Of a stretch of DNA of 64,000 bases, positions 1 to 64,000 are shown piece by piece. Within the stretch, counting starts at the first letter, position 1; every line of letters starts with the position of its first letter. The DNA is taken from positions 1 through 64,000 of the forward strand of contig NZ_BMIK01000021.1 in the NCBI RefSeq assembly GCF_014642075.1. The letters run 5' to 3'. The notes below the pieces were generated by a model. The model did no database searches. It saw nothing but the letters and a program-made list of their open reading frames with translations, and was not told the origin of the DNA. The position numbers and the translations under genes were made by a program. Origin of the DNA: Parapedobacter defluvii. GTDB lineage: Bacteria > Bacteroidota > Bacteroidia > Sphingobacteriales > Sphingobacteriaceae.

Positions 1-52
1 AATATCTGGTAGTGCAATCCGAAAAAATGAAAATAATATATTAGGTTTGAAA

Positions 53-184
53 TTAGTTGTCCAACAAAAGGGCAGTATCATATTCCCCGAGTTTGCCACC
101 GATTGCCTGACCATCATCCGCACAGGAAAAACAAGTGGAAATGATCATCCAGAACAAGCTGATTTTTAACGCGGACCATCTCAT
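53..184 (-). CDS. Possible 43-aa lipoprotein-like ORF
   Basis: An ATG-started reading frame of 43 codons ends in TAA inside the window. Its N-terminus looks like a lipoprotein signal: a short basic start, a hydrophobic stretch (SLFWMIIST) and a possible lipobox ending FSC at Cys21, followed by the acidic ADDG typical of Bacteroidota surface lipoproteins. Only about 22 residues would remain after processing. It could therefore be a tiny lipoprotein or the start of a larger gene cut by an early stop or frameshift. Bases 1-52 on the minus strand stay open in another frame, but I recognise nothing in them. No family is assigned. Confidence 0.35.
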   Translation of the reverse strand: MRWSALKISLFWMIISTCFSCADDGQAIGGKLGEYDTALLLDN

Positions 185-256
185 AATTTTCCCTTTATAC
201 TGACAAATGATCTACCAGCGGTATCGCAAGAATCAAGCCATGATAATCGAAAGAAC

Positions 257-1471
257 TCAGTTGGCCATAAATTCCCCCGTGGCGGAATAGGCCGCCTGGC
301 GGATAACCGGCATATCAAGAATTTGGTAAAGTTCATCCAGATGGAGTAAACTACCATTGGCAAGATTGGTCAGCAAAACGATCGTAATGTCTTCTTTCAA
401 GTCACGGATATACAAATTGCGGAACCCGTGCCACCATCCCGTATGGTATACTACCTTATGGTTTCCCGGATCAAACGTACGCCACCCGTAACCATAGTTA
501 AACAGCTCCTTCTTTGGGGTACTGTATCCTGCATATGCCGAGTCGAGTGTCGCCGGTTTCAGCAGTCGGCCATCCCGAAGCGCCCGGTCAAACAAAAACA
601 GATCTTGTACGGTACTGTAAATACCTTTGTCGCCCACGGGGCCATCCTGAAAATTCTGTACCACGGAACGCCGCCATACCTTGTCGTGTCCTACCGCAGC
701 ACTTGATGGAATTTTTTCATAAACCGCAGTAGAATAAACGGCTGTGTTTTTCATCCCGGCAGGGCCAAAGATATTTTCCTGCATATAGACTGCAAAATCT
801 TGGCCGGACACCTTTTCGATGATTGCTGCCAAGACCATATAGTTGGTATTGTTATAAAAAAAACGCACCCCCGGGGGGGCATATCTATCCGGTTTGTGAG
901 CGGCTAATAAATTCATGACATCTAGATTGGTCATGCCTTTCCGTTTGTCCGGCCATATTTCCGACTTATCAGTAAAATACAGGTAATTCATGAGGCCTGA
1001 CCGGTGAGTCAGCAATAACTTGATGGTAACGCCCGGATACGGAAAATCCGGGAAAAACTCATCAACAGTCTGATCGAGACGGATTTTACCTTCCTCCCAC
1101 AGCTTGAGTATACCCGTAGCCGTAAGTGGCTTAGAAACAGAAGCCAATTCAAACTGGGAAGTGATTTTCAGACTATCCTTCATCAGATAATTAGCCCATC
1201 CGAACGTATTTTGGTAGAGAATTTTGCCTTTCTTGGCGATAAGTACGTTTCCGTTGAACCCGGAGCGGCTATGCAACCGCTGCATAAATGCATCCAACCG
1301 CTGATCGGCTTTGGCTGCATCATATACCAGCATCAAACTGTCTTTTTCGTGTTGCTTGCGTTCCGCTTTGGCCCTTTTCTTTTCTGTGGATGTGCAAGAA
1401 GCACCAATTAACGCAATAAATAAAATAACAAAAGTAAGGTTTTTGAACAACGGCTTCCCAGTAAACGTCAT
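257..1471 (-). CDS. Serine hydrolase lipoprotein, class C beta-lactamase fold
   Basis: A 404-residue penicillin-binding-protein-like serine hydrolase (Beta-lactamase family, Pfam PF00144 type). A hydrophobic leader ends in a lipobox with Cys26, so it is probably a lipid-anchored envelope protein. A charged linker follows, then the catalytic fold. The three active-site elements are visible: S111-V-S-K114 (nucleophile and general base), Y206-N-N208 (YxN element) and H343-T-G345 in place of KTG. HTG is common in esterase or D-aminopeptidase-like members, so the protein need not be a beta-lactamase. The substrate cannot be read from the sequence. It lies downstream of miaE on the same strand across a 95-bp gap that shows no clear promoter. 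Confidence 0.88.
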   Translation of the reverse strand: MTFTGKPLFKNLTFVILFIALIGASCTSTEKKRAKAERKQHEKDSLMLVYDAAKADQRLDAFMQRLHSRSGFNGNVLIAKKGKILYQNTFGWANYLMKDSLKITSQFELASVSKPLTATGILKLWEEGKIRLDQTVDEFFPDFPYPGVTIKLLLTHRSGLMNYLYFTDKSEIWPDKRKGMTNLDVMNLLAAHKPDRYAPPGVRFFYNNTNYMVLAAIIEKVSGQDFAVYMQENIFGPAGMKNTAVYSTAVYEKIPSSAAVGHDKVWRRSVVQNFQDGPVGDKGIYSTVQDLFLFDRALRDGRLLKPATLDSAYAGYSTPKKELFNYGYGWRTFDPGNHKVVYHTGWWHGFRNLYIRDLKEDITIVLLTNLANGSLLHLDELYQILDMPVIRQAAYSATGEFMAN

Positions 1472-1566
1472 AGTGCGCTAAAGTATTGCAATTGACTTGC
1501 AACAGCAAACTTTTTGTTTAATTAACGGAATTTTAACTTAAATATTACAGGTTACGTCTCCTTGCA

Positions 1567-2148
1567 TCATCCATGTATGTGCTCAGTTTTACCATACGAT
1601 TGGATAAGTTTACCCTCAAATTCCAGCCACTCTTTCCATCGTCTCTCCACGTCTACATCGATTGTATACCGACGGGCGAAATTTAAAAATGTCGTATAAT
1701 GGTTCGCTTCCGATACCATCAGATCGTAGTAAAATCTAGCCAACTCCTTATCGTTGATGTTTTGAGATAGGACACGGAAACGCTCGCAACTACGTGCTTC
1801 AATCATTGCAGCAAAAAGCAACCGGTCTATAAAAGCAGTGTTACGGCTGCCGTCTTTTTTCATAAACTTCATCAGCTGGTTTACGTAGTCGTCTTTGCGC
1901 TCGCGCCCCAGCGCATAACCACGCCGCTTAATGATATCAATCACCAACTGGAAGTGCTGCATTTCTTCAATGGCAATCGCCGTCAGCTCATGCACCAGGT
2001 CCGGATGTTCCGAATTTTGGGTAATCAGCGATATGGCATTGGTGGCTGCTTTTTGCTCACACCAAGCATGGTCTGTTAAGATTTCTTCCAAGTTGGATTC
2101 AGCTATATTGGCCCAACGTGGATCCGTCAGTAGTTTTAATCCCAGCAT
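1567..2148 (-). CDS. miaE: tRNA-(ms2io6A)-hydroxylase MiaE-like diiron protein
   Basis: A ferritin-like diiron monooxygenase of the MiaE family, which hydroxylates the isopentenyl group of 2-methylthio-N6-isopentenyladenosine at tRNA position 37. Two ExxH iron-binding motifs are visible, EEMQH (E62/H65 from this start) and SEANH (E147/H150), with further acidic ligands in the first helix (NLEE...CEQK) and at IEARS. The frame is open to 2178, but the family normally begins MLGLK, so I chose the internal ATG at 2148. The longer start would leave only 3 bases to the upstream coiled-coil gene, which suggests co-transcription. Many Bacteroidota carry such homologues annotated by similarity only. 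Confidence 0.85.
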   Translation of the reverse strand: MLGLKLLTDPRWANIAESNLEEILTDHAWCEQKAATNAISLITQNSEHPDLVHELTAIAIEEMQHFQLVIDIIKRRGYALGRERKDDYVNQLMKFMKKDGSRNTAFIDRLLFAAMIEARSCERFRVLSQNINDKELARFYYDLMVSEANHYTTFLNFARRYTIDVDVERRWKEWLEFEGKLIQSYGKTEHIHG

Positions 2149-2181
2149 CGTAAAATCGTTTGGGACAAACTTACACATATT

Positions 2182-2769
2182 TTATTTTGACGCAATCGTT
2201 GTGCCTGCATCCGAAAAGCGGTTCACCCGCTCAATGGCAGCGGCAAAGTGTTGTTCCGCTTCCTGTAACAGCGGCCTAGTTTCTTCATCCACCAAATCCG
2301 CATATTTTCTTTTCGATTTTTCGAAATACTTCTGTTCTTTTAACAATTCTCTTTTCAGTTGAGATTGCAGCTGAGCCAGTTGCTTTTTCTCGTAAGTATC
2401 CCGTTGTGCATGTTTTTTAACATAATCAGCTTCGATTTGCGCAATGATTTTTTTACTCTCTTCAACACGGACTCCCTTTTCGATATCTCGCTGATAAACG
2501 CCTACGAAGAATGTTCTGTCACGCTCCAGCTCTGCGTGGTTACCATGACTCTCCCGGATACGGGTTTCGGCCCTGCCATATTGCGCCCATAATGCATCCA
2601 CATTCCGCTGATGGAAAGCGATTGTCTGCTTAAACGCCTCCGTATTTTTTTGATCATGGTTAGCTTTATGGTTACTTTCCTTTCCAACATGTGAAACAGT
2701 ATGTGCGGTTGCCGCACTGTTTCCTACTGCTGCCACACAAATCAGGGCACTTAATACGAATGGTTTCAT
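2182..2769 (-). CDS. Secreted coiled-coil hypothetical protein
   Basis: A 195-residue protein I do not recognise. The N-terminus is a good Sec signal peptide (FVLSALICVAAVGNSAATA, cleavage near residue 22). A His/Lys/Asn-rich segment follows (about 23-47), and then almost all of the protein is charged, alpha-helical and coiled-coil-like: many Glu/Lys/Gln, few Gly or Pro, heptad-like spacing of Ala and Leu. No catalytic motif or membrane segment is visible after the signal. It could be a periplasmic scaffold or OmpH/Skp-like chaperone, but Skp motifs are not evident. It is probably co-transcribed with miaE. Three copies of a TAGACGAAC-type repeat lie 123-192 bp upstream of the start. Confidence 0.7.
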   Translation of the reverse strand: MKPFVLSALICVAAVGNSAATAHTVSHVGKESNHKANHDQKNTEAFKQTIAFHQRNVDALWAQYGRAETRIRESHGNHAELERDRTFFVGVYQRDIEKGVRVEESKKIIAQIEADYVKKHAQRDTYEKKQLAQLQSQLKRELLKEQKYFEKSKRKYADLVDEETRPLLQEAEQHFAAAIERVNRFSDAGTTIASK

Positions 2770-2891
2770 AACGATACGTCTTTTTGTTTTTCTTTTCGTT
2801 TTCTATCGTCGGACTTTCTAATCTTTCTTCCCGACTTCCTACTGATAAGACGACAACCTTGGAAAAACGTTGCACATAGCCTATGGGATAA

Positions 2892-2961
2892 TAGACCAAC
2901 AGCCACTTGTCATCGATAAAAACAAGCCAATTAGACGAACGTAGTGTTTGGATAGACGAAC
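2892..2961 (-). repeat. Spaced direct repeats TAGACSAAC (3 copies)
   Basis: TAGACGAAC occurs exactly at 2932-2940 and 2953-2961, 21 bp apart. A one-mismatch copy, TAGACCAAC, lies at 2892-2900, 40 bp before the first. Spacings of 21 and about 40 bp place the copies on one face of the helix. They lie upstream of the coiled-coil protein gene (start 2769) and just beyond the end of the GNAT remnant. A regulator-binding site is plausible but unproven. Confidence 0.35.
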
Positions 2962-2974
2962 ACGTGTGTGTGGT

Positions 2975-3166
2975 TTACCTCTTTTCTACAAAATAGATGA
3001 GAATTTCTTTTCTTTTTACAAATCCCAATTCGGTATACACCTTTATTGCTCTTGCATTATCAGCCTTTACGTGCAAAAAGGGGATTTCCCTTGCCAACTG
3101 AATCCGATGGATTTGCCTCCTCATAAGCGAGGTGGCTAGTCCCCTACCCAAAAAATCAGGATGCAT
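2975..3166 (-). pseudogene. GNAT acetyltransferase remnant (C-terminal half only)
   Basis: The 63-codon frame reads as the C-terminal half of a GNAT N-acetyltransferase. It has the acetyl-CoA pyrophosphate loop (HPDFLGRGLATSLM, matching the Q/R-x-x-G-x-G/A pattern), then the beta5-alpha4 segment ending NARAIKVYTELGF, a classic GNAT signature. A complete enzyme is about 140-160 residues, so strands beta1 to beta4 are missing. An in-frame TAA lies 6 bases before the ATG, and the 100 bp upstream show no matching N-terminal half in any minus-strand frame. I read it as a 5'-deleted pseudogene rather than a functional short gene. Confidence 0.6.
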
Positions 3167-3281
3167 GATTTATTTGAAAAGACAAACTAAGATAAAATTG
3201 TCTTTTTTCACAAGTGTTTGGCTGAATTGGTATGCAAGCTTCGTAAAAGTTTTTTATATTCGTCAGTTCCTAATGGCTATC

Positions 3282-3704
3282 ATGAGCACGACAACAAAAT
3301 TGGCATTTCTGACCGGTATTTTTACCGTGTTGATTGTTGTTATGGCCTGTGAGAAGCAATCCATGATCGGGAGCCCCGAAGCAGAAAGCTTGCTGTTGGA
3401 ACGACTGCATGACGAAATCGATTCACTTGCCGCTGCGTATCCCTGCGACGATGTGACCAACTGGCGTTTTACCCCCATCGGTGAAAAACCTTGTGGAGGC
3501 CCGGCGGGCTATATCGCTTATTCTGCCGAAATGGATACCGCAGGATTTCTCAATAAAGTGGAACTTTATACCGAACGGCAACGTGCCTATAATATAAAAT
3601 GGAACGCTGTATCCGATTGTATGTTTTTGACTCCACCGAGCCGCATCGTCTGTGAAGAAGGTAAAGCAAAATTAGTTCGGGATACAGAAGCAACCGCTGA
3701 ATAA
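3282..3704 (+). CDS. Small lipoprotein, function unknown
   Basis: A 140-residue predicted lipoprotein: MSTTTKLAFLTGIF leader, hydrophobic core and lipobox VVMAC, followed by EKQ. The body contains four further Cys residues (PCDD, KPCGG, SDCMF, IVCEE), so a disulfide-bonded periplasmic or surface domain is likely. I do not recognise a named family. The frame is open upstream to 3132, but the signal sequence starts at this ATG; an ATG three codons earlier (3273) is an alternative. A weak promoter-like TATATTCG lies at 3255-3262. The gene converges on recG, with 8 bp between the two stops and no terminator visible there. Confidence 0.75.
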   Translation: MSTTTKLAFLTGIFTVLIVVMACEKQSMIGSPEAESLLLERLHDEIDSLAAAYPCDDVTNWRFTPIGEKPCGGPAGYIAYSAEMDTAGFLNKVELYTERQRAYNIKWNAVSDCMFLTPPSRIVCEEGKAKLVRDTEATAE

Positions 3705-3712
3705 TCCAGCCC

Positions 3713-5818
3713 TCACGATATTTTCTCCCAGCCAATTCCGGGCTCTCCCCGGGCAAGGTGTTCACGTAGCCGGATGTTTTCAGGGTTAGTTAGCTGGGGG
3801 TCATCTTTAAATAGCTGAATGACCCGGTTGCGCACTTCGGTCAACAAGGCTTGATCGGTGGTCAGGTCGGCCAGTTTGAGGTTAAGTACGCCACTCTGTT
3901 GCGTGCCGGCTAGATCACCTGGACCGCGCAACCGCAGATCTACTTCGGCAATTTCGAAACCGTCATTTGTCCGGACCATCGTCTCAAGCCTCAATTTACT
4001 TTCTTTACCCAGCTTACTTCCAGACATCAAAATACAATAGGACTGTTCCGCCCCACGCCCTACACGGCCGCGCAATTGATGCAGTTGGGACAAACCGAAG
4101 CGTTCCGCATTTTCGATAACCATCACCGACGCATTCGGCACATCCACTCCTACCTCAATAACGGTTGTTGCTACCATGATCTGTGTTTCGCCTTTCACAA
4201 ATCGCTGCATCTCGAAATCCTTGTCTTTCACGGACATTTTCCCATGCACAATACTGATCCGGAAATCCGGCAGGGGAAATTCTTTCATCAACGTTTCCAA
4301 GCCTGCCTCTAAATATAACAGGTCTATTTTCTCGCTTTCCTTAATAAGCGGATACACGATATATACCTGCCTTCCTTTGGCAATCTCTTCCTTCATGAAA
4401 CCAAACATACGCAGGCGGCTGCTTTCATAAAGATGCAGAGTTTTAATCGGCTTTCGGCCGGCGGGGAGCTCGTCGATGATAGAGATATCAAGGTCTCCAT
4501 ACAGCGTCATCGCCAGCGTACGGGGTATGGGGGTAGCCGTCATCACCAGCATATGTGGTGGGACCCGATTCTTACGCCACAGCTTCGCGCGCTGCTCGAC
4601 ACCGAACCGATGCTGTTCGTCGATGACCACAAAGCCCAGGTTTTTAAAACGTACGGTTTCTTCAATCAGCGCATGCGTACCGATGAGGATATCCAGCGTA
4701 CCTTCTTCCAATTGCGTATGGATGATCCGCCGGTCCTTTTTGGGTGTAGACCCCGTAAGCAACTGCACCGACGCAAGGCCGTTGTCCAGCAGCTTTTTGA
4801 TGCTGTGGTAATGCTGCTGAGCCAAGATTTCGGTTGGCGCCATTAAACAGGCCTGGAACCCATTGTCTATAGCCAATAACATTGTCATCAATGCCACCAC
4901 CGTCTTTCCACTTCCTACATCGCCCTGCACCAGGCGATTGAGCTGCGCTCCGGACGCTGTGTCCCTCCGTATTTCTTTGATTACCCGTTTTTGTGCATTG
5001 GTCAGTGAGAAAGGCAAGTGATGATTGTAAAACGTATTAAACCTGTCGCCTACCACTTCAAACCGGTGTCCTTTGAATTTCTGTGTATTCAGCAGTTTGT
5101 TTTTCAGCAGTTTTAATTGAATGAAAAACAGTTCATCAAATTTCAATCGGCGGATGGCTTGCCCAAGTTCCTGCTGACTTCGGGGAAAATGGATGGCAAC
5201 CAAGGCCTGTGGCAAGCGCATAAGCCGGTGCGCTTCAATTACATAATCAGGCAATTCCTCCTTCAACTGGGAGGCCAAAGTTTCCAGCAATGCTTCCTGT
5301 AGCCGTTGGATACCACGGCTGTCCAACGTAAACTTCTTGAGTTTTTCTGTGGAGCTGTACACCGGTTGCAGGTGCATGTTACCCATCTCTTTTGCGCCCC
5401 GCTGATACAATTCCATCTCCGGATGTGTCATCGAAAGCTCCTGATTAAAAAGATTGGGCTTGCCATAAATAACGTATGCGGCACCCACCTGCAGGGATTT
5501 TCGCAGCCATCCGATGCTTTGGAACCATACCAGTTCCATCGTTCCGGTATCATCTTTGAAAAGCCCTATCAAACGCCTGCTTCTTCGCTCCCCCCTTTCT
5601 TCCAAATGCACCAACCTTCCAATTACCTGGGCGGCAGGCATATCGGGATGAAGTTGCCGTATTTTGTGAAATTGGGTTCGGTCGATGTAACGGAACGGAT
5701 AATGTTTCAATAAATCGCCGAAAGTATGGATCCCCAGTTCGATCTTAAGCACTTCGGCACGGGCAGGCCCCACACCTTTGAGGTATTCAATGGGGGTTAT
5801 GGTGTCGAGCGGTGCCAC
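3713..5818 (-). CDS. recG: ATP-dependent DNA helicase RecG
   Basis: A 701-residue superfamily 2 helicase that remodels stalled replication forks and branches Holliday junctions. An N-terminal helix-hairpin (YLKGVGPARAE) and wedge/OB domain occupy about residues 1-265. The helicase core follows, with Walker A GDVGSGKT (299-306), DEQH box (400-403), TATPIPRT (428-434), and the C-terminal RecG features TTVIEVGVDVPNA and QLRGRVGRG. Length and motif order match intact RecG. Its start overlaps the 3' end of the EamA transporter gene by 22 bp, so it is the last gene of a leftward operon with the small membrane protein, ridA and the transporter. Confidence 0.97.
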   Translation of the reverse strand: MAPLDTITPIEYLKGVGPARAEVLKIELGIHTFGDLLKHYPFRYIDRTQFHKIRQLHPDMPAAQVIGRLVHLEERGERRSRRLIGLFKDDTGTMELVWFQSIGWLRKSLQVGAAYVIYGKPNLFNQELSMTHPEMELYQRGAKEMGNMHLQPVYSSTEKLKKFTLDSRGIQRLQEALLETLASQLKEELPDYVIEAHRLMRLPQALVAIHFPRSQQELGQAIRRLKFDELFFIQLKLLKNKLLNTQKFKGHRFEVVGDRFNTFYNHHLPFSLTNAQKRVIKEIRRDTASGAQLNRLVQGDVGSGKTVVALMTMLLAIDNGFQACLMAPTEILAQQHYHSIKKLLDNGLASVQLLTGSTPKKDRRIIHTQLEEGTLDILIGTHALIEETVRFKNLGFVVIDEQHRFGVEQRAKLWRKNRVPPHMLVMTATPIPRTLAMTLYGDLDISIIDELPAGRKPIKTLHLYESSRLRMFGFMKEEIAKGRQVYIVYPLIKESEKIDLLYLEAGLETLMKEFPLPDFRISIVHGKMSVKDKDFEMQRFVKGETQIMVATTVIEVGVDVPNASVMVIENAERFGLSQLHQLRGRVGRGAEQSYCILMSGSKLGKESKLRLETMVRTNDGFEIAEVDLRLRGPGDLAGTQQSGVLNLKLADLTTDQALLTEVRNRVIQLFKDDPQLTNPENIRLREHLARGEPGIGWEKIS

Positions 5819-6741
5819 AACTGCTTTTTGCTGTCTACGGTTCCCGCGAATTTAGCTAAAACTTTTCGAAATACCCCCCAATTAAACAGGATCACCGCCC
5901 CAAATAATACCGTATAAGCCAGTAGCTGATACAGATAAATAGGTTCTCCAAAATAGATTAGGGCAACGGCAAAGGCGATAATGGGATTGATATAAATGAG
6001 GACGCCGACCGTCGAAGAGGATATACCGTTAAGTGCATACATGCTCATGTAAAGCGGAATAATCGTAAATACAACCGCGATAATCAGAATGGGGCCCCAA
6101 AACCCGGCAGCAACAGGAAAAGGATGGTGCTGACCCAATACCAGGGGCAGGATTACCAGGCTGCAGATAACCAACTGTACACCCAATAGGTTGAGCTTGT
6201 CAACCTGCTGGATAATCCGCTGAGCCACCAGGTAGAGCGCATAGAACAACGCAATCCCGACAGACCAGGAAACTTCGTAAAAAGACCCCCGGGCCAATAC
6301 AATCACACTCACTATGGCAATGCCAATACTGATTTTTTTGAGAACTGAGAGGTTTTCTTTGAGAATAAGGAAACCAGCCAATGTGGTAAGCAGCGGACAC
6401 ACCAAATAAGCGAAGGCAGCAGACTGGATGCTGACGTGGTTAACAGCATAAATAAAGGTAAACCAATTACCCATGATCAATAGGGAGGCTAATAACGTAA
6501 GCCATCCCAAACGCCGTTGGCCAGCTCGGGGTAATGCCCTGACATGGGCAATATCTGCAACCAACTTCTTTTTACGGAATGCAAAAATGAACAACCATAT
6601 TACTACCGTCGATACAAAAATCCGGTAATAAAGAATATCCTCGGGTGGCCATTCCTTAATTGCCCGTAGGGGAATGGACATGAAGCCCCATAACGCCGCC
6701 GCGGAAAACGCTGCCGCAAAATATTTTATACGTCCCCGCAT
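5797..6741 (-). CDS. EamA/DMT-family transporter
   Basis: A 314-residue integral membrane protein of the drug/metabolite transporter superfamily. The hydrophobicity pattern gives about ten transmembrane helices arranged as two EamA repeats (about residues 5-150 and 160-300), with the typical start AAALWGFMSIPLRAI and a YINPIIAFAVA helix near the end. The family exports or imports small metabolites; the substrate is not predictable here, though RarD/RhaT-like relatives exist. The stop codon of this gene is directly followed on its upstream side by ridA (0 bp between the ridA stop and this ATG), and its own end overlaps recG. This supports one transcript. Confidence 0.9.
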   Translation of the reverse strand: MRGRIKYFAAAFSAAALWGFMSIPLRAIKEWPPEDILYYRIFVSTVVIWLFIFAFRKKKLVADIAHVRALPRAGQRRLGWLTLLASLLIMGNWFTFIYAVNHVSIQSAAFAYLVCPLLTTLAGFLILKENLSVLKKISIGIAIVSVIVLARGSFYEVSWSVGIALFYALYLVAQRIIQQVDKLNLLGVQLVICSLVILPLVLGQHHPFPVAAGFWGPILIIAVVFTIIPLYMSMYALNGISSSTVGVLIYINPIIAFAVALIYFGEPIYLYQLLAYTVLFGAVILFNWGVFRKVLAKFAGTVDSKKQLWHRSTP

Positions 6742-7131
6742 TTAGGCCTTCCAAGCGATAACCGAGATTTCAACATTGACATTTTTGGGCAACCCGGCCA
6801 CCGCTACGGTCTCCCGAGCGGGAGCCTGCTCGGTAAAGTACTCGCCATACACGGTATTAACAGCTCCAAAGTCATTCATATCCCGGAGGAAAATAGTGGT
6901 TTTTACCACATCGGCGAAAGCGTATCCAGCAGCCGCTAGCACGGCTTCGAGATTTTTAAGCACCTGGCGTGCTTCGTCTGCCACCGTACCTTCAATCAAT
7001 GCACCTGTCTCTGGCACGAGCGCAATCTGCCCGGATACATACAGTGTATTGCCTGCCCGGACAGCTTGATTATAGGGGCCGATGGGAGCCGGTGCATGTG
7101 AAGTGTTGATGATTTCTTTGTTTGTAAACAT
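6742..7131 (-). CDS. ridA: RidA-family reactive enamine/imine deaminase
   Basis: A 129-residue protein of the YjgF/YER057c/UK114 family, which hydrolyses reactive 2-iminobutanoate and 2-iminopropanoate made by PLP enzymes such as threonine dehydratase. Family landmarks are present: APAPIGPYNQAVRAG at the N-terminus, LYVSGQIAL, the central KTTIFLRDMNDF, and the C-terminal PARETVAVAGLPKN, which carries the conserved substrate-carboxylate-binding Arg. Trimeric cytosolic proteins of this length are typical. It sits between a 46-aa membrane protein gene (12 bp away) and the EamA transporter (directly abutting). A sdaA serine deaminase, whose product is a RidA substrate, is also in this window, but there is no genetic link. 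Confidence 0.95.
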   Translation of the reverse strand: MFTNKEIINTSHAPAPIGPYNQAVRAGNTLYVSGQIALVPETGALIEGTVADEARQVLKNLEAVLAAAGYAFADVVKTTIFLRDMNDFGAVNTVYGEYFTEQAPARETVAVAGLPKNVNVEISVIAWKA

Positions 7132-7142
7132 GGTGTATTCGA

Positions 7143-7283
7143 CTATTTAAAAAAAAGGCTTTCGATAATTTTGTATAAAATGGCTAACACAAACAGAATA
7201 ATGGCCGTTGCATTAATGCCATGCATCACCCGGAGATTAAAACTATCCGGCCTATTCGGATCTTTTTTTCTAAAAAAATACAT
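7143..7283 (-). CDS. 46-aa single-pass membrane protein (DUF6728-like)
   Basis: A short gene read directly from the DNA. It encodes MYFFRKKDPNRPDSF, a basic amphipathic start, then NLRVMHGINATA, one transmembrane helix (about residues 27-40, IILFVLAILYKII) and a short tail. The pattern of RKxDPxxPxSFNLRxMHxIN plus one helix fits small membrane proteins widely conserved in Bacteroidota and catalogued, I believe, as DUF6728; the family name is from memory. A perfect promoter box (TAATTTTG, 7291-7298) ends 7 bases before the ATG. The stop lies 11 bases before ridA, so it is the first gene of the operon that includes ridA, the EamA transporter and recG. Function unknown. Confidence 0.8.
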   Translation of the reverse strand: MYFFRKKDPNRPDSFNLRVMHGINATAIILFVLAILYKIIESLFFK

Positions 7284-7290
7284 GATGCTA

Positions 7291-7298
7291 CAAAATTA
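7291..7298 (-). promoter_or_regulatory. Promoter -7 box TAATTTTG
   Basis: This is an exact TAnnTTTG Bacteroidota -7 box on the minus strand, ending 7 bases upstream of the ATG of the 46-aa membrane protein gene. It predicts a start of transcription at or just before the start codon. It touches the T-run of the terminator of the preceding gene. No clear -33 TTG at the usual spacing. Confidence 0.55.
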
Positions 7299-7334
7299 AA
7301 AAAAGCCGCCCTGAAAGTAACCATTCGGAGCGGC
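7298..7334 (-). terminator. Rho-independent terminator of the JmjC-like gene
   Basis: On the minus strand a stem forms between 7330-7334 (GCCGC) and 7305-7309 (GCGGC). It continues inward through CCGAA/TTCAGG with one mismatch and one wobble, and is followed directly by seven T. It begins 23 bases after the stop of the 7357-8223 gene and runs straight into the promoter box of the next operon. Confidence 0.8.
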
Positions 7335-7356
7335 GTCGTGATTCTACGATGAAAAT

Positions 7357-8223
7357 TTATTTCACCCGCTTCAGCGCCTTTTCCGCGCGCTTATTGGCTG
7401 CATTTATTTTATAGTTAAACCAGCGGTCTTTAAAAATTTTCCGCATGGTATTGTCAAAATTACGGGTAATGACCAGATTTCTGAACCCTCTCCACTTATC
7501 GTAAACTTTTGACGGGAGCGCCCGCACGCTGATTGAATATCCCTCGGTTACGTACTGGATATAATGCCACCACCCTGAGGGCATAAATAACGTTTCGCCC
7601 GGATGTATCTCTGCCTCATACCCATCCAGGTATTTCAGCGCGGGGAATTTTTCGTAGTCCGGATTCTTGATGTTCGCAATACTATGAAAATTATAAGGCA
7701 ATTTGTACATCAAATCAGACTGTTCCAACGGAAACAACCAAATTCTTTTAACTCCTTTATACTGGGTAATGAATACATGCGACATATCAATGTCGAAATG
7801 GTTACGTGTACTCGAGCCTTCTCCGCCAAAAAAGAGATAAGGTAACCATTGCAACACCTTTCCACCGGTCACGTCGTTATAAATCAGATCGTGGTTCAAT
7901 TCCGGCTTCAATTTCATGAGGTTAAACAGGAAAATACGCAAATCGGTAGGTTCGCGTTCAATCAAGTCTAAATACTCACTGAATTTCATTTTCGCAACAG
8001 GTGCGCTCGCGGCCCGGTCATTCGACGCATCTTCCCGCCCGTGCAGTGAAATCACTGTATCTCCGGCTATTTCCTTGAAATAGTCATAACTCCATTTTTT
8101 CCAAGCCGGGCTATCCTTGCTTACAAAATCATCCAAGATCACGGGAACGCCCTTATTCAGGTAATTTTTAATGAAGTCAGCCGAGCTTATCCCGGAGATC
8201 TTCTCTACTTTTTTGAGTTGCAC
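7357..8223 (-). CDS. Cupin-like/JmjC-domain putative Fe(II)/2-oxoglutarate hydroxylase
   Basis: A 288-residue protein of the Cupin_8/JmjC-like family. The N-terminal half has the family start (FIKNYLNKGVPVILDDF). The double-stranded beta-helix core shows the iron-binding HxD (H142-x-D144 in NHFDID) and the distal His in PSGWWH (H220). HPGETLFMPSGWWHY is a hallmark of FIH/JMJD-type hydroxylases. Members hydroxylate protein side chains, tRNA bases or small molecules; the substrate here is unknown. It stands as a single gene with its own TAAGTTTG promoter box and a strong terminator. Confidence 0.87.
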   Translation of the reverse strand: MQLKKVEKISGISSADFIKNYLNKGVPVILDDFVSKDSPAWKKWSYDYFKEIAGDTVISLHGREDASNDRAASAPVAKMKFSEYLDLIEREPTDLRIFLFNLMKLKPELNHDLIYNDVTGGKVLQWLPYLFFGGEGSSTRNHFDIDMSHVFITQYKGVKRIWLFPLEQSDLMYKLPYNFHSIANIKNPDYEKFPALKYLDGYEAEIHPGETLFMPSGWWHYIQYVTEGYSISVRALPSKVYDKWRGFRNLVITRNFDNTMRKIFKDRWFNYKINAANKRAEKALKRVK

Positions 8224-8265
8224 GACTTAATATCCGTTTAAAACTAATTGTTAACGCATTAAATG

Positions 8266-8273
8266 CAAACTTA
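8266..8273 (-). promoter_or_regulatory. Promoter -7 box TAAGTTTG (JmjC-like gene)
   Basis: An exact TAnnTTTG on the minus strand, 42 bases upstream of the ATG at 8223, implying a leader of about 35-40 nt. No -33 TTG at standard spacing was found. Confidence 0.5.
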
Positions 8274-8372
8274 GGAAAACTTCATACGTCCTAATATGCC
8301 ATACCCCAATTTTACATTCGCATTATAAAAGGAACATAACTATTTACGTGCCAAAAAATAAAAGATTCTGTT

Positions 8373-8390
8373 AAGTGACGAAAATCACTT
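8373..8390 (-). terminator. Weak terminator-like hairpin after gldN
   Basis: A perfect 6-bp inverted repeat AAGTGA/TCACTT with a 6-base loop starts 10 bases after the gldN stop on the minus strand. It is followed at a distance by T-rich sequence (CTTTTATTTTTT). The stem is short and AT-rich, so termination would be inefficient. It is the only candidate for ending the gldKLMN transcript. Confidence 0.35.
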
Positions 8391-8399
8391 TCCCGTAGC

Positions 8400-9371
8400 T
8401 TAATAAGACCACAGATCCTGCTCAAAATCCACGAGACTCTTCTTGATACGCTCCGCTTCGTTAAGCCGATCCACACCATTGTCGATGTAATCCCTTATCC
8501 GCAAATCTTCCGGGTTGGATTGTTTTACAATATAACTTGCAAACAAGCGCTTGATAAATACATCGTCATAGCTCAATCCGGTCGCATCGTTCTGCCGGGA
8601 CGTTACTTCTTTGTTTACGAAAATATGCCTGGCTTCCGGAAAATAAATCCAAAAGGCAGGATATGCATCCGCCGATATCGAACCTGCATCCGTACCCATA
8701 TCCAAACCTGGGATATCGGCAGGCACTTCTTCTCCTCCTAAATCGCCGGCAGCTACCCCTCCGCCGGTAATCTCATCCATTTTGGGAGTTACCAACGGTG
8801 CAATACCTATAATACGGGGCTCAAATACCGACCGCTGTTTATCGAATATCCAATCTTCCTTGATCCGGAACCGTACCACATCATCCGGATTAAAGGCCGC
8901 AGCCTCAAAATGAGAAGCAACCACATTGCCATCTTCATCGTATTCTTCCACAAGGGTACTGTCGGAACCAAACCGGCCGAGCACCTGGTCCGGTGCGAGG
9001 CGTTCCATGGCACTGAAGTCATCTCCGGTCGGATTCTTGTCCGTTGGTGTGGGGTCATAGGCGGTCAACTCACCCGCTAACACAGCTTCCATAATGATAT
9101 CGATCAGCCTGGATTTGGGAGAAGCATATAGCGTATTCATTTTCTCGCGCACATCAAATTCACGCCATACCCGTTTTATATAGGCTACATCGGTGGGACG
9201 TATAACGGAATAAGGCACAACTTCCCGGTCCAGTATATCTGATTTGACATAATAGCCATCCACCGGTGGTTCCTCAGCCGCAATCGGCGTGGTACTGTTT
9301 GAAAGGTTGCCTTGCTGCGCATACGCAGTAAGCCCTACGAACACCGAAACAAAAAAAACAAACACCTTCAT
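8400..9371 (-). CDS. gldN: Gliding motility/T9SS protein GldN
   Basis: GldN (PorN) is the periplasmic partner of GldK and GldM in the type IX secretion system (T9SS). The frame is open to 9476, but I place the start at 9371. The ATG there is preceded by a strong Shine-Dalgarno AAGGAGGT and is followed by a signal peptide (MKVFVFFVSVFVGLTAYAQ). The 323-residue product contains the GldN-typical segments YYVKSDILDREVVPYSVIRPTD, DVAYIKRVWREFDVREKMN, and the C-terminal FWIYFPEARHIFVNKEV. It lies 22 bp after gldM, last in the gldK-L-M-N order found across gliding and T9SS-bearing Bacteroidota. Confidence 0.95.
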   Translation of the reverse strand: MKVFVFFVSVFVGLTAYAQQGNLSNSTTPIAAEEPPVDGYYVKSDILDREVVPYSVIRPTDVAYIKRVWREFDVREKMNTLYASPKSRLIDIIMEAVLAGELTAYDPTPTDKNPTGDDFSAMERLAPDQVLGRFGSDSTLVEEYDEDGNVVASHFEAAAFNPDDVVRFRIKEDWIFDKQRSVFEPRIIGIAPLVTPKMDEITGGGVAAGDLGGEEVPADIPGLDMGTDAGSISADAYPAFWIYFPEARHIFVNKEVTSRQNDATGLSYDDVFIKRLFASYIVKQSNPEDLRIRDYIDNGVDRLNEAERIKKSLVDFEQDLWSY

Positions 9372-9393
9372 CGTGACCTCCTTCATGACAAAA

Positions 9394-10920
9394 TTAATTA
9401 ACCCTAAACGAAATCGGATCCAGCTCCTGCTGCAAGCCGTCTGGACCAACTGCGATAATATTGTAGAAAAACACAAAAGAACCCGGAGAAACCGAACTCA
9501 ACGCATTCTTCATCGGTCCCGAGATCGCCCCATTGGTTCCCTGATAGGGCCCCATCGGATCTACCCGTGGCTTCTGTATCAACATGGAGAAACGGGAAAT
9601 GTTGAATTTCGCATCAAATTCAAAATCCTCCAACGCAGCGAAAATGCGATCCTGCCCTTTAATCTGTGCGGCGGCAACCGCTCCGCCTGACCTTCCGGCA
9701 ACCCGTGCCTGCGGCTTCGGAATCCGTTTTACACGGAAGTTTGTTGAACCGAGCGACTGTGTCTGCTCACCGATCCGGGCTGACACCTGAATGCTCGCCG
9801 TACCCGGCTGCGTGACCCGAGCAACATACTTTCCGCCCGAACCCGAGATGGAGACGCCCTGACCACTCACTGCCAAACTCTCCTTCGGAATACCGGGTGC
9901 TGATACGGAAATCGGGTTATCTACCCCGATGTACAGTACGTTCATCGCATCCGGTGAAACCACAGCGGAAGGCCTGGCAACCTGATACGTCTGCGGCTCG
10001 GTTACGTACTCTTTAACGGTCCCATCGGTTTGCTTCACCCGTATCGTACCCGTCCAGTTAAATACCCCCTCACTGGAAGTATTCACGGAATACGTAGCCT
10101 GCCCATCTATTACCGGCAATGTATTACCACCCACCGTTATTTCCGGATTCGACTTGGAGTCATAGGCGGTAAGAAAAATTTTCGCGGTGTAGGGTTGCCC
10201 CTGTATAACATACGAAGACGGCGCTACCGCCACAGCGGCAAAACGATCGAGGTTAACCACCGCCATGTCCATTTCACCGAAAATATGCTTCACAACAGCT
10301 GCTTCTGCATTTTTTACGTCGGCCTTTATCTTCTCCAGCGATGTAATGGCTGCCGTGAGGGGAATTCCGTCACCAAAATTAGCCTGTTCCCATGTTTTCT
10401 TAATGCCCCCGCGTGCCGGCGGGTCCTGTGCATCCAGCGAAAAAGACACCTCATTATTCGACAATTCGAGCAATTTCTGCCGGGTTTCGCTAATCAGGCC
10501 GCGCAGTCTTTCAGCGCGCTTCTCTTTCTGCCTGATCATGATGCGGGGACTGATGCTGAGATTATCACGTTTTCTTACATCGCCGGTCGATTCATTTTCC
10601 CCGCCACCTTCCTGTTCGAGCAAGGTTTTAAGCGAGTCTATATAGCTGGAAAGATTATTGGCTAGTTGACTGGCCTGCTCGGCCCTACCTAATATAGGCT
10701 GGGCACGTTCGGGTTCATCCTTCAGTTTGGTAGCCCGGAAGGCATTAAACATATTGTCAATTCCTTCCTGTGTGTTTTGTGTGGAGGTACCTAAGCTTGT
10801 TGCAAGGTTTTTGAAAGCATCGAGAACCGAATCGCTCACGTTCAATGCCACCAATCCCAACAATACGAGGTATAGGATCCCCATCATTCGTTGCCTTGGA
10901 GTCTGTTTTCCTGCTGCCAT
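9394..10920 (-). CDS. gldM: Gliding motility/T9SS motor protein GldM
   Basis: GldM is the long periplasmic arm of the T9SS proton-driven motor, anchored by a single N-terminal helix that sits inside the GldL ring. This 508-residue protein begins MAAGKQTPRQRMMGILYLVL, with the transmembrane helix at about residues 13-33 and the conserved LGLVALNVSDSVLDAF. A helical domain (D1, about 36-220) is followed by three beta-rich domains (D2-D4). The D4 end KNALSSVSPGSFVFFYNIIAVGPDG is typical of the GldK/GldN-binding tip. It is separated by 28 bp from gldL upstream and 22 bp from gldN downstream. Confidence 0.97.
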   Translation of the reverse strand: MAAGKQTPRQRMMGILYLVLLGLVALNVSDSVLDAFKNLATSLGTSTQNTQEGIDNMFNAFRATKLKDEPERAQPILGRAEQASQLANNLSSYIDSLKTLLEQEGGGENESTGDVRKRDNLSISPRIMIRQKEKRAERLRGLISETRQKLLELSNNEVSFSLDAQDPPARGGIKKTWEQANFGDGIPLTAAITSLEKIKADVKNAEAAVVKHIFGEMDMAVVNLDRFAAVAVAPSSYVIQGQPYTAKIFLTAYDSKSNPEITVGGNTLPVIDGQATYSVNTSSEGVFNWTGTIRVKQTDGTVKEYVTEPQTYQVARPSAVVSPDAMNVLYIGVDNPISVSAPGIPKESLAVSGQGVSISGSGGKYVARVTQPGTASIQVSARIGEQTQSLGSTNFRVKRIPKPQARVAGRSGGAVAAAQIKGQDRIFAALEDFEFDAKFNISRFSMLIQKPRVDPMGPYQGTNGAISGPMKNALSSVSPGSFVFFYNIIAVGPDGLQQELDPISFRVN

Positions 10921-10948
10921 TGCGTAATTTCCTTTTTAGGTCAAAAAA

Positions 10949-11746
10949 TTACACCCGGGGCTGGTTCATGGCAGCAAGCATATTCCCGTAAATCGCATTC
11001 AGTGATACCAAATTTTTGTTGAGATGGCTCACTTGTTCTTTTAGCTGCTGGGTATCCGAGGCAGACTCATTGAAGTTCTGTAACGTTCTCGCTATGCTGT
11101 CGTAATGCTGGGTAATATTCTTCAATTTCTCACCTGACTCCTTAAGCTCCAACTCATATACTGCATTGAGCTGTTGTAGGTTATTGGCTAGTTTGCCTAC
11201 CTGCTCTTGGTAAGTTTTAGCATCTGTACTGGTTCCTCCTATGCTGGCTAGATCACTGGAGGCTTTCTCAAATGCAACATTCAACTTATCAAAGCTATGG
11301 GTTGCACCTTTTACTTTTTCGGTAAATTGATGGGTAGCCAACGAAGCATCGGATACGTTGGATATTGCGGCTACCTTATCACCAAAAGCACGCAGACCAT
11401 CACCCAGGTTTCCAATCAAATCCGGGCTGATGCGCGCATCCTGCAACATCTTGTCAAGCGCTGCCGTTGTACCGACATTGGCTACCGGGCGTGCAGATGC
11501 TTTGGGAAGTTCACCTTGATATGCCTCATCCAATTCGGGATAAACCCGGGTCCAGTCTACATCTTTTTCCTCACTTTGGAAACCTAACAGAAAAAACAAA
11601 ATTGCTTCCGTCCCCAACCCTGCAATAATCAACCAGTCACCGGCCGGCCAGTGCTGCAACTTGGCCATAAGCCCGATGATAACCACCGTTGCTCCCCATG
11701 AGACGATATTATTGATACCTACTTTGAATTTGCGTTTTCCTGCCAT
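10949..11746 (-). CDS. gldL: Gliding motility/T9SS motor protein GldL
   Basis: GldL forms the inner-membrane ring of the T9SS motor and uses the proton gradient. The 265-residue product has two N-terminal transmembrane helices (about residues 12-30 and 37-56) followed by a cytoplasmic coiled-coil tail. The second helix carries a membrane-embedded glutamate (E47 in GLGTEAILFF), the counterpart of the conserved Glu required for proton-driven function in Flavobacterium. The loop AKLQHWPAGDW is a family signature. The C-terminal part is rich in Gln/Leu/Ser heptads ending PRV. It lies between gldK (40 bp) and gldM (28 bp). Confidence 0.97.
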   Translation of the reverse strand: MAGKRKFKVGINNIVSWGATVVIIGLMAKLQHWPAGDWLIIAGLGTEAILFFLLGFQSEEKDVDWTRVYPELDEAYQGELPKASARPVANVGTTAALDKMLQDARISPDLIGNLGDGLRAFGDKVAAISNVSDASLATHQFTEKVKGATHSFDKLNVAFEKASSDLASIGGTSTDAKTYQEQVGKLANNLQQLNAVYELELKESGEKLKNITQHYDSIARTLQNFNESASDTQQLKEQVSHLNKNLVSLNAIYGNMLAAMNQPRV

Positions 11747-11786
11747 GATAGAATAGTCATTAATGTTTAAGTATGATTTAAAATAG

Positions 11787-13094
11787 TTAGTTATTCATTG
11801 GATCTACCCCCGGATAACCAGATACACTCCTGAAACCAATATATGATTTAGCGGTATCCTGATATTCATACGCACGGGCGGAATTCTGAAGAAAATAACC
11901 GATGTCTTTCCACGACCCTCCCCTAATAACTTTACGTTGCAGGGATTGCGGGTCTCCCGGTTTCGTATCATAACGATAGGTAGGGTTCATATCATGAACA
12001 AAAGATGAGGCAGATTCATTGAAAGTTGATGAGGTCCACTCCGCCACGTTGCCTGCCATATTGTACAATCCAAAATCATTGGGAAAATAGGAATATACCG
12101 GTGCAGTATAAGCTGCTCCATCGTCGATATAATTTCCCCTCCCCGGCTTGAAATTGGCCATTAAACAGCCTTTCGCATTGCGTGCCGAAGGCCCACCCCA
12201 AGGATACTGCGTACCCACCCTTCCGCCACGGGCTGCATATTCCCACTCCGCCTCAGAAGGCAGCATATAGGGTTGCCTGATTTCCCGGCTTCCTGATTTC
12301 CGGCTACGCTGGTAATTTTCGAAAAGCCGGGTACGCCACGTATTGAAAGCCTGTGCCTGACGCCAGGTGACGCCAACCACGGGGTATTCATCAAATGATG
12401 GATGGGAAAAATACCCCTCCACCATGGGTTCGTTTTGCGCATAACTGAAATCATTGAGCCAAACAGTCGTATCGGGATAGACTAAAATGGTATCCCGCCG
12501 GATAAAATCAGACCGTGTTTTCGTAGGATCATTTTTTGCCGCGGTTGCAGCACGTAGGTCGTACCACTCGTAATGGTAACGCAGCAAACGCACATCCAGT
12601 TCATCTTTACCGAAAATACGGTCCTCTCCCTGATAAAACATCTGGCGGGTACGTTCCCTTACTTCCTGATCCCGTGAGCCCCATAACGACCGTCGACCAC
12701 CGTTTACCTTTGACCAATCGATGTATCGTTCGTTAGACCCTTCTATTTCCAGAAAATAGCTGTCGTCCTGCAAGTAATTGTAAATCAATATTGAGTCACG
12801 AACCCAGTTGACAAACTGCCGGTATTCGCTGTTGGATATTTCAGTTTCATCCATGTAAAAAGAGGAGATCGTCACCTGCCTGTTCTGGGCAACCTGCGCA
12901 AAGGTAATATCCTGGTCAGACTGTCCCATAATGAATGTCCCCCCCGGGACGAGAACCATTCCATGTGGAACCCGGTTCGTTTTTAAACGATCCCGCTTTA
13001 CACCAACCAGTTCCCCGCCTCCGGATTTGCTGCAGCCACCTGCAAACACTGCGAATATAACAATGTATAGTATAGGTAAGTATTTTCTATTCAT
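11787..13094 (-). CDS. gldK: Gliding motility/T9SS outer-membrane lipoprotein GldK
   Basis: GldK (PorK) is the outer-membrane lipoprotein that forms rings with GldN in the T9SS. The 435-residue product starts with a lipoprotein signal (lipobox GGC, Cys21). It contains a formylglycine-generating-enzyme-like (FGE-sulfatase, SUMF1) fold: GMVLVPGGTFIMGQSDQD, MDETEISNSEYRQFVNWV, WRQAQAFNTWR, LPSEAEWEYAARGG and VIRGGSWKD. The fold is structural here, not an active sulfatase activator. It is the first gene of gldKLMN. The 269-bp gap upstream shows no exact TAnnTTTG box, so the operon promoter is unplaced. Confidence 0.96.
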   Translation of the reverse strand: MNRKYLPILYIVIFAVFAGGCSKSGGGELVGVKRDRLKTNRVPHGMVLVPGGTFIMGQSDQDITFAQVAQNRQVTISSFYMDETEISNSEYRQFVNWVRDSILIYNYLQDDSYFLEIEGSNERYIDWSKVNGGRRSLWGSRDQEVRERTRQMFYQGEDRIFGKDELDVRLLRYHYEWYDLRAATAAKNDPTKTRSDFIRRDTILVYPDTTVWLNDFSYAQNEPMVEGYFSHPSFDEYPVVGVTWRQAQAFNTWRTRLFENYQRSRKSGSREIRQPYMLPSEAEWEYAARGGRVGTQYPWGGPSARNAKGCLMANFKPGRGNYIDDGAAYTAPVYSYFPNDFGLYNMAGNVAEWTSSTFNESASSFVHDMNPTYRYDTKPGDPQSLQRKVIRGGSWKDIGYFLQNSARAYEYQDTAKSYIGFRSVSGYPGVDPMNN

Positions 13095-13363
13095 TTAGAC
13101 ATACATATGGTTAGGAACATGCTATACGACGCCAGCATCCATAAAACCCATGATTAATAACTCGTTATAAAAGCAAAATTCAGACCAAAATCGCATATAG
13201 AGCTCCCACATTCCTTAAGTTGCACAAAGCCAACATCCCCCTACGTGTTCAAAATCGTTTCTCAAGTAGATACATCCTTCCTATCCCATCTGGAATAGCG
13301 GCGATAAATTTATTAAAAGAAATGATATTTCTTTAGTAAAAGGGAAAGATAATTAAAAATATA
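13095..13363. other. Intergenic region upstream of gldK
   Basis: A 269-bp gap between gldK and hemD, both on the minus strand, so it must hold the gldK promoter. I find no exact TAnnTTTG on the minus strand and no convincing small gene. The only structure is an AT-rich inverted repeat AAAGAAAT-GAT-ATTTCTTT at 13316-13334, about 30 bases after the hemD stop. It could act as a weak terminator. Confidence 0.5.
13316..13334 (-). terminator. Weak AT-rich hairpin after hemD
   Basis: A perfect 8-bp stem AAAGAAAT/ATTTCTTT with a 3-base loop lies 30 bases past the hemD stop. It is followed on the minus strand by TTAATAAATTT. The stem has only two G-C pairs, so it is a low-confidence terminator. Confidence 0.3.
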
Positions 13364-14137
13364 CTATTTGTTAACCGTCTTTATATATTGCTCAACCGCC
13401 ATGGTCATACTGGGCGCTTCGGGAGTTGGCGCCGCAATATCCAAAATCAGTCCACGATCCAGAATAGCTTGATGAGTGCTGGGGCCGAATGCTGCAAGCC
13501 GCGTATTATTTTGTTTAAAATCCGGGAAATTTTCAAACAGCGACTGAACGCTCGATGGACTGAAGAAGACAATGATATCGTAAAAAACGTCTTTCAGGTC
13601 AGATAGATCACTCACTACCGTCCGGAAAAGTACTGCAGGAGTCACATTGTACCCGTTTTCCTGCAGCCAACTGTAGGTTTCTTCGTTGGCTACATCCGAA
13701 CAGGGGTATAAAAACTTCTCCTTTGCATGCTTCTTCAACACATCCGCAAGATCTTTGGCCGTTTGTTTGCCAAAGAAGATCTTCCGTTTGCGGTATTGGA
13801 TATACTTTTGCAGATACAATGCAATGGTTTCAGAAAGGCAGAAATACTTCATATCTGCGGGCACCTCGTAGCGCATTTCTTCACAGATCCGGAAGAAATG
13901 GTCGGCTGCATTGCGGCTCGTAAAAATTACCGCCGTAAAATCAGCAAGGTTAATACGCTGTTCCTTACGCACATCACGCGCAGGTACCCCCTCTACATGA
14001 ATGAAAGCCCTGAAATCAAGCTTCAAGTTGTACTTTTGTGCCAAAGCGAAGTAGGGTGATTTTTCGTTTTCTGGCTTAGGCAACGTTACCAAAATGCTTT
14101 TTACTTTCTTTGCTCTATCTGCTTCTGACACTTGCAT
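13364..14137 (-). CDS. hemD: Uroporphyrinogen-III synthase
   Basis: A 257-residue HemD-family protein, the enzyme that inverts ring D and closes hydroxymethylbilane to uroporphyrinogen III in haem synthesis. The family is poorly conserved. The recognisable parts are the opening KVKSILVTLPKPENEKSPYF, DFTAVIFTSRNAADHFFRI (domain boundary), YPCSDVANEETYSWLQENGYNV, and FFSPSSVQSLFENF with LAAFGPSTHQAILDRG near the end. The protein has two alternating alpha/beta domains and no signal peptide. It follows the DUF4271 gene by 10 bp. This hemD-DUF4271 pairing is familiar from Bacteroidota genomes. Confidence 0.88.
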   Translation of the reverse strand: MQVSEADRAKKVKSILVTLPKPENEKSPYFALAQKYNLKLDFRAFIHVEGVPARDVRKEQRINLADFTAVIFTSRNAADHFFRICEEMRYEVPADMKYFCLSETIALYLQKYIQYRKRKIFFGKQTAKDLADVLKKHAKEKFLYPCSDVANEETYSWLQENGYNVTPAVLFRTVVSDLSDLKDVFYDIIVFFSPSSVQSLFENFPDFKQNNTRLAAFGPSTHQAILDRGLILDIAAPTPEAPSMTMAVEQYIKTVNK

Positions 14138-14147
14138 GTTCTTTACG

Positions 14148-15125
14148 TTAATTACCCAATACTTTTACTAAAATCAGTACCGGAGCGATTTCGAGGCAGC
14201 AAAGATACATAAATAAATAAAACTTTGAAAATCGATGGTTCGTAAGCACGTTGGCCGCAGTTTTTGCAAACCGGAAAATGAACAGTCCCAACACGATGGT
14301 CAGCGCCGCCGGGACAACCCAAACCATCTGAGTCTGCGGGACTAAACTTAAGATCAGTACGACCGGCAGAAACACCAACGCCGCATTAAAATAACTTAAA
14401 TATAATATGGAGACATATTCACGGACGATCCGCTGCACATCAAAAACAACCCCTAAAAACCGGGTAACGATGATTTTGAGTATAAACAACAGCATAACAA
14501 AAATCGATATACCCAAAAAAGTGTCCAAACCGCGTTGGTAGCCGCCCTGCAGGTAATAAAGGTTGCACACATAAATGAACAAGCCTACCGCAAAACCAAA
14601 TAACACATATAAAAAAACAAAAGGCCAAGAGCTGTATAAGGTGTCCTCTTTATTGATTTGCAAGAGCATCCGGTCATTATAAAAGGCTTGGATAATGGAA
14701 AGCACCTCGTTGGGAAACGAAACCCGCACCACCCCCAATAACAGCAGCAACAGCCCAATGACAACGATGACCCATTGCTCACGGGCGGCCTTTTCATGAT
14801 CCGTTTCGACTTGCTGCTCCAACGAACGCGCAAAATCCAGCCAGCTCAAAAAGTCTCCGTTCTGGACCACAACCAGTTTACGCACGCTATCGGCCAATTG
14901 GTTGGGCCGGTCCGGATCCGGCATCCCGATGAACTGCATGACCAACGAGTCCTGCACCCGCTTTATCGAATCTGCTAATCGTCTTTCCTGCGCTATCTTT
15001 GCCTCTCTTATCGAGTCCTTCGCAGACAGATACCGCGGTTGCTGCAACGTTGAAACACCGGCAAGCGCATCGTTTATTGGAATAAACCAGCAAAAAGCAG
15101 CGACCGCCCATATAAAACACCTCAT
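14148..15125 (-). CDS. DUF4271 multi-pass membrane protein
   Basis: An integral membrane protein with a signal or first helix, a soluble segment of about 80 residues rich in Ser/Asp/Gln, one helix near WVIVVIGLLLLLLGVV, and about six more helices in the C-terminal half. The pattern matches DUF4271, a Bacteroidota family next to hemD. The function is unknown; the association with hemD may be historical. The frame is open to 15164, but a TAACTTTG promoter box at 15152-15159 lies inside that extension. I therefore prefer the ATG at 15125 (MRCFIWAVAAF), with 15143 as a near-leaderless alternative. Confidence 0.8.
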   Translation of the reverse strand: MRCFIWAVAAFCWFIPINDALAGVSTLQQPRYLSAKDSIREAKIAQERRLADSIKRVQDSLVMQFIGMPDPDRPNQLADSVRKLVVVQNGDFLSWLDFARSLEQQVETDHEKAAREQWVIVVIGLLLLLLGVVRVSFPNEVLSIIQAFYNDRMLLQINKEDTLYSSWPFVFLYVLFGFAVGLFIYVCNLYYLQGGYQRGLDTFLGISIFVMLLFILKIIVTRFLGVVFDVQRIVREYVSILYLSYFNAALVFLPVVLILSLVPQTQMVWVVPAALTIVLGLFIFRFAKTAANVLTNHRFSKFYLFMYLCCLEIAPVLILVKVLGN

Positions 15126-15151
15126 TGCCACACGGATTAGCATAGATGCGG

Positions 15152-15159
15152 CAAAGTTA
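15152..15159 (-). promoter_or_regulatory. Promoter -7 box TAACTTTG (DUF4271-hemD)
   Basis: An exact TAnnTTTG on the minus strand, 26 bases before the ATG at 15125 and 8 bases before the one at 15143. It argues against the longer ORF start at 15164 and would serve the DUF4271-hemD pair. Confidence 0.5.
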
Positions 15160-15176
15160 GGCAAAAATTGAAGTTC

Positions 15177-16571
15177 TTACAGCCGTTTAATTTTTATATT
15201 TCTGAAGCTGACCCTATCACCATGATCCTGCAGGAGAATATGACCTTCTTCCGCCTGACCGAAGTTATCCCAATTTTTGTATTTGCTTTCGCTCACCAGC
15301 TGTTTGTATACATCGGAACCCCGTTTATACTCCAGCACCTTTTCACCGTTGAGGTAATGAGTCACCGTGTTATCCGGCTGCACCACCACACGCCCCTTAT
15401 TCCACTCCCCGATTTTACGGATTGCCCGGCGGTTCTTCTGTGCTGTAATCAAATCGTAGAGCGAAGCGAGCGTACGATTACCATCCCTTCCCATCTTTGC
15501 ATCGGGATGCCGCTCATCATCCAATACCTGGTATTCGAGCCCAATGGCAGACCCCCTATTGTTTTCGCTCAATGTGACAAAATACTTTACACCGCTATTC
15601 GCTCCCTCTGTCAATTTAAATTCAAACGAAAGGTCAAATGCACCGTATTGATCGACGGTTACAATATCGCCTCCATTGGTTGACTCTGCGCCATCCGAAG
15701 GAAGCACGGTAATGGTCCCATCCTTAATTTCCCATCCTTTTTCAGGAAACGAATCTTTATAGGCTCCTACCCATCCTGCAGGACTGCTGCCATCAAAGAG
15801 CAACTCGTACCCGCCCTGCTTTTCATACGCAGAAAGACTGTTGGGCGTAAGGTTTACGGTATATATCCCCGCCGGAAAATCCTGTGGTTTCAGGTTTTCA
15901 GTCTGGATACGGATATTCTTGAAATACACTTTTTTGCCCGCCAATGCTTCATCATTGATGCCATGCACCTGCAATCCGATAAAACCGGTTGCATCCAGCG
16001 TATCCACTACATAGGCTATGGGGACATCGTTCACCCATGTTTTGGTTTCGTTTCCGATGGCTTCGATGCGGATGTGATTGAATTCCTCTTTTTTATAAGC
16101 ACTCTTTGCACTTTCATTTAAATCAAGCGGATACAACCACCCGCGGCGAGCCTCGTCATAAATACCTCCCGTCCAAGCCCTCGATGCGGGATCAATTTCC
16201 ACCTGCCTGCCGTATACCCTTCCCCTGCCGTTATTTGCTTCTTTATCCAAATGGCTGCGTGTCTGTATACCGGAATTGGTTGTTTCACCTTCCAGCTTCA
16301 CATCCAATTCCAGGATAAAATCGCCGTACTCTTTTTCGGTTATCAAGAAGGAGTTAGGTGTTTCAGCAGTCATTGTTCCGACAATTGCTCCGTCTTCCAC
16401 GGCGTAAGGCGCCTCGCCTCCCACCGCCTGCCATCCGGTAAGGGTTTCCCCGTCAAACAGGGGCTCCCATCCGTCGTGGGGGGCCGTGGTACACGCAGTA
16501 AGCGCTACGCCCGCCATCAGGTAAACCAATGGAACCTGACGACTTAATCTTTTGATTTTCGATATACGCAT
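15177..16571 (-). CDS. Tandem DUF1080 (3-keto-disaccharide hydrolase-like) lipoprotein
   Basis: A 464-residue lipoprotein (lipobox ALTAC, Cys27) with two copies of the DUF1080 concanavalin-like domain. The first covers about residues 35-225 (WEPLFDGETLTGWQ ... GFIGLQVHG) and the second about 255-464 (YELLFDGSSPAGWV ... HILLQDHGDRVSFRNIKIKR). Pfam now names the family 3-keto-disaccharide hydrolase, because members cleave 3-ketoglucosides; many are only binding modules. Both copies keep the LFDG...W opening and the ExxLxEGxNSGI/V-type strand. The gene is alone on the minus strand, 12 bp from the DUF4271 region on one side and divergent from the alkyltransferase-like gene on the other. Confidence 0.9.
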   Translation of the reverse strand: MRISKIKRLSRQVPLVYLMAGVALTACTTAPHDGWEPLFDGETLTGWQAVGGEAPYAVEDGAIVGTMTAETPNSFLITEKEYGDFILELDVKLEGETTNSGIQTRSHLDKEANNGRGRVYGRQVEIDPASRAWTGGIYDEARRGWLYPLDLNESAKSAYKKEEFNHIRIEAIGNETKTWVNDVPIAYVVDTLDATGFIGLQVHGINDEALAGKKVYFKNIRIQTENLKPQDFPAGIYTVNLTPNSLSAYEKQGGYELLFDGSSPAGWVGAYKDSFPEKGWEIKDGTITVLPSDGAESTNGGDIVTVDQYGAFDLSFEFKLTEGANSGVKYFVTLSENNRGSAIGLEYQVLDDERHPDAKMGRDGNRTLASLYDLITAQKNRRAIRKIGEWNKGRVVVQPDNTVTHYLNGEKVLEYKRGSDVYKQLVSESKYKNWDNFGQAEEGHILLQDHGDRVSFRNIKIKRL

Positions 16572-16692
16572 ATGATGATCTATTTATTGGTATAGGGTTA
16601 TTAAAGGTGATCCAGAATAATTTAATTAGCTTTGCTTATAAGCTTATATTTGATTTTACATTCAATATTAGGCATTTTGAGCACAAATCACG

Positions 16693-16700
16693 TAAGTTTG
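16693..16700 (+). promoter_or_regulatory. Promoter -7 box TAAGTTTG (ATL gene)
   Basis: An exact TAnnTTTG on the plus strand, 37 bases before the ATG of the alkyltransferase-like gene at 16738. The predicted leader is about 30 nt. No -33 TTG at 17-20 bp spacing. Confidence 0.5.
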
Positions 16701-16737
16701 CGTCATTTTTTTACGAAAACGATATCGTAATATCCAA

Positions 16738-17073
16738 ATGGAACCACCCAATTTCTTTGAACAAGTATACCGAATTGTCAGGCAGATTCCCGAAGGCCGG
16801 GTTACTTCTTATGGAGCAATTGCCCGTGCATTGGGAGCCGGTGGTTCTTCTAGGATGGTCGGCTGGGCTATGCGGGCGGCTCGTACGGCACATCCCCCTA
16901 TACCTGCCCATCGGGTGGTTAACCGTATCGGGGTACTAAGCGGCAAAATGGCTTTCGGCAGCCCCATTTTAATGCAACAGCTACTCGAAAACGAAGGAGT
17001 TACTATCGTCGACGACCGGGTAGTCGATTTCGACCGTCTATTTTGGGAACCACCCCTAGATGACGGGAAATAA
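16738..17073 (+). CDS. Alkyltransferase-like protein (MGMT fold, Cys replaced by Ala)
   Basis: A 111-residue homologue of the DNA-binding domain of O6-alkylguanine methyltransferase. The active-site PCHR is P56-A57-H58-R59, so the alkyl-accepting Cys is absent. It is thus an ATL (Atl1/YbaZ-type) protein, which binds O6-alkylguanine, flips it out and recruits nucleotide-excision repair, and does not reverse the damage. The base-flipping Tyr (Y25 in RVTSYGAIA) and the arginine finger (R39 in SSRMVGWA) are kept. The length is normal for ATLs. A true methyltransferase with PCHR is at 28117 in this window, so the cell has both types. Confidence 0.93.
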   Translation: MEPPNFFEQVYRIVRQIPEGRVTSYGAIARALGAGGSSRMVGWAMRAARTAHPPIPAHRVVNRIGVLSGKMAFGSPILMQQLLENEGVTIVDDRVVDFDRLFWEPPLDDGK

Positions 17074-17081
17074 CCCCTTGC

Positions 17082-17495
17082 CTACCTTAACAAAAAAAGC
17101 AAGATATCGTTAATATCGATGGTACCCACCACATTTTTGTCCTCATCAATAACGGGCAACGCGTGCATATCTGCCTTTGCTATCAACTCTGCAACTTCCA
17201 AAACAGAAGAATCGAGAGAAATTAAAGTGGGGTTTTTAACCATTACCTGATCGGCCTGGAGCATGTCAAACATCCCTATTTCTACGTCTTCACGTCCGTC
17301 ATATTCATATCCAAAGCCTAAATGCAGGATGTCTTTTCGGCTAATGATGCCAACGATTTTGTCTACATCAATAACCGGAATATGCTTTAGCTGAAATTTT
17401 TTCATCAGCCGATAGACCGCGCTTATCCGATCTTGCGGATTTACAGTGACCTTACTTTTTAATACGATCGCTGCAATTGGAATATTTTTTTCCAT
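17082..17495 (-). CDS. Tandem CBS-domain protein
   Basis: A protein of about 137 residues made of two CBS motifs and little else. The first covers about residues 8-62 (VTVNPQDRISAVYRLMKKFQLKHIPVID ... GIISRKDIL) and the second about 80-137 (VKNPTLISLDSSVLEVAELIAKADMHALPVIDEDKNVVGTIDINDIL). Free-standing CBS pairs bind adenosine nucleotides and act as sensors for partner proteins; no partner is evident. The frame is open to 17513, but the family pattern favours the ATG at 17495. A perfect 10-bp inverted repeat lies across the region just upstream. The gene is convergent with the ATL gene. Confidence 0.85.
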   Translation of the reverse strand: MEKNIPIAAIVLKSKVTVNPQDRISAVYRLMKKFQLKHIPVIDVDKIVGIISRKDILHLGFGYEYDGREDVEIGMFDMLQADQVMVKNPTLISLDSSVLEVAELIAKADMHALPVIDEDKNVVGTIDINDILLFLLR

Positions 17496-17498
17496 TCC

Positions 17499-17532
17499 AA
17501 CAAATATTCCCAAGTGGAATACAATATTTGTT
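17499..17532 (-). repeat. Inverted repeat AACAAATATT-14-AATATTTGTT
   Basis: Perfect 10-bp arms at 17499-17508 and 17523-17532, separated by 14 bases. It lies 4-37 bases upstream of the preferred start of the CBS gene, where an operator or a leader hairpin would act. A 24-bp centre-to-centre arm spacing suits a dimeric regulator on one helix face. Confidence 0.4.
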
Positions 17533-17577
17533 CCAACTTTTTTTGTGGCTGCTAGCAGGTCTATTTGACAGTAAAGC

Positions 17578-18129
17578 TTACCCTTTATCTTCGGTGCGAA
17601 TCTCTTTATAAATATCCGGAAGAGTACGTCCTAATCCCTGATAATCCAATCCATATCCAACAACAAAATCATCGGATATCTCGAAACCAACGTAAGCGAT
17701 GTTACTGAAAGAATGCCGCAGGGCTGCAGGTTTGAGCAGCAGGGTACAAACAGAAATGGAAGCCGGCTTTTGTGCTTCGATCAGCTCCAACGTGTGTTTC
17801 AACGAATTGCCCGTATCCACGATATCTTCCACGACGACAACTTCTCGTCCTTTTAAGTCAATTTCGAGCCCGATCAGCTCATCCACGTGTTCCCGTCTGT
17901 TGCTTCCATCGTACGAAGCTAATTTTACAAACGATATCTCACTTGTAATATGAATCTGCTTCATCAGATCTGCCATAAACATGAAACAACCGTTGAGTAC
18001 CCCGATAAAAACCGGATACTGATTTTCATAGGCCACATTGAGCTGGATACCGATGAGCCGGATCCGTTTTTTGATCTGGTTGTAATCGATAGCTCGCTCA
18101 AACACCCGCTGGTTAATGGTTATCTTCAC
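17578..18129 (-). CDS. hpt: Hypoxanthine phosphoribosyltransferase
   Basis: A 183-residue purine salvage enzyme that converts hypoxanthine or guanine plus PRPP to IMP or GMP. The PRPP-binding signature is VVVVEDIVDTGNSL (E101-D102 to G107), with an upstream flexible loop including SYDG (72-75). The base-binding end is DDFVVGYGLDYQGLGRTLPDIY, typical of bacterial HGPRT. Length and motif spacing are complete. Its ATG overlaps the stop of the glycosyltransferase gene by 4 bp, so translational coupling is likely. It should be transcribed from the promoter box at 20262. Confidence 0.95.
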   Translation of the reverse strand: MKITINQRVFERAIDYNQIKKRIRLIGIQLNVAYENQYPVFIGVLNGCFMFMADLMKQIHITSEISFVKLASYDGSNRREHVDELIGLEIDLKGREVVVVEDIVDTGNSLKHTLELIEAQKPASISVCTLLLKPAALRHSFSNIAYVGFEISDDFVVGYGLDYQGLGRTLPDIYKEIRTEDKG

Positions 18130-20213
18130 GGTGCTTCCTCCTCTTTGGGGTCCGTCCGGAATATGCGGTCCAATAGGCCCCTAACTTCTTCCAGTTCCGC
18201 ATCAAAATCCGGGGTGGGCGCCTGCAGTTGAAGGGTATCAACGTTAGCGGGCTTATCCGGCCGCAATGGCTCCCTTAGACTTACAGCATAAAAACCGTAG
18301 CCGCCCGCCGAATCGGGCGGGGCCAGACCCCGCCTCGCCATGATATTTCCGATGTAAGTGAAATAACGCCCCAGATAAGGCTTGAGCCGCCCCTCATAGT
18401 CAAATGCGTATAAGCCTGTCTTAGGCCGCGGTACAATGCTCGCCAAATAGATGCTTTCCCCCAACGTAAGCTGAGAGGGATGCTTGCCGAAATAATAACG
18501 CGATGCCTCTGTAATACCGTAAACATTACGACCCCATTCAATGACATTGAGGTACACTTCATACATCCGTTCTTTGCTGACCGCCCTCGTACTTTCCATC
18601 AGCCATACAATCAGGATTTCTTCCAGTTTCCGCACAAGCGTCTTGTTCCGGTTGAGAAATACATTCTTTACCAGTTGCATGGAAATGGTACTGCCTCCGC
18701 GTTTAAATGCTTTTTCTTTGTAATTGGTAGCAATGGATGTCCGTATCGCTTCTTCCACAAATCCATTGTGGCTGAAAAATGATGGGTCTTCCGTGGTAAG
18801 AATCGCATTCCGCAGGTAGGGAGAGATCTGATTCAGCGGAATAAAATTAGGATTTTCCGGCCCCACCACAATATCGCGTACCGGTTTTTCATCTTCATAG
18901 GGAGTGTATACAAAGGTGCTGTTGAGCTTCGGTATATTGGCGGCTCCCCATGTATTTACTTTAAATCCCTTTTGCTGCATATCGGAGTGAAACCGTACAC
19001 TATCCGGGTTATTTGCATCCAGGAACGCCTCCAGTTGATATTGGATATTGCCAGAAACCCGTATTCCTTCCAACGATTCAAAAAGCCCTTTCGGAAATGC
19101 GTCAAACAGATCCTGGGCTTCCATTTCCGGAGTTTCCAGGGCAATCGCATAGGTTTTTTCAGGCGCTGTGGTATACCGGATATAGGGATGTACTTCCAGC
19201 TTTTTCACAGTTATTGTCGACTCTTTTGACAGTTCTACATGGTTATTGCCCACAATCACCTCCGCATCGACGTGTGCATCCGGCACTGTGACATCCTCTT
19301 GGGCAATGCGCCAGTGGTTAATGTTGAGGTTTTTTACAGCCCATTCTCCCTTGATGTGCAAAAACTCGTTGTTCGTCCAGTACACTTCCCGTAGCCGGGT
19401 TTCAATCGTGTCAAAACTAAGCTTCAATCCGAATTTTTGCTCAAGTAACGGTAGCGCCACTTTCTGTCCGTTGGCATGTACTTTTACATACAGCTGCCGC
19501 TTTCCCGGATTTAGTTTCCCTGAAACCTGCCAAGCCGCCTTGTTGTCATTCAGGTATACCGCCGAAGTTAGGTTACCATTGTCGATATCCGCTTTGGGTA
19601 CACTGATGCGCTGCTGTATGCTGTCATCGCGATAGGTAAGTAAGAATTCCCGCAATTCCATATCCTCCGGAATTTTATAAAGTATGCTATTAAGCATACG
19701 GTTCGCAGCTTGTGCCATATTAATGGATTGCGCCTCAGTCTGCTCAGCCGACGCCTGATCCGGTTCATGCTGTAGCGTATCGCGTTCCCTGAATAGGAAA
19801 TCATAATTGCTTATGCTGTCTTTTTTGATGAGTTGTATGCGTGCATTATGGGCACGTAAACGCCCGAATTTCACATCTCCCGTAATCAGGGGGAAGAGCC
19901 TTACGCTCACAGAAACATCGGCTATACCGGCAAGTTGATCCCGGTCTTGTGGCGTAATCGAGACTTCCTCAAGGGTCACGGTGGTCAGTCCCGAAAAATA
20001 GGCCTTCCCGATGTCAAGATCAATTTGATAGTCGTCGGCCAGTTTGGTCTGCATCCGCTTTACGGTGGTAGCCAGCAGCGCTTCCCGTTTATGGTAGGCA
20101 ATCGTGAAGGCAACTACGGCTCCCACCAGGAATACGCCCAATATGATCCCTCCAATAACGAGCTGTCTTTTTGTGATCTTAGCCAAAAACTGCCTAATTA
20201 TACGATTCACCAT
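18126..20213 (-). CDS. Monofunctional GT51 peptidoglycan glycosyltransferase with large N-terminal domain
   Basis: A 695-residue membrane-anchored protein. An N-terminal transmembrane helix (about 17-37) is followed by about 380 residues with no recognised enzyme motif. These are beta-rich, with AsmA/DUF748-like character (LDIGKAYFSGLTTVTLEEVSI). The glycosyltransferase-51 domain (about 450-640) then polymerises lipid II. The catalytic Glu of motif 1 is E475 in TEDPSFFSHNG, motif 2 is RGGSTISMQLVKN, then RKLEEILIVWLME and YLNVIEWGRNVYGI. There is no transpeptidase domain after it, so it is not a class A PBP, and it is far longer than MtgA (about 240 residues). It shares a 4-bp overlap with hpt. 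Confidence 0.9.
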   Translation of the reverse strand: MVNRIIRQFLAKITKRQLVIGGIILGVFLVGAVVAFTIAYHKREALLATTVKRMQTKLADDYQIDLDIGKAYFSGLTTVTLEEVSITPQDRDQLAGIADVSVSVRLFPLITGDVKFGRLRAHNARIQLIKKDSISNYDFLFRERDTLQHEPDQASAEQTEAQSINMAQAANRMLNSILYKIPEDMELREFLLTYRDDSIQQRISVPKADIDNGNLTSAVYLNDNKAAWQVSGKLNPGKRQLYVKVHANGQKVALPLLEQKFGLKLSFDTIETRLREVYWTNNEFLHIKGEWAVKNLNINHWRIAQEDVTVPDAHVDAEVIVGNNHVELSKESTITVKKLEVHPYIRYTTAPEKTYAIALETPEMEAQDLFDAFPKGLFESLEGIRVSGNIQYQLEAFLDANNPDSVRFHSDMQQKGFKVNTWGAANIPKLNSTFVYTPYEDEKPVRDIVVGPENPNFIPLNQISPYLRNAILTTEDPSFFSHNGFVEEAIRTSIATNYKEKAFKRGGSTISMQLVKNVFLNRNKTLVRKLEEILIVWLMESTRAVSKERMYEVYLNVIEWGRNVYGITEASRYYFGKHPSQLTLGESIYLASIVPRPKTGLYAFDYEGRLKPYLGRYFTYIGNIMARRGLAPPDSAGGYGFYAVSLREPLRPDKPANVDTLQLQAPTPDFDAELEEVRGLLDRIFRTDPKEEEAP

Positions 20214-20261
20214 AAGATCGATCTATTCCTCGCCTAAATACGGGATAATTCTCATTAAAAA

Positions 20262-20269
20262 CAAAGATA
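20262..20269 (-). promoter_or_regulatory. Promoter -7 box TATCTTTG (glycosyltransferase-hpt)
   Basis: An exact TAnnTTTG on the minus strand, 48 bases before the ATG at 20213. It would drive the glycosyltransferase-hpt pair with a leader of about 40 nt. Confidence 0.5.
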
Positions 20270-20291
20270 TGACAAGTTTGTGTTCGTGTTT

Positions 20292-20350
20292 CCATAGGTT
20301 TCGCCTATGGCCAATTTTTATCATAGGCAGGCGGAAGCTCGCAAAAATTG
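20292..20350. repeat. Two adjacent hairpins in the divergent mrp/glycosyltransferase gap
   Basis: The first is a perfect 7-bp stem CCATAGG-TTTCG-CCTATGG (20292-20310). The second has arms CAATTTTT (20312-20319) and AAAAATTG (20343-20350), with a third CATAGG in its 23-base loop. Both lie between the two divergent promoter boxes (20262 on minus, 20375 on plus), so they are probably outside both leaders. An operator or an uncharacterised small RNA are options. Confidence 0.4.
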
Positions 20351-20374
20351 ACATCTTTTTTACTTTTAAATGGC

Positions 20375-20382
20375 TACTTTTG
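20375..20382 (+). promoter_or_regulatory. Promoter -7 box TACTTTTG (mrp)
   Basis: An exact TAnnTTTG on the plus strand, 33 bases before the chosen ATG at 20416. A TTG at 20348-20350 is 24 bp away, slightly long for a -33 element. Confidence 0.5.
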
Positions 20383-20415
20383 TTCGGTATGGATTCCGTA
20401 AATGAGAGGAGTGAA

Positions 20416-21483
20416 ATGATTACGAAAGAACAGGTATTGCATGCGTTAAGCCATGTGGATGACCCCGATCTCAAGAAAGACTTGGTTACCCTGAACATGA
20501 TTAAGAATGTGGAAATCACGCCATCGAAAATCCGATTTGATGTAGTGCTCACCACACCGGCATGCCCGTTGAAAGGCCACATCGAACATGCCTGCCGGAA
20601 TGCCATTGCCTTATTCGTGGATAAAAATATTGCCGTAGACATCAACATGACTTCCCGTGTTATCGGCTCAAAGAGCAATCAGTTGTCCAATATCAAAAAC
20701 ATCATTCTGGTTGCCTCTGGCAAGGGAGGTGTGGGCAAATCAACCGTAGCAGCGAACCTGGCCCTGGCATTGCACGCCAAAGGCGCAAAAACCGGCCTGC
20801 TCGATGCGGATATTTACGGCCCCTCTCTGCCCATTATGTTCGGATTGGAAGGAGCCCGCCCAAAAGCCTCGAAGACTGCAGAGGGCAAAACAAAAATCGA
20901 GCCCATCGAAAAATTCGGTCTGAAACTGCTGTCTATCGGATTTTTTACCGACCCCAACCAGCCTGTTCCGTGGCGTGGCCCCATGGTAAGCACCGCGGTT
21001 AAGCAATTGTTCAATGATGCAGATTGGGGCGAATTGGACTATCTTGTTGTGGATTTGCCTCCCGGCACGGGCGACGTGCACATCACCGTGGCCCAAGGAT
21101 TTCCCATCTCGGGAGCCGTTATTGTGACCACCCCACAGAATGTTGCGCTGGCTGATGCCGTGCGGGGCGTCGGTATGTTCCTGATGGATTCCATCAACAT
21201 CCCGCTGCTTGGCGTGGTTGAAAACATGGCGTACTTTACGCCTGCGGAATTGCCTGACCATAAGTACTATATTTTTGGGAAAGATGGCGGCAAACGCCTG
21301 GCTGAACGCTTCAACGCCCCCTTTCTTGGCGAAATCCCGCTCGTTAAGGGAATCAGTGATTCCGGCGACAACGGGCTGCCCGTGATGATGGACGATGAGA
21401 ATCCGGCTGCCGCAGCTTTCCTGGAAATCGCCGGCAAGGTGGCTCAGCAGCTGTCAATCGCACAGATTGCCTCGTATACCTAA
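20416..21483 (+). CDS. Mrp/NBP35-family ATPase, iron-sulfur cluster carrier
   Basis: A 355-residue Mrp (ApbC) family protein that carries or transfers Fe-S clusters. The N-terminal MIP18/DUF59-like domain covers about residues 1-80 (VLHALSHVDDPDLKKDLVTL, TTPACPLK). The P-loop ATPase has the deviant Walker A SGKGGVGKSTVAANLA, switch DADIYGPSLP and DLPPGTGD. The usual CxxC cluster-binding pair is replaced by MAYFTPAELPDHKYYIFG, as I recall from other Bacteroidota Mrp proteins. The ORF extends far upstream, but AGAGGAG 8 bases before the ATG at 20416 marks the start; an in-frame ATG at 20389 is the alternative. It converges on addB, with 34 bp between them. Confidence 0.92.
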   Translation: MITKEQVLHALSHVDDPDLKKDLVTLNMIKNVEITPSKIRFDVVLTTPACPLKGHIEHACRNAIALFVDKNIAVDINMTSRVIGSKSNQLSNIKNIILVASGKGGVGKSTVAANLALALHAKGAKTGLLDADIYGPSLPIMFGLEGARPKASKTAEGKTKIEPIEKFGLKLLSIGFFTDPNQPVPWRGPMVSTAVKQLFNDADWGELDYLVVDLPPGTGDVHITVAQGFPISGAVIVTTPQNVALADAVRGVGMFLMDSINIPLLGVVENMAYFTPAELPDHKYYIFGKDGGKRLAERFNAPFLGEIPLVKGISDSGDNGLPVMMDDENPAAAAFLEIAGKVAQQLSIAQIASYT

Positions 21484-21516
21484 CTAAGGGATTATCGCAA
21501 ATAAGGATTACCACAG

Positions 21517-24417
21517 CTAATCATCCTCGGCAGGGACATCAATGCCTAAAAATTCCCGATAGGGATCGCCCGGATACAACACCGCATCCGGATTGTGCCG
21601 GAAGGGTACATCGGGATTGAACAGCTCTTCCAGCGTCTGCCGCAGGAAATCAGTAAACTGCGCTTTGATGTTTTCCAGCTCGGCATCCTCCGCCACATAC
21701 CTGCCGCGACCGCTCATGTAGAATAAGGGCCCCTCCTTGCGAAGCTTACGTGCAATATACAGATTCGGTTCAACGCTGCGCCTGCCTGTCACCTGCTCGT
21801 AGACATAGGTATAAAACAAGGTCTGGATCATGGCCTTATTGCTCTTGGCCGATGCCGGAGCAAACAGCGTATCCAACCCATGGAACTTCACTTCATCGCG
21901 CCCGGTCTTGTAGTCAACGATGCGTGTCTTGCCATTTACCTCATCCACCCGGTCTATAATACCGTAGAGTACGATTGTCCGCGATTCACCTCCTACCGTA
22001 ATCGGGAATGAGACGGAGTAATCCCGTTCATTTTCCAGTTCCACAATCCGCAGTGGCGCTACATGCGTCGCATCATAATGCAGGAACACCGCCGCATATT
22101 CTTCGGCTACCTTGAGCAGGATGCGCTGCATGCTGTTTGGTGCCTGGATCCTTCCGGCTTCGCCGTACAGCTCTTTGGACAGTGCCTCCAAACAGATTTG
22201 CGGCAGTGCCTTGATCTTCTGCAGGATACTGTGTGGGGCGATCGTATCGTTTTCAGCTTTCAACTGTTCATATACGTCCTGCATCACGGCGTGTACAACC
22301 GTACCCAGACGATTCATTTCAAACTCTTCCGTAAGCTTAGGTGGCTCCTTGATACCCGCTATGTATTTGAGGAAAAACAAGAGAGGCGACTGCAAATAGG
22401 TGGTCAATGCCGAAGCCGACAGCTTCGGGCGATCGGGGTTGGTATCATCCAGGTAGCGGCTCAGTTTGTCCCATACGGCTCCGGTTTTTTGCAAGCTAAG
22501 CGAAGGTGGTGCAGGGATCGTCTTGATGGGCTGCTGCTGATTGTGCTGCTGGAATGTAAACCGGCTTTCGAAGGCCAACTGTCGGACAAACCGGCTCACT
22601 TCGCCGCTGTTGCTATCATCTACCACGGCATTGTACACCACGGTGATGTGCCGTGGGTATTGCAGCAGACGGTAAAACAGGTATGCAGATAGGGCATCCT
22701 GGTTTTCCAGTACTGGCAGGCCATGGGCACGCCGGATGGAATCGGGTATGAAAGTGTGGGCCACCGTAATATTGGGCAGTTTCCCTTCATTTGCTCCGAT
22801 GAGGTAGATCTCATCAAAGTCAAGGCAACGGCTTTCCAGCAGCCCCATGATCTGCACACCCTTCAATGGTTCACCCTCGATGGGAGCCGATATCCCCTGG
22901 AGTGACTTGCGCACCAGCGAACACAAGAAAGGCATCGATAGCTCGGGGTAGTGTGCCAGCCCCTCCTGTAACAGGTTGAGCGCCTTCTTAACGGCAAGGA
23001 TCAGCACGGCTTCGATGTGACGGAGGCTTTTGGCGTTTTGACGGTGTCCCAGCACGCCATCCAGCAGGGCATGCAACGCTTGGAGCACAGCTTCATTACC
23101 GCTACGCGGAATGAAAAACTCCGGATAACTGCCTGTTGTCAGCGACAGTTCGGTAGCAGGCACCTCCAGCCATTCGTTGGCGTTGATATTGCCTTGCAGG
23201 TTATCGCGTTCTTCCGGTGATATACCACTGAGGGGGTGGGCCAAAATTGCTTCTACGTCGAGGTGATGTACGGATCGACCCTGGTTCGCAGCCAATTGCT
23301 GCTGGATGCCCAGCCATCCGTCCAGGTATCCAAATAGCGTGGATTGCGACAATGGATACCCCATCGTTACGTTGAAATCGATGCCATCGGGTAGGCTTTG
23401 CAGTACCGGTACCAGCAAGCTTTCATCGGCCAGGATAATAGCCGTGTTCGTTGGGGCCTCCCGATCAGCGGGCTGGCCTTCCAATAGAGTCGACAGCAAT
23501 TTGGCCTGAGCGACTTTGCCCGAAGCAGCTACCAGCTCGATACGATCCGTTTTTGAGCCCAGTGCGGCCGGAAATTCACCAAGCGCATTGTGCAATCCAT
23601 ACTGCCCCACATTTTTCCGGAGGAAAAGGCCAGCCTCCTGCAGGTCATCGTCAAGGTAATAGCTGTCAGCGTCGAAGTAGAAAAGTGCCTTCCCAGCTTC
23701 CTGCCATTGTGTGAAGAGCTTCACCTCACAGCGGTTGAGTGCGTTGAACCCCACAAACGCTACCTGCTTATATGCTGAGATAAAGTCGGGATGGTCTGCG
23801 CGGCCTTCTGCCAGATCGCGGTAGTTTCCAGCCGTAGTAGTCAGCTTCTGCTCGCGCAGTTCCGCTTTGAACCGTTGATAAAGCGTGGGCAGGCGTCCCC
23901 ATAGCTGGAGAAATTTCTGCTGAATAGCTGTCTGCTTGCCCACGGAAAAGGACTCCCAAAACTGGCGCATGAAGCGTTGCTGGTCGGCCGACAGGTGAGG
24001 GAAGCGCTGTTGAAGCAGGGCGATGTCACGCAGCTCAGCATAGACCGCTTCCGGCGCTACGAGGTCGTAGTCCAGTTGGGCGAAGTCACTTAAGATGGTT
24101 TCAGCCAGCGGGTAGAACTCATCCGGCGTCTCCTCCGGACGTCCCTCCTCGCGGAGCGCCGCATTGTGCAACCGGTGCAGGATGAAGAATTGCGCAAGTG
24201 GACTGGCCTCCGGCACAGCGGCCGACTGTCGGAAAAACTCCTGGACAGTGAAAAACGAAGGACTCCAAAGTGGCCTGCCCGCCAGGTCGGCCAGGTGTTT
24301 CCGCAGGAATACGATGGGCCGCTTGTTGGTCAGCACCACGGCTACATCCTTCAGGTCGTCGCCAAACCGGGACAATAAATCGGCAGCAACTTGTTGGAGG
24401 AACGGATCATTTCTCAT
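21517..24417 (-). CDS. addB: AddB-like PD-(D/E)XK nuclease of a recombination helicase-nuclease
   Basis: A 966-residue protein with the AddB layout: a helicase-like N-terminus without a working Walker A (VVLTNKRPIVFLRKHLADL) and a C-terminal PD-(D/E)XK nuclease domain. The nuclease core is seen in LSASALTTYLQSPLLFFLKYIAG, then YGIIDRVDEVNGKTRIVDYKTG (catalytic D...DYK). AddAB and RecBCD process double-strand ends for RecA loading. AddB usually carries an iron-sulfur cluster bound by four Cys around the nuclease; I do not see a clear set of these here. The 4-bp overlap with the downstream-listed, upstream-transcribed helicase gene shows they are one operon. Confidence 0.87.
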   Translation of the reverse strand: MRNDPFLQQVAADLLSRFGDDLKDVAVVLTNKRPIVFLRKHLADLAGRPLWSPSFFTVQEFFRQSAAVPEASPLAQFFILHRLHNAALREEGRPEETPDEFYPLAETILSDFAQLDYDLVAPEAVYAELRDIALLQQRFPHLSADQQRFMRQFWESFSVGKQTAIQQKFLQLWGRLPTLYQRFKAELREQKLTTTAGNYRDLAEGRADHPDFISAYKQVAFVGFNALNRCEVKLFTQWQEAGKALFYFDADSYYLDDDLQEAGLFLRKNVGQYGLHNALGEFPAALGSKTDRIELVAASGKVAQAKLLSTLLEGQPADREAPTNTAIILADESLLVPVLQSLPDGIDFNVTMGYPLSQSTLFGYLDGWLGIQQQLAANQGRSVHHLDVEAILAHPLSGISPEERDNLQGNINANEWLEVPATELSLTTGSYPEFFIPRSGNEAVLQALHALLDGVLGHRQNAKSLRHIEAVLILAVKKALNLLQEGLAHYPELSMPFLCSLVRKSLQGISAPIEGEPLKGVQIMGLLESRCLDFDEIYLIGANEGKLPNITVAHTFIPDSIRRAHGLPVLENQDALSAYLFYRLLQYPRHITVVYNAVVDDSNSGEVSRFVRQLAFESRFTFQQHNQQQPIKTIPAPPSLSLQKTGAVWDKLSRYLDDTNPDRPKLSASALTTYLQSPLLFFLKYIAGIKEPPKLTEEFEMNRLGTVVHAVMQDVYEQLKAENDTIAPHSILQKIKALPQICLEALSKELYGEAGRIQAPNSMQRILLKVAEEYAAVFLHYDATHVAPLRIVELENERDYSVSFPITVGGESRTIVLYGIIDRVDEVNGKTRIVDYKTGRDEVKFHGLDTLFAPASAKSNKAMIQTLFYTYVYEQVTGRRSVEPNLYIARKLRKEGPLFYMSGRGRYVAEDAELENIKAQFTDFLRQTLEELFNPDVPFRHNPDAVLYPGDPYREFLGIDVPAEDD

Positions 24418-27400
24418 ATGGCTACCAATTTCTTGAGTTCTCCATAATACACATATCCTTTTACATTCGGCATGCCCATTTCACGAAGCACTAGCTGATA
24501 ATCCGCTACCTGCCTCAGATGGGCCTCATCCTCGTGCTGCGTGAATTTGAAATCCAGCACGATGGTCTCATCCGGCCGGATCAACACCTTATCCGGGCGC
24601 AGTGTACGGCCACTGGGCAGAATGATGCTCCGTTCGTTCCAGTGTTGGTAATCACCCTTAAACCATTGTGCCAGTTGCGGATGGTGCCAGGTAGCCAACG
24701 CAAGCGCCAGGACGTCGGCCCGTTCTTCATGGCGAAGCCACCCCTGTGCCTGCAGGGCATCCAATCGTGCCTCCAACTCCGTGGCGGCGGTTGTCTCGGC
24801 CATCAGTTCATGCAACAGCCGGCCATGGCGCTTGGCTGCGTCCAGCCGTACGACATCCAGCTCGGTCTGTATTTCGGGGCGGGCCAGTTCTTCCTTCATC
24901 CGGGTGGATGCCGGGTAATGGCTGAACGACCATCCGCTCGGCAATGGTTTCTGCTCCCTAAGCGCGTCTGTTTCCGTACTATCTCCCAACTGTATGCCAC
25001 CGTGGAAGGCGATATTCAGCTCATCGGCAACGTTGGGCAATACTTCGAGGAGCAGGTCGCTGGCCAGCAGGGAGCTGATTTCGCCGTCGCCCTTTTTGCC
25101 AGGTGCTGTAATGTACAAGTGCTTACGCGTACGCGTGGTGGCCACATAGAGCGTGTTGAGTGCGTCCATGTAGTTGAACAACATTTCCTCGAAATATGCT
25201 TGGTAAAGACGTGACTTACCGAGGTCGCCTTTATACTTCACGGGTGTTTTGCGCAGGAGCGCATAGGGAGTATCTTCGGTGCTTACCCAGAAGTTGCTGT
25301 TAATACGTCCGTCGATAGACCAGCTGCAAAACGGGATCATCACGACATCAAACGCCAGCCCCTTGGACTTGTGGATGGTCAGTACCTCCACGGCATCTGT
25401 CTTGCCTGCTGCGGGCAATGCACGGTCGATGCCTTCTTCTTCCCAATACGTCAGAAATGCCGGAATACCCCGCTCTCCGTTGGCAGTGAAAGCGGCAACG
25501 AGATCGCGGAAAGCCAGCAGATAAGGCAGGCTTTCTTGCTTCGCTTGCAGCCCATAAGCCACGATCAGTGATTCCACCAGTTCGGCCAGCGGGAGCTGCG
25601 ACCACGCGTCCCAGTTCGTGCAAAGGGGTTCGGGCAGCAACCCCGCCAGTTGAATCGGTCTGCACGTGCGCACACGCACCCAGTCATCGGGCAAGACCGC
25701 TTCCCCGTTATCCGCCAGTTGGCTATGCAGATGGATGCAGTTGGCCAGGTATAATGCAGTATCAGGCAGCTTGCCTACCAGCGCACGCAGCGTGTCAACC
25801 AGCAGCCGGATGGCTGGATGGTTGGCCAATGCCAACGCATCACCTGAGATGACGTCAAAAGCAGTTCCCGATTCCCGCTGCCGATCCAGCAGGTATTGGA
25901 TGACCTCCCGTGCCTCGTTGTTGGTACGGACGAGGATACCAATCTGGCCAGCCTGATAGATGCCTGATGATAACCATCCGGTGAGTGTATCTGCCAGTCG
26001 GGTAAGCGCCTCTTCTTTCACGGCACTCGCACGATGGTTGTTGCTTCCAACGTCAATAAAATCCACCTGCACTTTCCCGCCCTTCCGCGCAGATGCCGGC
26101 AATTGCTGTCGGCTGTCCGCATACGCCCGGATGAGCGTATCGTGGTTGCCGGACGGTTGCCACCACCGTTCGTATTCTTCCTCGCCCAGCTCGGATAGGA
26201 TGCGGTCGTTCAGGCGTTGCTGCAACCATCGTGGTGCGTGTTCAAATACCAGGTTATTAAAAGCCACGATGTATTCAGAGCTGCGGTAGTTGGTTTCCAG
26301 CGTCGCATGCTCGATGAGCGACGACGTATCCGCCGTATTGAATGCCGTACCGACCTCCTGCTCAGCCTGATCCAGCAGGATACGCCAGTCGCCGTTGCGC
26401 CAGCGGTAAATGCTCTGCTTCACGTCGCCCACGATGAGGTGTTCACTCTGTGTACCTGTGGCATTGCCCATGGCATTGATCAGCAACGGGCGCAGGTTGT
26501 CCCACTGTTTCCGCGATGTATCCTGGAACTCGTCAAAGAGAAAATGCCGGAAGCGGTTGCCCGTTTTCTCCCAGATGAAAGTCGGGTCGCCCGACTCATT
26601 GACACCGATGTTGTTGAGTAGGATCTGTGCATCGCTGATGAGCTGAGCACCATTATCCCGGCGCCATTCCGCCAGCAGCGTGCTCATCTCCTTGAGCAGG
26701 CGCAGGTAGTAGAGATTCTCGTCAATGGCCTTGGCAAGGTAATAATCGGGGCTTTGTGCAGCATACTGTTCGTATAGCTGTTCGAGCAATGGATTCAGAT
26801 CCCGATATAGCACAGTCACCTCGCCCGTAAGACCGCCTTTCTGCCACTCATCCGGTGCATGGATGTACTTCTCCAACTTTTTGATCACATCGTGTGGATT
26901 CTGTGCGGACAGACTACCCAGCTTGCCCAATTGGTTGCGCGACTTTCCCACCAGATCCATCACGTCCACGCCCGAGGCAGCGAACGTATCGGCAGCGGTT
27001 TTGAGCAATTGCTCGAATGCATCTTCAAACTGCTTGATGGTTTCCTTGCAGTAACTATCAAGGCTGGCAAATAACTCCTGCTCCGGAATGTCCGATATCG
27101 CTTTATCGAAATCCTGGAAATCCTCCTTGAAAATTTCCGACGCGAGGTCGCTCAGCGCCCAGCGGTAATTCCAGCTTTCATCCCGATCGATCCGCATCTG
27201 CGCATAATCCATGATCCATCGCAGCAGGTCGGGACGTTCGTCGAGCAGTCGGTTGAGGCGCAGCACTAGATCCGCTTTTACCTTGCGGATGTTCATCTCC
27301 AGCTTATATCCTGCATCGATACCCAACTCGAAGGTAAAACCCCGGATGACCTTCTGTGTGAAACCGTCGATGGTGCTCACCGAGAAATGACCGTAATCGT

Positions 27401-27719
27401 GCAGTACTTTGCGGTATACCGCGGCCGCACGTTGCCGCAGGGAAAAGGCATCCCATTGAGGATAAGCACCCAATAGAATCTCGCGGTATCCACCGGCGGC
27501 GTCTTTCGTTGAACCATCTCCTGTAGCAAGTGCCTCTAATACCGTCAGGATACGCCCTTTCATCTCGGCCGTCGCCTTATTGGTGAAGGTGATGGCCAAA
27601 ATCTCCCGGTACTTGTTTTCTCCCGAAAACAGCAACGTCAGGTAATGCGCTGTAAGGCTGAAGGTCTTGCCGGACCCCGCCGATGCTTTGAGTATTTTAA
27701 GTGGAGGTATCGTAGGCAT
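24414..27719 (-). CDS. addA: AddA-like UvrD-family helicase/exonuclease
   Basis: A 1101-residue superfamily 1A helicase, the motor of the AddAB-type end-resection complex. Motifs in order: Walker A KASAGSGKTFSLTA (about 10-23), AITFTNKATAEMK (Ia), LFDEFQDTSRKQW (Walker B), VGDVKQSIYRWRNGDW (III/IV), LETNYRSS, VLTIHKSKGLAFDVVMIPF (V) and TLYVATTRTRKHLYI (VI). The C-terminal nuclease domain shows DKVLIRPDETIVLDFKFTQ, with the acidic-x-K core (DFK). It is transcribed first, and its stop overlaps the addB start by 4 bp. The upstream 400-bp gap contains phased A-tract repeats and no exact minus-strand promoter box. Confidence 0.92.
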   Translation of the reverse strand: MPTIPPLKILKASAGSGKTFSLTAHYLTLLFSGENKYREILAITFTNKATAEMKGRILTVLEALATGDGSTKDAAGGYREILLGAYPQWDAFSLRQRAAAVYRKVLHDYGHFSVSTIDGFTQKVIRGFTFELGIDAGYKLEMNIRKVKADLVLRLNRLLDERPDLLRWIMDYAQMRIDRDESWNYRWALSDLASEIFKEDFQDFDKAISDIPEQELFASLDSYCKETIKQFEDAFEQLLKTAADTFAASGVDVMDLVGKSRNQLGKLGSLSAQNPHDVIKKLEKYIHAPDEWQKGGLTGEVTVLYRDLNPLLEQLYEQYAAQSPDYYLAKAIDENLYYLRLLKEMSTLLAEWRRDNGAQLISDAQILLNNIGVNESGDPTFIWEKTGNRFRHFLFDEFQDTSRKQWDNLRPLLINAMGNATGTQSEHLIVGDVKQSIYRWRNGDWRILLDQAEQEVGTAFNTADTSSLIEHATLETNYRSSEYIVAFNNLVFEHAPRWLQQRLNDRILSELGEEEYERWWQPSGNHDTLIRAYADSRQQLPASARKGGKVQVDFIDVGSNNHRASAVKEEALTRLADTLTGWLSSGIYQAGQIGILVRTNNEAREVIQYLLDRQRESGTAFDVISGDALALANHPAIRLLVDTLRALVGKLPDTALYLANCIHLHSQLADNGEAVLPDDWVRVRTCRPIQLAGLLPEPLCTNWDAWSQLPLAELVESLIVAYGLQAKQESLPYLLAFRDLVAAFTANGERGIPAFLTYWEEEGIDRALPAAGKTDAVEVLTIHKSKGLAFDVVMIPFCSWSIDGRINSNFWVSTEDTPYALLRKTPVKYKGDLGKSRLYQAYFEEMLFNYMDALNTLYVATTRTRKHLYITAPGKKGDGEISSLLASDLLLEVLPNVADELNIAFHGGIQLGDSTETDALREQKPLPSGWSFSHYPASTRMKEELARPEIQTELDVVRLDAAKRHGRLLHELMAETTAATELEARLDALQAQGWLRHEERADVLALALATWHHPQLAQWFKGDYQHWNERSIILPSGRTLRPDKVLIRPDETIVLDFKFTQHEDEAHLRQVADYQLVLREMGMPNVKGYVYYGELKKLVAI

Positions 27720-27800
27720 TATCTTTTTCTCAGGGTGAAGATAATAAAATCTAACGGAATGTATCGTAAGCTAGGGCTAGCTCGGAAAAAATAACATCCT

Positions 27801-27836
27801 CTTCTTTTATACTTTTAAGAAAAAGAAGTAAAAGTA
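27801..27836. repeat. Interleaved inverted repeats (A-B-A'-B')
   Basis: CTTCTTTT (27801-27808) can pair with AAAAGAAG (27821-27828). TACTTTTA (27810-27817) can pair with TAAAAGTA (27829-27836). The two 8-bp pairings are perfect but interleaved, so they are mutually exclusive or form a pseudoknot. The sequence is of low complexity. Confidence 0.3.
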
Positions 27837-27904
27837 AATGGGATAACGTTTGATCTATCAGCTAAATTAGATATTTTGTATTTATCTTTTAATTGTTATT
27901 TTAT

Positions 27905-27959
27905 CGTCCAAAAGACGTCCAAAGGACGATGAAAAGACGTTAAAAAGACGATCAAATTA
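27905..27959. repeat. Five tandem 11-bp degenerate repeats with phased A-tracts
   Basis: CG recurs at exactly 11-bp steps (27905, 27916, 27927, 27938, 27949), each followed by two or three variable bases, an A-run and usually GA. The first two units are CGTCCAAAAGA and CGTCCAAAGGA, and the last is most degraded (CGATCAAATTA). A-tracts repeating once per helical turn predict intrinsically bent DNA. Units are not a multiple of three, so coding origin is unlikely. Confidence 0.65.
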
Positions 27960-28116
27960 GGAAATATATACGTTCTAATTAGCATCTTTTCTTCTTCTCA
28001 TCGAAGAAAGAATGAGTATACATTTACGAGCAGGCATGGGAGCACACCCTGAAATGTTTACCGATACCGGGCGTTAGAAGGCTCGTTAAATCACCAAAGT
28101 AGTTTGTTTGCAAAAA

Positions 28117-28602
28117 TCAAGCGAACAATGCCTGCTGTTTATAGGGACTTTCATGTTCGAGCAGCCACTTTTTACGCCAAAGACCACCCGCATAACCGGT
28201 TAACGATCCGTCGCTGCCAATGACCCGGTGACAGGGCACCACAATCCAGAACGGATTCTGACCGTTGGCAGCTGCGGCAGCCCTGATAGACTTCACGTCA
28301 CCCAACCTCCGGGCTAGCTCCAGGTATGAAATGGTTTTTCCATAGGGGATATGGAGCAGTTCCTGCCAGACACTCTTCTGAAAATCCGTTCCCCTGATGT
28401 TTAGCTGTAACTCGAAAGTGGTCCGTTTACCTGCGAAGTATTCCTGGAGTTGTATGGCGGCGGTTGCTAAGCTATCGGGAAATACTTCCGTTGGCACAAG
28501 GTTCTTATCATCCCCTACGGAAACGGATGTCAATCCGTGCTCATTTCCTTTGATAGCGGTTATTCCAAGTGGCGTCTGTATGTAAGCTTGATATAATTCC
28601 AT
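28117..28602 (-). CDS. ogt: Methylated-DNA-[protein]-cysteine S-methyltransferase
   Basis: An O6-alkylguanine-DNA methyltransferase of about 161 residues, which transfers the alkyl group to its own Cys in a suicide reaction. The active site is intact: NPFWIVVPCHRVIGSDGSLTGYAGG. The recognition helix and Tyr flip region are GTDFQKSVWQELLHIPYGKTISYLELARR. The N-terminal ribonuclease-like domain is short, as in Ogt/MGT single-domain enzymes without an Ada regulator part. The frame is open to 28647, but MELYQAYIQTPLG at 28602 is the natural family start (28608 is also possible). It lies on the same strand downstream of lipA. Confidence 0.94.
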   Translation of the reverse strand: MELYQAYIQTPLGITAIKGNEHGLTSVSVGDDKNLVPTEVFPDSLATAAIQLQEYFAGKRTTFELQLNIRGTDFQKSVWQELLHIPYGKTISYLELARRLGDVKSIRAAAAANGQNPFWIVVPCHRVIGSDGSLTGYAGGLWRKKWLLEHESPYKQQALFA

Positions 28603-28670
28603 GATCATTGGATTGACGCAGCCTAAGATAATGACAATATCCCCCAAAACAGTGCGTTGGATGTACCGCT

Positions 28671-29552
28671 TTACTGCATATCAAATAAGTGTTTCTCGGC
28701 GTGGTAGGATGAGCGGACCAACGGGCCACTTTCTACATACTTGAAGCCCATGCGCAAGCCAATTTCCTGATAGTATTTGAACTGATCGGGCGTAACCCAT
28801 TCCACTACGGGATGATGCGCCTTGGTGGGCTGGAGGTACTGGCCGAGTGTAAGGATATGCACACCGGCCTCGTAGAGATCGGTCATGGCCTCAATAACGT
28901 CGGCTTCCGTCTCGCCGAAGCCGAGCATGATGCCTGATTTGGTACGCAATCCGGCAGCCGAAATGCGGCGCAGGCATTCGAGGCTACGGTCATATTTGGC
29001 CTGTATACGTACTTCGCGAGTAAGGCGGCGCACGGTTTCCAGGTTGTGCGATACAACTTCCGGGCGCACGGCCAACACACGTTCCAAGTTTTCCCAGATG
29101 CCCTTGAAATCGGGAATCAAGGTTTCCAATGTCGTGTCGGGGCTTTCGCGGCGGATTGCATTAACCGTTTCCGCCCAAATGGTGGAGCCCCCGTCTTTTA
29201 GGTCATCGCGGTCCACTGAAGTGATCACACAGTGTTTCACCTGCATGAGCTTGACCGATTGGGCTACCCGGTTGGGTTCATCCAAATCAACCGCTAAGGG
29301 CCGTCCGGTGGCTACTGCGCAGAACGAACAGGATCGGGTACAGATATTTCCCAATATCATAAACGTGGCCGTACCGGCTCCCCAACACTCTCCCATGTTC
29401 GGACAATTTCCACTCTCGCAGATGGTATGTAATTTATGCTCGTCCACCAACCCACGGACGTGTCTGTACTCTTTTCCTACGGGGAGCTTTACACGCAACC
29501 AATCGGGCTTGCGCTGCAGCTGGTGAGCCGGGATGACAGGAAGTTCGATCAT
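28671..29552 (-). CDS. lipA: Lipoyl synthase
   Basis: A 293-residue radical SAM enzyme that inserts two sulfurs into protein-bound octanoyl groups to make lipoyl cofactors for 2-oxoacid dehydrogenases. The auxiliary cluster cysteines are in [13 protein letters not shown], and the radical SAM motif CxxxCxxC is in CTRSCSFC. Conserved later segments are [20 protein letters not shown] and [11 protein letters not shown]. The C-terminal RSSYHAE contains the conserved RSSY. The standard start is the ATG at 29552. A promoter box ends only 4 bases before it, so the mRNA is predicted to be leaderless. Its partner lipB lies about 15 kb away on the other strand, beyond the PUL. Confidence 0.98.
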
Positions 29553-29556
29553 ATGA

Positions 29557-29564
29557 CAAAGTTA
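29557..29564 (-). promoter_or_regulatory. Promoter -7 box TAACTTTG (lipA), leaderless arrangement
   Basis: An exact TAnnTTTG on the minus strand, with its last G four bases before the lipA ATG. In Bacteroidota, transcription starts a few bases after this box, so it should start at or within a base or two of the start codon. Confidence 0.5.
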
Positions 29565-29686
29565 GGGATTAATATTGAATTTCCCGGCACCCCAATACGG
29601 GTATCAGGATAATCTGACATTCCACAAACCGGCGGTACTGCTTGGCTATTTTGTAGCGGTCGTGGCGAGGAAAGCTGTATCAATAC

Positions 29687-32600
29687 TCAGTCGGCAAGAC
29701 CTATGCCATCTGCTTCGGCACGGCCGGTCCAGCCGGGCACATAGTTGGGTTCTTGTGTTAATAAGCCTTTCTGAGTGGTCGCATCCAATGCTGCATATTC
29801 ACTGGGCGACTTGCCGAAATGATTTTTGAATGATTTGCCAAAATACTTCGGATCGCTGAATCCTACATGGTAGGCCACCTGGCTAACGGGCAGATTGCCT
29901 TGTGCCAACAGTTGGGCTGCTTTCCGAAGTCGCATCACATTGATTAGCTCAATGACGCTGAGATCGGTCAACTGCTTGAGTTTGCGGTACAGGACCGGGC
30001 GGCTCATAGCGAGCTCGCTCGATAACGTACTGACATTGAACTGTGTTTCTGCGAGATTATCTTCGATCACCCGGATAACTTTTTGGAGAAATTGCTGATC
30101 AGCCGACGGGCCCTCAGCTATCTGTTGGGGGGCAAGCACGTAGTCTCGTATAAACTTTTTGCGGAAGCGCTCTCGGGCCGCCAGGATATTGCGGATTTTA
30201 AGTATGAGCACGTCGGGATGGAAGGGCTTGGTGATGTAATCATCGCTACCTGATCTTAACCCCGATATCACATTTTCCACGGAAGAACGTGCCGTAAGCA
30301 ACAGTACGGGAATATGATCGGTGGCTGCGCTTTGCTTGATGTTTTTCAGCAATGTGATGCCATCAGCTTCCGGCATCATGATATCGGTGATCACAAGGTC
30401 AGGAAGTTGTGATTTAACCAGTTGCCAGCCTTCCAGCCCATCTGCGGCTTCGAGTATTGAATAGTCGTCATACAGGGTATTTACTATGATTTCCCGGATT
30501 TCTGAATTATCTTCGACAACGAGGATAAGTGGCCGGTTTGCACCGTGGGGTGCTTCAATAGCTGCATCGGTTCCATGGCTTGAACTGAGAGGAGGTTCAA
30601 GCGGTGGATGGGTAATTGCCCGGTCTGTGGTCTCCGATTGATAGGTAGTTAGCTCCCTGGTGTCAAAATGCTGGTTGCCCAACGGCAACGTCACAATAAA
30701 ACAGGTATATGTAGGTCTGTCATCGCCGTGGTAGCTTTCCACCGTGATTTCACCGCCATGCATTTCCGTCAGGTTTTTTGCCAATGCCAGCCCGATGCCA
30801 GAGCCTAGATGCCCCCGGTTTTTCTCGTTAACAGTACGTAGTTGATAGTAAAATTCAAAGATAGACTCCAGTTTATCGCCAGGAATCCCTTTTCCGTTGT
30901 CCCATACGCGAATGATTGCAGATCCAAGAGGATATGCCCTGGATGGCGTGATTTTTTCGATGGCGAGCCGCACACTACCACCCACAGGTGCAAATTTGAA
31001 GGCGTTTGAAAGCAGGTTGTAAACGACTTTCTCCAACTGATCGGCATCAAACCACGTTTCCACCGGCGCTATTGGTTTACTGTATTCGAAGTGGATATGT
31101 TGTTCTTCGGCGTAGTGCCTGAATTCGAAGGCTATGCGGTCTATAAATGCTACCAAATTGTGGGGAGCCACAATAAGCTGAAAATTCCCGCTTTCCTGCT
31201 TCCTGAAATCCAACAATTGGTTTACCAAGTTGAGCAGACGCAAGGAATTGTTTTTTACGGTTGTCATCATCGTCCGTGCATTTTCTTCCAGCTTGGCATG
31301 TGCTAGTAGGTGCTGCACAGGAGCGAGGATCAAGGTAAGGGGCGTACGGAACTCATGGGATATGCTGGTGAAAAAATTAAGCTTGATTTCATTGATCTCA
31401 CGTTGCCGCTCATTCTCCAGGTGTTCCAATTGTAACTCGTGCTCCAAACGACTTCGGATCTTGGTAAACCGGATAATCATGTAGATGCCAACCGCTACCA
31501 ACGCAATATAGCTCACGTATGCCCACCATGTTTTCCAGGGTGGTGGCAATATCCGGATGGTTAACGCAGCCGGGGTTTCATTCCAAATGCCATCATTGCT
31601 GGCTCCCTTAGCTAGGAGTGTATAGGTACCGGGGTGCAGGTTGGTATAGGTGGCCGATGGATTGACGACGTAATTCCATTGGTTTTCTAAACCATCCAAA
31701 CGGTATGCATACCTGTTTTTTTCAGGCAACACATAATTGATAGCCGAAAACTCTACGGTAAAGATATTCTGCGCATAGCTCAATATGATGGTATCGGTTA
31801 TGGAAATCGGCCTTTTTAACACCCCTTCATTGCTGGGAATTACCGATTCATTGAACAACCTGAAATCGGTAAATACAACCGGGGGCACGTAGGAACTTAA
31901 GCTAAAATCCTTCGGATCGAAACACGTAAGGCCGTGTGTACCGCCAAAGATCAGCTGCCCATCGGTAGTTTTGCAGTAAGCACCGATGGAAAATTCATTA
32001 CCGCCGATGCCGTCTTTCGTATTGTAAGACTTGATGATGCCGGTCTCGGGCTCGAATGAGCAGATGCCATTGTTTGTGCTCAGCCACAATTTCCCGGCGT
32101 CTTCTAATATGCCAAAGATATTGTTCCCTGGTAATCCATCGTGTTCAGTAACCTGGCTAAATGAATCCGTTTCGTAATGGTATTGGTTGAGTCCGTTTTT
32201 ATAGGTACCGAACCACATCCGGTGCTGGCTGTCTTCAAAGATACTGATAATAATATTGCCACTGATACTTTTGGCATCATCCAATGAAAACCGGAATATC
32301 TCGAATCGGTCTGACCCGGCACGTTTGAGGTTGAGCCCATCTTCGGTACCCACCCAAAGATTGTTGCGGCTATCGATAAAAACGGTACGCACCAGATCGG
32401 AGCTGAGGTGATAGCGACCCGTTTTGCCAGCCCGGTAGCTTTCAAATTGCATGCCCGACCCGGGTAGTTTGAGGTTAAGCCCGCCACCATACGTTCCAAA
32501 CCACATATTTCCTCGGGCATCCTCCTTGATCGCATATACATTGTTGTTTGATAGCGAATGGGAAACCGATGGATCGTGTTTAATATGCTGGAAGGTATGT

Positions 32601-33967
32601 GATCCTTTTTTCAGCACATTCAACCCACCCGTGTATGTTCCTACCCACAACGTTCCCTGTTGATCGAGGTGGAGCGATTTTACGTGATTGTGGCTCAACG
32701 ATCCAGGATTTTTGGGATCGTGCTTAAAGTGACGAAATACCCGGCCTGTATGATCCATGTAGTTTAAGCCACCCCCTTCGGTGCCCACCCAAAAATGGCG
32801 ATCAGCACTTTCCAAAATACCGCTTATTACATTGTAGCTTAAACTGGGGATGTATGGACTATGGGCATAATTCTGAAAGATCGGGATATGCCTGTCATAT
32901 ACACACAGGCCACCGTAATAGGTGCCTACCCACAGGGATCCGCGTGCATCCTGAAAAAGCGGCCGGATCGAATTATTACTCAGGGAAAACGGATTGTAAT
33001 CGTTGTTGGAGTAGGTGGAGAACCCCATTTCCTCGGTGTAGTAATTCAGTCCATTGATCGTTCCTATCCAATAGCCGCCGAAACGGTCTTTGAGAATAGA
33101 CCGCACGTCGTTGCTCGCCAAGGAATGACCCGGGGCTTGGGGTTGGTGCGTAAGGTAATGAAATGCTCCCGTTTGGGAATTATAGACATTGATTCCTCCC
33201 TCTTTGGTGCCAAACCAAAATATGCCATTGCCCAAGTCTTGTACCACCCGCACATCTTCGCTATTAAGCTCACCGGGACGGCGGCGGAAATGCCTGGTCA
33301 ACCGCAAGGCGCTTCCAGGACGATACGGCTCAAAAACCAATACGCCATTTACCGTACTCAACCAAATGTTTCCCTGTTCGTCGTCATAGAATGACTGTAC
33401 GTTGTTACACCCCAACGGAACTCCCTGTTCGCTGTACATCGCGGCATCGAATACTAAAACAAGTTGCCTGGAATCTTCTCCTTCTTCCAGGCAATACAAT
33501 CCCTGCGACGTTGCAAACCACACCCGACCGCTTCGGTCTTCTACGATGGCCGAAACAATTGGTTCAGAAAACGTATTACCCGACTGATTATTCGCCAGGG
33601 GAAATCGCTTAAAACACTCGGTATACCGATCGTACAAGTTGATACCAGAACTGGTGCCCACCCACAGCCTTTTTTTATGGTCTTCCAGCAAGGACATGAT
33701 GTAATTGTCGGTAAGCGAGGTGGTATCCGAAGGGATATTCCGATAGGTAACAAACTTGCGCGCGTCGTACCGGTTCAGCCCGTCGCGCGTGCCAACCCAC
33801 ATGAAACCAAGGTAATCTTGACAAAGCGAAAACACACTGCTTTGGGACAGACCTTCCCGCAAACCGATTCGGGTGAATCTGACCGCCCTGTCACTGACCT
33901 GGCCAACGGCCAGGTTATTAAGCGACAAAAGGATTACCCAGATAAAAATTCGTGCGATGCTGCACAT
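29687..33967 (-). CDS. Hybrid two-component system regulator (HTCS) of the PUL
   Basis: A 1426-residue one-protein two-component system that senses a glycan fragment in the periplasm and activates PUL transcription. After a signal peptide comes a two-propeller sensor of many Reg_prop repeats (pattern VGTxxGLNxY, about 30-720) and a Y_Y_Y domain (about 735-800). A transmembrane helix follows (about 812-835), then a HisKA domain with phospho-accepting H871 in SISHEFRTPL, and a HATPase with NLLSNAFKF and GSGIGLALAKN. The receiver has acceptor D1195 in ITDIMMP. An AraC-type helix-turn-helix lies at about 1290-1410 (VAYHVGFSDPKYFGKSFKNHFGKSPSEY). It is the last gene of the PUL, 72 bp after the small lipoprotein gene. 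Confidence 0.97.
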   Translation of the reverse strand: MCSIARIFIWVILLSLNNLAVGQVSDRAVRFTRIGLREGLSQSSVFSLCQDYLGFMWVGTRDGLNRYDARKFVTYRNIPSDTTSLTDNYIMSLLEDHKKRLWVGTSSGINLYDRYTECFKRFPLANNQSGNTFSEPIVSAIVEDRSGRVWFATSQGLYCLEEGEDSRQLVLVFDAAMYSEQGVPLGCNNVQSFYDDEQGNIWLSTVNGVLVFEPYRPGSALRLTRHFRRRPGELNSEDVRVVQDLGNGIFWFGTKEGGINVYNSQTGAFHYLTHQPQAPGHSLASNDVRSILKDRFGGYWIGTINGLNYYTEEMGFSTYSNNDYNPFSLSNNSIRPLFQDARGSLWVGTYYGGLCVYDRHIPIFQNYAHSPYIPSLSYNVISGILESADRHFWVGTEGGGLNYMDHTGRVFRHFKHDPKNPGSLSHNHVKSLHLDQQGTLWVGTYTGGLNVLKKGSHTFQHIKHDPSVSHSLSNNNVYAIKEDARGNMWFGTYGGGLNLKLPGSGMQFESYRAGKTGRYHLSSDLVRTVFIDSRNNLWVGTEDGLNLKRAGSDRFEIFRFSLDDAKSISGNIIISIFEDSQHRMWFGTYKNGLNQYHYETDSFSQVTEHDGLPGNNIFGILEDAGKLWLSTNNGICSFEPETGIIKSYNTKDGIGGNEFSIGAYCKTTDGQLIFGGTHGLTCFDPKDFSLSSYVPPVVFTDFRLFNESVIPSNEGVLKRPISITDTIILSYAQNIFTVEFSAINYVLPEKNRYAYRLDGLENQWNYVVNPSATYTNLHPGTYTLLAKGASNDGIWNETPAALTIRILPPPWKTWWAYVSYIALVAVGIYMIIRFTKIRSRLEHELQLEHLENERQREINEIKLNFFTSISHEFRTPLTLILAPVQHLLAHAKLEENARTMMTTVKNNSLRLLNLVNQLLDFRKQESGNFQLIVAPHNLVAFIDRIAFEFRHYAEEQHIHFEYSKPIAPVETWFDADQLEKVVYNLLSNAFKFAPVGGSVRLAIEKITPSRAYPLGSAIIRVWDNGKGIPGDKLESIFEFYYQLRTVNEKNRGHLGSGIGLALAKNLTEMHGGEITVESYHGDDRPTYTCFIVTLPLGNQHFDTRELTTYQSETTDRAITHPPLEPPLSSSHGTDAAIEAPHGANRPLILVVEDNSEIREIIVNTLYDDYSILEAADGLEGWQLVKSQLPDLVITDIMMPEADGITLLKNIKQSAATDHIPVLLLTARSSVENVISGLRSGSDDYITKPFHPDVLILKIRNILAARERFRKKFIRDYVLAPQQIAEGPSADQQFLQKVIRVIEDNLAETQFNVSTLSSELAMSRPVLYRKLKQLTDLSVIELINVMRLRKAAQLLAQGNLPVSQVAYHVGFSDPKYFGKSFKNHFGKSPSEYAALDATTQKGLLTQEPNYVPGWTGRAEADGIGLAD

Positions 33968-33983
33968 AGTAGTCGTCTAAAGG

Positions 33984-34015
33984 CATTAATTTCAGTGCAA
34001 TATCGAAAATTAATG
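33984..34015 (-). repeat. Inverted repeat upstream of HTCS gene
   Basis: Perfect 9-bp arms CATTAATTT (33984-33992) and AAATTAATG (34007-34015) with a 14-base loop. They lie in the 72-bp gap between the small lipoprotein stop and the HTCS start. It could be an operator for autoregulation or an mRNA hairpin that lowers readthrough into the regulator gene. Confidence 0.4.
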
Positions 34016-34039
34016 GGTTATTCCCAACCGTTAACGCTT

Positions 34040-34573
34040 CTACTCAATGGTCAGTGTACGACGGAAGGCCGTTGAAAAGATATCGACACGATACTCGGGT
34101 GTGATGTTGTCTTCAAAATTAATCTCTACCATCCGGGTACCGGGTTCGGGATTATTGAGCAGCTTGACATACACGGTATCCTTGGTTTTTACCGCCTGCG
34201 GAAACACCAGGGAATATTTACCGTTATCACCCGGTTGCAGGACATTCCCTTCTTGATCTACAATCTGGAAGTCCACGCCGACAACTGCGGGATTAGGCAC
34301 ATCCGGTGTAACGACTGAATAATGGGCAACCGCATCGTAGTTCCGGGTAAATTCGGAATAAAACTGTACCGGAAATTTAATCAGCTCTGTTTGACTTCTA
34401 TTTACCGTAATACCGCTGTTGTTGTTGGGTACATATACAATGTAATAGTGATGCTCGTATTCAGGCAGCCCTGCAGGGTAATCTTTGTCTTCACAGGCAA
34501 AAAACAATCCACCGGATAACAGCAGCAGCATAATCAATATATTTTGTGTATTCATTAGAAAAAATTTATTCAT
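34040..34573 (-). CDS. Small PUL lipoprotein (DUF4843-like)
   Basis: A 177-residue predicted surface lipoprotein in a PUL. The leader MLLLLSGGLFFAC gives the lipobox, followed by EDKDYP. The body is beta-rich with PNNNSGITVNRSQTELIKFPVQFYS and a later VGVDFQIVD...GNVLQPG. This resembles the DUF4843/DUF1735-type Ig-like lipoproteins encoded after SusD in many Bacteroidota PULs. Such proteins are thought to be glycan-binding or accessory surface proteins (SGBP-like), but this one is short. The ATG at 34552 is an alternative start. A strong 11-bp hairpin lies between susD and this gene. Confidence 0.75.
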   Translation of the reverse strand: MNKFFLMNTQNILIMLLLLSGGLFFACEDKDYPAGLPEYEHHYYIVYVPNNNSGITVNRSQTELIKFPVQFYSEFTRNYDAVAHYSVVTPDVPNPAVVGVDFQIVDQEGNVLQPGDNGKYSLVFPQAVKTKDTVYVKLLNNPEPGTRMVEINFEDNITPEYRVDIFSTAFRRTLTIE

Positions 34574-34613
34574 TAGTTATTTGCTTTCAATGGCATTATT
34601 CAATGACGCGATA

Positions 34614-34643
34614 ATGAAACCTGTGATTCCGCAGGTTTCATTG
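34614..34643 (-). repeat. Intercistronic hairpin after susD
   Basis: Perfect 11-bp arms AATGAAACCTG (34614-34624) and CAGGTTTCATT (34633-34643) with an 8-base loop. They lie 16 bases after the susD stop and before the small lipoprotein gene. On the minus strand no T-run follows, so it is more likely to protect the susCD mRNA 3' end or cause partial termination than to be a full terminator. Confidence 0.6.
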
Positions 34644-34658
34644 TTCAATTGTTTATGA

Positions 34659-36323
34659 TTATTGCCAATTGGGATTCTGTACGACACTACCACCACTCAG
34701 GGTAACCTCATTGAATGGAATCGGATAGAGGTAATCCCGGTCGGAATTAAATGACCGTACGTTGGTGTTTTCCACAATCAGTACGCCGTCGCTATTGATA
34801 TTCAAGGTAGACGGATCTGCACCCACCCAATCTTCCGTATCAAATTTGGCCCCGAGCAGCTGGCCCGGGAGAAGAGTTTCCGCAATTTTCCAACGGATCA
34901 GGTCGTCGTAACGAAATCCTTCCAGCGCCAGCTCAACAGTCCGCTCCCTTCGTATCTCCTCACGCATATCGAGGTTATTAGCCTGGGCAAACGCATTGGT
35001 AAGACGCGCCTGAAAGCCCGCCCGTTGCCGCAATGCATTGACGGTGAGGTCAAGATCGGCATCGCTGATGGCGTTGTCTAATTCATATTTTGCTTCGGCG
35101 TAGATAAGCAACACTTCCCCGTAGCGGATCAAAATTTTGTCAACCGTTCCGGCATTGTTGGTCTGCCAGTCTTCCAGATTGAATCCCTTTTTTGCGGCAA
35201 AAGCCGATCGTGATCCTAAGGTAGTGGTTGGAATCCAAGGGCCTTTATAGGCTTGTTCTCCGGCTTGGAAGAGCGTCATAGCCAACCGGGGGTCACGGTT
35301 TTGAAAGACAGCGTTGTAACTGTCTTCCTCGCTTTCCTCGACAAAATGTGTAGAACGGGTTAACGAGGGCTGGTTTAACCCATTATACGCAGGCAGCCCA
35401 TCGGCATAGAGGTATTGGCGCACCAGATTACGTGTGGGTGCATTACGTCCATTTTCCATGTCTCGGGAATAGTTGTGTCCGACGATCAAGTTGGAAGCAC
35501 TTACCCCATAGATTTTCACGAAAATATTTTCGGTATTATCCGGTCCTTCGGCTTCATGCTGGAATAGCCCGTCATAGGTAGGATACAATTGATGTCCCTG
35601 GTCCATCACCGCCTGGGCCGCCTGTAAGGCCAACGTGAGATGCGACTGCCAATCGCCGTCGTTGTGGAATTTAGCGCGGGTGCCCACATAAAGAGCTACC
35701 CGTGCTTTTAAGGCGAGTGCACTGCTCTTTGTTACCCGGCCGTATTGGGCTGTTGGTAACTGCTGATGGGTTGGCAGCCAAGCTGCCGCAAAATCCAGAT
35801 CTTCATAAATAGCCTGAATGACCTCTGCTTTCGGTGTGCGCGGCATCGTAAGCTCGGGAGCGTCGGTATCGAGGGTTTTCAGGATCAGCGGGACATCTCC
35901 GTATTTCTGTAACAAACTGAAATAAGCATACGCCCTGAAAAAGCGGGCTTCACCGAAATACCGATTTTTGACTTCGTCGGAAACCTGGGCTTTAGCGCCT
36001 TTCTCCAAGATGTTGTTTGCGGTAAAAATATCCCGGTACGGATTATTCCAGTCGTCGCTGGTATTGGGAATGGTTCGGGTACCGTTACTCACGGAGTTGG
36101 CGGTCTGATTCACGTTATCGTCTCCCCGGGCATCCAATTGAAAGCCTGCAAGTAACTGGTAATGCCTATTGGCGGCATTCATCAGATCGGTCTCTGTGTT
36201 CCAGAAATCCACATCGCTGAATTCGCTTTCCGGGAAGCGGTCCAGGCTACAGCTACTGACAACGCCAGTCAAGCAGATAATGGCGATCCGTATAAAGCTT
36301 TTGGTTTTATTGGGTTGTTTCAT
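34659..36323 (-). CDS. SusD/RagB-family outer-membrane glycan-binding lipoprotein
   Basis: A 554-residue SusD homologue that caps the SusC transporter and captures oligosaccharides at the cell surface. The signal ends in a lipobox (GVVSSC), followed by SLDRFPESEFSD, the usual SusD beginning. Tetratricopeptide-like helices follow (YRDIFTANNILEKGAK, RFFRAYAYFSLLQKYGDVPLI). The C-terminal signature is VDKILIRYGEVLLIYAEAKYEL and REEIRRERTVELALEGFRYDDLIRWK, ending in YLYPIPFNEVTLSGGSVVQNP. The frame is open to 36347, but the ATG at 36323 starts the signal and leaves a 10-bp gap after susC. Confidence 0.96.
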   Translation of the reverse strand: MKQPNKTKSFIRIAIICLTGVVSSCSLDRFPESEFSDVDFWNTETDLMNAANRHYQLLAGFQLDARGDDNVNQTANSVSNGTRTIPNTSDDWNNPYRDIFTANNILEKGAKAQVSDEVKNRYFGEARFFRAYAYFSLLQKYGDVPLILKTLDTDAPELTMPRTPKAEVIQAIYEDLDFAAAWLPTHQQLPTAQYGRVTKSSALALKARVALYVGTRAKFHNDGDWQSHLTLALQAAQAVMDQGHQLYPTYDGLFQHEAEGPDNTENIFVKIYGVSASNLIVGHNYSRDMENGRNAPTRNLVRQYLYADGLPAYNGLNQPSLTRSTHFVEESEEDSYNAVFQNRDPRLAMTLFQAGEQAYKGPWIPTTTLGSRSAFAAKKGFNLEDWQTNNAGTVDKILIRYGEVLLIYAEAKYELDNAISDADLDLTVNALRQRAGFQARLTNAFAQANNLDMREEIRRERTVELALEGFRYDDLIRWKIAETLLPGQLLGAKFDTEDWVGADPSTLNINSDGVLIVENTNVRSFNSDRDYLYPIPFNEVTLSGGSVVQNPNWQ

Positions 36324-36333
36324 AATTCTTCGA

Positions 36334-39300
36334 TTAAAAGGTAACATTCAAGCCAAAGGAATAAGAACGGAAAAACGGATAGGTAGTTGCACTGACATTG
36401 TTGCCAACCTCCGGATCAAATACGCTCATCACATCGGTCGATTCCCATAGGTCCTGACCGGAAAAATACACACGCAAGCGTTGGATTTTATCCGTCCGGA
36501 ACGGGATGGTGTAGCCGAGCTGCAGATTTTTCAACCGAACGTAGCTGCCGTTCTGTGCCCATCGGTCGGATGGTCTGTAGTTATGGGCACTTGTCTGATA
36601 CATACGCGGGAAATACGCATCCGGATTTTCAGGTGTCCATCTATCCATATGAATTGTCCACGGCATATCAGCGGTACCCAACATGGGAGAGAGCGTGCCT
36701 TCGTTAATGAGGAACTTCCGTTTTGCCGCCCCCTGGAAAAAGATGGAAAAGTCAAAGTTCTTCCAATCGAACCCTAGATCCAATCCATAAGTATACCGGG
36801 CATTGGTAGTACCGAGGTAAACCAGGTCTCCCGGATTTTCCGGCGTCCCCTCTCCGGCATTGATACTGCCATTCCCATCCAGGTCAAGGTATTTAACATC
36901 TCCCGCTCCGGCGTTGCCCGGAAAAAACGGCGTAATCACCTGCTGCTTGTAGGCATCGTATTCTTCTTGCGATTGGAAGAAGCCGTCCGTACGGTATCCC
37001 CAAACACTGTTGAGCGGATAACCTTCGAGCAGCTCCACCACTCCGCCGTTGCCGATCGAATTGCGCCCATCGTAGCGTACGAGCTCATTTTGATTATCGG
37101 AAATATTGAAGCCAACCCTGTAGTTGAACGTGTTAATGCGGTCGCGCCACCGAACATCAAGCTCCCAACCCCAGCTTTTCAGTTCACCGATATTCATCGA
37201 AGGCACACTGATGCCGATGATGTTGGGCAAATTCAGCTGAGCGAGCATGTCTTTATTACGTTTCACGTAGTAATCGGCCGTTAGAGATAGTCGGTCGTGG
37301 AGAAAGCCGGCATCGATACCGATGTTCGATTGCTGTATGGTTTCCCACGTTTTCTGTGGGGAAGCCAACTGACTTTGGTAAAAATACTGTGTTCTGATAT
37401 CGTTAAAGACAAGATTATTGGTCTGTGTAAGACCACTGGTCAAGAGCGCAATGTAGTCATACAACCCAAGTACAGCGCCATTGCCCAGTTGCCCCCAAGA
37501 GCCCCGTAGTTTGAGCGCTGAAAAGATCGATTGCCCCTGCATAAAATTTTCCTGATCGATACGCCATGCCGCAGAAAATGAAGGAAACAGCTGCCAGCGA
37601 TTCTCCGGAGCAAGCCGCGAGCTCCCATCGTAGCGGAAAGACGCTTCAAAAAGGTATCTTTCGCGGAAATTATAGTTAAGCCGACCGAAGAAAGACCCCA
37701 TAGCCCAACTTTCAATCTTATCGCCGTTTGTTTTCGTCAATGGATCGGCAAAATTAAAGCTGAAGAAATCGTTGGTAATCATGGTCTGTGCACCTGCTGA
37801 AAACTCATCTTTCCGGTATTCTTCAAACGACGCACCACCGAGCAGCGTAAAATTATGCGCATCGGCCAAGGATAGGTTGTAAGTTAACACCCCTTGCAGG
37901 TTGTTGTGATAACCCCGGTTCTTGGCCATGCTTTTGGTATTGGGGTCATTTATGCGAAACCGGACGGTATTGGTAGTCCGCCCATACCACAGGAGCGTAC
38001 GACTATCGTTTTCCATGGAATAGTAATCCTGATTGCGCCAACCCGATAAGTCGAAAGTCAATCCTTTGACCAGGTTTTGCACCTTGAGGTTGAGCCTTCC
38101 AGTGAACGATTCGTACATCCGTTGTTCCAAACCTGCATTCTTCTCTATATCCACGGCATTGATCTGTAAGTCGCCATTATAAGGCTGTCCGGTGATATCC
38201 TCATCCGGCACATATAAACTTTGGCGGGCACGGCTGCGATAGAGGCGGTTAATGATTTGCTCGGTTCCATAAGCGTTTTCGTTCACGATGGAGCCGATAT
38301 ATCCGGCCACTACTTCCACACTCAGGTAGTTGTTAAGTTCGGCATTGATGTTGGCCCGCAGATTATACCTCGAATTGTCATCCGGCCCATAGCGCAGCAC
38401 ACCATCCCGTTGATAGTAACCGCCCGAAACCAGGTAATTCATCTGACTGGACCCTCCGTTTATCGAAAGCGTATGGTTCTGCATGCCATTGTATTTGTCC
38501 ATCCCTTCTTTAAGCCAATTGTTGTTGCCGAAATATTCCCACCGGTCCTGCGTAGGGTTGGGGCGCACAGAGAAATTGGGATTGCTTACCCATTCCATTT
38601 GTTCCTCGCTGAATTCCGGATTTCCTGTCGCATTTCGACGTGATTCATCTATGAGCACCTGTTCATCCCATGAATTCAGCCGTTGAGGTTGACGTGCCGT
38701 CGCATTGATACCATAGTAGCTATTGAAGTTGATGCGAGTTTTTCCCGCAGTACCTTTCTTGGTTGTCACCAAAACCACTCCGCCTGCGGCACGAGCTCCA
38801 TAAATGGCGGAAGCGGACGCGTCTTTTAATACCGAAATAGATTCGATATCATCGGGGTTCAGCAAATTCATGTCCATTTGGATACCGTCCACTAATACTA
38901 GGGCTTTCGTGTCATTCGATGAAGAGAAGCCGCGAATACGTACGTCATACCCTTCCGCACCCGGCTTTCCGCTCCCGCGAATTACCGTCACTCCGGGCAG
39001 AACACCCTGCAAGGCGCCGGTTACATTGGCCACGGGTCGGTTCACCAGCGCATCGCCGCTCACCTGGGCAACGGCTCCGCTCAGGTTTACTTTTTTCTGG
39101 GTACCAAACCCTACGACGACAACTTCCTCCAGGGCCGACACATCACTTTCGAGTGTGACATTGATAACTGTACGGTTATGGATGTCGATTTCCTGCGACA
39201 GACTCCCTAACTGTGTAAATACCAAGGTGCCCGTCCCCGGCGCTGAGATACGGTAGTTCCCATCGTCGTCCGATGCGGTAGCCGTGCTGGTCCCTTTCAC

Positions 39301-39453
39301 TGCTACACTGACCCCCACGGCAGGCGTGCCATCCTGGAAAACAATTTTTCCGGTCACTATAGGTTGAGACTGGGCGTACGCCATTCCCATCCAACATACC
39401 AACAGTGCAATCACGAAACCATAGTTTCGCTTTTTTGTAAAACGTTTGCTCAT
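36334..39453 (-). CDS. SusC/RagA-family TonB-linked outer-membrane transporter
   Basis: A 1039-residue TonB-dependent importer of oligosaccharides. After the signal peptide (about 1-28) comes a carboxypeptidase-D-regulatory-like beta-sandwich (about 30-110, VTGKIVFQDGTPAVGVSVAVKG). Then come the TonB box region and plug (LEEVVVVGFGTQKKVNLSGAV, the SusC signature) and a 22-strand barrel ending FRSYSFGLNVTF with a terminal aromatic. Plug features such as IRGFSSSNDTKALVLVDGI and SASAIYGARAAGGVVLVTTKKG are all present. It is paired with SusD 10 bp downstream. A promoter-like TTTG-N16-TACCTTTG lies 42-69 bp upstream of the ATG, so it need not depend on the fusion enzyme's promoter. Confidence 0.97.
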   Translation of the reverse strand: MSKRFTKKRNYGFVIALLVCWMGMAYAQSQPIVTGKIVFQDGTPAVGVSVAVKGTSTATASDDDGNYRISAPGTGTLVFTQLGSLSQEIDIHNRTVINVTLESDVSALEEVVVVGFGTQKKVNLSGAVAQVSGDALVNRPVANVTGALQGVLPGVTVIRGSGKPGAEGYDVRIRGFSSSNDTKALVLVDGIQMDMNLLNPDDIESISVLKDASASAIYGARAAGGVVLVTTKKGTAGKTRINFNSYYGINATARQPQRLNSWDEQVLIDESRRNATGNPEFSEEQMEWVSNPNFSVRPNPTQDRWEYFGNNNWLKEGMDKYNGMQNHTLSINGGSSQMNYLVSGGYYQRDGVLRYGPDDNSRYNLRANINAELNNYLSVEVVAGYIGSIVNENAYGTEQIINRLYRSRARQSLYVPDEDITGQPYNGDLQINAVDIEKNAGLEQRMYESFTGRLNLKVQNLVKGLTFDLSGWRNQDYYSMENDSRTLLWYGRTTNTVRFRINDPNTKSMAKNRGYHNNLQGVLTYNLSLADAHNFTLLGGASFEEYRKDEFSAGAQTMITNDFFSFNFADPLTKTNGDKIESWAMGSFFGRLNYNFRERYLFEASFRYDGSSRLAPENRWQLFPSFSAAWRIDQENFMQGQSIFSALKLRGSWGQLGNGAVLGLYDYIALLTSGLTQTNNLVFNDIRTQYFYQSQLASPQKTWETIQQSNIGIDAGFLHDRLSLTADYYVKRNKDMLAQLNLPNIIGISVPSMNIGELKSWGWELDVRWRDRINTFNYRVGFNISDNQNELVRYDGRNSIGNGGVVELLEGYPLNSVWGYRTDGFFQSQEEYDAYKQQVITPFFPGNAGAGDVKYLDLDGNGSINAGEGTPENPGDLVYLGTTNARYTYGLDLGFDWKNFDFSIFFQGAAKRKFLINEGTLSPMLGTADMPWTIHMDRWTPENPDAYFPRMYQTSAHNYRPSDRWAQNGSYVRLKNLQLGYTIPFRTDKIQRLRVYFSGQDLWESTDVMSVFDPEVGNNVSATTYPFFRSYSFGLNVTF

Positions 39454-39494
39454 CTGTATAGGTTTATATACGTTTATAAAATAGTTACAGCGGG

Positions 39495-39522
39495 CAAAGG
39501 TATTGGGAGATGTCCCTGCAAA
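39495..39522 (-). promoter_or_regulatory. Likely susC promoter, TTTG-N16-TACCTTTG
   Basis: On the minus strand, TTTG at 39519-39522 and TACCTTTG at 39495-39502 are 16 bp apart. The box is 42 bp before the susC ATG, implying a leader of about 35 nt. It lies in the 106-bp gap after the fusion enzyme gene, giving susCD a separate start. Confidence 0.55.
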
Positions 39523-39559
39523 CGGGGTAATTATTGTTTGAAAGATGGGTAAAAAATGT

Positions 39560-42500
39560 TCAAAGCCATAATAACGGGTATCGTATGGGTAGATTTCGGA
39601 TCACTTCTTCTTCAGTAGGCCGGTGTTCAAGAGACACCCAGGTATGCAAAAGCTCCTGATTGCCATAAGCCAGGGCACCCAGGAAAAGGAAGGGTTGGGC
39701 TACCGGCCAGTTATCCCAATACATTACATCCCGAGCGTACGGCCACCTGCCTTTTTCTTGTACAAAAGGCAACATATATTGTATACCCTTACCAATTGAA
39801 CGGCCATCGGCCATTCCGTCATGCCAAAGATCCGTTCCGGATTTTGGAAGCAGGGAACAAATCGCAGCCATGGCATCCAGATTGAAAAGAGAATATCCAT
39901 AGGGCTTTGTACGTTCGATTTCTAGCGGAAAGCTTCCATCTTTGGCCATTTGTTGGGGAAGCAATACCGTTTTATACCGTTCTGCGCATTGGCGTATCAG
40001 TTTGACATTCCCGGTGTAACTGGCAAAGGCTGCCACCTGCATGACCCAGCATGTTCCGTGGTTATTTTTTGCGTTCATCTCCTCGATACCATAAGGGTGT
40101 GTCGTTAACCATGCCAGGTAGTCTGCAAACCACTTTTTTGTTCCTTGGCACACCGATTTGCCGAGTAAGCCCGCCTCTTCCAGTATGCCCAGTGCTTTGG
40201 CCACTTCGATCAGGTGAATGGTATCAATGATTCCAATGCCACGCCCCGTAACCCGGCCTTTGATAGCCTGCGCATACAGGAGTGATGGGTTCATACGTGT
40301 ATCGGCATCGATAAACCAGGCAGACACATGCCGGAGCGCATGTTGTACGTATTTCTCATCGCCGGTAAGCTTCCACGCAGACACCAATGCACCGACGATG
40401 CGACTGAAACGGATCATTGCCAAGCGATGGTCTACAAAGTTATCCGGATTGGAAAGCCCGTCCCTGCGGATATAAGGCCCATCAGGATGATCGGGGTCGG
40501 GCCACCAATAGTCGCCCTCTGAATAAAAATCATGTTTGCCACCGGCGCTCCGCACGGCAATGCTTGCTGTTACAGTGATGGGGGGCTGGGTGAGCGCCCA
40601 AGCGGCGTCCTTCAAGGTTTGGTCGTGCAGCGTTGCGGTAATCACGTCTTCCACATGCTGCCTGGCAGCGGTAAAGTCCAAGGGCAGGATGGCCGTTTCT
40701 AGATTATCTGCGGCCGCTACTGCCACCATCCGGTTACCTGTACGTTTTATGCGGATAATTGCCCGGCCATTGTATGCCTGTACTTTACGCGAGCCATCTG
40801 ATGTGCCGAGATCGGCCAGTAGCTTCCCGTCGCCCGCCATCGAAAAGTAAATATAATTTGCGGCATCAAGGCACAATATTCCCTGGTTATCACGCAATGT
40901 CGCCTGAAGTGTAACCGTGTCAATCTTCGCGTCGAGCACCTCAAGCTGTATGGATGCAGGATCGGACCACTTGGCGGTCTGGTAAATCTGGGTAATGCTA
41001 TCTCTTACCGTGATTCCGTCTTTGTGTGCAAGTACTTCCAGCTTATTCCTTCCTTCGCGCAAAACAACCATCCACCGGAGACCTGCAGCGGGAAAATCCT
41101 GGCTGTTTCGTTTGCGAATACCCTGACTCACGCCGTTGACGAAAAGTTCCGCTTCTCCACAGTTGGAATAAACCTTCACCATCTTTTCCTCACCCTGATT
41201 GCCCCACCTTACGGGCCAGCTGTGTCCATAAATATGAGCCATGGGTTTTTCAGACCAGTAGGACTGGAAGATATAATACGATTCCTTTTTGTTGAAATTG
41301 CGCTCCACAACTCCCTTTTGGTTGACATAAGGCACGGGATTTTCCGGGCGGATGGGGGTGGAGAAATCCTTGAATGTCCAATAGGCAGTACCCGTGAGCC
41401 AAGGCATGGTTTCCTGTTCCTTAAGATGCCAATCGATCAGGTTGCAAATGTAACTCTCACTCCAGTCGCCATCCTTGGATACGCGTGCCGGACCACCGAA
41501 CAGCGATGCGTCACCTGCACGTTCGTCAGCTGTGGTACTATGCATGACCTCCGACAGTCCCTTGTCGGGTGTTTCCGAATGCCGCCGTGCATGACTATCG
41601 CCCCCCCATTCCACATGGAGGAAGTGCTCAACCTTATTGAATTCAGCCTCGGTCGCTGTTTTGTAATCCGTATAGATTCCCCGGTACCAACCTGCCCAAA
41701 TGGAGGGCGAATAGACATCTACAACATCCTTACAAAAGTCGCATCGCCGAATCGCTGTTTTGCGTAGCGGATCCAATTGATGGGCCAGGTCGTTCAACTC
41801 CTTCATGAAGGTACGGATTTGCAGCTGGTCAAACCTTTCAAAATCTCCAGGCCAGTCATTTTCATTGCCCAGCCCCCAGACAATCACCGAAGGATGATTA
41901 TAGTGCTGCTCAATCATGTTGGTAAGCATCCGGCGGGCCTGCTGTTTGTACTGCTCACCGCCAAGTCCTCCGCGGCACCATGGAATCTCTTCCCATACGA
42001 GAATACCCAAACTATCACAAGCTTCCAATACAATACGCGATTGTTGGTAATGACCCAAACGGATGAAATTGACTCCCATCTCCTTTATCAGACGCATTTC
42101 CTGCCAAATAAGCTCCTCTGTCATTGCAGCAGCCACCCCCGCATGGTCTTCATGGCGATGGGTACCCCGCAATAATAACCGCTCGCCATTGAGATAAAAC
42201 GGACCTTTTCGGGCAAATTCAAACCGGCGGAACCCGATCCGTTCAGCATGAATACAGGTGTCTGCCCGGGTTGCTAGAACAACCCGTACCGTATACAGCC
42301 GGGGCTGATCGGGCGACCAAAGCATCGGCTGTTTAACTGTAAAACCTGCAAAGTCGATTTGATTGCCGCGTACGTCGATATGCTGCTGCTGTGTTTCGAC
42401 GAGCCTCCCTTCGGCATCAAGCAACTGTACCGTGGCTTCGGCATCCGATAGTGCAGCAGGGTTGTAGAGACGTGCACTTATCTTGATTTCACCCACTTGT

Positions 42501-43135
42501 CCCCCTGCATCTGTGGTGGCAGTGGCAAAAACCTTTTCTATAGAAAGCTGGGGCACATACACCAGGTTGAGATAACGGTATAGTCCACCATAGACGTTAA
42601 AATCTGACAGATCTGATGGAATCAGTTCTACGTCACGGGAATTGTCACACCGGATCGATAGGGGAATCCGGCCGTTGAATTGCTTCGTATAAGCTTCTGT
42701 GGCTTGAAAAGTTTTCACTGCATCGGTAATATCCACAGACCATTCATCGTACCCTCCTATGTGTTCGCCAACTTTCTGGGTATAGATATACACTTCCGTT
42801 TTTTGACCCGAACCTTCAAAATGTAACAGCGTCCGCCCATTTTGATAGGGATTGGCAATTTCCAGGGATGTGCGATACCATCCTGGGCCTTGGTAATAAT
42901 TGACATCTGGTGCTACGGCGTCCGCGGCGTTAAAGCAGTGAGGCAACGTGACAGGCTTCCAAATGGGAGAGGCTTCGGGATCACCCGGTTTATAGGGGCG
43001 TACAGACTCCCATATCCCGCCCAGATCCTGACGTACAAACTCCCAACCATCGGTTAGACGATGGCTTTGTTGGGCTAACGAAATGGATGCAAGGCAAAGT
43101 TGAAGCAATACAGTAAGGAGTCGAATACGTTTCAC
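39560..43135 (-). CDS. GH2 glycosidase fused to alginate-lyase-family (PL38-like) domain
   Basis: A 1191-residue secreted protein with two catalytic parts. A signal peptide (1-21) precedes a glycoside hydrolase family 2 unit: sugar-binding domain (about 25-205), Ig-like domain (207-305) and TIM barrel (308-640). The acid/base is E425 (GLGNEND) and the nucleophile E509 (HVEWGG). DUF4982-like and Ig-like linkers follow (about 640-820). Residues about 826-1180 match the Alginate_lyase family: DYWWPDPDHPDGPYI near 877, DGLSNPDN, and NNHGT (N1024-N1025-H1026, the expected catalytic Asn/His). The natural pairing is a uronate eliminase with an exo-acting glucuronidase or galactosidase. PL38 is my best guess; PL5-like is possible. 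First gene of the PUL. Confidence 0.92.
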   Translation of the reverse strand: MKRIRLLTVLLQLCLASISLAQQSHRLTDGWEFVRQDLGGIWESVRPYKPGDPEASPIWKPVTLPHCFNAADAVAPDVNYYQGPGWYRTSLEIANPYQNGRTLLHFEGSGQKTEVYIYTQKVGEHIGGYDEWSVDITDAVKTFQATEAYTKQFNGRIPLSIRCDNSRDVELIPSDLSDFNVYGGLYRYLNLVYVPQLSIEKVFATATTDAGGQVGEIKISARLYNPAALSDAEATVQLLDAEGRLVETQQQHIDVRGNQIDFAGFTVKQPMLWSPDQPRLYTVRVVLATRADTCIHAERIGFRRFEFARKGPFYLNGERLLLRGTHRHEDHAGVAAAMTEELIWQEMRLIKEMGVNFIRLGHYQQSRIVLEACDSLGILVWEEIPWCRGGLGGEQYKQQARRMLTNMIEQHYNHPSVIVWGLGNENDWPGDFERFDQLQIRTFMKELNDLAHQLDPLRKTAIRRCDFCKDVVDVYSPSIWAGWYRGIYTDYKTATEAEFNKVEHFLHVEWGGDSHARRHSETPDKGLSEVMHSTTADERAGDASLFGGPARVSKDGDWSESYICNLIDWHLKEQETMPWLTGTAYWTFKDFSTPIRPENPVPYVNQKGVVERNFNKKESYYIFQSYWSEKPMAHIYGHSWPVRWGNQGEEKMVKVYSNCGEAELFVNGVSQGIRKRNSQDFPAAGLRWMVVLREGRNKLEVLAHKDGITVRDSITQIYQTAKWSDPASIQLEVLDAKIDTVTLQATLRDNQGILCLDAANYIYFSMAGDGKLLADLGTSDGSRKVQAYNGRAIIRIKRTGNRMVAVAAADNLETAILPLDFTAARQHVEDVITATLHDQTLKDAAWALTQPPITVTASIAVRSAGGKHDFYSEGDYWWPDPDHPDGPYIRRDGLSNPDNFVDHRLAMIRFSRIVGALVSAWKLTGDEKYVQHALRHVSAWFIDADTRMNPSLLYAQAIKGRVTGRGIGIIDTIHLIEVAKALGILEEAGLLGKSVCQGTKKWFADYLAWLTTHPYGIEEMNAKNNHGTCWVMQVAAFASYTGNVKLIRQCAERYKTVLLPQQMAKDGSFPLEIERTKPYGYSLFNLDAMAAICSLLPKSGTDLWHDGMADGRSIGKGIQYMLPFVQEKGRWPYARDVMYWDNWPVAQPFLFLGALAYGNQELLHTWVSLEHRPTEEEVIRNLPIRYPLLWL

Positions 43136-43400
43136 GGTGAAATAAAGCTAGTTACAGGTAATCATAATTGCGTTGTAAAAGTAGATAGATAACAAGGTAA
43201 AGAAGGGTATTAATCGATTAATTAAGGGGTGAAAATTGTTCAATACGGTAATGATTGACATATCACTGCATGAGTAAAGCTTCAACGGAGCTGGCAGAAA
43301 TTCCACAGATATACGGTTGCGTTATTTTTTGGCATGGTTGTTGATAAACAACAATTATAAAATTGTCTTTTCATAATTTAGGTTTATAATTGGTTAGTTT
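43136..43400. other. Gene-free region upstream of the PUL enzyme
   Basis: About 265 bp with no ORF of merit on either strand. It must hold the promoter for the fusion enzyme; only an imperfect TACCTTG-like box is seen on the minus strand near 43193-43199. It also holds the 14-bp palindrome at 43209-43222. The plus strand ends in a terminator (43401-43440) with no gene before it, so a small RNA could lie here, but nothing in the sequence proves it. Confidence 0.5.
43209..43222. promoter_or_regulatory. 14-bp perfect palindrome ATTAATCGATTAAT (LacI-type operator shape)
   Basis: A perfect even palindrome with a central CG, the usual geometry of LacI-family operators. It lies 74-87 bp upstream of the fusion enzyme start codon, just above the weak TACCTTG-like box. 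No LacI-family regulator is in the window, so one elsewhere, or the HTCS, would be the binder. Confidence 0.4.
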
Positions 43401-43440
43401 AAAAGCCCTGATTCTCCCCGTTTCAGGGCTTTTTTGTTTT
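43401..43440 (+). terminator. Rho-independent terminator without an obvious gene before it
   Basis: A stem AAAGCCCTGA/TCAGGGCTTT (10 bp) with an 11-base loop TTCTCCCCGTT, followed by TTTTTTGTTTT on the plus strand. Upstream on this strand there is no gene for several hundred bases. Its T-run overlaps the -33 region of the hflX promoter. Confidence 0.75.
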
Positions 43441-43461
43441 GCCGGAAAACCTTTATCTTTG
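43433..43461 (+). promoter_or_regulatory. hflX promoter, TTTG-N17-TATCTTTG
   Basis: TTTG at 43433-43436 and TATCTTTG at 43454-43461 are 17 bp apart. This predicts a start of transcription near 43467 and a leader of about 115 nt before the hflX ATG at 43584. The leader contains a 5-codon frame (ATG at 43484) of unknown meaning. Confidence 0.6.
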
Positions 43462-43583
43462 CATTTTGTTAGTTACCGTAACGCCATGTACACCTTTTTA
43501 TAGTTCCGTTTTTATAACTCCGCTTGTGACAAGCGCTATCGGATTTTTTACTTTTTATTTTTTACCTTTATTTTTTGAAATAC

Positions 43584-44735
43584 ATGGCAAAACAGAAGAT
43601 TTTTGACACCGCTATACAACCCGAAACCGCTGTACTGGTAGGCATTATCCTGCCGGATTCAAGCGAAGAAAAAGAGCGGGAATACCTGGAAGAGTTAGCC
43701 TTTTTGGTGGATACTGCAGGAGGCATTGTAAAAGAGGTCTTTACCCAAAAACTTAACCACCCTGACCGGGCCACTTTTGTGGGCACGGGGAAATTGGATG
43801 AAATCAAAGCATACGTAAAAGCGGAAGAAATAGACATCGTGGTATTTGATGACGAATTGTCACCTTCTCAACTCCGCAACATCGAACGGGAATTGAATGT
43901 AAAGATTCTCGACCGCAGCAATCTCATTCTGGATATATTTGCCCGCCGGGCCAAATCCGCGCAGGCAAAAACCCAAGTGGAATTAGCACAATTGCAGTAC
44001 CTCCTTCCCCGTCTTACACGTATGTGGACTCACCTCGAACGGCAACGTGGCGGCATCGGCATGCGGGGCCCGGGTGAAAGTCAGATTGAAAGCGATCGCC
44101 GGATGATTCTAAACAAGATCGCTTTATTGAAAGAACGGCTGAAGTCCATCGATCGGCAGGCCGAAACCCAGCGGAAAAACCGCGGACAGCTAATCCGCGT
44201 AGCATTGGTAGGATATACCAATGTCGGGAAATCGACAATCATGAACCTGATCTCGAAATCGGACGTATTTGCCGAAAACAAGCTGTTTGCCACGCTTGAC
44301 ACTACCGTGCGAAAGGTTGTCATTGACAACCTGCCATTTTTGCTGTCAGACACCGTTGGCTTTATCCGCAAATTACCCCATCATCTGGTGGAATGCTTCA
44401 AGTCTACCCTAGATGAAGTCCGTGAGGCAGATGTACTATTGCACGTGGTCGATATTTCTCACCCCAGTTTCGAAGATCACATCCGGGCGGTAAATGAAAC
44501 CCTCAAAGAATTGGGGGCATTGGATAAGCCTACCATCACGGTGTTCAATAAAATTGATGCTTATCCGGGTGAAATGGAAGATTTTAGAAACAGCTGGATG
44601 GCGAAACACAACAGCCCGGCGGTATTCATATCCGCTACCGACAAAATAAACGTAGAAGAGTTTAGGAAATTACTGTATGATACCGTCGTAAACATGCACA
44701 CGGAAAGATATCCGTACGACAATCTATTGTATTAA
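43584..44735 (+). CDS. hflX: Ribosome-associated GTPase HflX
   Basis: A 383-residue TRAFAC GTPase that splits or rescues stalled ribosomes under stress. The N-terminal HflX domain (about 1-170) includes ATFVGTGKLDEIK, DRSNLILDIFARRAKSAQAKTQVELAQL and MRGPGESQIESDRR. The G domain has GYTNVGKST (G1), DTVGFIRKLPHHLVECFKSTLDEV (G3 and the HflX signature) and FNKID (G4). The ORF extends 9 bases upstream with a TTG, but ATG at 43584 (MAKQKIFD) is the start. A good TTTG-N17-TATCTTTG promoter precedes it. It is followed on the same strand by lipB. Confidence 0.96.
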   Translation: MAKQKIFDTAIQPETAVLVGIILPDSSEEKEREYLEELAFLVDTAGGIVKEVFTQKLNHPDRATFVGTGKLDEIKAYVKAEEIDIVVFDDELSPSQLRNIERELNVKILDRSNLILDIFARRAKSAQAKTQVELAQLQYLLPRLTRMWTHLERQRGGIGMRGPGESQIESDRRMILNKIALLKERLKSIDRQAETQRKNRGQLIRVALVGYTNVGKSTIMNLISKSDVFAENKLFATLDTTVRKVVIDNLPFLLSDTVGFIRKLPHHLVECFKSTLDEVREADVLLHVVDISHPSFEDHIRAVNETLKELGALDKPTITVFNKIDAYPGEMEDFRNSWMAKHNSPAVFISATDKINVEEFRKLLYDTVVNMHTERYPYDNLLY

Positions 44736-44805
44736 AGAGCAAGGATGAAAGGAATAAGGAATAAGGATGGATGGCGGACCGCTGAAAGCCGTAAGCCAAT
44801 TCAAC

Positions 44806-45507
44806 ATGAATAAAAAAGTAATTTTCGAAGATTGGGGACTGATGGACTACCGGGAAGCCTGGGATAGACAGGAGGTCCTGTTTTCTGAGGTGATGGCTCA
44901 AAAAACGGCCAACCGTTTGGCAGGAAAAGCTTTCCCCACCACCAACTACCTTGTGTTTACAGAACACCCGCATGTATACACACTGGGTAAAAGCGGCAAG
45001 CCGGAAAATTTGCTCCTGGATGACGACGGGTTGACAGAAAAACAGGCAGCTTTTTATAAGATCAACCGTGGTGGCGACATCACTTACCACGGCCCCGGGC
45101 AGATCGTGGGTTATCCAATCCTCGACCTTGATAATTTTTTTACGGACATTCATCGGTATCTCCGCACACTGGAAGAAGCCGTAATCCGTACACTGGCCGA
45201 TTATGGGATCTCAGCCGGCCGTTACCCGGGATACACCGGGGTATGGCTGGATGCGGACAACGCCCGGGCCCGTAAAATATGTGCGCTGGGCGTCCGGGCC
45301 AGCCGGTGGATCACCATGCACGGCTTCGCATTCAACGTAAATACAGACCTCTCATATTTCAACCATATCGTGCCGTGCGGTATCGACGATAAAGATGTCA
45401 CGTCCCTGCAACGGGAGCTGGGTACTCCACAGGATATCAATGCGGTGAAAGCCCTACTGAAGAGCCATATTGCGGCATTATTCGGGATGGAATTTTCAAG
45501 TTACTGA
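44806..45507 (+). CDS. lipB: Lipoyl(octanoyl) transferase
   Basis: A 233-residue octanoyltransferase that moves octanoate from acyl carrier protein to apo lipoyl domains, the step before LipA. Family landmarks are FTEHPHVYTLGKSGKPENLL, RGGDITYHGPGQIVGYPILDL, the conserved Lys in ARKICALGVRASRW, and the catalytic Cys in FNHIVPCGI. The frame is open to an ATG at 44767, but MNKKVIFEDWG at 44806 is the usual start. It lies 70 bp after hflX with no promoter box in between, so it may be co-transcribed. It converges on the S41 protease gene, with 3 bp between stops. Confidence 0.95.
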   Translation: MNKKVIFEDWGLMDYREAWDRQEVLFSEVMAQKTANRLAGKAFPTTNYLVFTEHPHVYTLGKSGKPENLLLDDDGLTEKQAAFYKINRGGDITYHGPGQIVGYPILDLDNFFTDIHRYLRTLEEAVIRTLADYGISAGRYPGYTGVWLDADNARARKICALGVRASRWITMHGFAFNVNTDLSYFNHIVPCGIDDKDVTSLQRELGTPQDINAVKALLKSHIAALFGMEFSSY

Positions 45508-45510
45508 CAG

Positions 45511-46959
45511 CTATCTCAGATTCAACGGTGTTTTATTCAACGTCCGGGTAACATCTAGCGGCCGCGGATTTGAAAGATCCTTGTTAGCCTCATCTAATAA
45601 CTTCACGCCCGGTAATTGCCGTCTCCTGCCGATATCCATCTGCCTCTGCATTTCCACCTGCATACTCGGATCGATGACTCCCAATGCTGTAGCAATAAGC
45701 GGATCCGAACGTGATCCCATGGGAGCAAAAGGAACCGTCTCACTGATCTGATAGTCCGGAGTTAGTCCATTAACGAAATTGCCGCCGCCATCTTTATTCT
45801 TGTACTTAAGGATAATCGGCTGGATACCCCAATCGTTCTCTCCCTCGAATTTTGGCGATGAGTTTTCAAACGTATAGGACGCCTCATCCTTACCATAGGT
45901 CTTTCCACCGATATGGATGACATCTATAAAAGGCTGAAGGTTGTTGATCAACAGCTCGCTGGCCGACGCCGAACTTTCTGTTGCTAATATAAACACCCTA
46001 TTCAGCCCAAGATTCGTTGCGCTAACCAAGGGCTCATTAGCGGCACCGAACATGTCGGCATAGGTAAGTGTTTCATCCCGGAAATTTGAATTAAAATCAA
46101 ACTGAATGAAGGGACTGTTAATATCAAAACCCCGGTGAATCAAAGCGGACATCAGCGCGGCGATATCCACTGCCCCACCTCCGTTGTACCGCTCATCGAT
46201 AATCAGCTCGGTTACTCCTGCCGCCTTAAAGCGGCCAAATGCGTCAACCAGCTCTTGCGGCTGATCAAGAAAACGGTTATAAAACAAATATGCGACCTTC
46301 GTGCCATCGTCAGTAATGATCACGTCTTCCATATGAATGGCGTTTTCCTGAAAACCTTCTACCGGCGTCAGCGAGAGTGTCCCTCCCTCACTTATGGTGT
46401 TCCCATTGATAATGCCTTTTGTGAGGGTAAAGGTTTCATTACCGACCAAAGGCTCATAATCCTGAACATATCCGTCGCTCACGGTCAGCGCCACGCCATT
46501 CACCCGTGTGAAAATATCTCCACGCTTTATTCCGGCAGCATCCGCTGGCGAACCTTCGAGAACATACCGGACGGTAATACCCGCTCCATCTTCCCCAATC
46601 CTAAAAAAACTAAAGCCTAGTCCACTGGTCTTGATTACGCCGCTAAGTTCATTTTTCAACTCTTCTGCATTCTGAATCCAAGAAAACCGATCAGTTGGTG
46701 TATTCAACAAGGTTTCAAAGAAATCTTCCGGATCCAAATCAAAATCAAGGTTCCGATCCTGCGGTATCGAGGTGTTCCAATAGTAATAGTACCGCATCGT
46801 ATCCGCGATCCAACGATTGATCTCCGAATTTGTCACTTCTCCCGTAGGTTCTGGTTCGGACGTTTCTTTTTTCTTGCAAGAAGAGACGACAATAAGTGAC
46901 ACAAACATCACCGCCGGTAAAATCCGATTTACCAAATGGGCGAAACGATTTAAAATCAT
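45511..46959 (-). CDS. S41-family C-terminal processing peptidase, lipoprotein
   Basis: A 482-residue carboxyl-terminal protease-type lipoprotein. The leader ends in SSC with KKKETSEPEPTGE after it. An N-terminal helical segment (NRWIADTMRYYYYWN) precedes a PDZ domain (about 110-195, with ITVRYVLEGSPADAAGIKRGDI). The S41 peptidase core has IIDERYNGGGAV, FILATESSASASELLINNL (catalytic Ser in the SASASE motif) and GKTYGKDEA (catalytic Lys). It is Bacteroidota-typical for envelope quality control or nutrient degradation. It has a good TTTG-N19-TAGATTTG promoter directly upstream. Confidence 0.93.
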   Translation of the reverse strand: MILNRFAHLVNRILPAVMFVSLIVVSSCKKKETSEPEPTGEVTNSEINRWIADTMRYYYYWNTSIPQDRNLDFDLDPEDFFETLLNTPTDRFSWIQNAEELKNELSGVIKTSGLGFSFFRIGEDGAGITVRYVLEGSPADAAGIKRGDIFTRVNGVALTVSDGYVQDYEPLVGNETFTLTKGIINGNTISEGGTLSLTPVEGFQENAIHMEDVIITDDGTKVAYLFYNRFLDQPQELVDAFGRFKAAGVTELIIDERYNGGGAVDIAALMSALIHRGFDINSPFIQFDFNSNFRDETLTYADMFGAANEPLVSATNLGLNRVFILATESSASASELLINNLQPFIDVIHIGGKTYGKDEASYTFENSSPKFEGENDWGIQPIILKYKNKDGGGNFVNGLTPDYQISETVPFAPMGSRSDPLIATALGVIDPSMQVEMQRQMDIGRRRQLPGVKLLDEANKDLSNPRPLDVTRTLNKTPLNLR

Positions 46960-46976
46960 ACGTGCAAATCTTTAAT

Positions 46977-47007
46977 CAAATCTAAGGAAGTCTGAACAAA
47001 TTTCAAA
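46977..47007 (-). promoter_or_regulatory. S41 peptidase promoter, TTTG-N19-TAGATTTG
   Basis: On the minus strand, TTTG at 47004-47007 and TAGATTTG at 46977-46984 are 19 bp apart, in a 53-bp gap. The leader would be about 12-15 nt. This is among the best promoter matches in the window. Confidence 0.65.
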
Positions 47008-47012
47008 TGGAA

Positions 47013-47855
47013 TCAGCCAGAAGTATGCCGTGACACTGTATATGAAATACTAATTTCCTGTTCAAATAGCAGATACGACGACATTTCTGCTTCTCCCAAA
47101 CCATACACCCCTGTTTCGGCGTAACGCCCCGCGATGATAATCTCGGTATCCCCGCGATGATCATTAAACAAATTGTATACCAGCTCGGGGTCATTGTTGT
47201 CCCGAGATAGATGGGACAGAAACAGGTGACTCAGTTTCGGCGATCGATACCGCACAAACAGCTCCAAGGCTTCCGCGTTCGATAAGTGCCCATAGCCACT
47301 TCGGATGCGGTTTTTAAGAAAAAAAGGATAGCGGCCCTGCATGAGCATACCCACGTCGTAATTGGCTTCCAGGAAGGCCGCATCGCATTGACCAAAATAA
47401 TTCACGACCCGTTCGCAGGCACGGCCAATGTCTGTAAAAACACCCACTGTATATCCGTCTCCGCTGATCAGAAAGCTGTGCGGATCTGCTGCATCGTGAT
47501 ATTTCCGGAAAGACGTGATATTCAGGCCGCCCACCGTCACCGTCTGCAGATCGGCCAATGGATATAGCAGCCGATCGGGGATAGCCAACCGGCAAGCAGC
47601 CCGTGTACCATCGGACAGGAATACGGGCAATTGGTATTTGTTGGCTAATACACTTAATCCCTTTATGTGGTCGGTATGTTCGTGAGAGACAAAAATAGCA
47701 CGGACCTGCTGCATCGATAACCCCTGCCGGGCCATGCGTTTTTCCGTTTCACGACAGGATATACCCGCATCCACCAGAATTGCTTCACGGCCATTACCGA
47801 TGTAATAGCAATTGCCATTGCTACCTGATGCGACCGAGCTGATGAAAAGAGGCAT
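47013..47855 (-). CDS. MBL-fold metallo-hydrolase, WalJ/YycJ-like
   Basis: A 280-residue metallo-beta-lactamase-fold hydrolase. The start PLFISSVASGSNGNCYYIG and the zinc site SHEHTDHIKGL (HxHxDH) are typical of the YycJ/WalJ group of exonuclease-like hydrolases. Later metal-ligand segments are FTDIGRACERV, GHLSNAEALEL and LFLSHLSRDNNDPE. In Firmicutes, WalJ affects replication-cell division coordination; the role in Bacteroidota is not established. The frame is open to 47882, but the family starts at MPLFISS (47855). It lies directly after sdaA on the same strand. Confidence 0.88.
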   Translation of the reverse strand: MPLFISSVASGSNGNCYYIGNGREAILVDAGISCRETEKRMARQGLSMQQVRAIFVSHEHTDHIKGLSVLANKYQLPVFLSDGTRAACRLAIPDRLLYPLADLQTVTVGGLNITSFRKYHDAADPHSFLISGDGYTVGVFTDIGRACERVVNYFGQCDAAFLEANYDVGMLMQGRYPFFLKNRIRSGYGHLSNAEALELFVRYRSPKLSHLFLSHLSRDNNDPELVYNLFNDHRGDTEIIIAGRYAETGVYGLGEAEMSSYLLFEQEISISYTVSRHTSG

Positions 47856-47875
47856 TTCACAAAGTAATGAAAAAA

Positions 47876-49303
47876 TTAACATTCGGGCAAGCCCAGTGGA
47901 ATATTCACAGCCAACCCTCCATCGGCGGTTTCTTTATACTTCACATTCATATCCTGAGCCGTTTCCCACATGGTTCTGACGACTGCATCCAGACTTACCT
48001 TAGCCTTATCCGGATTGGATTGCAGAGCGAGCTGTGCAGCCGTAATAGCTTTGATTGCGCCCATGGTGTTGCGTTCGATACAGGGTATCTGTACCAGTCC
48101 GCCTATGGGATCACAGGTCAGCCCTAAGTGGTGTTCCATGGCAATCTCGGCCGCCATGAGTACTTGCCGTTGCGAGCCGCCCAAACGCTCGGTGAGCGCG
48201 CCGGCAGCCATAGCAGATGATACACCGATCTCTGCCTGACAGCCCCCCATAGCCGCCGATAGGGTAGCACCCTTTTTAAAGATACTTCCAATTTCGGAAG
48301 CCGTGGCGATAAACCGAATAATCTGATCATCGCTCAACCCATCATGAAACGTAATAAAATACTGCAACACCGCCGGGATGACCCCTGCCGCACCATTCGT
48401 AGGTGCCGTGACCACCCGCCCGAATGAAGCATTTTCTTCATTGACTGCCAATGCAAAACAACTTACCCAATCCAGTGTGTACTGAAAACCGTTGCCCCCC
48501 GCACGAATAGCCCCTATCCAGCTTTCGTAATCGGCATAGGGCCTACCCGACATCAACCGCTTATTGAGCTTATGGGCCCGCCGCTCTACCTGTAACCCTC
48601 CGGGCAGCGAACCCGCCGTATGGCATCCCCGGTAGATGCAGTCACGGATGGTTCCAAACAACCGAAGGATTCCCTGCCGGGTATCTTCCTCCGGTCGCCA
48701 GGCCTGTTCATTTTCCAGTACCAGTTCCGAAATTTTGAGTCCCGTACGCATGCACCAAGCCAATAGGTCGTGTGCATTTTGTACGGGAAACGGCAAATCA
48801 ACCTCCCGCTCCGTACCCTCCCCTTCACCCTCCTGTACCACGAAACCGCCGCCGATGGAGTAGTAGGTTTCGCTGACCGCCGTTCCATCAATCAACAGCG
48901 CCTGAAAAGTAACAGCATTGGGATGGAAGGGAAGACTCTCTCCAGATAAGAATAGTACGTCTTGTGAATACCGAAAGGGTATTTCGTGCGATCCAGCCAG
49001 TACCAACCGTTGCTGCTGTTTGATCCGTGTCACTTTGGGAGCAACCTCATCCACCGCAAAAGTCACCGGATCATCCCCACTCAACCCCAGCAATACCGCG
49101 ACATCTGTACCATGCCCGATACCCGTCTTCGCCAACGACCCATAAAGCAGGATTTTGACAGCTTCTGTACGCTTAAGCAAATCTTTCTCTATCAGTTGAT
49201 GCGTAAATTGCTGAGCAGCACGCCAAGGTCCCAACGTATGTGAACTTGACGGGCCAATGCCAATTTTGAACATGTCAAAAACTGAAATCTGCTCTTTTTT
49301 CAT
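47876..49303 (-). CDS. sdaA: L-serine ammonia-lyase, iron-sulfur type
   Basis: A 475-residue single-chain L-serine dehydratase (beta and alpha domains fused), converting serine to pyruvate and ammonia. The beta part starts [25 protein letters not shown], the family signature. The alpha part has [18 protein letters not shown] and [17 protein letters not shown], which supply the cysteines for the [4Fe-4S] cluster. The length is standard. The frame is open to 49318; the ATG at 49303 fits the promoter box at 49329-49336 better, with a leader of about 20 nt. The reaction makes 2-aminoacrylate, which RidA detoxifies. Confidence 0.95.
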
Positions 49304-49328
49304 CGGTATTCCATTCATGTATGCCTTG

Positions 49329-49336
49329 CAAAGGTA
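49329..49336 (-). promoter_or_regulatory. Promoter -7 box TACCTTTG (sdaA)
   Basis: An exact TAnnTTTG on the minus strand, 25 bases before the ATG at 49303 and 10 bases before the one at 49318. It favours 49303 as the start unless the mRNA has almost no leader. Confidence 0.5.
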
Positions 49337-49463
49337 TTGCTTTTATTTCAAGACGACGATCCGGTGATATCTTTCAATTAATGCTTATAGTGCCTTTGTG
49401 AAGCGGGTGCCCAAAAGGAGAAGGAGAGATTGACAATTCTTTTTATGTGCATGCAAAAACATA

Positions 49464-49494
49464 TTGTATATAAAAAGGAATTTACCTAAGTTTG
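49464..49494 (+). promoter_or_regulatory. DUF5684 gene promoter, TTG-N20-TAAGTTTG
   Basis: TTG at 49464-49466 and TAAGTTTG at 49487-49494 are 20 bp apart on the plus strand. The leader to the ATG at 49559 would be about 58 nt. Confidence 0.6.
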
Positions 49495-49558
49495 ACTTGA
49501 ATTACAAACAAATACTAATCAATTTAATTGTTTCACTTCATCATCAAAACTAAAAATC

Positions 49559-50056
49559 ATGGATAACTATGGAAACTATGACGGCGTAAGCGGCGGTTTA
49601 TTTGCAGGTATCGGCATCGTTGGGATGATTTTTTACCTGGCAGTGATCGTATTGTACATCGCCGGCCTTTGGAAAATGTTTGAAAAGGCGGGGAAACCCG
49701 GTTGGGCAGCAATCATTCCTATTTACAATATGATCATCATTGCCGAAATTGTGGGCAAGCCGGTATGGTGGGGTGTTGTTGCGGCGTTAGTACCGTGCGT
49801 AAACATCGTCTTCTCCATTTGGCTGATCAATCTGCTGATGAAAAGCTTTGGCAAGGAAGTTCCCCTGTGGACCATACTGGCACTCTTTTTTGGAATCGTG
49901 GTGTTCCCTATTCTGGGCTTCGGCGATGCTAAGTACATCGGGCCTACCGCAGCAGAAGCCACGGGGGGCAACTCATTTAATAACCTGAAGGGCGACTTTG
50001 ACAACTTAAAAGATTCATTTGGCGATCAAAACAATCCGCAAAACCCAACGGTATAA
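49559..50056 (+). CDS. DUF5684 membrane protein
   Basis: A 165-residue membrane protein with about four helices: AGIGIVGMIFYLAVIVLYIAGL, AAIIPIYNMIIIAEIVG, WWGVVAALVPCVNIVFSIWLI and TILALFFGIVVFPILGFG. The W-K-M-F-E-K-A-G-K-P-G-W-x-x-I-I-P-I-Y-N pattern is the DUF5684 core, a module also found at the N-terminus of some Bacteroidota signal peptidase I proteins. This copy has no peptidase domain. The tail is Asn/Asp-rich. It has its own TTG-N20-TAAGTTTG promoter and a strong terminator right after it, so it looks like a single-gene unit. Confidence 0.85.
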   Translation: MDNYGNYDGVSGGLFAGIGIVGMIFYLAVIVLYIAGLWKMFEKAGKPGWAAIIPIYNMIIIAEIVGKPVWWGVVAALVPCVNIVFSIWLINLLMKSFGKEVPLWTILALFFGIVVFPILGFGDAKYIGPTAAEATGGNSFNNLKGDFDNLKDSFGDQNNPQNPTV

Positions 50057-50088
50057 CCTCCCCAGCACTCAATTTTTTGCAGGGGCAG

Positions 50089-50128
50089 TTTGCAGCCTGG
50101 AGGCTTCCTCCTGGCTGCAAAATTTTTT
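50089..50128 (+). terminator. Rho-independent terminator after the DUF5684 gene
   Basis: Arms TTTGCAGCC (50089-50097) and GGCTGCAAA (50113-50121) pair over 9 bp. An inner GGAGG/CCTCC stem (50099-50103 with 50107-50111) is closed by a 3-base loop, with one T-T mismatch between the two stems. A run of six T follows. It begins 33 bases after the stop at 50056 and lies before the likely start of the DUF2752 gene. Confidence 0.85.
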
Positions 50129-50129
50129 A

Positions 50130-50399
50130 TTGCCCTGTCCATTCAAAGCACTGACCGGAATCGATTGCCCCGGCTGCGGATTCCAGCGTTCCCTGCTGGC
50201 CCTGCTCAAAGGCAACTGGGGGGAAAGTTATCACCTCTACCCACCTACCGTACCCTTATTAATCGTGCTGCTGTATGCCCTTGTTAAATGGATAGGCGGT
50301 TTCGATAAACGGGATGTGGTATTGAAAATCCTGGCTGTTGCCTGCGGTTGGTTTGTAATTGGCGTATATGTAGTCAAGTTATGGAACGGGCATGGATGA
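50130..50399 (+). CDS. DUF2752 membrane protein
   Basis: A short two- or three-helix membrane protein with the DUF2752 signature: CPFKALTGIDCPGCGFQRSLLALLKGN, here with Cys residues in C-P-x-x-x-x-x-G-x-x-C-P-x-C-G-x-x-R. The frame is open back to 50019, but that part has no ATG and contains a terminator. I therefore chose the TTG at 50130, giving 89 residues that begin at LPCPF; the true start is uncertain. DUF2752 proteins are widespread and unassigned; the CPGCG motif suggests metal binding. It would be expressed only by readthrough past the terminator or from an unseen promoter. Confidence 0.75.
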   Translation: MPCPFKALTGIDCPGCGFQRSLLALLKGNWGESYHLYPPTVPLLIVLLYALVKWIGGFDKRDVVLKILAVACGWFVIGVYVVKLWNGHG

Positions 50400-50415
50400 A
50401 TGAGATCAGATTTGC

Positions 50416-50454
50416 GCGTTAGATTTTCGATTTTCGATTTTAGGCGTTAGATTT
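50416..50454 (+). repeat. Short direct repeats GCGTTAGATTT with GATTTT[CA] units
   Basis: GCGTTAGATTT is repeated at 50416-50426 and 50444-50454. Three tandem 7-bp units (GATTTTC, GATTTTC, GATTTTA) lie between and overlap the first copy. It lies in the 60-bp gap before the GHL10 gene and looks like slipped-strand duplication. Confidence 0.5.
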
Positions 50455-50461
50455 GCTGTGG

Positions 50462-52036
50462 ATGATGACATTGGAGATTAGTACTATTCGTATTTGCGGG
50501 GGCTTGCTTCTTATTATTTTCTTATCGCTCTTATTTTTCCCAGGCTATGGTATTCCCAATCCACCCCTGGACGTATTGCCCAAACGCGAACTGCGTGGGG
50601 TCTGGATCGCAACGGTAGTCAACATTGACTGGCCGTCTGCCAATAACCTGACCACTGCACAACAAAAAGCAGAGCTGATTCAGCAGTTAGACAATCATCA
50701 ACGGGCGGGCATCAATGCCGTCTTACTCCAAATACGGCCTTCTGCCGATGCATTTTATGCGAAAAGCCGGGAGCCGTGGAGCCGCTTTCTTACTGGGAAA
50801 CCGGGGCAGCAACCCAATCCCTTCTACGATCCACTTGAATTTGCCATTGAGGAGGCACATAAACGCGGGATGGAATTACACGCATGGATCAACCCATACC
50901 GGGCCACTTTTGACCTGGTATCCACCAATACAACCGCTGATCACATTACCCGTCAAAATCCCGACTGGTTTTTCGTCTACGGAGGAAAAAAGCTGTTTAA
51001 CCCGGGCTTACCCGAGGTAAGGGAATACATCACCGGGATTGTGATGGACATTGTACGAAACTACGATATTGATGGCATCCATTTCGATGATTATTTCTAT
51101 CCGTATCCGGAAAGCGGCAAGCCGATTCCAGACACGGAGACTTTCAGAAAATATCCAAATGGCTTCCGGGACGTGGGCGACTGGCGCAGAAACAATGTCA
51201 ATCTATTGATCCAGATGGTTTCGGACAGTGTGCATAAGGAAAAAAAATACATCAAATTCGGCGTAAGTCCATTTGGTATTTGGGACAACAAAAAAGACCA
51301 ACCACGTGGATCGGCATCTTCCGGTCTCAGCGGCTACCGGCAACTGTATGCAGATGCACTGAAATGGTTGGAAGAGGGCTGGGTTGATTACATTAACCCG
51401 CAGATCTATTTTCCATTTGGCAACCCTGCAGCTCCATATGAAGTTTTGGCCGATTGGTGGAGCCAGCATGCCAACGGCCGGCACTTTTATATCGGCCATG
51501 CGGCTTACCGTGCCAATGAGAACCGGGAAGGCTGGCGGGAACGCAATCAGATTCCCAACCAGGTACGGTATGCGCGGCAGCATGCCCACGCGCAGGGAAG
51601 TATCTATTACAGTTCCAAACATATCAGCAATAATGCAGCCGGCCTTAGGGATTCGCTGCAATACAACCTGTACCGCTATAAGTCACTCCCTCCCAATATG
51701 CCCTGGCTGGACAGCGTTCCACCCGAACCTCCTTTCGGCTTACTGGCAACTGTTGCCGAAAACCGGACCTCTGTCATTCTCCACTGGCTGCCTTCAGCGC
51801 CTGCAGCCGATGGCGACGAAGCCTACGGGTATGTGGTGTACCGATTCAATGAAGGTGAAGAGCTAAATCTGAACAACCCACAGAACATTCTGTATATTAC
51901 GTATGACAGCAAGCAGCTGACGTATACCGATAACATGACCCGCAGGAATGGCTACTACCGCTATGTAGTAACGGCCATAGACCGTATAAAGAATGAAAGT
52001 ACGCCTTCAAACGTACGGGAAATATATATCGAGTGA
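50462..52036 (+). CDS. Family 10-like glycosyl hydrolase (GHL10/DUF187)
   Basis: A protein of about 524 residues with an N-terminal signal or anchor (ICGGLLLIIFLSLLFFPG) and a GHL10 TIM-barrel domain (about 35-350). Key segments are RGVWIATVVNIDWPS, NAVLLQIRPSADAFY, GMELHAWINPYR, DIDGIHFDDYFYPYP, KFGVSPFGIWDN and WVDYINPQIYFPFG. This is the pattern of the glycosyl-hydrolase-like 10 (DUF187) family, thought to act on peptidoglycan-related or other beta-glycans. A C-terminal FnIII-like domain follows (about 415-524, VILHWLPSAPAADGDEAYGYVVYRFN). The ORF begins at a TTG (50453), but ATGs at 50462 and 50465 fit better. Confidence 0.9.
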   Translation: MMTLEISTIRICGGLLLIIFLSLLFFPGYGIPNPPLDVLPKRELRGVWIATVVNIDWPSANNLTTAQQKAELIQQLDNHQRAGINAVLLQIRPSADAFYAKSREPWSRFLTGKPGQQPNPFYDPLEFAIEEAHKRGMELHAWINPYRATFDLVSTNTTADHITRQNPDWFFVYGGKKLFNPGLPEVREYITGIVMDIVRNYDIDGIHFDDYFYPYPESGKPIPDTETFRKYPNGFRDVGDWRRNNVNLLIQMVSDSVHKEKKYIKFGVSPFGIWDNKKDQPRGSASSGLSGYRQLYADALKWLEEGWVDYINPQIYFPFGNPAAPYEVLADWWSQHANGRHFYIGHAAYRANENREGWRERNQIPNQVRYARQHAHAQGSIYYSSKHISNNAAGLRDSLQYNLYRYKSLPPNMPWLDSVPPEPPFGLLATVAENRTSVILHWLPSAPAADGDEAYGYVVYRFNEGEELNLNNPQNILYITYDSKQLTYTDNMTRRNGYYRYVVTAIDRIKNESTPSNVREIYIE

Positions 52037-52058
52037 ATTGCGGTGCCGATTTTTATTT

Positions 52059-53771
52059 CTACTTCCCATCGCCATAACGGAAAAATGCATTGATAGTGAC
52101 CGGTAATTTTCCGGAAGGGGTTAACTGCCGGAGGATGACTTTTGCAGCCGCCCGCTGCATGATATCATCATTTTGATAACATACAAGAATGGATTTTGCC
52201 TGTTCAACACCGGGCAATCCGGCAAGCGCATATGGGTTGGTAAATACACAAAAAACACTGTTCATTGCGGCCAGTTCGTTCAGGAACAGACGAACCGTTC
52301 CATTATAATTTAAGGTACTCCTTGGCCGGATGCGATCGTCGTGAATTGCCACGATTACCTGGCTGTACCGGCTCAGTTCATTGGCTACCGCCGCCACATC
52401 ATCTGCCGTGGCCTTGGGTGATAATACGTAATTCATATGGTTGTCAAACCGCCACCCCAACATATCCTGGAATTCCGAAATCTGCGCCACTCCTACGCTG
52501 ATGATAGCGGTTCGCTTGGTATAATCCAGGACTTTAATCAAGCTATCGCTTTTGAGTAAGGTCACTGATGCGTCCGCTAACCGCTGATTCAGCAATGCGG
52601 TTTGCCGCCTGTTGATATCGGAATACAAACCGTTAAGGTTTACCGGCTGTAGGGTATCCAGCCCAAGCCAATATTTGGCTGCCAGTATTTTCTTGACACG
52701 TGTATCAATATCGGGTTGGGTCAACCTTCCCTGTCTGACTGCCTTCAGTACCATATCAATTGCCCGTGCGCTATTTTCCGAGAGTTCCAACAGGTCGTTT
52801 CCGGCTAAAATTGCCCGGACATCGGCTTCGCCGTTCCGGAAATGTTTGACAACCCCTTTCATATCCATGGCATCGGTGAAGGTGAGCCCCTGGAACCCGA
52901 GCCTTTTTTTTAATACATCGGTAACAATGTGCTTGGATAACGATGAAGGCAGGTTGGGTGTCTTGTCCAGACTTGGGATGTTCATATGTGCAACCATCAC
53001 GCCCGATGCTCCTGCTTTGATCAATTCGCGGAAGGGGTACATTTCAAGTGAGTCCAACCGACCGGCGGTGAATTTGAGCTGTGGAAGGTCGTAGTGTGAA
53101 TCTACATCGGTATCACCATGCCCCGGGAAATGCTTCAACGAGGTAATCAGCCCTCCATCCATCATTCCCCGCATATAAGCAAACCCCTTACGGGTTACAT
53201 TTTGTTTATCCTCACCAAATGAACGGAAGTTGATAACCGGATTACGGGGGTTGTTGTTGATGTCGACCACCGGTGCAAAGTTGACATTCAAGCCAAGCCG
53301 TTTAAAGTCTTTCGCTATTTCAAGCCCCATCTGATAGATCAGTGCTTCGTTCTGTATGGCACCCAGTGCCATCTGATACGGAAAGGAAACGGTCGAATCC
53401 ACCATCCGCATACCCAACCCCCACTCTCCGTCGAACGCTACCAGCAACGGCACTTTTGACAACCGTTGGTAGCGATTGATGACCTGTGCATGGCGCACGG
53501 GCCCTCCCTGAAACAAAACAATTCCTCCCAACTGCTCACGCTGCACGACCCCCGCCACGGAATCGATATACCGCTGTCCTAAGTCCGTGTGAGCACGAAC
53601 CATAAAAAGCTGGGCAACCTTGTCTCGCTGGCTGAGGGTATTGAATACGGAATCTACCCATGCATGCTGTGCATTGATAAAGGGAATAAACGCACCGCGT
53701 TGCTGGCCCATTACCTTAGCACATAATGACAACACGGCAAAACTAGTAATAAGGGTAGCTTTTTTGAGCAT
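52059..53771 (-). CDS. Glycoside hydrolase family 3 enzyme (beta-N-acetylglucosaminidase-like)
   Basis: A 570-residue secreted GH3 enzyme. A signal peptide (about 1-22) is followed by the GH3 TIM barrel (about 35-380), with LVAFDGEWGLGMRM, NVNFAPVVDINNNP and the NagZ-type signature KHFPGHGDTDVDSHYD. The nucleophile Asp is D300 in TFTDAMDMKG. A C-terminal alpha/beta sandwich continues to the end (about 400-570). The KHFPGHG loop with His/Asp is characteristic of N-acetylhexosaminidases, so cell-wall amino-sugar cleavage is more likely than plain beta-glucoside hydrolysis. It lies 11 bp after a TetR gene on the same strand, and convergent with the GHL10 gene. Confidence 0.93.
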   Translation of the reverse strand: MLKKATLITSFAVLSLCAKVMGQQRGAFIPFINAQHAWVDSVFNTLSQRDKVAQLFMVRAHTDLGQRYIDSVAGVVQREQLGGIVLFQGGPVRHAQVINRYQRLSKVPLLVAFDGEWGLGMRMVDSTVSFPYQMALGAIQNEALIYQMGLEIAKDFKRLGLNVNFAPVVDINNNPRNPVINFRSFGEDKQNVTRKGFAYMRGMMDGGLITSLKHFPGHGDTDVDSHYDLPQLKFTAGRLDSLEMYPFRELIKAGASGVMVAHMNIPSLDKTPNLPSSLSKHIVTDVLKKRLGFQGLTFTDAMDMKGVVKHFRNGEADVRAILAGNDLLELSENSARAIDMVLKAVRQGRLTQPDIDTRVKKILAAKYWLGLDTLQPVNLNGLYSDINRRQTALLNQRLADASVTLLKSDSLIKVLDYTKRTAIISVGVAQISEFQDMLGWRFDNHMNYVLSPKATADDVAAVANELSRYSQVIVAIHDDRIRPRSTLNYNGTVRLFLNELAAMNSVFCVFTNPYALAGLPGVEQAKSILVCYQNDDIMQRAAAKVILRQLTPSGKLPVTINAFFRYGDGK

Positions 53772-53782
53772 TTCTCTTATTT

Positions 53783-54331
53783 TTAGGTAGCAAGACCGTA
53801 TTTGGCTTCCAGCAATTTAGCCATTTCTGCAGATTGCCCCAACTCGCCGTTGGCTTCTTTCTTCCACAGCGTTTCGATGATCATCAAGAGTAACTGCGTT
53901 TCCAGTTCCGGATTTTCGTGTCCCAATTCGGTAAAAGCACGTCGGATGGCCGGATAAACCGGCTTCATGAAAAGCTCATGCTGTTGGCGCGAAAATTCAT
54001 GGTGCGATAACCGTTCCTGTAGTTTCCAGAATAAGGGTTCTTCACTGACTAATTCCCTGGGTAGATTAATCATACTGCGCAGGAAACTCTTGGCGTCCCG
54101 ATAGATCATCATCCCCCGGTGATGCTGCAACACCCTACGGTATCCGGACTTAATCAAATGAAACAACAACCGGTCTTTGTTCCCGAAGTGTTTAAAGATA
54201 AGTGCTTCGGAAACTTCAGCCCGTTGGGCGATAACTTTTGTAGAAGTATCGATATACCCCTTTTCAGCAAACAACAAAAGTGCCTCCCTCATTATTTTTT
54301 CCTTTCTGCTTTCTGCTTTTTGCTTCATCAT
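53783..54331 (-). CDS. TetR/AcrR-family transcriptional regulator
   Basis: A 182-residue one-component regulator. The N-terminal TetR helix-turn-helix is clear: SRKEKIMREALLLFAEKGYIDTSTKVIAQRAEVSEALIFKHFGNKDRL (about residues 8-55). The C-terminal ligand domain (60-182) is generic, and no inducer is predictable. It is the first gene of a pair with the GH3 enzyme and is divergent from the TonB-dependent receptor-type gene, with 190 bp between the two starts. It could regulate either or both. A TATATTTG promoter box lies 22 bases before its start. Confidence 0.92.
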   Translation of the reverse strand: MMKQKAESRKEKIMREALLLFAEKGYIDTSTKVIAQRAEVSEALIFKHFGNKDRLLFHLIKSGYRRVLQHHRGMMIYRDAKSFLRSMINLPRELVSEEPLFWKLQERLSHHEFSRQQHELFMKPVYPAIRRAFTELGHENPELETQLLLMIIETLWKKEANGELGQSAEMAKLLEAKYGLAT

Positions 54332-54352
54332 CGCTTCCTACCAAATGAACTG

Positions 54353-54360
54353 CAAATATA
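54353..54360 (-). promoter_or_regulatory. Promoter -7 box TATATTTG (TetR-GH3)
   Basis: An exact TAnnTTTG on the minus strand, 22 bases before the TetR ATG at 54331. A TTTG at 54386-54389 is 25 bp further, longer than usual for -33. Confidence 0.45.
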
Positions 54361-54521
54361 TTACTCAAAAGGCGGTTACAGTAGCCAAATCGTGAAAAAA
54401 GACAAAAGCTTTTCAGAAAGTGAATCAATAAACGGCTGTAACAAAGCGATTACGATTAAACGTTGCATTGCTGACAGCGTCTTAATTTACTAAATTGTTT
54501 ACACAGATACTAAAATTGACC

Positions 54522-57332
54522 ATGAACAACCGTTATAAACGCTGTTATTTAGTGCTACCTTTCCTTTTCCTTTCGCTGACGGCATTTTCACAACAAGCTA
54601 TACATGGCAAGGTCCTGGATAGCACGGATCATACGGGTTTACAGGGTGCCAGCCTGCGGCTGCTCACCACGCGCGACTCATTATTGGAACAACGGGCTTC
54701 GGGTGCAGACGGCAGTTTTCAATTGAAACAGGTGCCGCCGGGCAGGTATCGCATGCAAGTAAACTTCCTTGGCTACCGACCTGCTTTTTTAGATATCCAC
54801 TTACCATCCGAGGGGCTTACCCAACCGATGAATATCCGCCTCATTCCCGAATACCGGGCATTGGAAGAGGTAGCCATCATTGCCGCCCCACCCGTTGCCG
54901 TGCTCAAAGGAGACACCACTGAATTCGATGCCTCGGCCTTCAGTACCGAGCCCTATGCGGACGCAGACGCGTTGGTTATGCAGATTCCCGGAGTCGAGAT
55001 TGACGAGGAGGGGCAGATAAAAGCACAGGGTGAAGATGTACAGCGAATCATCGTGGATGGCAAAGAGTTTTTCAGTACCGACCCCCGTATCGCGTTAAAA
55101 ACACTACCCGCAGATATCATTTCAAAAATCCAAATCATCGATGAAAAAAGCGAGCAGGCACAGTTTACGGGGTTTGACGATGGGCAGCGCCGGAAAGTGA
55201 TCAATATCGTTACCCGGCCGGATCGCAGGCATGGGTATTTTGGCCGGGCGGCAGGTGGTTACGGAGCCAGCGAACGATACAACACTGGGGGAAACCTGAA
55301 CCTGTTTAACGGTAATAGGCGCTTTACCGTCTTTGCCGTATCGAATAACGTGAATCAATCAGATTTTTCCATGGCAAGTATCGCAGGCGGGGAGTCGGAA
55401 GGCGGGCGTAACAGCCGTGGCGGAAGAAGCCGCGGTAATCCGGAGGGTGGTGGCAACGGCCGGGGAATTAATCAGACGAACAGCATTTCGGCCAACTTCA
55501 ACAACGAATGGCTGGATGAGCGACTGGATTTCAACGCGAATTATGCATTCAATTCCACCCGTAACACGACAAATAGCCTGACCAATCGGGAATACCTGAT
55601 CGGCGCCAATGCCAACCAATTCAACACCCAAAACCAGAAATCAAACAGTATCAACTACAGCCATCGAACCAATATGCGTATCCGCTTCGACATCGATTCT
55701 AACCAGCGCATCGATTTCCGACCCGTTCTGTCCTTCCAGCAAAATAACCGTACGTTATTTTCCAACAGCCACACGCTGTTATCCAACGACGATCCCATCA
55801 ACGCGTCAGAGCGGACCAACGACAATGACAACTTCAATTTCAATTTCAATGGAAGCCTCGACTACCGGCTACGTTTGGGTAAACCCGGAAGGACCGTATC
55901 ATTGAGTGCAAACGGTTCGGCTAATTCCAATAAAGGATTAGCACATACCTATTCGCTCAATGAGTTTTTCGAGTCGCAGACTACCGGTCGCATCGATACC
56001 GTCAGCAACCAAAATAACACGAGCGGATACGGAAATGGGATTACCGGTAGATTGGCTTATACGGAGCCTCTGGGTCCACATAGTGGCTTACAGGCCAATT
56101 ACAGCCTTCGAAATACGGCCAACTATTCTAATAGGGAAACCTTTGAATTTCTGATTGAGACCGGACAACTGGGAGAGCTGGACCGGCAGTTGTCTAACGA
56201 ATTCCGGAACGACTACACCTACCAAAGTGGTGGCCTGTCTTATCAAATTGCCAAGCGAGATTCTTTTCGTTTCGAGGTAGGCATTGATTTTCAGGATGCA
56301 AAGATCAACAACCGCCGTACCTTTCCAGATTCCCACATAGCGGCCAGCCACTTTAGTAGTTACCTGCCCAGCGCCAGTTTTTCTTACCACTTTTCTCGGG
56401 ATAAGGAAGCACAGATCAGCTACAATTCGGCCACCAATGCACCTTCCATTAACCAGTTGCAGGATGTGATTAATAACCAGAACCCGTTGAACATACGTAC
56501 GGGCAATGCTGATTTGAAACAGGAATACGGGCATCGCGTCAACCTTCGATTCAACAGTGTTAAACGGGAAACAGGGAGTAATTTCTCGGCTAATCTGAAT
56601 GCCGAATTTTCCAATAACCGGATTGTGAATTCCACCTATATAGCAAGCAGCGACACACTGATTGCCCCGAATGTGCTATTGGGTGCGGGCGGACAGTTTA
56701 CACGGCCGGAAAACATCAACGGGTACTACAGCGTACGAGTTAATACCACGTATGGCACGCCCATTAAACCGTGGAAAATAAACCTCAACCTCAGCACCAA
56801 TTTATACCAAAACCACGACATCGGATTGCTGAACAACGCGGAAACATACGCTGATTCCTACGGCATCAACCAGCGGATCGGCGCGAACAGTCGTTTCGGC
56901 CCGCATTTGGTCATTGGGCTAAGCTATGTGGGCAATTATAGCATTGTACGGAACAACTCCAATACCGATCTGAGTTACAACTACTACAACCAAATTATCC
57001 GCAACGACCTGTCCTATACGTTTTGGAAGGGCATACGCGTGGCTTCTTCCTTCTATTACAATTATAACCAAGGGCTTGCCGAAGGTTACGACCAACAGTT
57101 TATTCTGTGGAATGCATCGATCGGCAAAAAGCTATTCAAACGGGAGGAGGCAGAGATTACGCTGTCGGCATACGACCTGCTCAACCGCAATACGAACATC
57201 AACCGCAGCATTAGCGAGCGGTATATACAAGATACCCAAAACAATGCGCTTCAACAGTATTTTTTATTGAGTTTTACCTACAACGTAAGGCATTTTGGAG
57301 GGGTCGCTCACCGCAACTTCCCTCCCCGTTGA
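54522..57332 (+). CDS. TonB-dependent receptor-type outer-membrane beta-barrel protein
   Basis: A 936-residue outer-membrane protein. A signal peptide (YLVLPFLFLSLTAFSQQ) is followed by a carboxypeptidase-regulatory-like domain (about 25-105, IHGKVLDSTDHTGLQGASLRLL). A plug-like part follows (MQIPGVEIDEEGQIKAQGEDVQRIIVDGKEFFSTD), then an outer-membrane beta-barrel domain of the OMP_b-brl family, ending in aromatic strands (QYFLLSFTYNVRHF). A Gly/Arg/Ser/Asn-rich stretch lies near 55385-55470 and will be a surface loop. No SusD partner follows, so this is not a SusCD transporter; siderophore, peptide or other import is possible. The 3' end overlaps pncA by 25 bp tail to tail. Confidence 0.9.
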   Translation: MNNRYKRCYLVLPFLFLSLTAFSQQAIHGKVLDSTDHTGLQGASLRLLTTRDSLLEQRASGADGSFQLKQVPPGRYRMQVNFLGYRPAFLDIHLPSEGLTQPMNIRLIPEYRALEEVAIIAAPPVAVLKGDTTEFDASAFSTEPYADADALVMQIPGVEIDEEGQIKAQGEDVQRIIVDGKEFFSTDPRIALKTLPADIISKIQIIDEKSEQAQFTGFDDGQRRKVINIVTRPDRRHGYFGRAAGGYGASERYNTGGNLNLFNGNRRFTVFAVSNNVNQSDFSMASIAGGESEGGRNSRGGRSRGNPEGGGNGRGINQTNSISANFNNEWLDERLDFNANYAFNSTRNTTNSLTNREYLIGANANQFNTQNQKSNSINYSHRTNMRIRFDIDSNQRIDFRPVLSFQQNNRTLFSNSHTLLSNDDPINASERTNDNDNFNFNFNGSLDYRLRLGKPGRTVSLSANGSANSNKGLAHTYSLNEFFESQTTGRIDTVSNQNNTSGYGNGITGRLAYTEPLGPHSGLQANYSLRNTANYSNRETFEFLIETGQLGELDRQLSNEFRNDYTYQSGGLSYQIAKRDSFRFEVGIDFQDAKINNRRTFPDSHIAASHFSSYLPSASFSYHFSRDKEAQISYNSATNAPSINQLQDVINNQNPLNIRTGNADLKQEYGHRVNLRFNSVKRETGSNFSANLNAEFSNNRIVNSTYIASSDTLIAPNVLLGAGGQFTRPENINGYYSVRVNTTYGTPIKPWKINLNLSTNLYQNHDIGLLNNAETYADSYGINQRIGANSRFGPHLVIGLSYVGNYSIVRNNSNTDLSYNYYNQIIRNDLSYTFWKGIRVASSFYYNYNQGLAEGYDQQFILWNASIGKKLFKREEAEITLSAYDLLNRNTNINRSISERYIQDTQNNALQQYFLLSFTYNVRHFGGVAHRNFPPR

Positions 57333-57898
57333 AGGAAGGTTGCCCGCTTATCCATATAGGCGGAAGCATCTATCGGACGCACGGCTTCTTCAACAATGTA
57401 GGTATCAAAGCCCAGCTCCAACGCATCCATTGCAGTAAAATACACACAATAATCGGCAGCCAGGCCACAGACGGAAACAGCGGTCACCTTTCTGTCTCGT
57501 AAATAACCTGCTAAACCCGTATTTTTACGTTTGCCATTATCAAAAAAGCCACTGTAACTGTCGATATCGGGGTCAGTGCCTTTACGGAAAATAGCTTCGA
57601 TACGGCGTGTGTCCAGCAGACCGGCTAACTCCGCGCCGCCACTTTCCTGCACGCAATGATCTGGCCACAGCACCTGCTCCAGTCCACCGAGATCAATGAC
57701 TTCAAATGGCTTACGACCGGAGTGGGCAGAAGCAAAACTTTTATGGCCCGCAGGGTGCCAATCCTGCGTGGCCACAACCAAATCGTAATCTTGCTGTATC
57801 CGGTTTATTTTTTCGATAATCTCATCGCCCATTGGCACCGCCAGTGCTCCGTTTGGTAGAAAATCATATTGAATATCGACAACAATCAATGCGTGCAT
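57308..57898 (-). CDS. pncA: Nicotinamidase
   Basis: A 196-residue isochorismatase-fold amidase that converts nicotinamide to nicotinate for NAD salvage. The catalytic triad fits D8 (VVDIQYDF), K106 (FRKGTDP) and C151 (CGLAADYC). The metal site is in ATQDWHPAGHKSF (D46, H48, H52), and WPDHCVQ is conserved. A TAAGTTTG box upstream gives it its own promoter. The last 25 bp overlap the end of the TonB-dependent receptor gene in convergent orientation, so some antisense overlap of the transcripts is expected. Confidence 0.95.
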   Translation of the reverse strand: MHALIVVDIQYDFLPNGALAVPMGDEIIEKINRIQQDYDLVVATQDWHPAGHKSFASAHSGRKPFEVIDLGGLEQVLWPDHCVQESGGAELAGLLDTRRIEAIFRKGTDPDIDSYSGFFDNGKRKNTGLAGYLRDRKVTAVSVCGLAADYCVYFTAMDALELGFDTYIVEEAVRPIDASAYMDKRATFLQRGGKLR

Positions 57899-57926
57899 AT
57901 CCGAAAATCCAGTTTATTTAGAATAA

Positions 57927-57934
57927 CAAACTTA
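57927..57934 (-). promoter_or_regulatory. Promoter -7 box TAAGTTTG (pncA)
   Basis: An exact TAnnTTTG on the minus strand, 28 bases before the pncA ATG, in a 49-bp gap. The leader would be about 20-25 nt. Confidence 0.5.
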
Positions 57935-57947
57935 CGGAATTTCAGAA

Positions 57948-58955
57948 CTAAAGAGCGAATTGCACGCCAACTATTCCGCCGAAATAGAACCCATTGAATA
58001 CGTCATCTCCCTGCCACTTCCATAAGTACCGGTCGTTACGGATGTCAGGCTGGTCGCTTTCAAACAACAGGTGGTTGAACGTGGGGCCGGCAAATAATTC
58101 GAAGCGCGGCGTAATCCGGCAACCGGCAAGTACGCGCAGGCTCTGCCTACCGTATACACCATCCTCAAAATTGGTCATTGCAGCACTCGCCAGTTCCGCA
58201 TTGAGCCGGAAGGCCTTCGCAGTGACCAGGTGTGCCCCCAGTCCTCCTTCGATTACGTAACGGGCTTCTTCATAACCAAAGTGATACCCCACACCCAAAA
58301 GGCCATACAATACGCTCCCTCCCGACCGCAAAGCCAGCATCGCATTTCCCTGTTCATCCGCGGTAAATCCAAGCTGCATTTCGCCTTCCTTAATGACATT
58401 CACAATGCCGATCGGATAATCACTCTCTTCTGCCACATTGATCAAGCCGGCTATCTGAACTCCTTTTACTTTCTTTGCGATATTGATCAGCCCGGCTACC
58501 TGAGTGCCCGCATCTCCCGCCTTATTTATCAGTCCCGCTAGCTGCACGCCTTCTGCATCGCCTGTGGAATTCAGGAGCCCGGCCACCTGGGCTCCTTGCG
58601 CGCGACCGTGGATCTGATTCAACACCCCTGCTATCTGTACGCCGTTTGCATCGGCACCCACGTGATTGGATACACCGGATACCAGGGTTCCATGGGCATC
58701 GCCTTTGACGATACCGGAAACCCCGGCAATCAAACAGATGTCTTCCTGCTGTGAAATTCCCGCTATCAGGTGCAACGAAAATTTATTGGTATCCAAAGCG
58801 GCTGTTTTGCCATTGGTACTGAGTGGATAGATGATGCCAACATGTGCATGGTTGGTTTTACCATGCTGTGCGATGGCGTGATCCGAAAAAATTAATGCCA
58901 ACAGTGCGCAAGCAAACAGCCGGACTGGGTTAAGGGTATTCCTGCTTTCTTTCAT
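57948..58955 (-). CDS. Surface repeat protein (LA_2272-like)
   Basis: A 335-residue secreted protein with a signal peptide (about 1-29) and a central array of about seven degenerate repeats (about residues 75-185). These have the pattern GVQIAGLxN-x-(A)-x-G-A-x-(G): NGVQIAGVLNQI, GAQVAGLLNS, GVQLAGLINKAG, GTQVAGLINIAKK, GVQIAGLINVAEE and so on. This matches the LA_2272 family of surface repeat proteins and probably forms a beta-solenoid. A C-terminal beta-barrel-like part follows (LYGLLGVGYHFGYEEARYVIEGGLGAHL ... GIVGVQFAL), ending in an outer-membrane-like Leu. Function unknown. Confidence 0.8.
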   Translation of the reverse strand: MKESRNTLNPVRLFACALLALIFSDHAIAQHGKTNHAHVGIIYPLSTNGKTAALDTNKFSLHLIAGISQQEDICLIAGVSGIVKGDAHGTLVSGVSNHVGADANGVQIAGVLNQIHGRAQGAQVAGLLNSTGDAEGVQLAGLINKAGDAGTQVAGLINIAKKVKGVQIAGLINVAEESDYPIGIVNVIKEGEMQLGFTADEQGNAMLALRSGGSVLYGLLGVGYHFGYEEARYVIEGGLGAHLVTAKAFRLNAELASAAMTNFEDGVYGRQSLRVLAGCRITPRFELFAGPTFNHLLFESDQPDIRNDRYLWKWQGDDVFNGFYFGGIVGVQFAL

Positions 58956-59025
58956 TTTTTGTTGTTTTCAGCATAAGACAACAATTTCAGGAATTACCCC
59001 TACCCGGCATTCCGAAAAACCCGGT

Positions 59026-59066
59026 AAAAACAAAAAGCATCCGCTGATCGGTCAGCGGATGCTTTT
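59026..59066 (-). terminator. Strong Rho-independent terminator of asd
   Basis: A perfect 15-bp stem AAAAGCATCCGCTGA (59033-59047) / TCAGCGGATGCTTTT (59052-59066) with a 4-base loop. On the minus strand it starts 25 bases after the asd stop and is followed by TTTTTGTTTTT. It is the strongest terminator in the window. Confidence 0.92.
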
Positions 59067-59090
59067 ATATGTTAGCCGATTATGCCGTAT

Positions 59091-60080
59091 TTATAGCAGT
59101 CCTTTTTCAATCAGCTTTTCGGCAATCTGGACAGCATTGGTAGCTGCACCTTTACGCAGGTTATCGGCCACCACCCAAAGGTTCAGGGTGTTGGGCTGGC
59201 TTTCATCCCGGCGGATACGCCCTACAAAAACTTCGTCTTTGCCGTGTGCGTCTTTCGGCATGGGGTATTCCAGGTTAGCCGGATTATCTACCACCACGAT
59301 CCCAGGCTGCTTAGCCAGTAAAGCGCGCACCTCGTTCACGTCAAAATCATTGTCAAATTCAATATTGATTGATTCAGAGTGCCCGCCGACAACCGGAATA
59401 CGCACCGTGGTAGCTGTCACACGGATGCTGTCATCGCCCATAATCTTATTGGTCTCCTTGATCATTTTCATCTCTTCCTTGGTGTATCCGTTGTCCTGGA
59501 ACACGTCAATATGCGGGATGACATTCAGATCGATGGGGTATGGATAGGCCTTTTCGCCCTCTACACCGGCACGTTCATCCTGCAACTGTTTTACGGCCTT
59601 CACGCCTGTACCGGTTACGGATTGATAGGTGGAAACGACCACCCGTCTGATGGTATATTGCTCATGCAACGGTTTTAATACAACCACCATCTGAATGGTA
59701 GAACAGTTCGGATTCGCAATGATTTTATCCTCCGCAGATAACACATCTCCGTTTACTTCCGGCACAACCAGTTTCTTCGCCGGATCCATACGCCAGGCGG
59801 AAGAGTTATCGATGACGGTGATACCGGCAGCCGCAAATTGAGGGGCATATTCCGTTGATGTACCTCCGCCGGCAGAAAATAATGCAACGTCCGGTTTAAG
59901 TGCAATGGCTTCGTCGGGTGTCACCACCTTATATTTCTTTCCCTTGAATTCGACTTCCTTGCCTTTGCTCCGCTCGGAAGCTACCGGAATCAATTCTGTT
60001 ACGGGAAAATTACGCGCTGCTAACACGGTTAACATCTCCGAACCCACAAGTCCGGTCGCGCCGACTACTGCCACTTTCAT
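59091..60080 (-). CDS. asd: Aspartate-semialdehyde dehydrogenase
   Basis: A 329-residue NADP-dependent enzyme that reduces aspartyl-phosphate to aspartate semialdehyde, at the branch to lysine/DAP, threonine and methionine. The Rossmann start is VAVVGATGLVGSEML. The catalytic Cys is C126 in NPNCSTIQ, and the His loop is VVGGHSESINIEF. Residues SSAWRMDP and VYQS-like substrate contacts (VVSTYQSVTGTG) are kept. It is a single-gene unit with a TATGTTTG promoter box about 65 bases upstream and a very strong terminator 25 bases after the stop. Confidence 0.97.
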   Translation of the reverse strand: MKVAVVGATGLVGSEMLTVLAARNFPVTELIPVASERSKGKEVEFKGKKYKVVTPDEAIALKPDVALFSAGGGTSTEYAPQFAAAGITVIDNSSAWRMDPAKKLVVPEVNGDVLSAEDKIIANPNCSTIQMVVVLKPLHEQYTIRRVVVSTYQSVTGTGVKAVKQLQDERAGVEGEKAYPYPIDLNVIPHIDVFQDNGYTKEEMKMIKETNKIMGDDSIRVTATTVRIPVVGGHSESINIEFDNDFDVNEVRALLAKQPGIVVVDNPANLEYPMPKDAHGKDEVFVGRIRRDESQPNTLNLWVVADNLRKGAATNAVQIAEKLIEKGLL

Positions 60081-60144
60081 TTTTACCTTGTTGTTTTTTG
60101 TGAACTAAATTTAATAATGTTTACCTTTAATTTTTAAAGCTGCC

Positions 60145-60152
60145 AAACATAC
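60145..60152 (-). promoter_or_regulatory. Promoter -7 box TATGTTTG (asd)
   Basis: An exact TAnnTTTG on the minus strand, 64 bases before the asd ATG, in the divergent gap to the lamin-tail gene. The leader would be about 58 nt. No -33 TTG at the usual spacing. Confidence 0.5.
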
Positions 60153-60229
60153 GAAATTTGGCGCAACATCAGGCTAAGGAATTGTAAAAACCTTTAACCA
60201 AAACCCATTGTTTATCAGTCTTCAAACCC

Positions 60230-61849
60230 ATGAAAAGCTATTTATTCCTATTCTTCGGCTGGTTGCCGATGCTTCTCGCCATCCAACCCCCAGTCAAACC
60301 CTTGTCTGGTAATCCGGTAAAGCCATCCACGCCCGCGCAAGAAAAGTTCAAACTTATGCCGGATGATACACTGGGTGTCCTTTTTTTTGACGACTTCTCG
60401 GAAAAGTTATCTAGCCAATGGGCTGGTGATCTCGCTTCCTTTACGCTTGTTGACCAACGGCTGACACTCACCACACAGGCTGCTCCACCTGTGTTCCTTT
60501 CCACGGCAACCAATCGTATGCTGAATACGTGTTGGGAAGCCGGCATACAGGTGCAGGGTGCATTGACCGCAACCAATTATGTGCGGCTCTATTTAGCATC
60601 GACCAGCCACTTACTTCACGATCCGCAACAGGGCTATCATTTGCAGATAGATGGCAAGCAGCAGACACATATATATAGCCTATGGCGGCAAAATGGCCGT
60701 ACCCGTTCGCTAATCCTGCAAAGCCGCCCGTTCCCCAATCAGGGAAATGCGTTCCGCGCACGGGTACGGGTTACCTGCAGTCCAACCGGTAATTGGCAGA
60801 TCCTTGCAGATGAAAACGACCGTGGGAAGTTTGAAGTGGTGACAGATCCAAACGGCATTCCAACCGTAAAAGACATCACCTACACCGCTGCAGCGTATGC
60901 CGGCTACGCAATCAATTTCTCACCTGCCCGATGGGCCGACTTTCAACTGGATTATTTTCTCATCAAACCACTTGATCCGACATCGGACGGGGCAACAACC
61001 CAAACCATCCAACCCGGCGACATCCTCATCAATGAAATCCTTTCCAATCCGAAACCGGATGGTGTGGATTTCGTCGAACTTTATAATTACTCCGATAAAA
61101 CCATTGACCTGCAACAGCTTCATATAGCCAGTGTCAACTCAAAAGGTTTGGTGGGAAGCCGGAGGAAAGTAAGTGAGCGATCCGTTCCCATGCCTCCCAA
61201 TGACTATAAAGTACTGACTACGGATCCGACGCTTCTGCAACGGCACTACCCAAACGGTGCCGCCAGCACATTTGTGGAAATGCCTGCATTGCCCAATTTC
61301 AACAATGAAACGGGTGGTGTGGTCATTTATAGCAATAATCTAACCCTTGACAGCCTCTTTTATACACCGGAAATGCAGGCCCCGTTTATAGTTACTCCAA
61401 AAGGTATTTCACTGGAAAGGCAATACTTCTCAACGCCTACTAACCAACCCGGAAACTTCCGATCAGCGGCCACCGTAGGCGGCGGTGCGACGCCGGGATA
61501 CCCAAACTCCCAATCGAAATCAGCAGCTGAGCAGTATGGTTTTTTCCTCAACTCTAAAACTTTTTCGCCCGACAACGACGGATTCGAGGATGAATTGGAA
61601 ATCACCTACTTTCTGCCAGATCCTGGTTTTATGGTCAACATAGAAATCTACGATACCAGCGGGCAGCTGGTCAAAAAATTACAGCGTAACCAAAGTCTTG
61701 GTACTCAAGGCTATATTACATGGGACGGCTTATCGGATAGCGGACAGCACCTTCCTATCGGGATTTACATCGCAGCAATTGAAATCTACCATCCGCAAGG
61801 GGAAACAAAAATGTACCGTCTGAGCTTCGTATTGGCCGCCAAACTGTGA
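60230..61849 (+). CDS. Secreted lamin-tail-domain protein with FlgD-like C-terminus
   Basis: A 539-residue secreted protein. A signal peptide (about 1-18) precedes a jelly-roll-like domain (about 45-250, VLFFDDFSEKLSSQWAGDLASF). A lamin-tail domain follows (about 265-390, GDILINEILSNPKPDGVDFVELYNYSDKTIDLQQLHIA). The C-terminal Ig-like region (about 440-535) reads FSPDNDGFEDELEITYFLPDPG, IEIYDTSGQLVKKL and WDGLSDSGQHLPIGIYI, resembling FlgD-Ig and T9SS-cargo C-terminal domains. Export by the T9SS is plausible, since its core genes gldKLMN are in this window, but this is inference. The stop overlaps the upstream GTG of the dehydrogenase frame by 4 bp. Confidence 0.87.
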   Translation: MKSYLFLFFGWLPMLLAIQPPVKPLSGNPVKPSTPAQEKFKLMPDDTLGVLFFDDFSEKLSSQWAGDLASFTLVDQRLTLTTQAAPPVFLSTATNRMLNTCWEAGIQVQGALTATNYVRLYLASTSHLLHDPQQGYHLQIDGKQQTHIYSLWRQNGRTRSLILQSRPFPNQGNAFRARVRVTCSPTGNWQILADENDRGKFEVVTDPNGIPTVKDITYTAAAYAGYAINFSPARWADFQLDYFLIKPLDPTSDGATTQTIQPGDILINEILSNPKPDGVDFVELYNYSDKTIDLQQLHIASVNSKGLVGSRRKVSERSVPMPPNDYKVLTTDPTLLQRHYPNGAASTFVEMPALPNFNNETGGVVIYSNNLTLDSLFYTPEMQAPFIVTPKGISLERQYFSTPTNQPGNFRSAATVGGGATPGYPNSQSKSAAEQYGFFLNSKTFSPDNDGFEDELEITYFLPDPGFMVNIEIYDTSGQLVKKLQRNQSLGTQGYITWDGLSDSGQHLPIGIYIAAIEIYHPQGETKMYRLSFVLAAKL

Positions 61850-61867
61850 CGAAAATGGAAATTTTGC

Positions 61868-61875
61868 TAAGTTTG
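61868..61875 (+). promoter_or_regulatory. Promoter -7 box TAAGTTTG close to the threonine dehydrogenase start
   Basis: An exact TAnnTTTG on the plus strand, its last base 6 bp before the ATG at 61882. It would give a near-leaderless mRNA. It also lies inside the frame if the upstream starts (61846 GTG, 61855 ATG) are used, so it supports 61882. Confidence 0.4.
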
Positions 61876-61881
61876 CAACCG

Positions 61882-62835
61882 ATGGATGAACGGATCGTTA
61901 TCATTGGATCAAACGGCCAGATCGGAACCGAACTGGCAATTGCTTTACGGGCAAAGTTTGGGCTGCAACAAGTGGTCACGTCAGACATACGGGAACCGCA
62001 AATATCGGATCCTGCCGGACCGTTCGAAATCGTCGATGTATTAGACCGAAAAACGCTGCATCAACTTTTTACGAAGTACCACCCCACCCAGGTTTACCTC
62101 TTGGCAGCTATGCTCTCGGCCACGGGCGAAAAACATCCCCGTCAGGCATGGGACCTCAATATCAACGGCTTGTTGAATGTGTTGGATTTATCCCTTGAAT
62201 ATGGCGTAAAGAAGGTGTTCTGGCCCAGTTCTATTGCTGTGTTCGGACCCCATTCACCGAAAACGGACACTCCTCAGTATGCTGTGATGGATCCTAACAC
62301 CGTTTACGGCATCAGCAAACTCGCCGGGGAGCGTATCTGCGAGTATTATTACCAACGCTATGGCCTGGATGTGCGCAGCATCCGGTACCCGGGCGTCATC
62401 AGCTGGAAAACTGCTCCGGGGGGTGGCACAACCGATTATGCAATACATATTTTTCATGAAGCGTTGAAAAGTAATCGTTATGCGTGTTTTCTTGCTTCCG
62501 GCACCACTCTCCCCATGCTGTACATGGACGATGCTATCCGGGGTACGTTGGCACTGATGGATGCTCCGGCGGAAGATCTCAGTATCCGGTCCAGCTACAA
62601 CCTGACGGGCGTAAGCTTCACACCGGCTATGCTGGCCAATGAAATCCGCAAACACCTGCCGGGATTTATCATAACCTATGAAGAAAATGACCCGCGCCAA
62701 GCCATTGCCGATACATGGCCCAATAGCATCGATGATACCGAGGCCCAACGGGAATGGGGATGGAAACCCCGGTTCAATCTCAGCGAAATCACCACAGACA
62801 TGCTAACAAACCTTAAAGAAAAAACACAGATATAA
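61882..62835 (+). CDS. SDR-type L-threonine 3-dehydrogenase (NAD-dependent epimerase family)
   Basis: A 317-residue extended short-chain dehydrogenase. The Rossmann motif is IVIIGSNGQIGTELAIAL, and the catalytic Tyr-x-x-x-Lys is in NTVYGISKLAGERICEYYYQRYGLDVRSIRYPGVIS. Sequence of the later part (TTDYAIHIFHEAL, LPMLYMDDAIRGTL, DDTEAQREWGWKP) fits the UDP-galactose-epimerase-like threonine dehydrogenases known from Flavobacterium, which oxidise threonine to 2-amino-3-ketobutyrate. Starts at 61846 (GTG) and 61855 (ATG) exist, but MDERIVIIG is natural. The stop is 3 bases before yebC, so they form an operon. Confidence 0.9.
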   Translation: MDERIVIIGSNGQIGTELAIALRAKFGLQQVVTSDIREPQISDPAGPFEIVDVLDRKTLHQLFTKYHPTQVYLLAAMLSATGEKHPRQAWDLNINGLLNVLDLSLEYGVKKVFWPSSIAVFGPHSPKTDTPQYAVMDPNTVYGISKLAGERICEYYYQRYGLDVRSIRYPGVISWKTAPGGGTTDYAIHIFHEALKSNRYACFLASGTTLPMLYMDDAIRGTLALMDAPAEDLSIRSSYNLTGVSFTPAMLANEIRKHLPGFIITYEENDPRQAIADTWPNSIDDTEAQREWGWKPRFNLSEITTDMLTNLKEKTQI

Positions 62836-62838
62836 AAG

Positions 62839-63564
62839 ATGGGAAGAGCATTTGAATTCAGGAAAGAGCGCAAATTCAAGCGTTGGGCTAAAATGGCCGT
62901 GCAATTCACACGTTTAGGCAAAGAAATTGCTATTGCAGTTAAAGAAGGCGGCCCCAATCCCGAAGGCAACTCACGCCTACGCACAGCCATCCAGAATGCC
63001 AAGGCCGTAAATATGCCAAAAGACCGTATCGAAGCGGCTATCAAGCGAGCTTCCGATAAGGACGCGAAGGGTTATGAGGAACACGTATACGAAGGGTATG
63101 GCCCCCATGGAGTGCCTGTTCTGATTGAGACGGCGACTGACAACACCAACCGGACGGTTGCTAACATCCGTAGTTATTTCAGTAAAGCGGGTGGCACGTT
63201 GGGGAAAACCGGTTCACTGGACTTTATCTTTCAGCGGAAATCTGTTTTCCGGTTTACGGTAGGAGAAGATGTAGACCTGGAAGAATTAGAATTGGAACTT
63301 ATTGATGGAGGGTTGGAAGAGCTTTACGTTGAAGCAGATGAAGAGGGAAACGATGTGGTGGTAGCACAAACTTCATTTGAGGATTTTGGCAATATGCAAC
63401 GTTTACTGGAAGAAAAGGGTATCGAAATAAAAAGCGCAAAACTGGAACGGATTGCCCTCTCAACTACTGAAGTCTCTGAAGAAGATGCGGCAGAAGTACT
63501 CAAATTGATTGACAAAATCGAAGAGGATGACGATGTACAAGCTGTATATCATAACATGGCCTGA
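62839..63564 (+). CDS. YebC/PmpR-family protein
   Basis: A 241-residue member of the YebC/PmpR/TACO1 family. The start MGRAFEFRKERKFKRWAKMA, GGPNPEGNSRLRTAIQNAKAVNMPKDRIEAAIKRA and YEGYGPHGVPVLIE are the conserved landmarks. The family has been called DNA-binding transcription regulators; later work links several members to translation of proline stretches. The C-terminal acidic stretch is longer than usual. It lies 3 bp after the dehydrogenase gene, and its stop overlaps the next ATG (TGATG), so translational coupling is likely. Confidence 0.93.
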   Translation: MGRAFEFRKERKFKRWAKMAVQFTRLGKEIAIAVKEGGPNPEGNSRLRTAIQNAKAVNMPKDRIEAAIKRASDKDAKGYEEHVYEGYGPHGVPVLIETATDNTNRTVANIRSYFSKAGGTLGKTGSLDFIFQRKSVFRFTVGEDVDLEELELELIDGGLEELYVEADEEGNDVVVAQTSFEDFGNMQRLLEEKGIEIKSAKLERIALSTTEVSEEDAAEVLKLIDKIEEDDDVQAVYHNMA

Positions 63565-64000
63565 TGACGTTTGAGGAATTTTTCATAAAAAAGAAAATTG
63601 ACTTGGTACAGCTGCGACGTGCCAAACCCGATTTATATGAGGAATTCCAAAGTCACTATGTGAAAATGGGCGAAAAGAGTTTCGACCATACCAAAAAATA
63701 CTGGTTCAATCGGCTCCGTAAAGACTATTTACTCAGGGAGTCAGATACAGTGGAAACTAAAGCCGTAACTACCGCCGCAGCGGTACCTGCGTCATCCCGA
63801 GATATTTCAACTACGAGCGCAAAAAATACATCCCCAGCAGCTGCGCCCCCCACTGGACTATCTTCGATGAGCCCTTCGGGCTTCAAACCTCGGTTTAAGC
63901 CGGGCGTAACCAAACCCGCCGAACCCGAAGAGCCGATAAAGGACAAGCCGACAGAACCGACGGAGAACAAGCCGACAGCTAGCGAAGCATCTCAGAAAGC
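63564..64000 (+). CDS. Hypothetical protein, partial at the right edge
   Basis: A reading frame begins at an ATG that shares one base with the yebC stop (TGATG) and stays open to the window end, giving 145 codons so far. The first about 60 residues are a compact basic domain (MTFEEFFIKKKIDLVQLRRA, LYEEFQSHYVKMGEKSFDH, KYWFNRLRKDYLL), a pattern I associate with Bacteroidota proteins of unknown function. From about residue 62 it is low complexity: Ala/Ser/Thr-rich and then Pro/Glu/Lys-rich with KPTEPTEN repeats. No signal peptide is seen, so it is likely a cytoplasmic protein with a disordered tail. Function unknown. Confidence 0.8.
   Translation, partial: MTFEEFFIKKKIDLVQLRRAKPDLYEEFQSHYVKMGEKSFDHTKKYWFNRLRKDYLLRESDTVETKAVTTAAAVPASSRDISTTSAKNTSPAAAPPTGLSSMSPSGFKPRFKPGVTKPAEPEEPIKDKPTEPTENKPTASEASQK

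Follow-up and report, generated by a model that had tools for sequence, protein, structure and literature searches.

A fused beta-glucuronidase-type GH2 unit and PL38-type lyase in a polysaccharide utilization locus of Parapedobacter defluvii

A single open reading frame of Parapedobacter defluvii, a soil-type member of the Bacteroidota, encodes both a family GH2 glycosidase and an alginate-lyase-type domain, raising the questions of whether the two are truly joined, which reactions each half is likely to catalyze, and on what glycan they might act together. We addressed these questions within a window of 64,000 nucleotides, the whole stretch of DNA analyzed here, and by comparison with related loci in other genomes. 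The coordinates of all features are collected in Table 1.

Table 1. Features of the fusion gene and its neighbors, numbered from the first nucleotide of the window
Feature	Position	Strand	Basis or remark
GH2 (GUS type)-PL38 fusion gene	39560..43135	minus	1191 aa, GTG start; Parapedobacter defluvii
N-terminal signal peptide, residues 1-21	43073..43135	minus	SISLA/QQ cut, no lipobox; read from translation
GH2 beta-glucuronidase unit, residues 22-819	40679..43072	minus	Pfam; full-length match to 6d7j/6dxu; includes DUF4982 and GH2_C5
E425, GH2 acid/base	41861..41863	minus	aligned with E. coli UidA; invariant in 53 homologs
E509, GH2 nucleophile	41609..41611	minus	aligned with E. coli UidA; invariant in 53 homologs
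N605-Q-K607, NxK uronate-recognition motif	41315..41323	minus	pairs with N-K-K of E. coli UidA; both N and K unchanged in 53 homologs
Linker between both enzymes, residues 820-840 (~20 residues)	40616..40678	minus	fast-evolving
PL38-type lyase domain, residues 833-1191	39563..40639	minus	PF05426, 1.3e-86; 3nfv and BoPL38 by sequence and fold
Y876 (BoPL38 Y91)	40508..40510	minus	alignment, conservation, BoPL38 mutant entries
D892 (BoPL38 D108)	40460..40462	minus	alignment, conservation, BoPL38 mutant entries
Q956 (BoPL38 Q173)	40268..40270	minus	alignment, conservation, BoPL38 mutant entries
N1024-N1025-H1026 (BoPL38 N241, N242, H243)	40058..40066	minus	alignment, conservation; H243 role, PMC13169297
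R1075 (BoPL38 R292)	39911..39913	minus	alignment, conservation
Y1081 (BoPL38 Y298, catalytic tyrosine)	39893..39895	minus	alignment, conservation; role, PMC13169297
SusC-like TonB-dependent transporter, 1039 aa	36334..39453	minus	family profiles; syntenic in fusion loci
SusD-like binding protein, 562 aa	34659..36347	minus	family profiles; syntenic in fusion loci
Putative lipoprotein between SusD and HTCS, 177 aa	34040..34573	minus	translation; other fusion loci have an ORF of similar size here
Hybrid two-component system regulator (HTCS), 1426 aa	29687..33967	minus	family profiles; adjoins fusion in other fusion loci

The initial annotation had described one frame carrying both a GH2 and an Alginate_lyase-type domain; its frame, strand, and length were confirmed, and both domains are complete by Pfam. 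The domain order is Glyco_hydro_2_N, Glyco_hydro_2, Glyco_hydro_2_C, DUF4982, Glyco_hydro2_C5, and Alginate_lyase, with the last matching residues 858 to 1131 (E value, 1.3e-86) over profile positions 5 to 275 of 275. An assembly artifact or frameshift was ruled out as the source of the fusion, as an open frame of ~1195 aa is also present in 11 other genomes from two genera. Residues 648 to 710 and 737 to 814, previously taken for two linker domains, instead belong to the glucuronidase as its C-terminal domains, because the stand-alone beta-glucuronidase (GUS) of Parabacteroides merdae (PDB structure 6d7j) itself includes the DUF4982 and C5 regions and aligns across all of residues 22 to 819. 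The signal peptide has no lipobox, and the protein is therefore likely located in the periplasm; A21-Q22, where cleavage is presumed, is unchanged in 12 of 12 fusions. A model of the full-length fusion reached a pTM of 0.63, too low to place the two active sites relative to each other.

The GH2 half closely resembles beta-glucuronidases. Residues 22 to 819 match 6d7j over its whole length (1205 bits, phmmer against the PDB), and whole-length identity is ~60% to P. merdae GUS and ~56% to Bacteroides uniformis GUS-3 (PDB structure 6d1p). The jelly-roll, Ig-like, and TIM-barrel domains of GH2 all score over their Pfam cutoffs, and in a pairwise alignment with E. coli UidA, E425, E509, N605, and K607 each align with the same amino acid, so the complete three-domain unit with two catalytic glutamates, as first described, holds by both approaches. 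The homologs compared comprised 12 fusions and 41 split homologs. Glucuronidases bind the uronate carboxylate through the N-x-K motif, which galacturonidases may also carry. Because the catalytic glutamates and the NxK motif match UidA and stay invariant, we read the GH2 half, from its sequence, as a uronate-specific enzyme of the GUS type, with a galacturonidase possible. A beta-galactosidase was ruled out by the NxK motif and the similarity to GUS; of the beta-galactosides and beta-glucuronides originally suggested as substrates, only the glucuronides thus agree with the predicted specificity. The fusion carries the sole close GUS in the genome. No paper naming the P. merdae GUS structure entry was found in the literature searched.

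The lyase half was matched by PDB sequence search to 3nfv and to BoPL38 of Bacteroides ovatus (8bdq; E value, 1e-39). Family profile scores were 343 bits for 3nfv, 247 bits for BoPL38 (9e-72), and 24 bits for the PL5 lyase AlgL. An AF2 model of the lyase domain alone (pLDDT 84; Foldseek E value, 2e-15) is predicted to adopt the same (alpha/alpha) barrel fold as BoPL38, with fold matches to 3nnb (Z 32.2, rmsd 3.8, 341 aligned), BoPL38 (Z ~32), and PL5 A1-III (Z ~24). PL5 membership was ruled out by the 24 bits to AlgL, versus 247 to 343 for the PL38-type structures, and by the lower Z; of the proposed "PL38/PL5-type" assignment, the PL38 part stands. The YWWPDPDHPDG and NNHG motifs reported for a full-length Alginate_lyase-type domain are both present. 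So are the lyase fold and catalytic residues on which the initial annotation had made its reading depend, as judged by structure prediction and alignment with BoPL38.

Conservation extends to the putative active site. Y876, D892, Q956, N1025, H1026, R1075, and Y1081 are invariant in 105 distinct homologs, as is the NNH motif; the position of BoPL38 H297 is Gly in the fusion, in 3nfv, and in nearly all of the 105. In BoPL38, H243 and Y298 are the proton-abstracting residues (PMC13169297), and activities known for PL38 cover alginate, glucuronan, and hyaluronan/chondroitin (PMC13027841). By these comparisons the lyase half is of the PL38 type. With the GUS glutamates, the NxK motif, and the BoPL38 active-site residues all kept, both active sites of the fusion appear intact, as had been supposed. 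The fusion is the only PF05426 gene in the genome.

The genomic context is that of a Bacteroidota polysaccharide utilization locus (PUL), based on the presence of adjacent SusC and SusD genes, an enzyme, and a regulator. The gene order in fusion PULs is fusion-SusC-SusD-small lipoprotein-(GH88)-HTCS, and a divergent hflX lies upstream of the fusion gene. The signal peptide and the adjoining SusC, SusD, and HTCS genes agree with the earlier description of a single exported PUL enzyme. GH88 sits between the lipoprotein and HTCS genes in 7/12 fusion loci, including P. koreensis and part of the second genus; it is absent there from the window PUL (33968 to 34658) and from its closest relative. The GH88-like genes of this genome are on contigs C1 and C8, outside the fusion PUL. 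The putative lipoprotein matched no family over the Pfam cutoff and is possibly a surface glycan-binding protein. No obvious surface endo-enzyme was seen in the fusion PUL. GH18 was rejected as a constant partner of the fusion. Elsewhere in the window, two long ORFs (50453 to 52036 and 54495 to 57332, plus strand; 527 and 945 aa) had no NCBIfam match, and a RecB/AddA-like helicase adjoins an AddB-like nuclease (21517 to 27719, minus strand), both far below family cutoffs.

The fusion of ~1195 aa occurs with conserved synteny in 12 genomes, comprising 4 of 9 Parapedobacter genomes and 8 of 94 from a second Sphingobacteriaceae genus; relatives of the window genome include Parapedobacter indicus and P. 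koreensis. No further GH2-PL38 fusions were found among 395 genomes of the phylum and 395 of the class (samples that overlap in part), and an apparent fusion frame of 1219 aa elsewhere turned out to be two genes with one TAA between them. The fusions form one side of a branch in each domain tree (GH2, 100/98; PL, 94/87, a moderate support in a tree where long branches meet), and neither tree places a split copy within the fusion clade. Two independent fusions were considered, as PL domains differ more between the two genera than between the window and some split genes; yet both trees allow a single origin. From these trees, the fusion probably arose once. Values of dN/dS are 0.03 to 0.12 for both domains in close pairs with unsaturated dS, and by this measure both are under purifying selection.

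Between fusion pairs, the linker varies more than either domain. Split GUS genes end, and split PL38 genes begin past their signal peptide, at the position of the fusion's linker; thus, fusion needed only the loss of a stop codon and one signal peptide. Joining might therefore have been a neutral convenience, whereby two independent enzymes use a common signal peptide and transcript but are not functionally coupled, and we give this somewhat less than an even chance. The ease of that step, with split genes often side by side and once in-frame across one TAA, agrees with it, as do the fast-evolving linker and the fusion of PL38 to several other partners. Set against neutrality is the persistence of the fusion, intact in 12/12 fusion genomes of two genera with no split copy in its clade, although this is no proof of coupling. 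Neutrality concerns the benefit of the fusion and can hold together with our preferred explanation of the reactions. The in-frame pair belongs to a genome of another family (G1013; L155, 4589 to 8245, plus strand), where a single TAA lies between the GUS and PL38 genes and a GH88-like gene lies just upstream.

Most relatives make the beta-glucuronidase and the lyase from two separate, often neighboring, genes. Among 80 PL38 loci from named genomes, a GUS gene lies within 10 kb in 33 (two of them fusions), and a gene for a GH88-type unsaturated-uronyl hydrolase is nearby in 55. GH88-type enzymes take off the unsaturated residue left by a lyase, so their frequency supports a working lyase. The proposal that both halves act on one uronate glycan is plausible and is backed by these neighborhoods, in which GUS and GH88 accompany PL38. 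GH95, GH29, and GH31 are found as well in many of the split loci, so that PL38-GUS pairs probably act on glucuronate-containing glycans of more than one kind.

These additional families bear on a different role for the GH2 half, which could take glucuronate side chains or caps off a heteropolysaccharide of complex structure (for instance, an exopolysaccharide or a plant gum) and so expose the backbone to the lyase half. At least the targets of the split relatives with GH95, GH29, and GH31 would be branched and fucose-containing, and P. merdae-type GUS enzymes have large extra domains. However, the fusion PULs contain no fucosidases or GH31, and their recurring partners are GH88, SusC/SusD, and HTCS. 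Moreover, loci with related SusC/SusD (60 to 70% identity; L088 and L051) encode PL14-like or PL6-like lyases next to PL38 and showed no fucosidase, which favors a simple uronate polymer for the fusion PUL. We therefore consider side-chain removal unlikely.

PL38 domains also occur in other fusions. A Chitinophagaceae MAG encodes a GH95-PL38 fusion of 1226 aa (L133, 7400 to 11077, plus strand), 3' of which a GH29 frame runs into a GH88-like part and is followed by another GH29 gene. Two lyase families are combined in one protein, PL8-PL38, in a genome of the window's genus (G028; L042, 7150 to 10416, plus strand). PL38-GH88 (L137, 3296 to 5725, minus strand) and GH88-PL38 (L138, 7872 to 10148, minus strand) represent both domain orders.

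We think it fairly probable that the fusion is a two-headed periplasmic enzyme, derived once from PUL neighbors, for glucuronate-rich, perhaps glucuronan-like, oligosaccharides. HTCS would sense such an oligosaccharide and induce the PUL, and SusC/SusD would import it. The PL38 half would then cut at beta-linked uronate by beta-elimination, giving pieces that start with a 4,5-unsaturated uronate, while the GH2 half would remove saturated beta-D-glucuronate from the original non-reducing ends. The unsaturated ends would be left to a hydrolase of the GH88 type, whose gene lies within the PUL in most genomes with the fusion and outside it in this one. We infer the periplasmic location, the sequence of these steps, and any advantage that tethering may bring. 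The most likely substrate would be glucuronan or another polymer rich in beta-D-glucuronate.

A glucuronate-containing polymer fits better than alginate because GUS removes beta-D-glucuronate. The lyase half could nevertheless be an alginate lyase with an incidental GUS association, as BoPL38, of the same family and with the key residues conserved, acts on alginate. We regard this as very improbable, since it is not evident how an NxK-type GUS would help to remove mannuronate or guluronate, and since GUS-PL38 co-location in ~40% of the 80 loci is far above chance if the other genomes, as this one does, have about one close GUS copy per several Mb. A glycosaminoglycan-like polymer such as hyaluronan or chondroitin, in which PL38 would cut at hexosamine-linked GlcA and GUS would trim terminal GlcA, is also rather doubtful as the PUL target, though less so than alginate. 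RiPL38 degrades hyaluronan (PMC13027841), another genome from the window's genus encodes a PL8-PL38 fusion, 3/8 fusions in the second genus have GH18 next to them, and one further fusion locus has a sulfatase nearby. GH18 and the sulfatase are not conserved across fusion loci, however, and neither a hexosaminidase nor a sulfatase is encoded in the window PUL. These extra neighbors could mean a more complex substrate at some loci.

Several points weigh against the glucuronate-polymer explanation: the alginate activity of BoPL38, the Gly at the H297 position, the lack of GH88 and of an obvious surface endo-enzyme in the window PUL, and the fact that 3nfv, the nearest lyase structure, bears no more than a structural-genomics name. 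Overall, glucuronan-like or glycosaminoglycan-like chains are likelier than alginate, with glucuronate as the sugar shared by both halves.

On a broader and quite speculative reading, to which we assign little probability, PL38 would be a plug-in lyase module repeatedly fused to the next-acting PUL partner (GH2, GH88, GH95, or PL8), and GH2-PL38 would pass new chain ends from lyase to glucuronidase, so that the fused protein and its transporter handle a glucuronate polymer not yet recognized as a common soil substrate. More immediately, the fusion joins two families often annotated merely as "beta-galactosidase" or "alginate lyase" and suggests beta-linked glucuronate as the common element of their substrates. 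A vague annotation thus becomes a testable prediction for glucuronan, hyaluronan, and alginate, and the same prediction reaches the P. merdae-type GUS enzymes and the PL38 lyases whose genes are neighbors in many soil Bacteroidota.

No description of a GH2-PL38 fusion was found in the literature searched, a scope outside which the CAZy and PULDB architecture lists lie. As far as could be checked within that literature, the domain combination is new, while multi-catalytic PUL enzymes are already known. In gut Bacteroidetes, PL17 PULs encode separate GH2 and GH105 genes with the lyase, for a substrate given as unknown (PMC5966431); as here, a lyase, a GH2, and an unsaturated-uronyl hydrolase share one PUL, but the lyase is of PL17 and the proteins are separate. 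P. merdae GUS (6d7j and 6dxu) and B. uniformis GUS-3 resemble the GH2 half, including its C-terminal domains, catalytic glutamates, and NxK motif, but they stop where the fusion's linker starts and have no lyase domain. BoPL38 and B. ovatus BACOVA_01668 (3nfv) share the fold of the lyase half, in which the BoPL38 active-site residues are kept, yet both are single-domain proteins with ~25 to 34% identity to it. The GlucurArabfur beta-D-glucuronidase/beta-L-arabinofuranosidase (NF049877), which we take to be of the BT0996 type, matches the GH2 part distantly, at 140 bits versus a cutoff of 1800. In this PUL enzyme, too, a GH2 beta-glucuronidase is combined with another catalytic domain, but that domain is a glycoside hydrolase where the fusion has a lyase, and the domain order and target differ.
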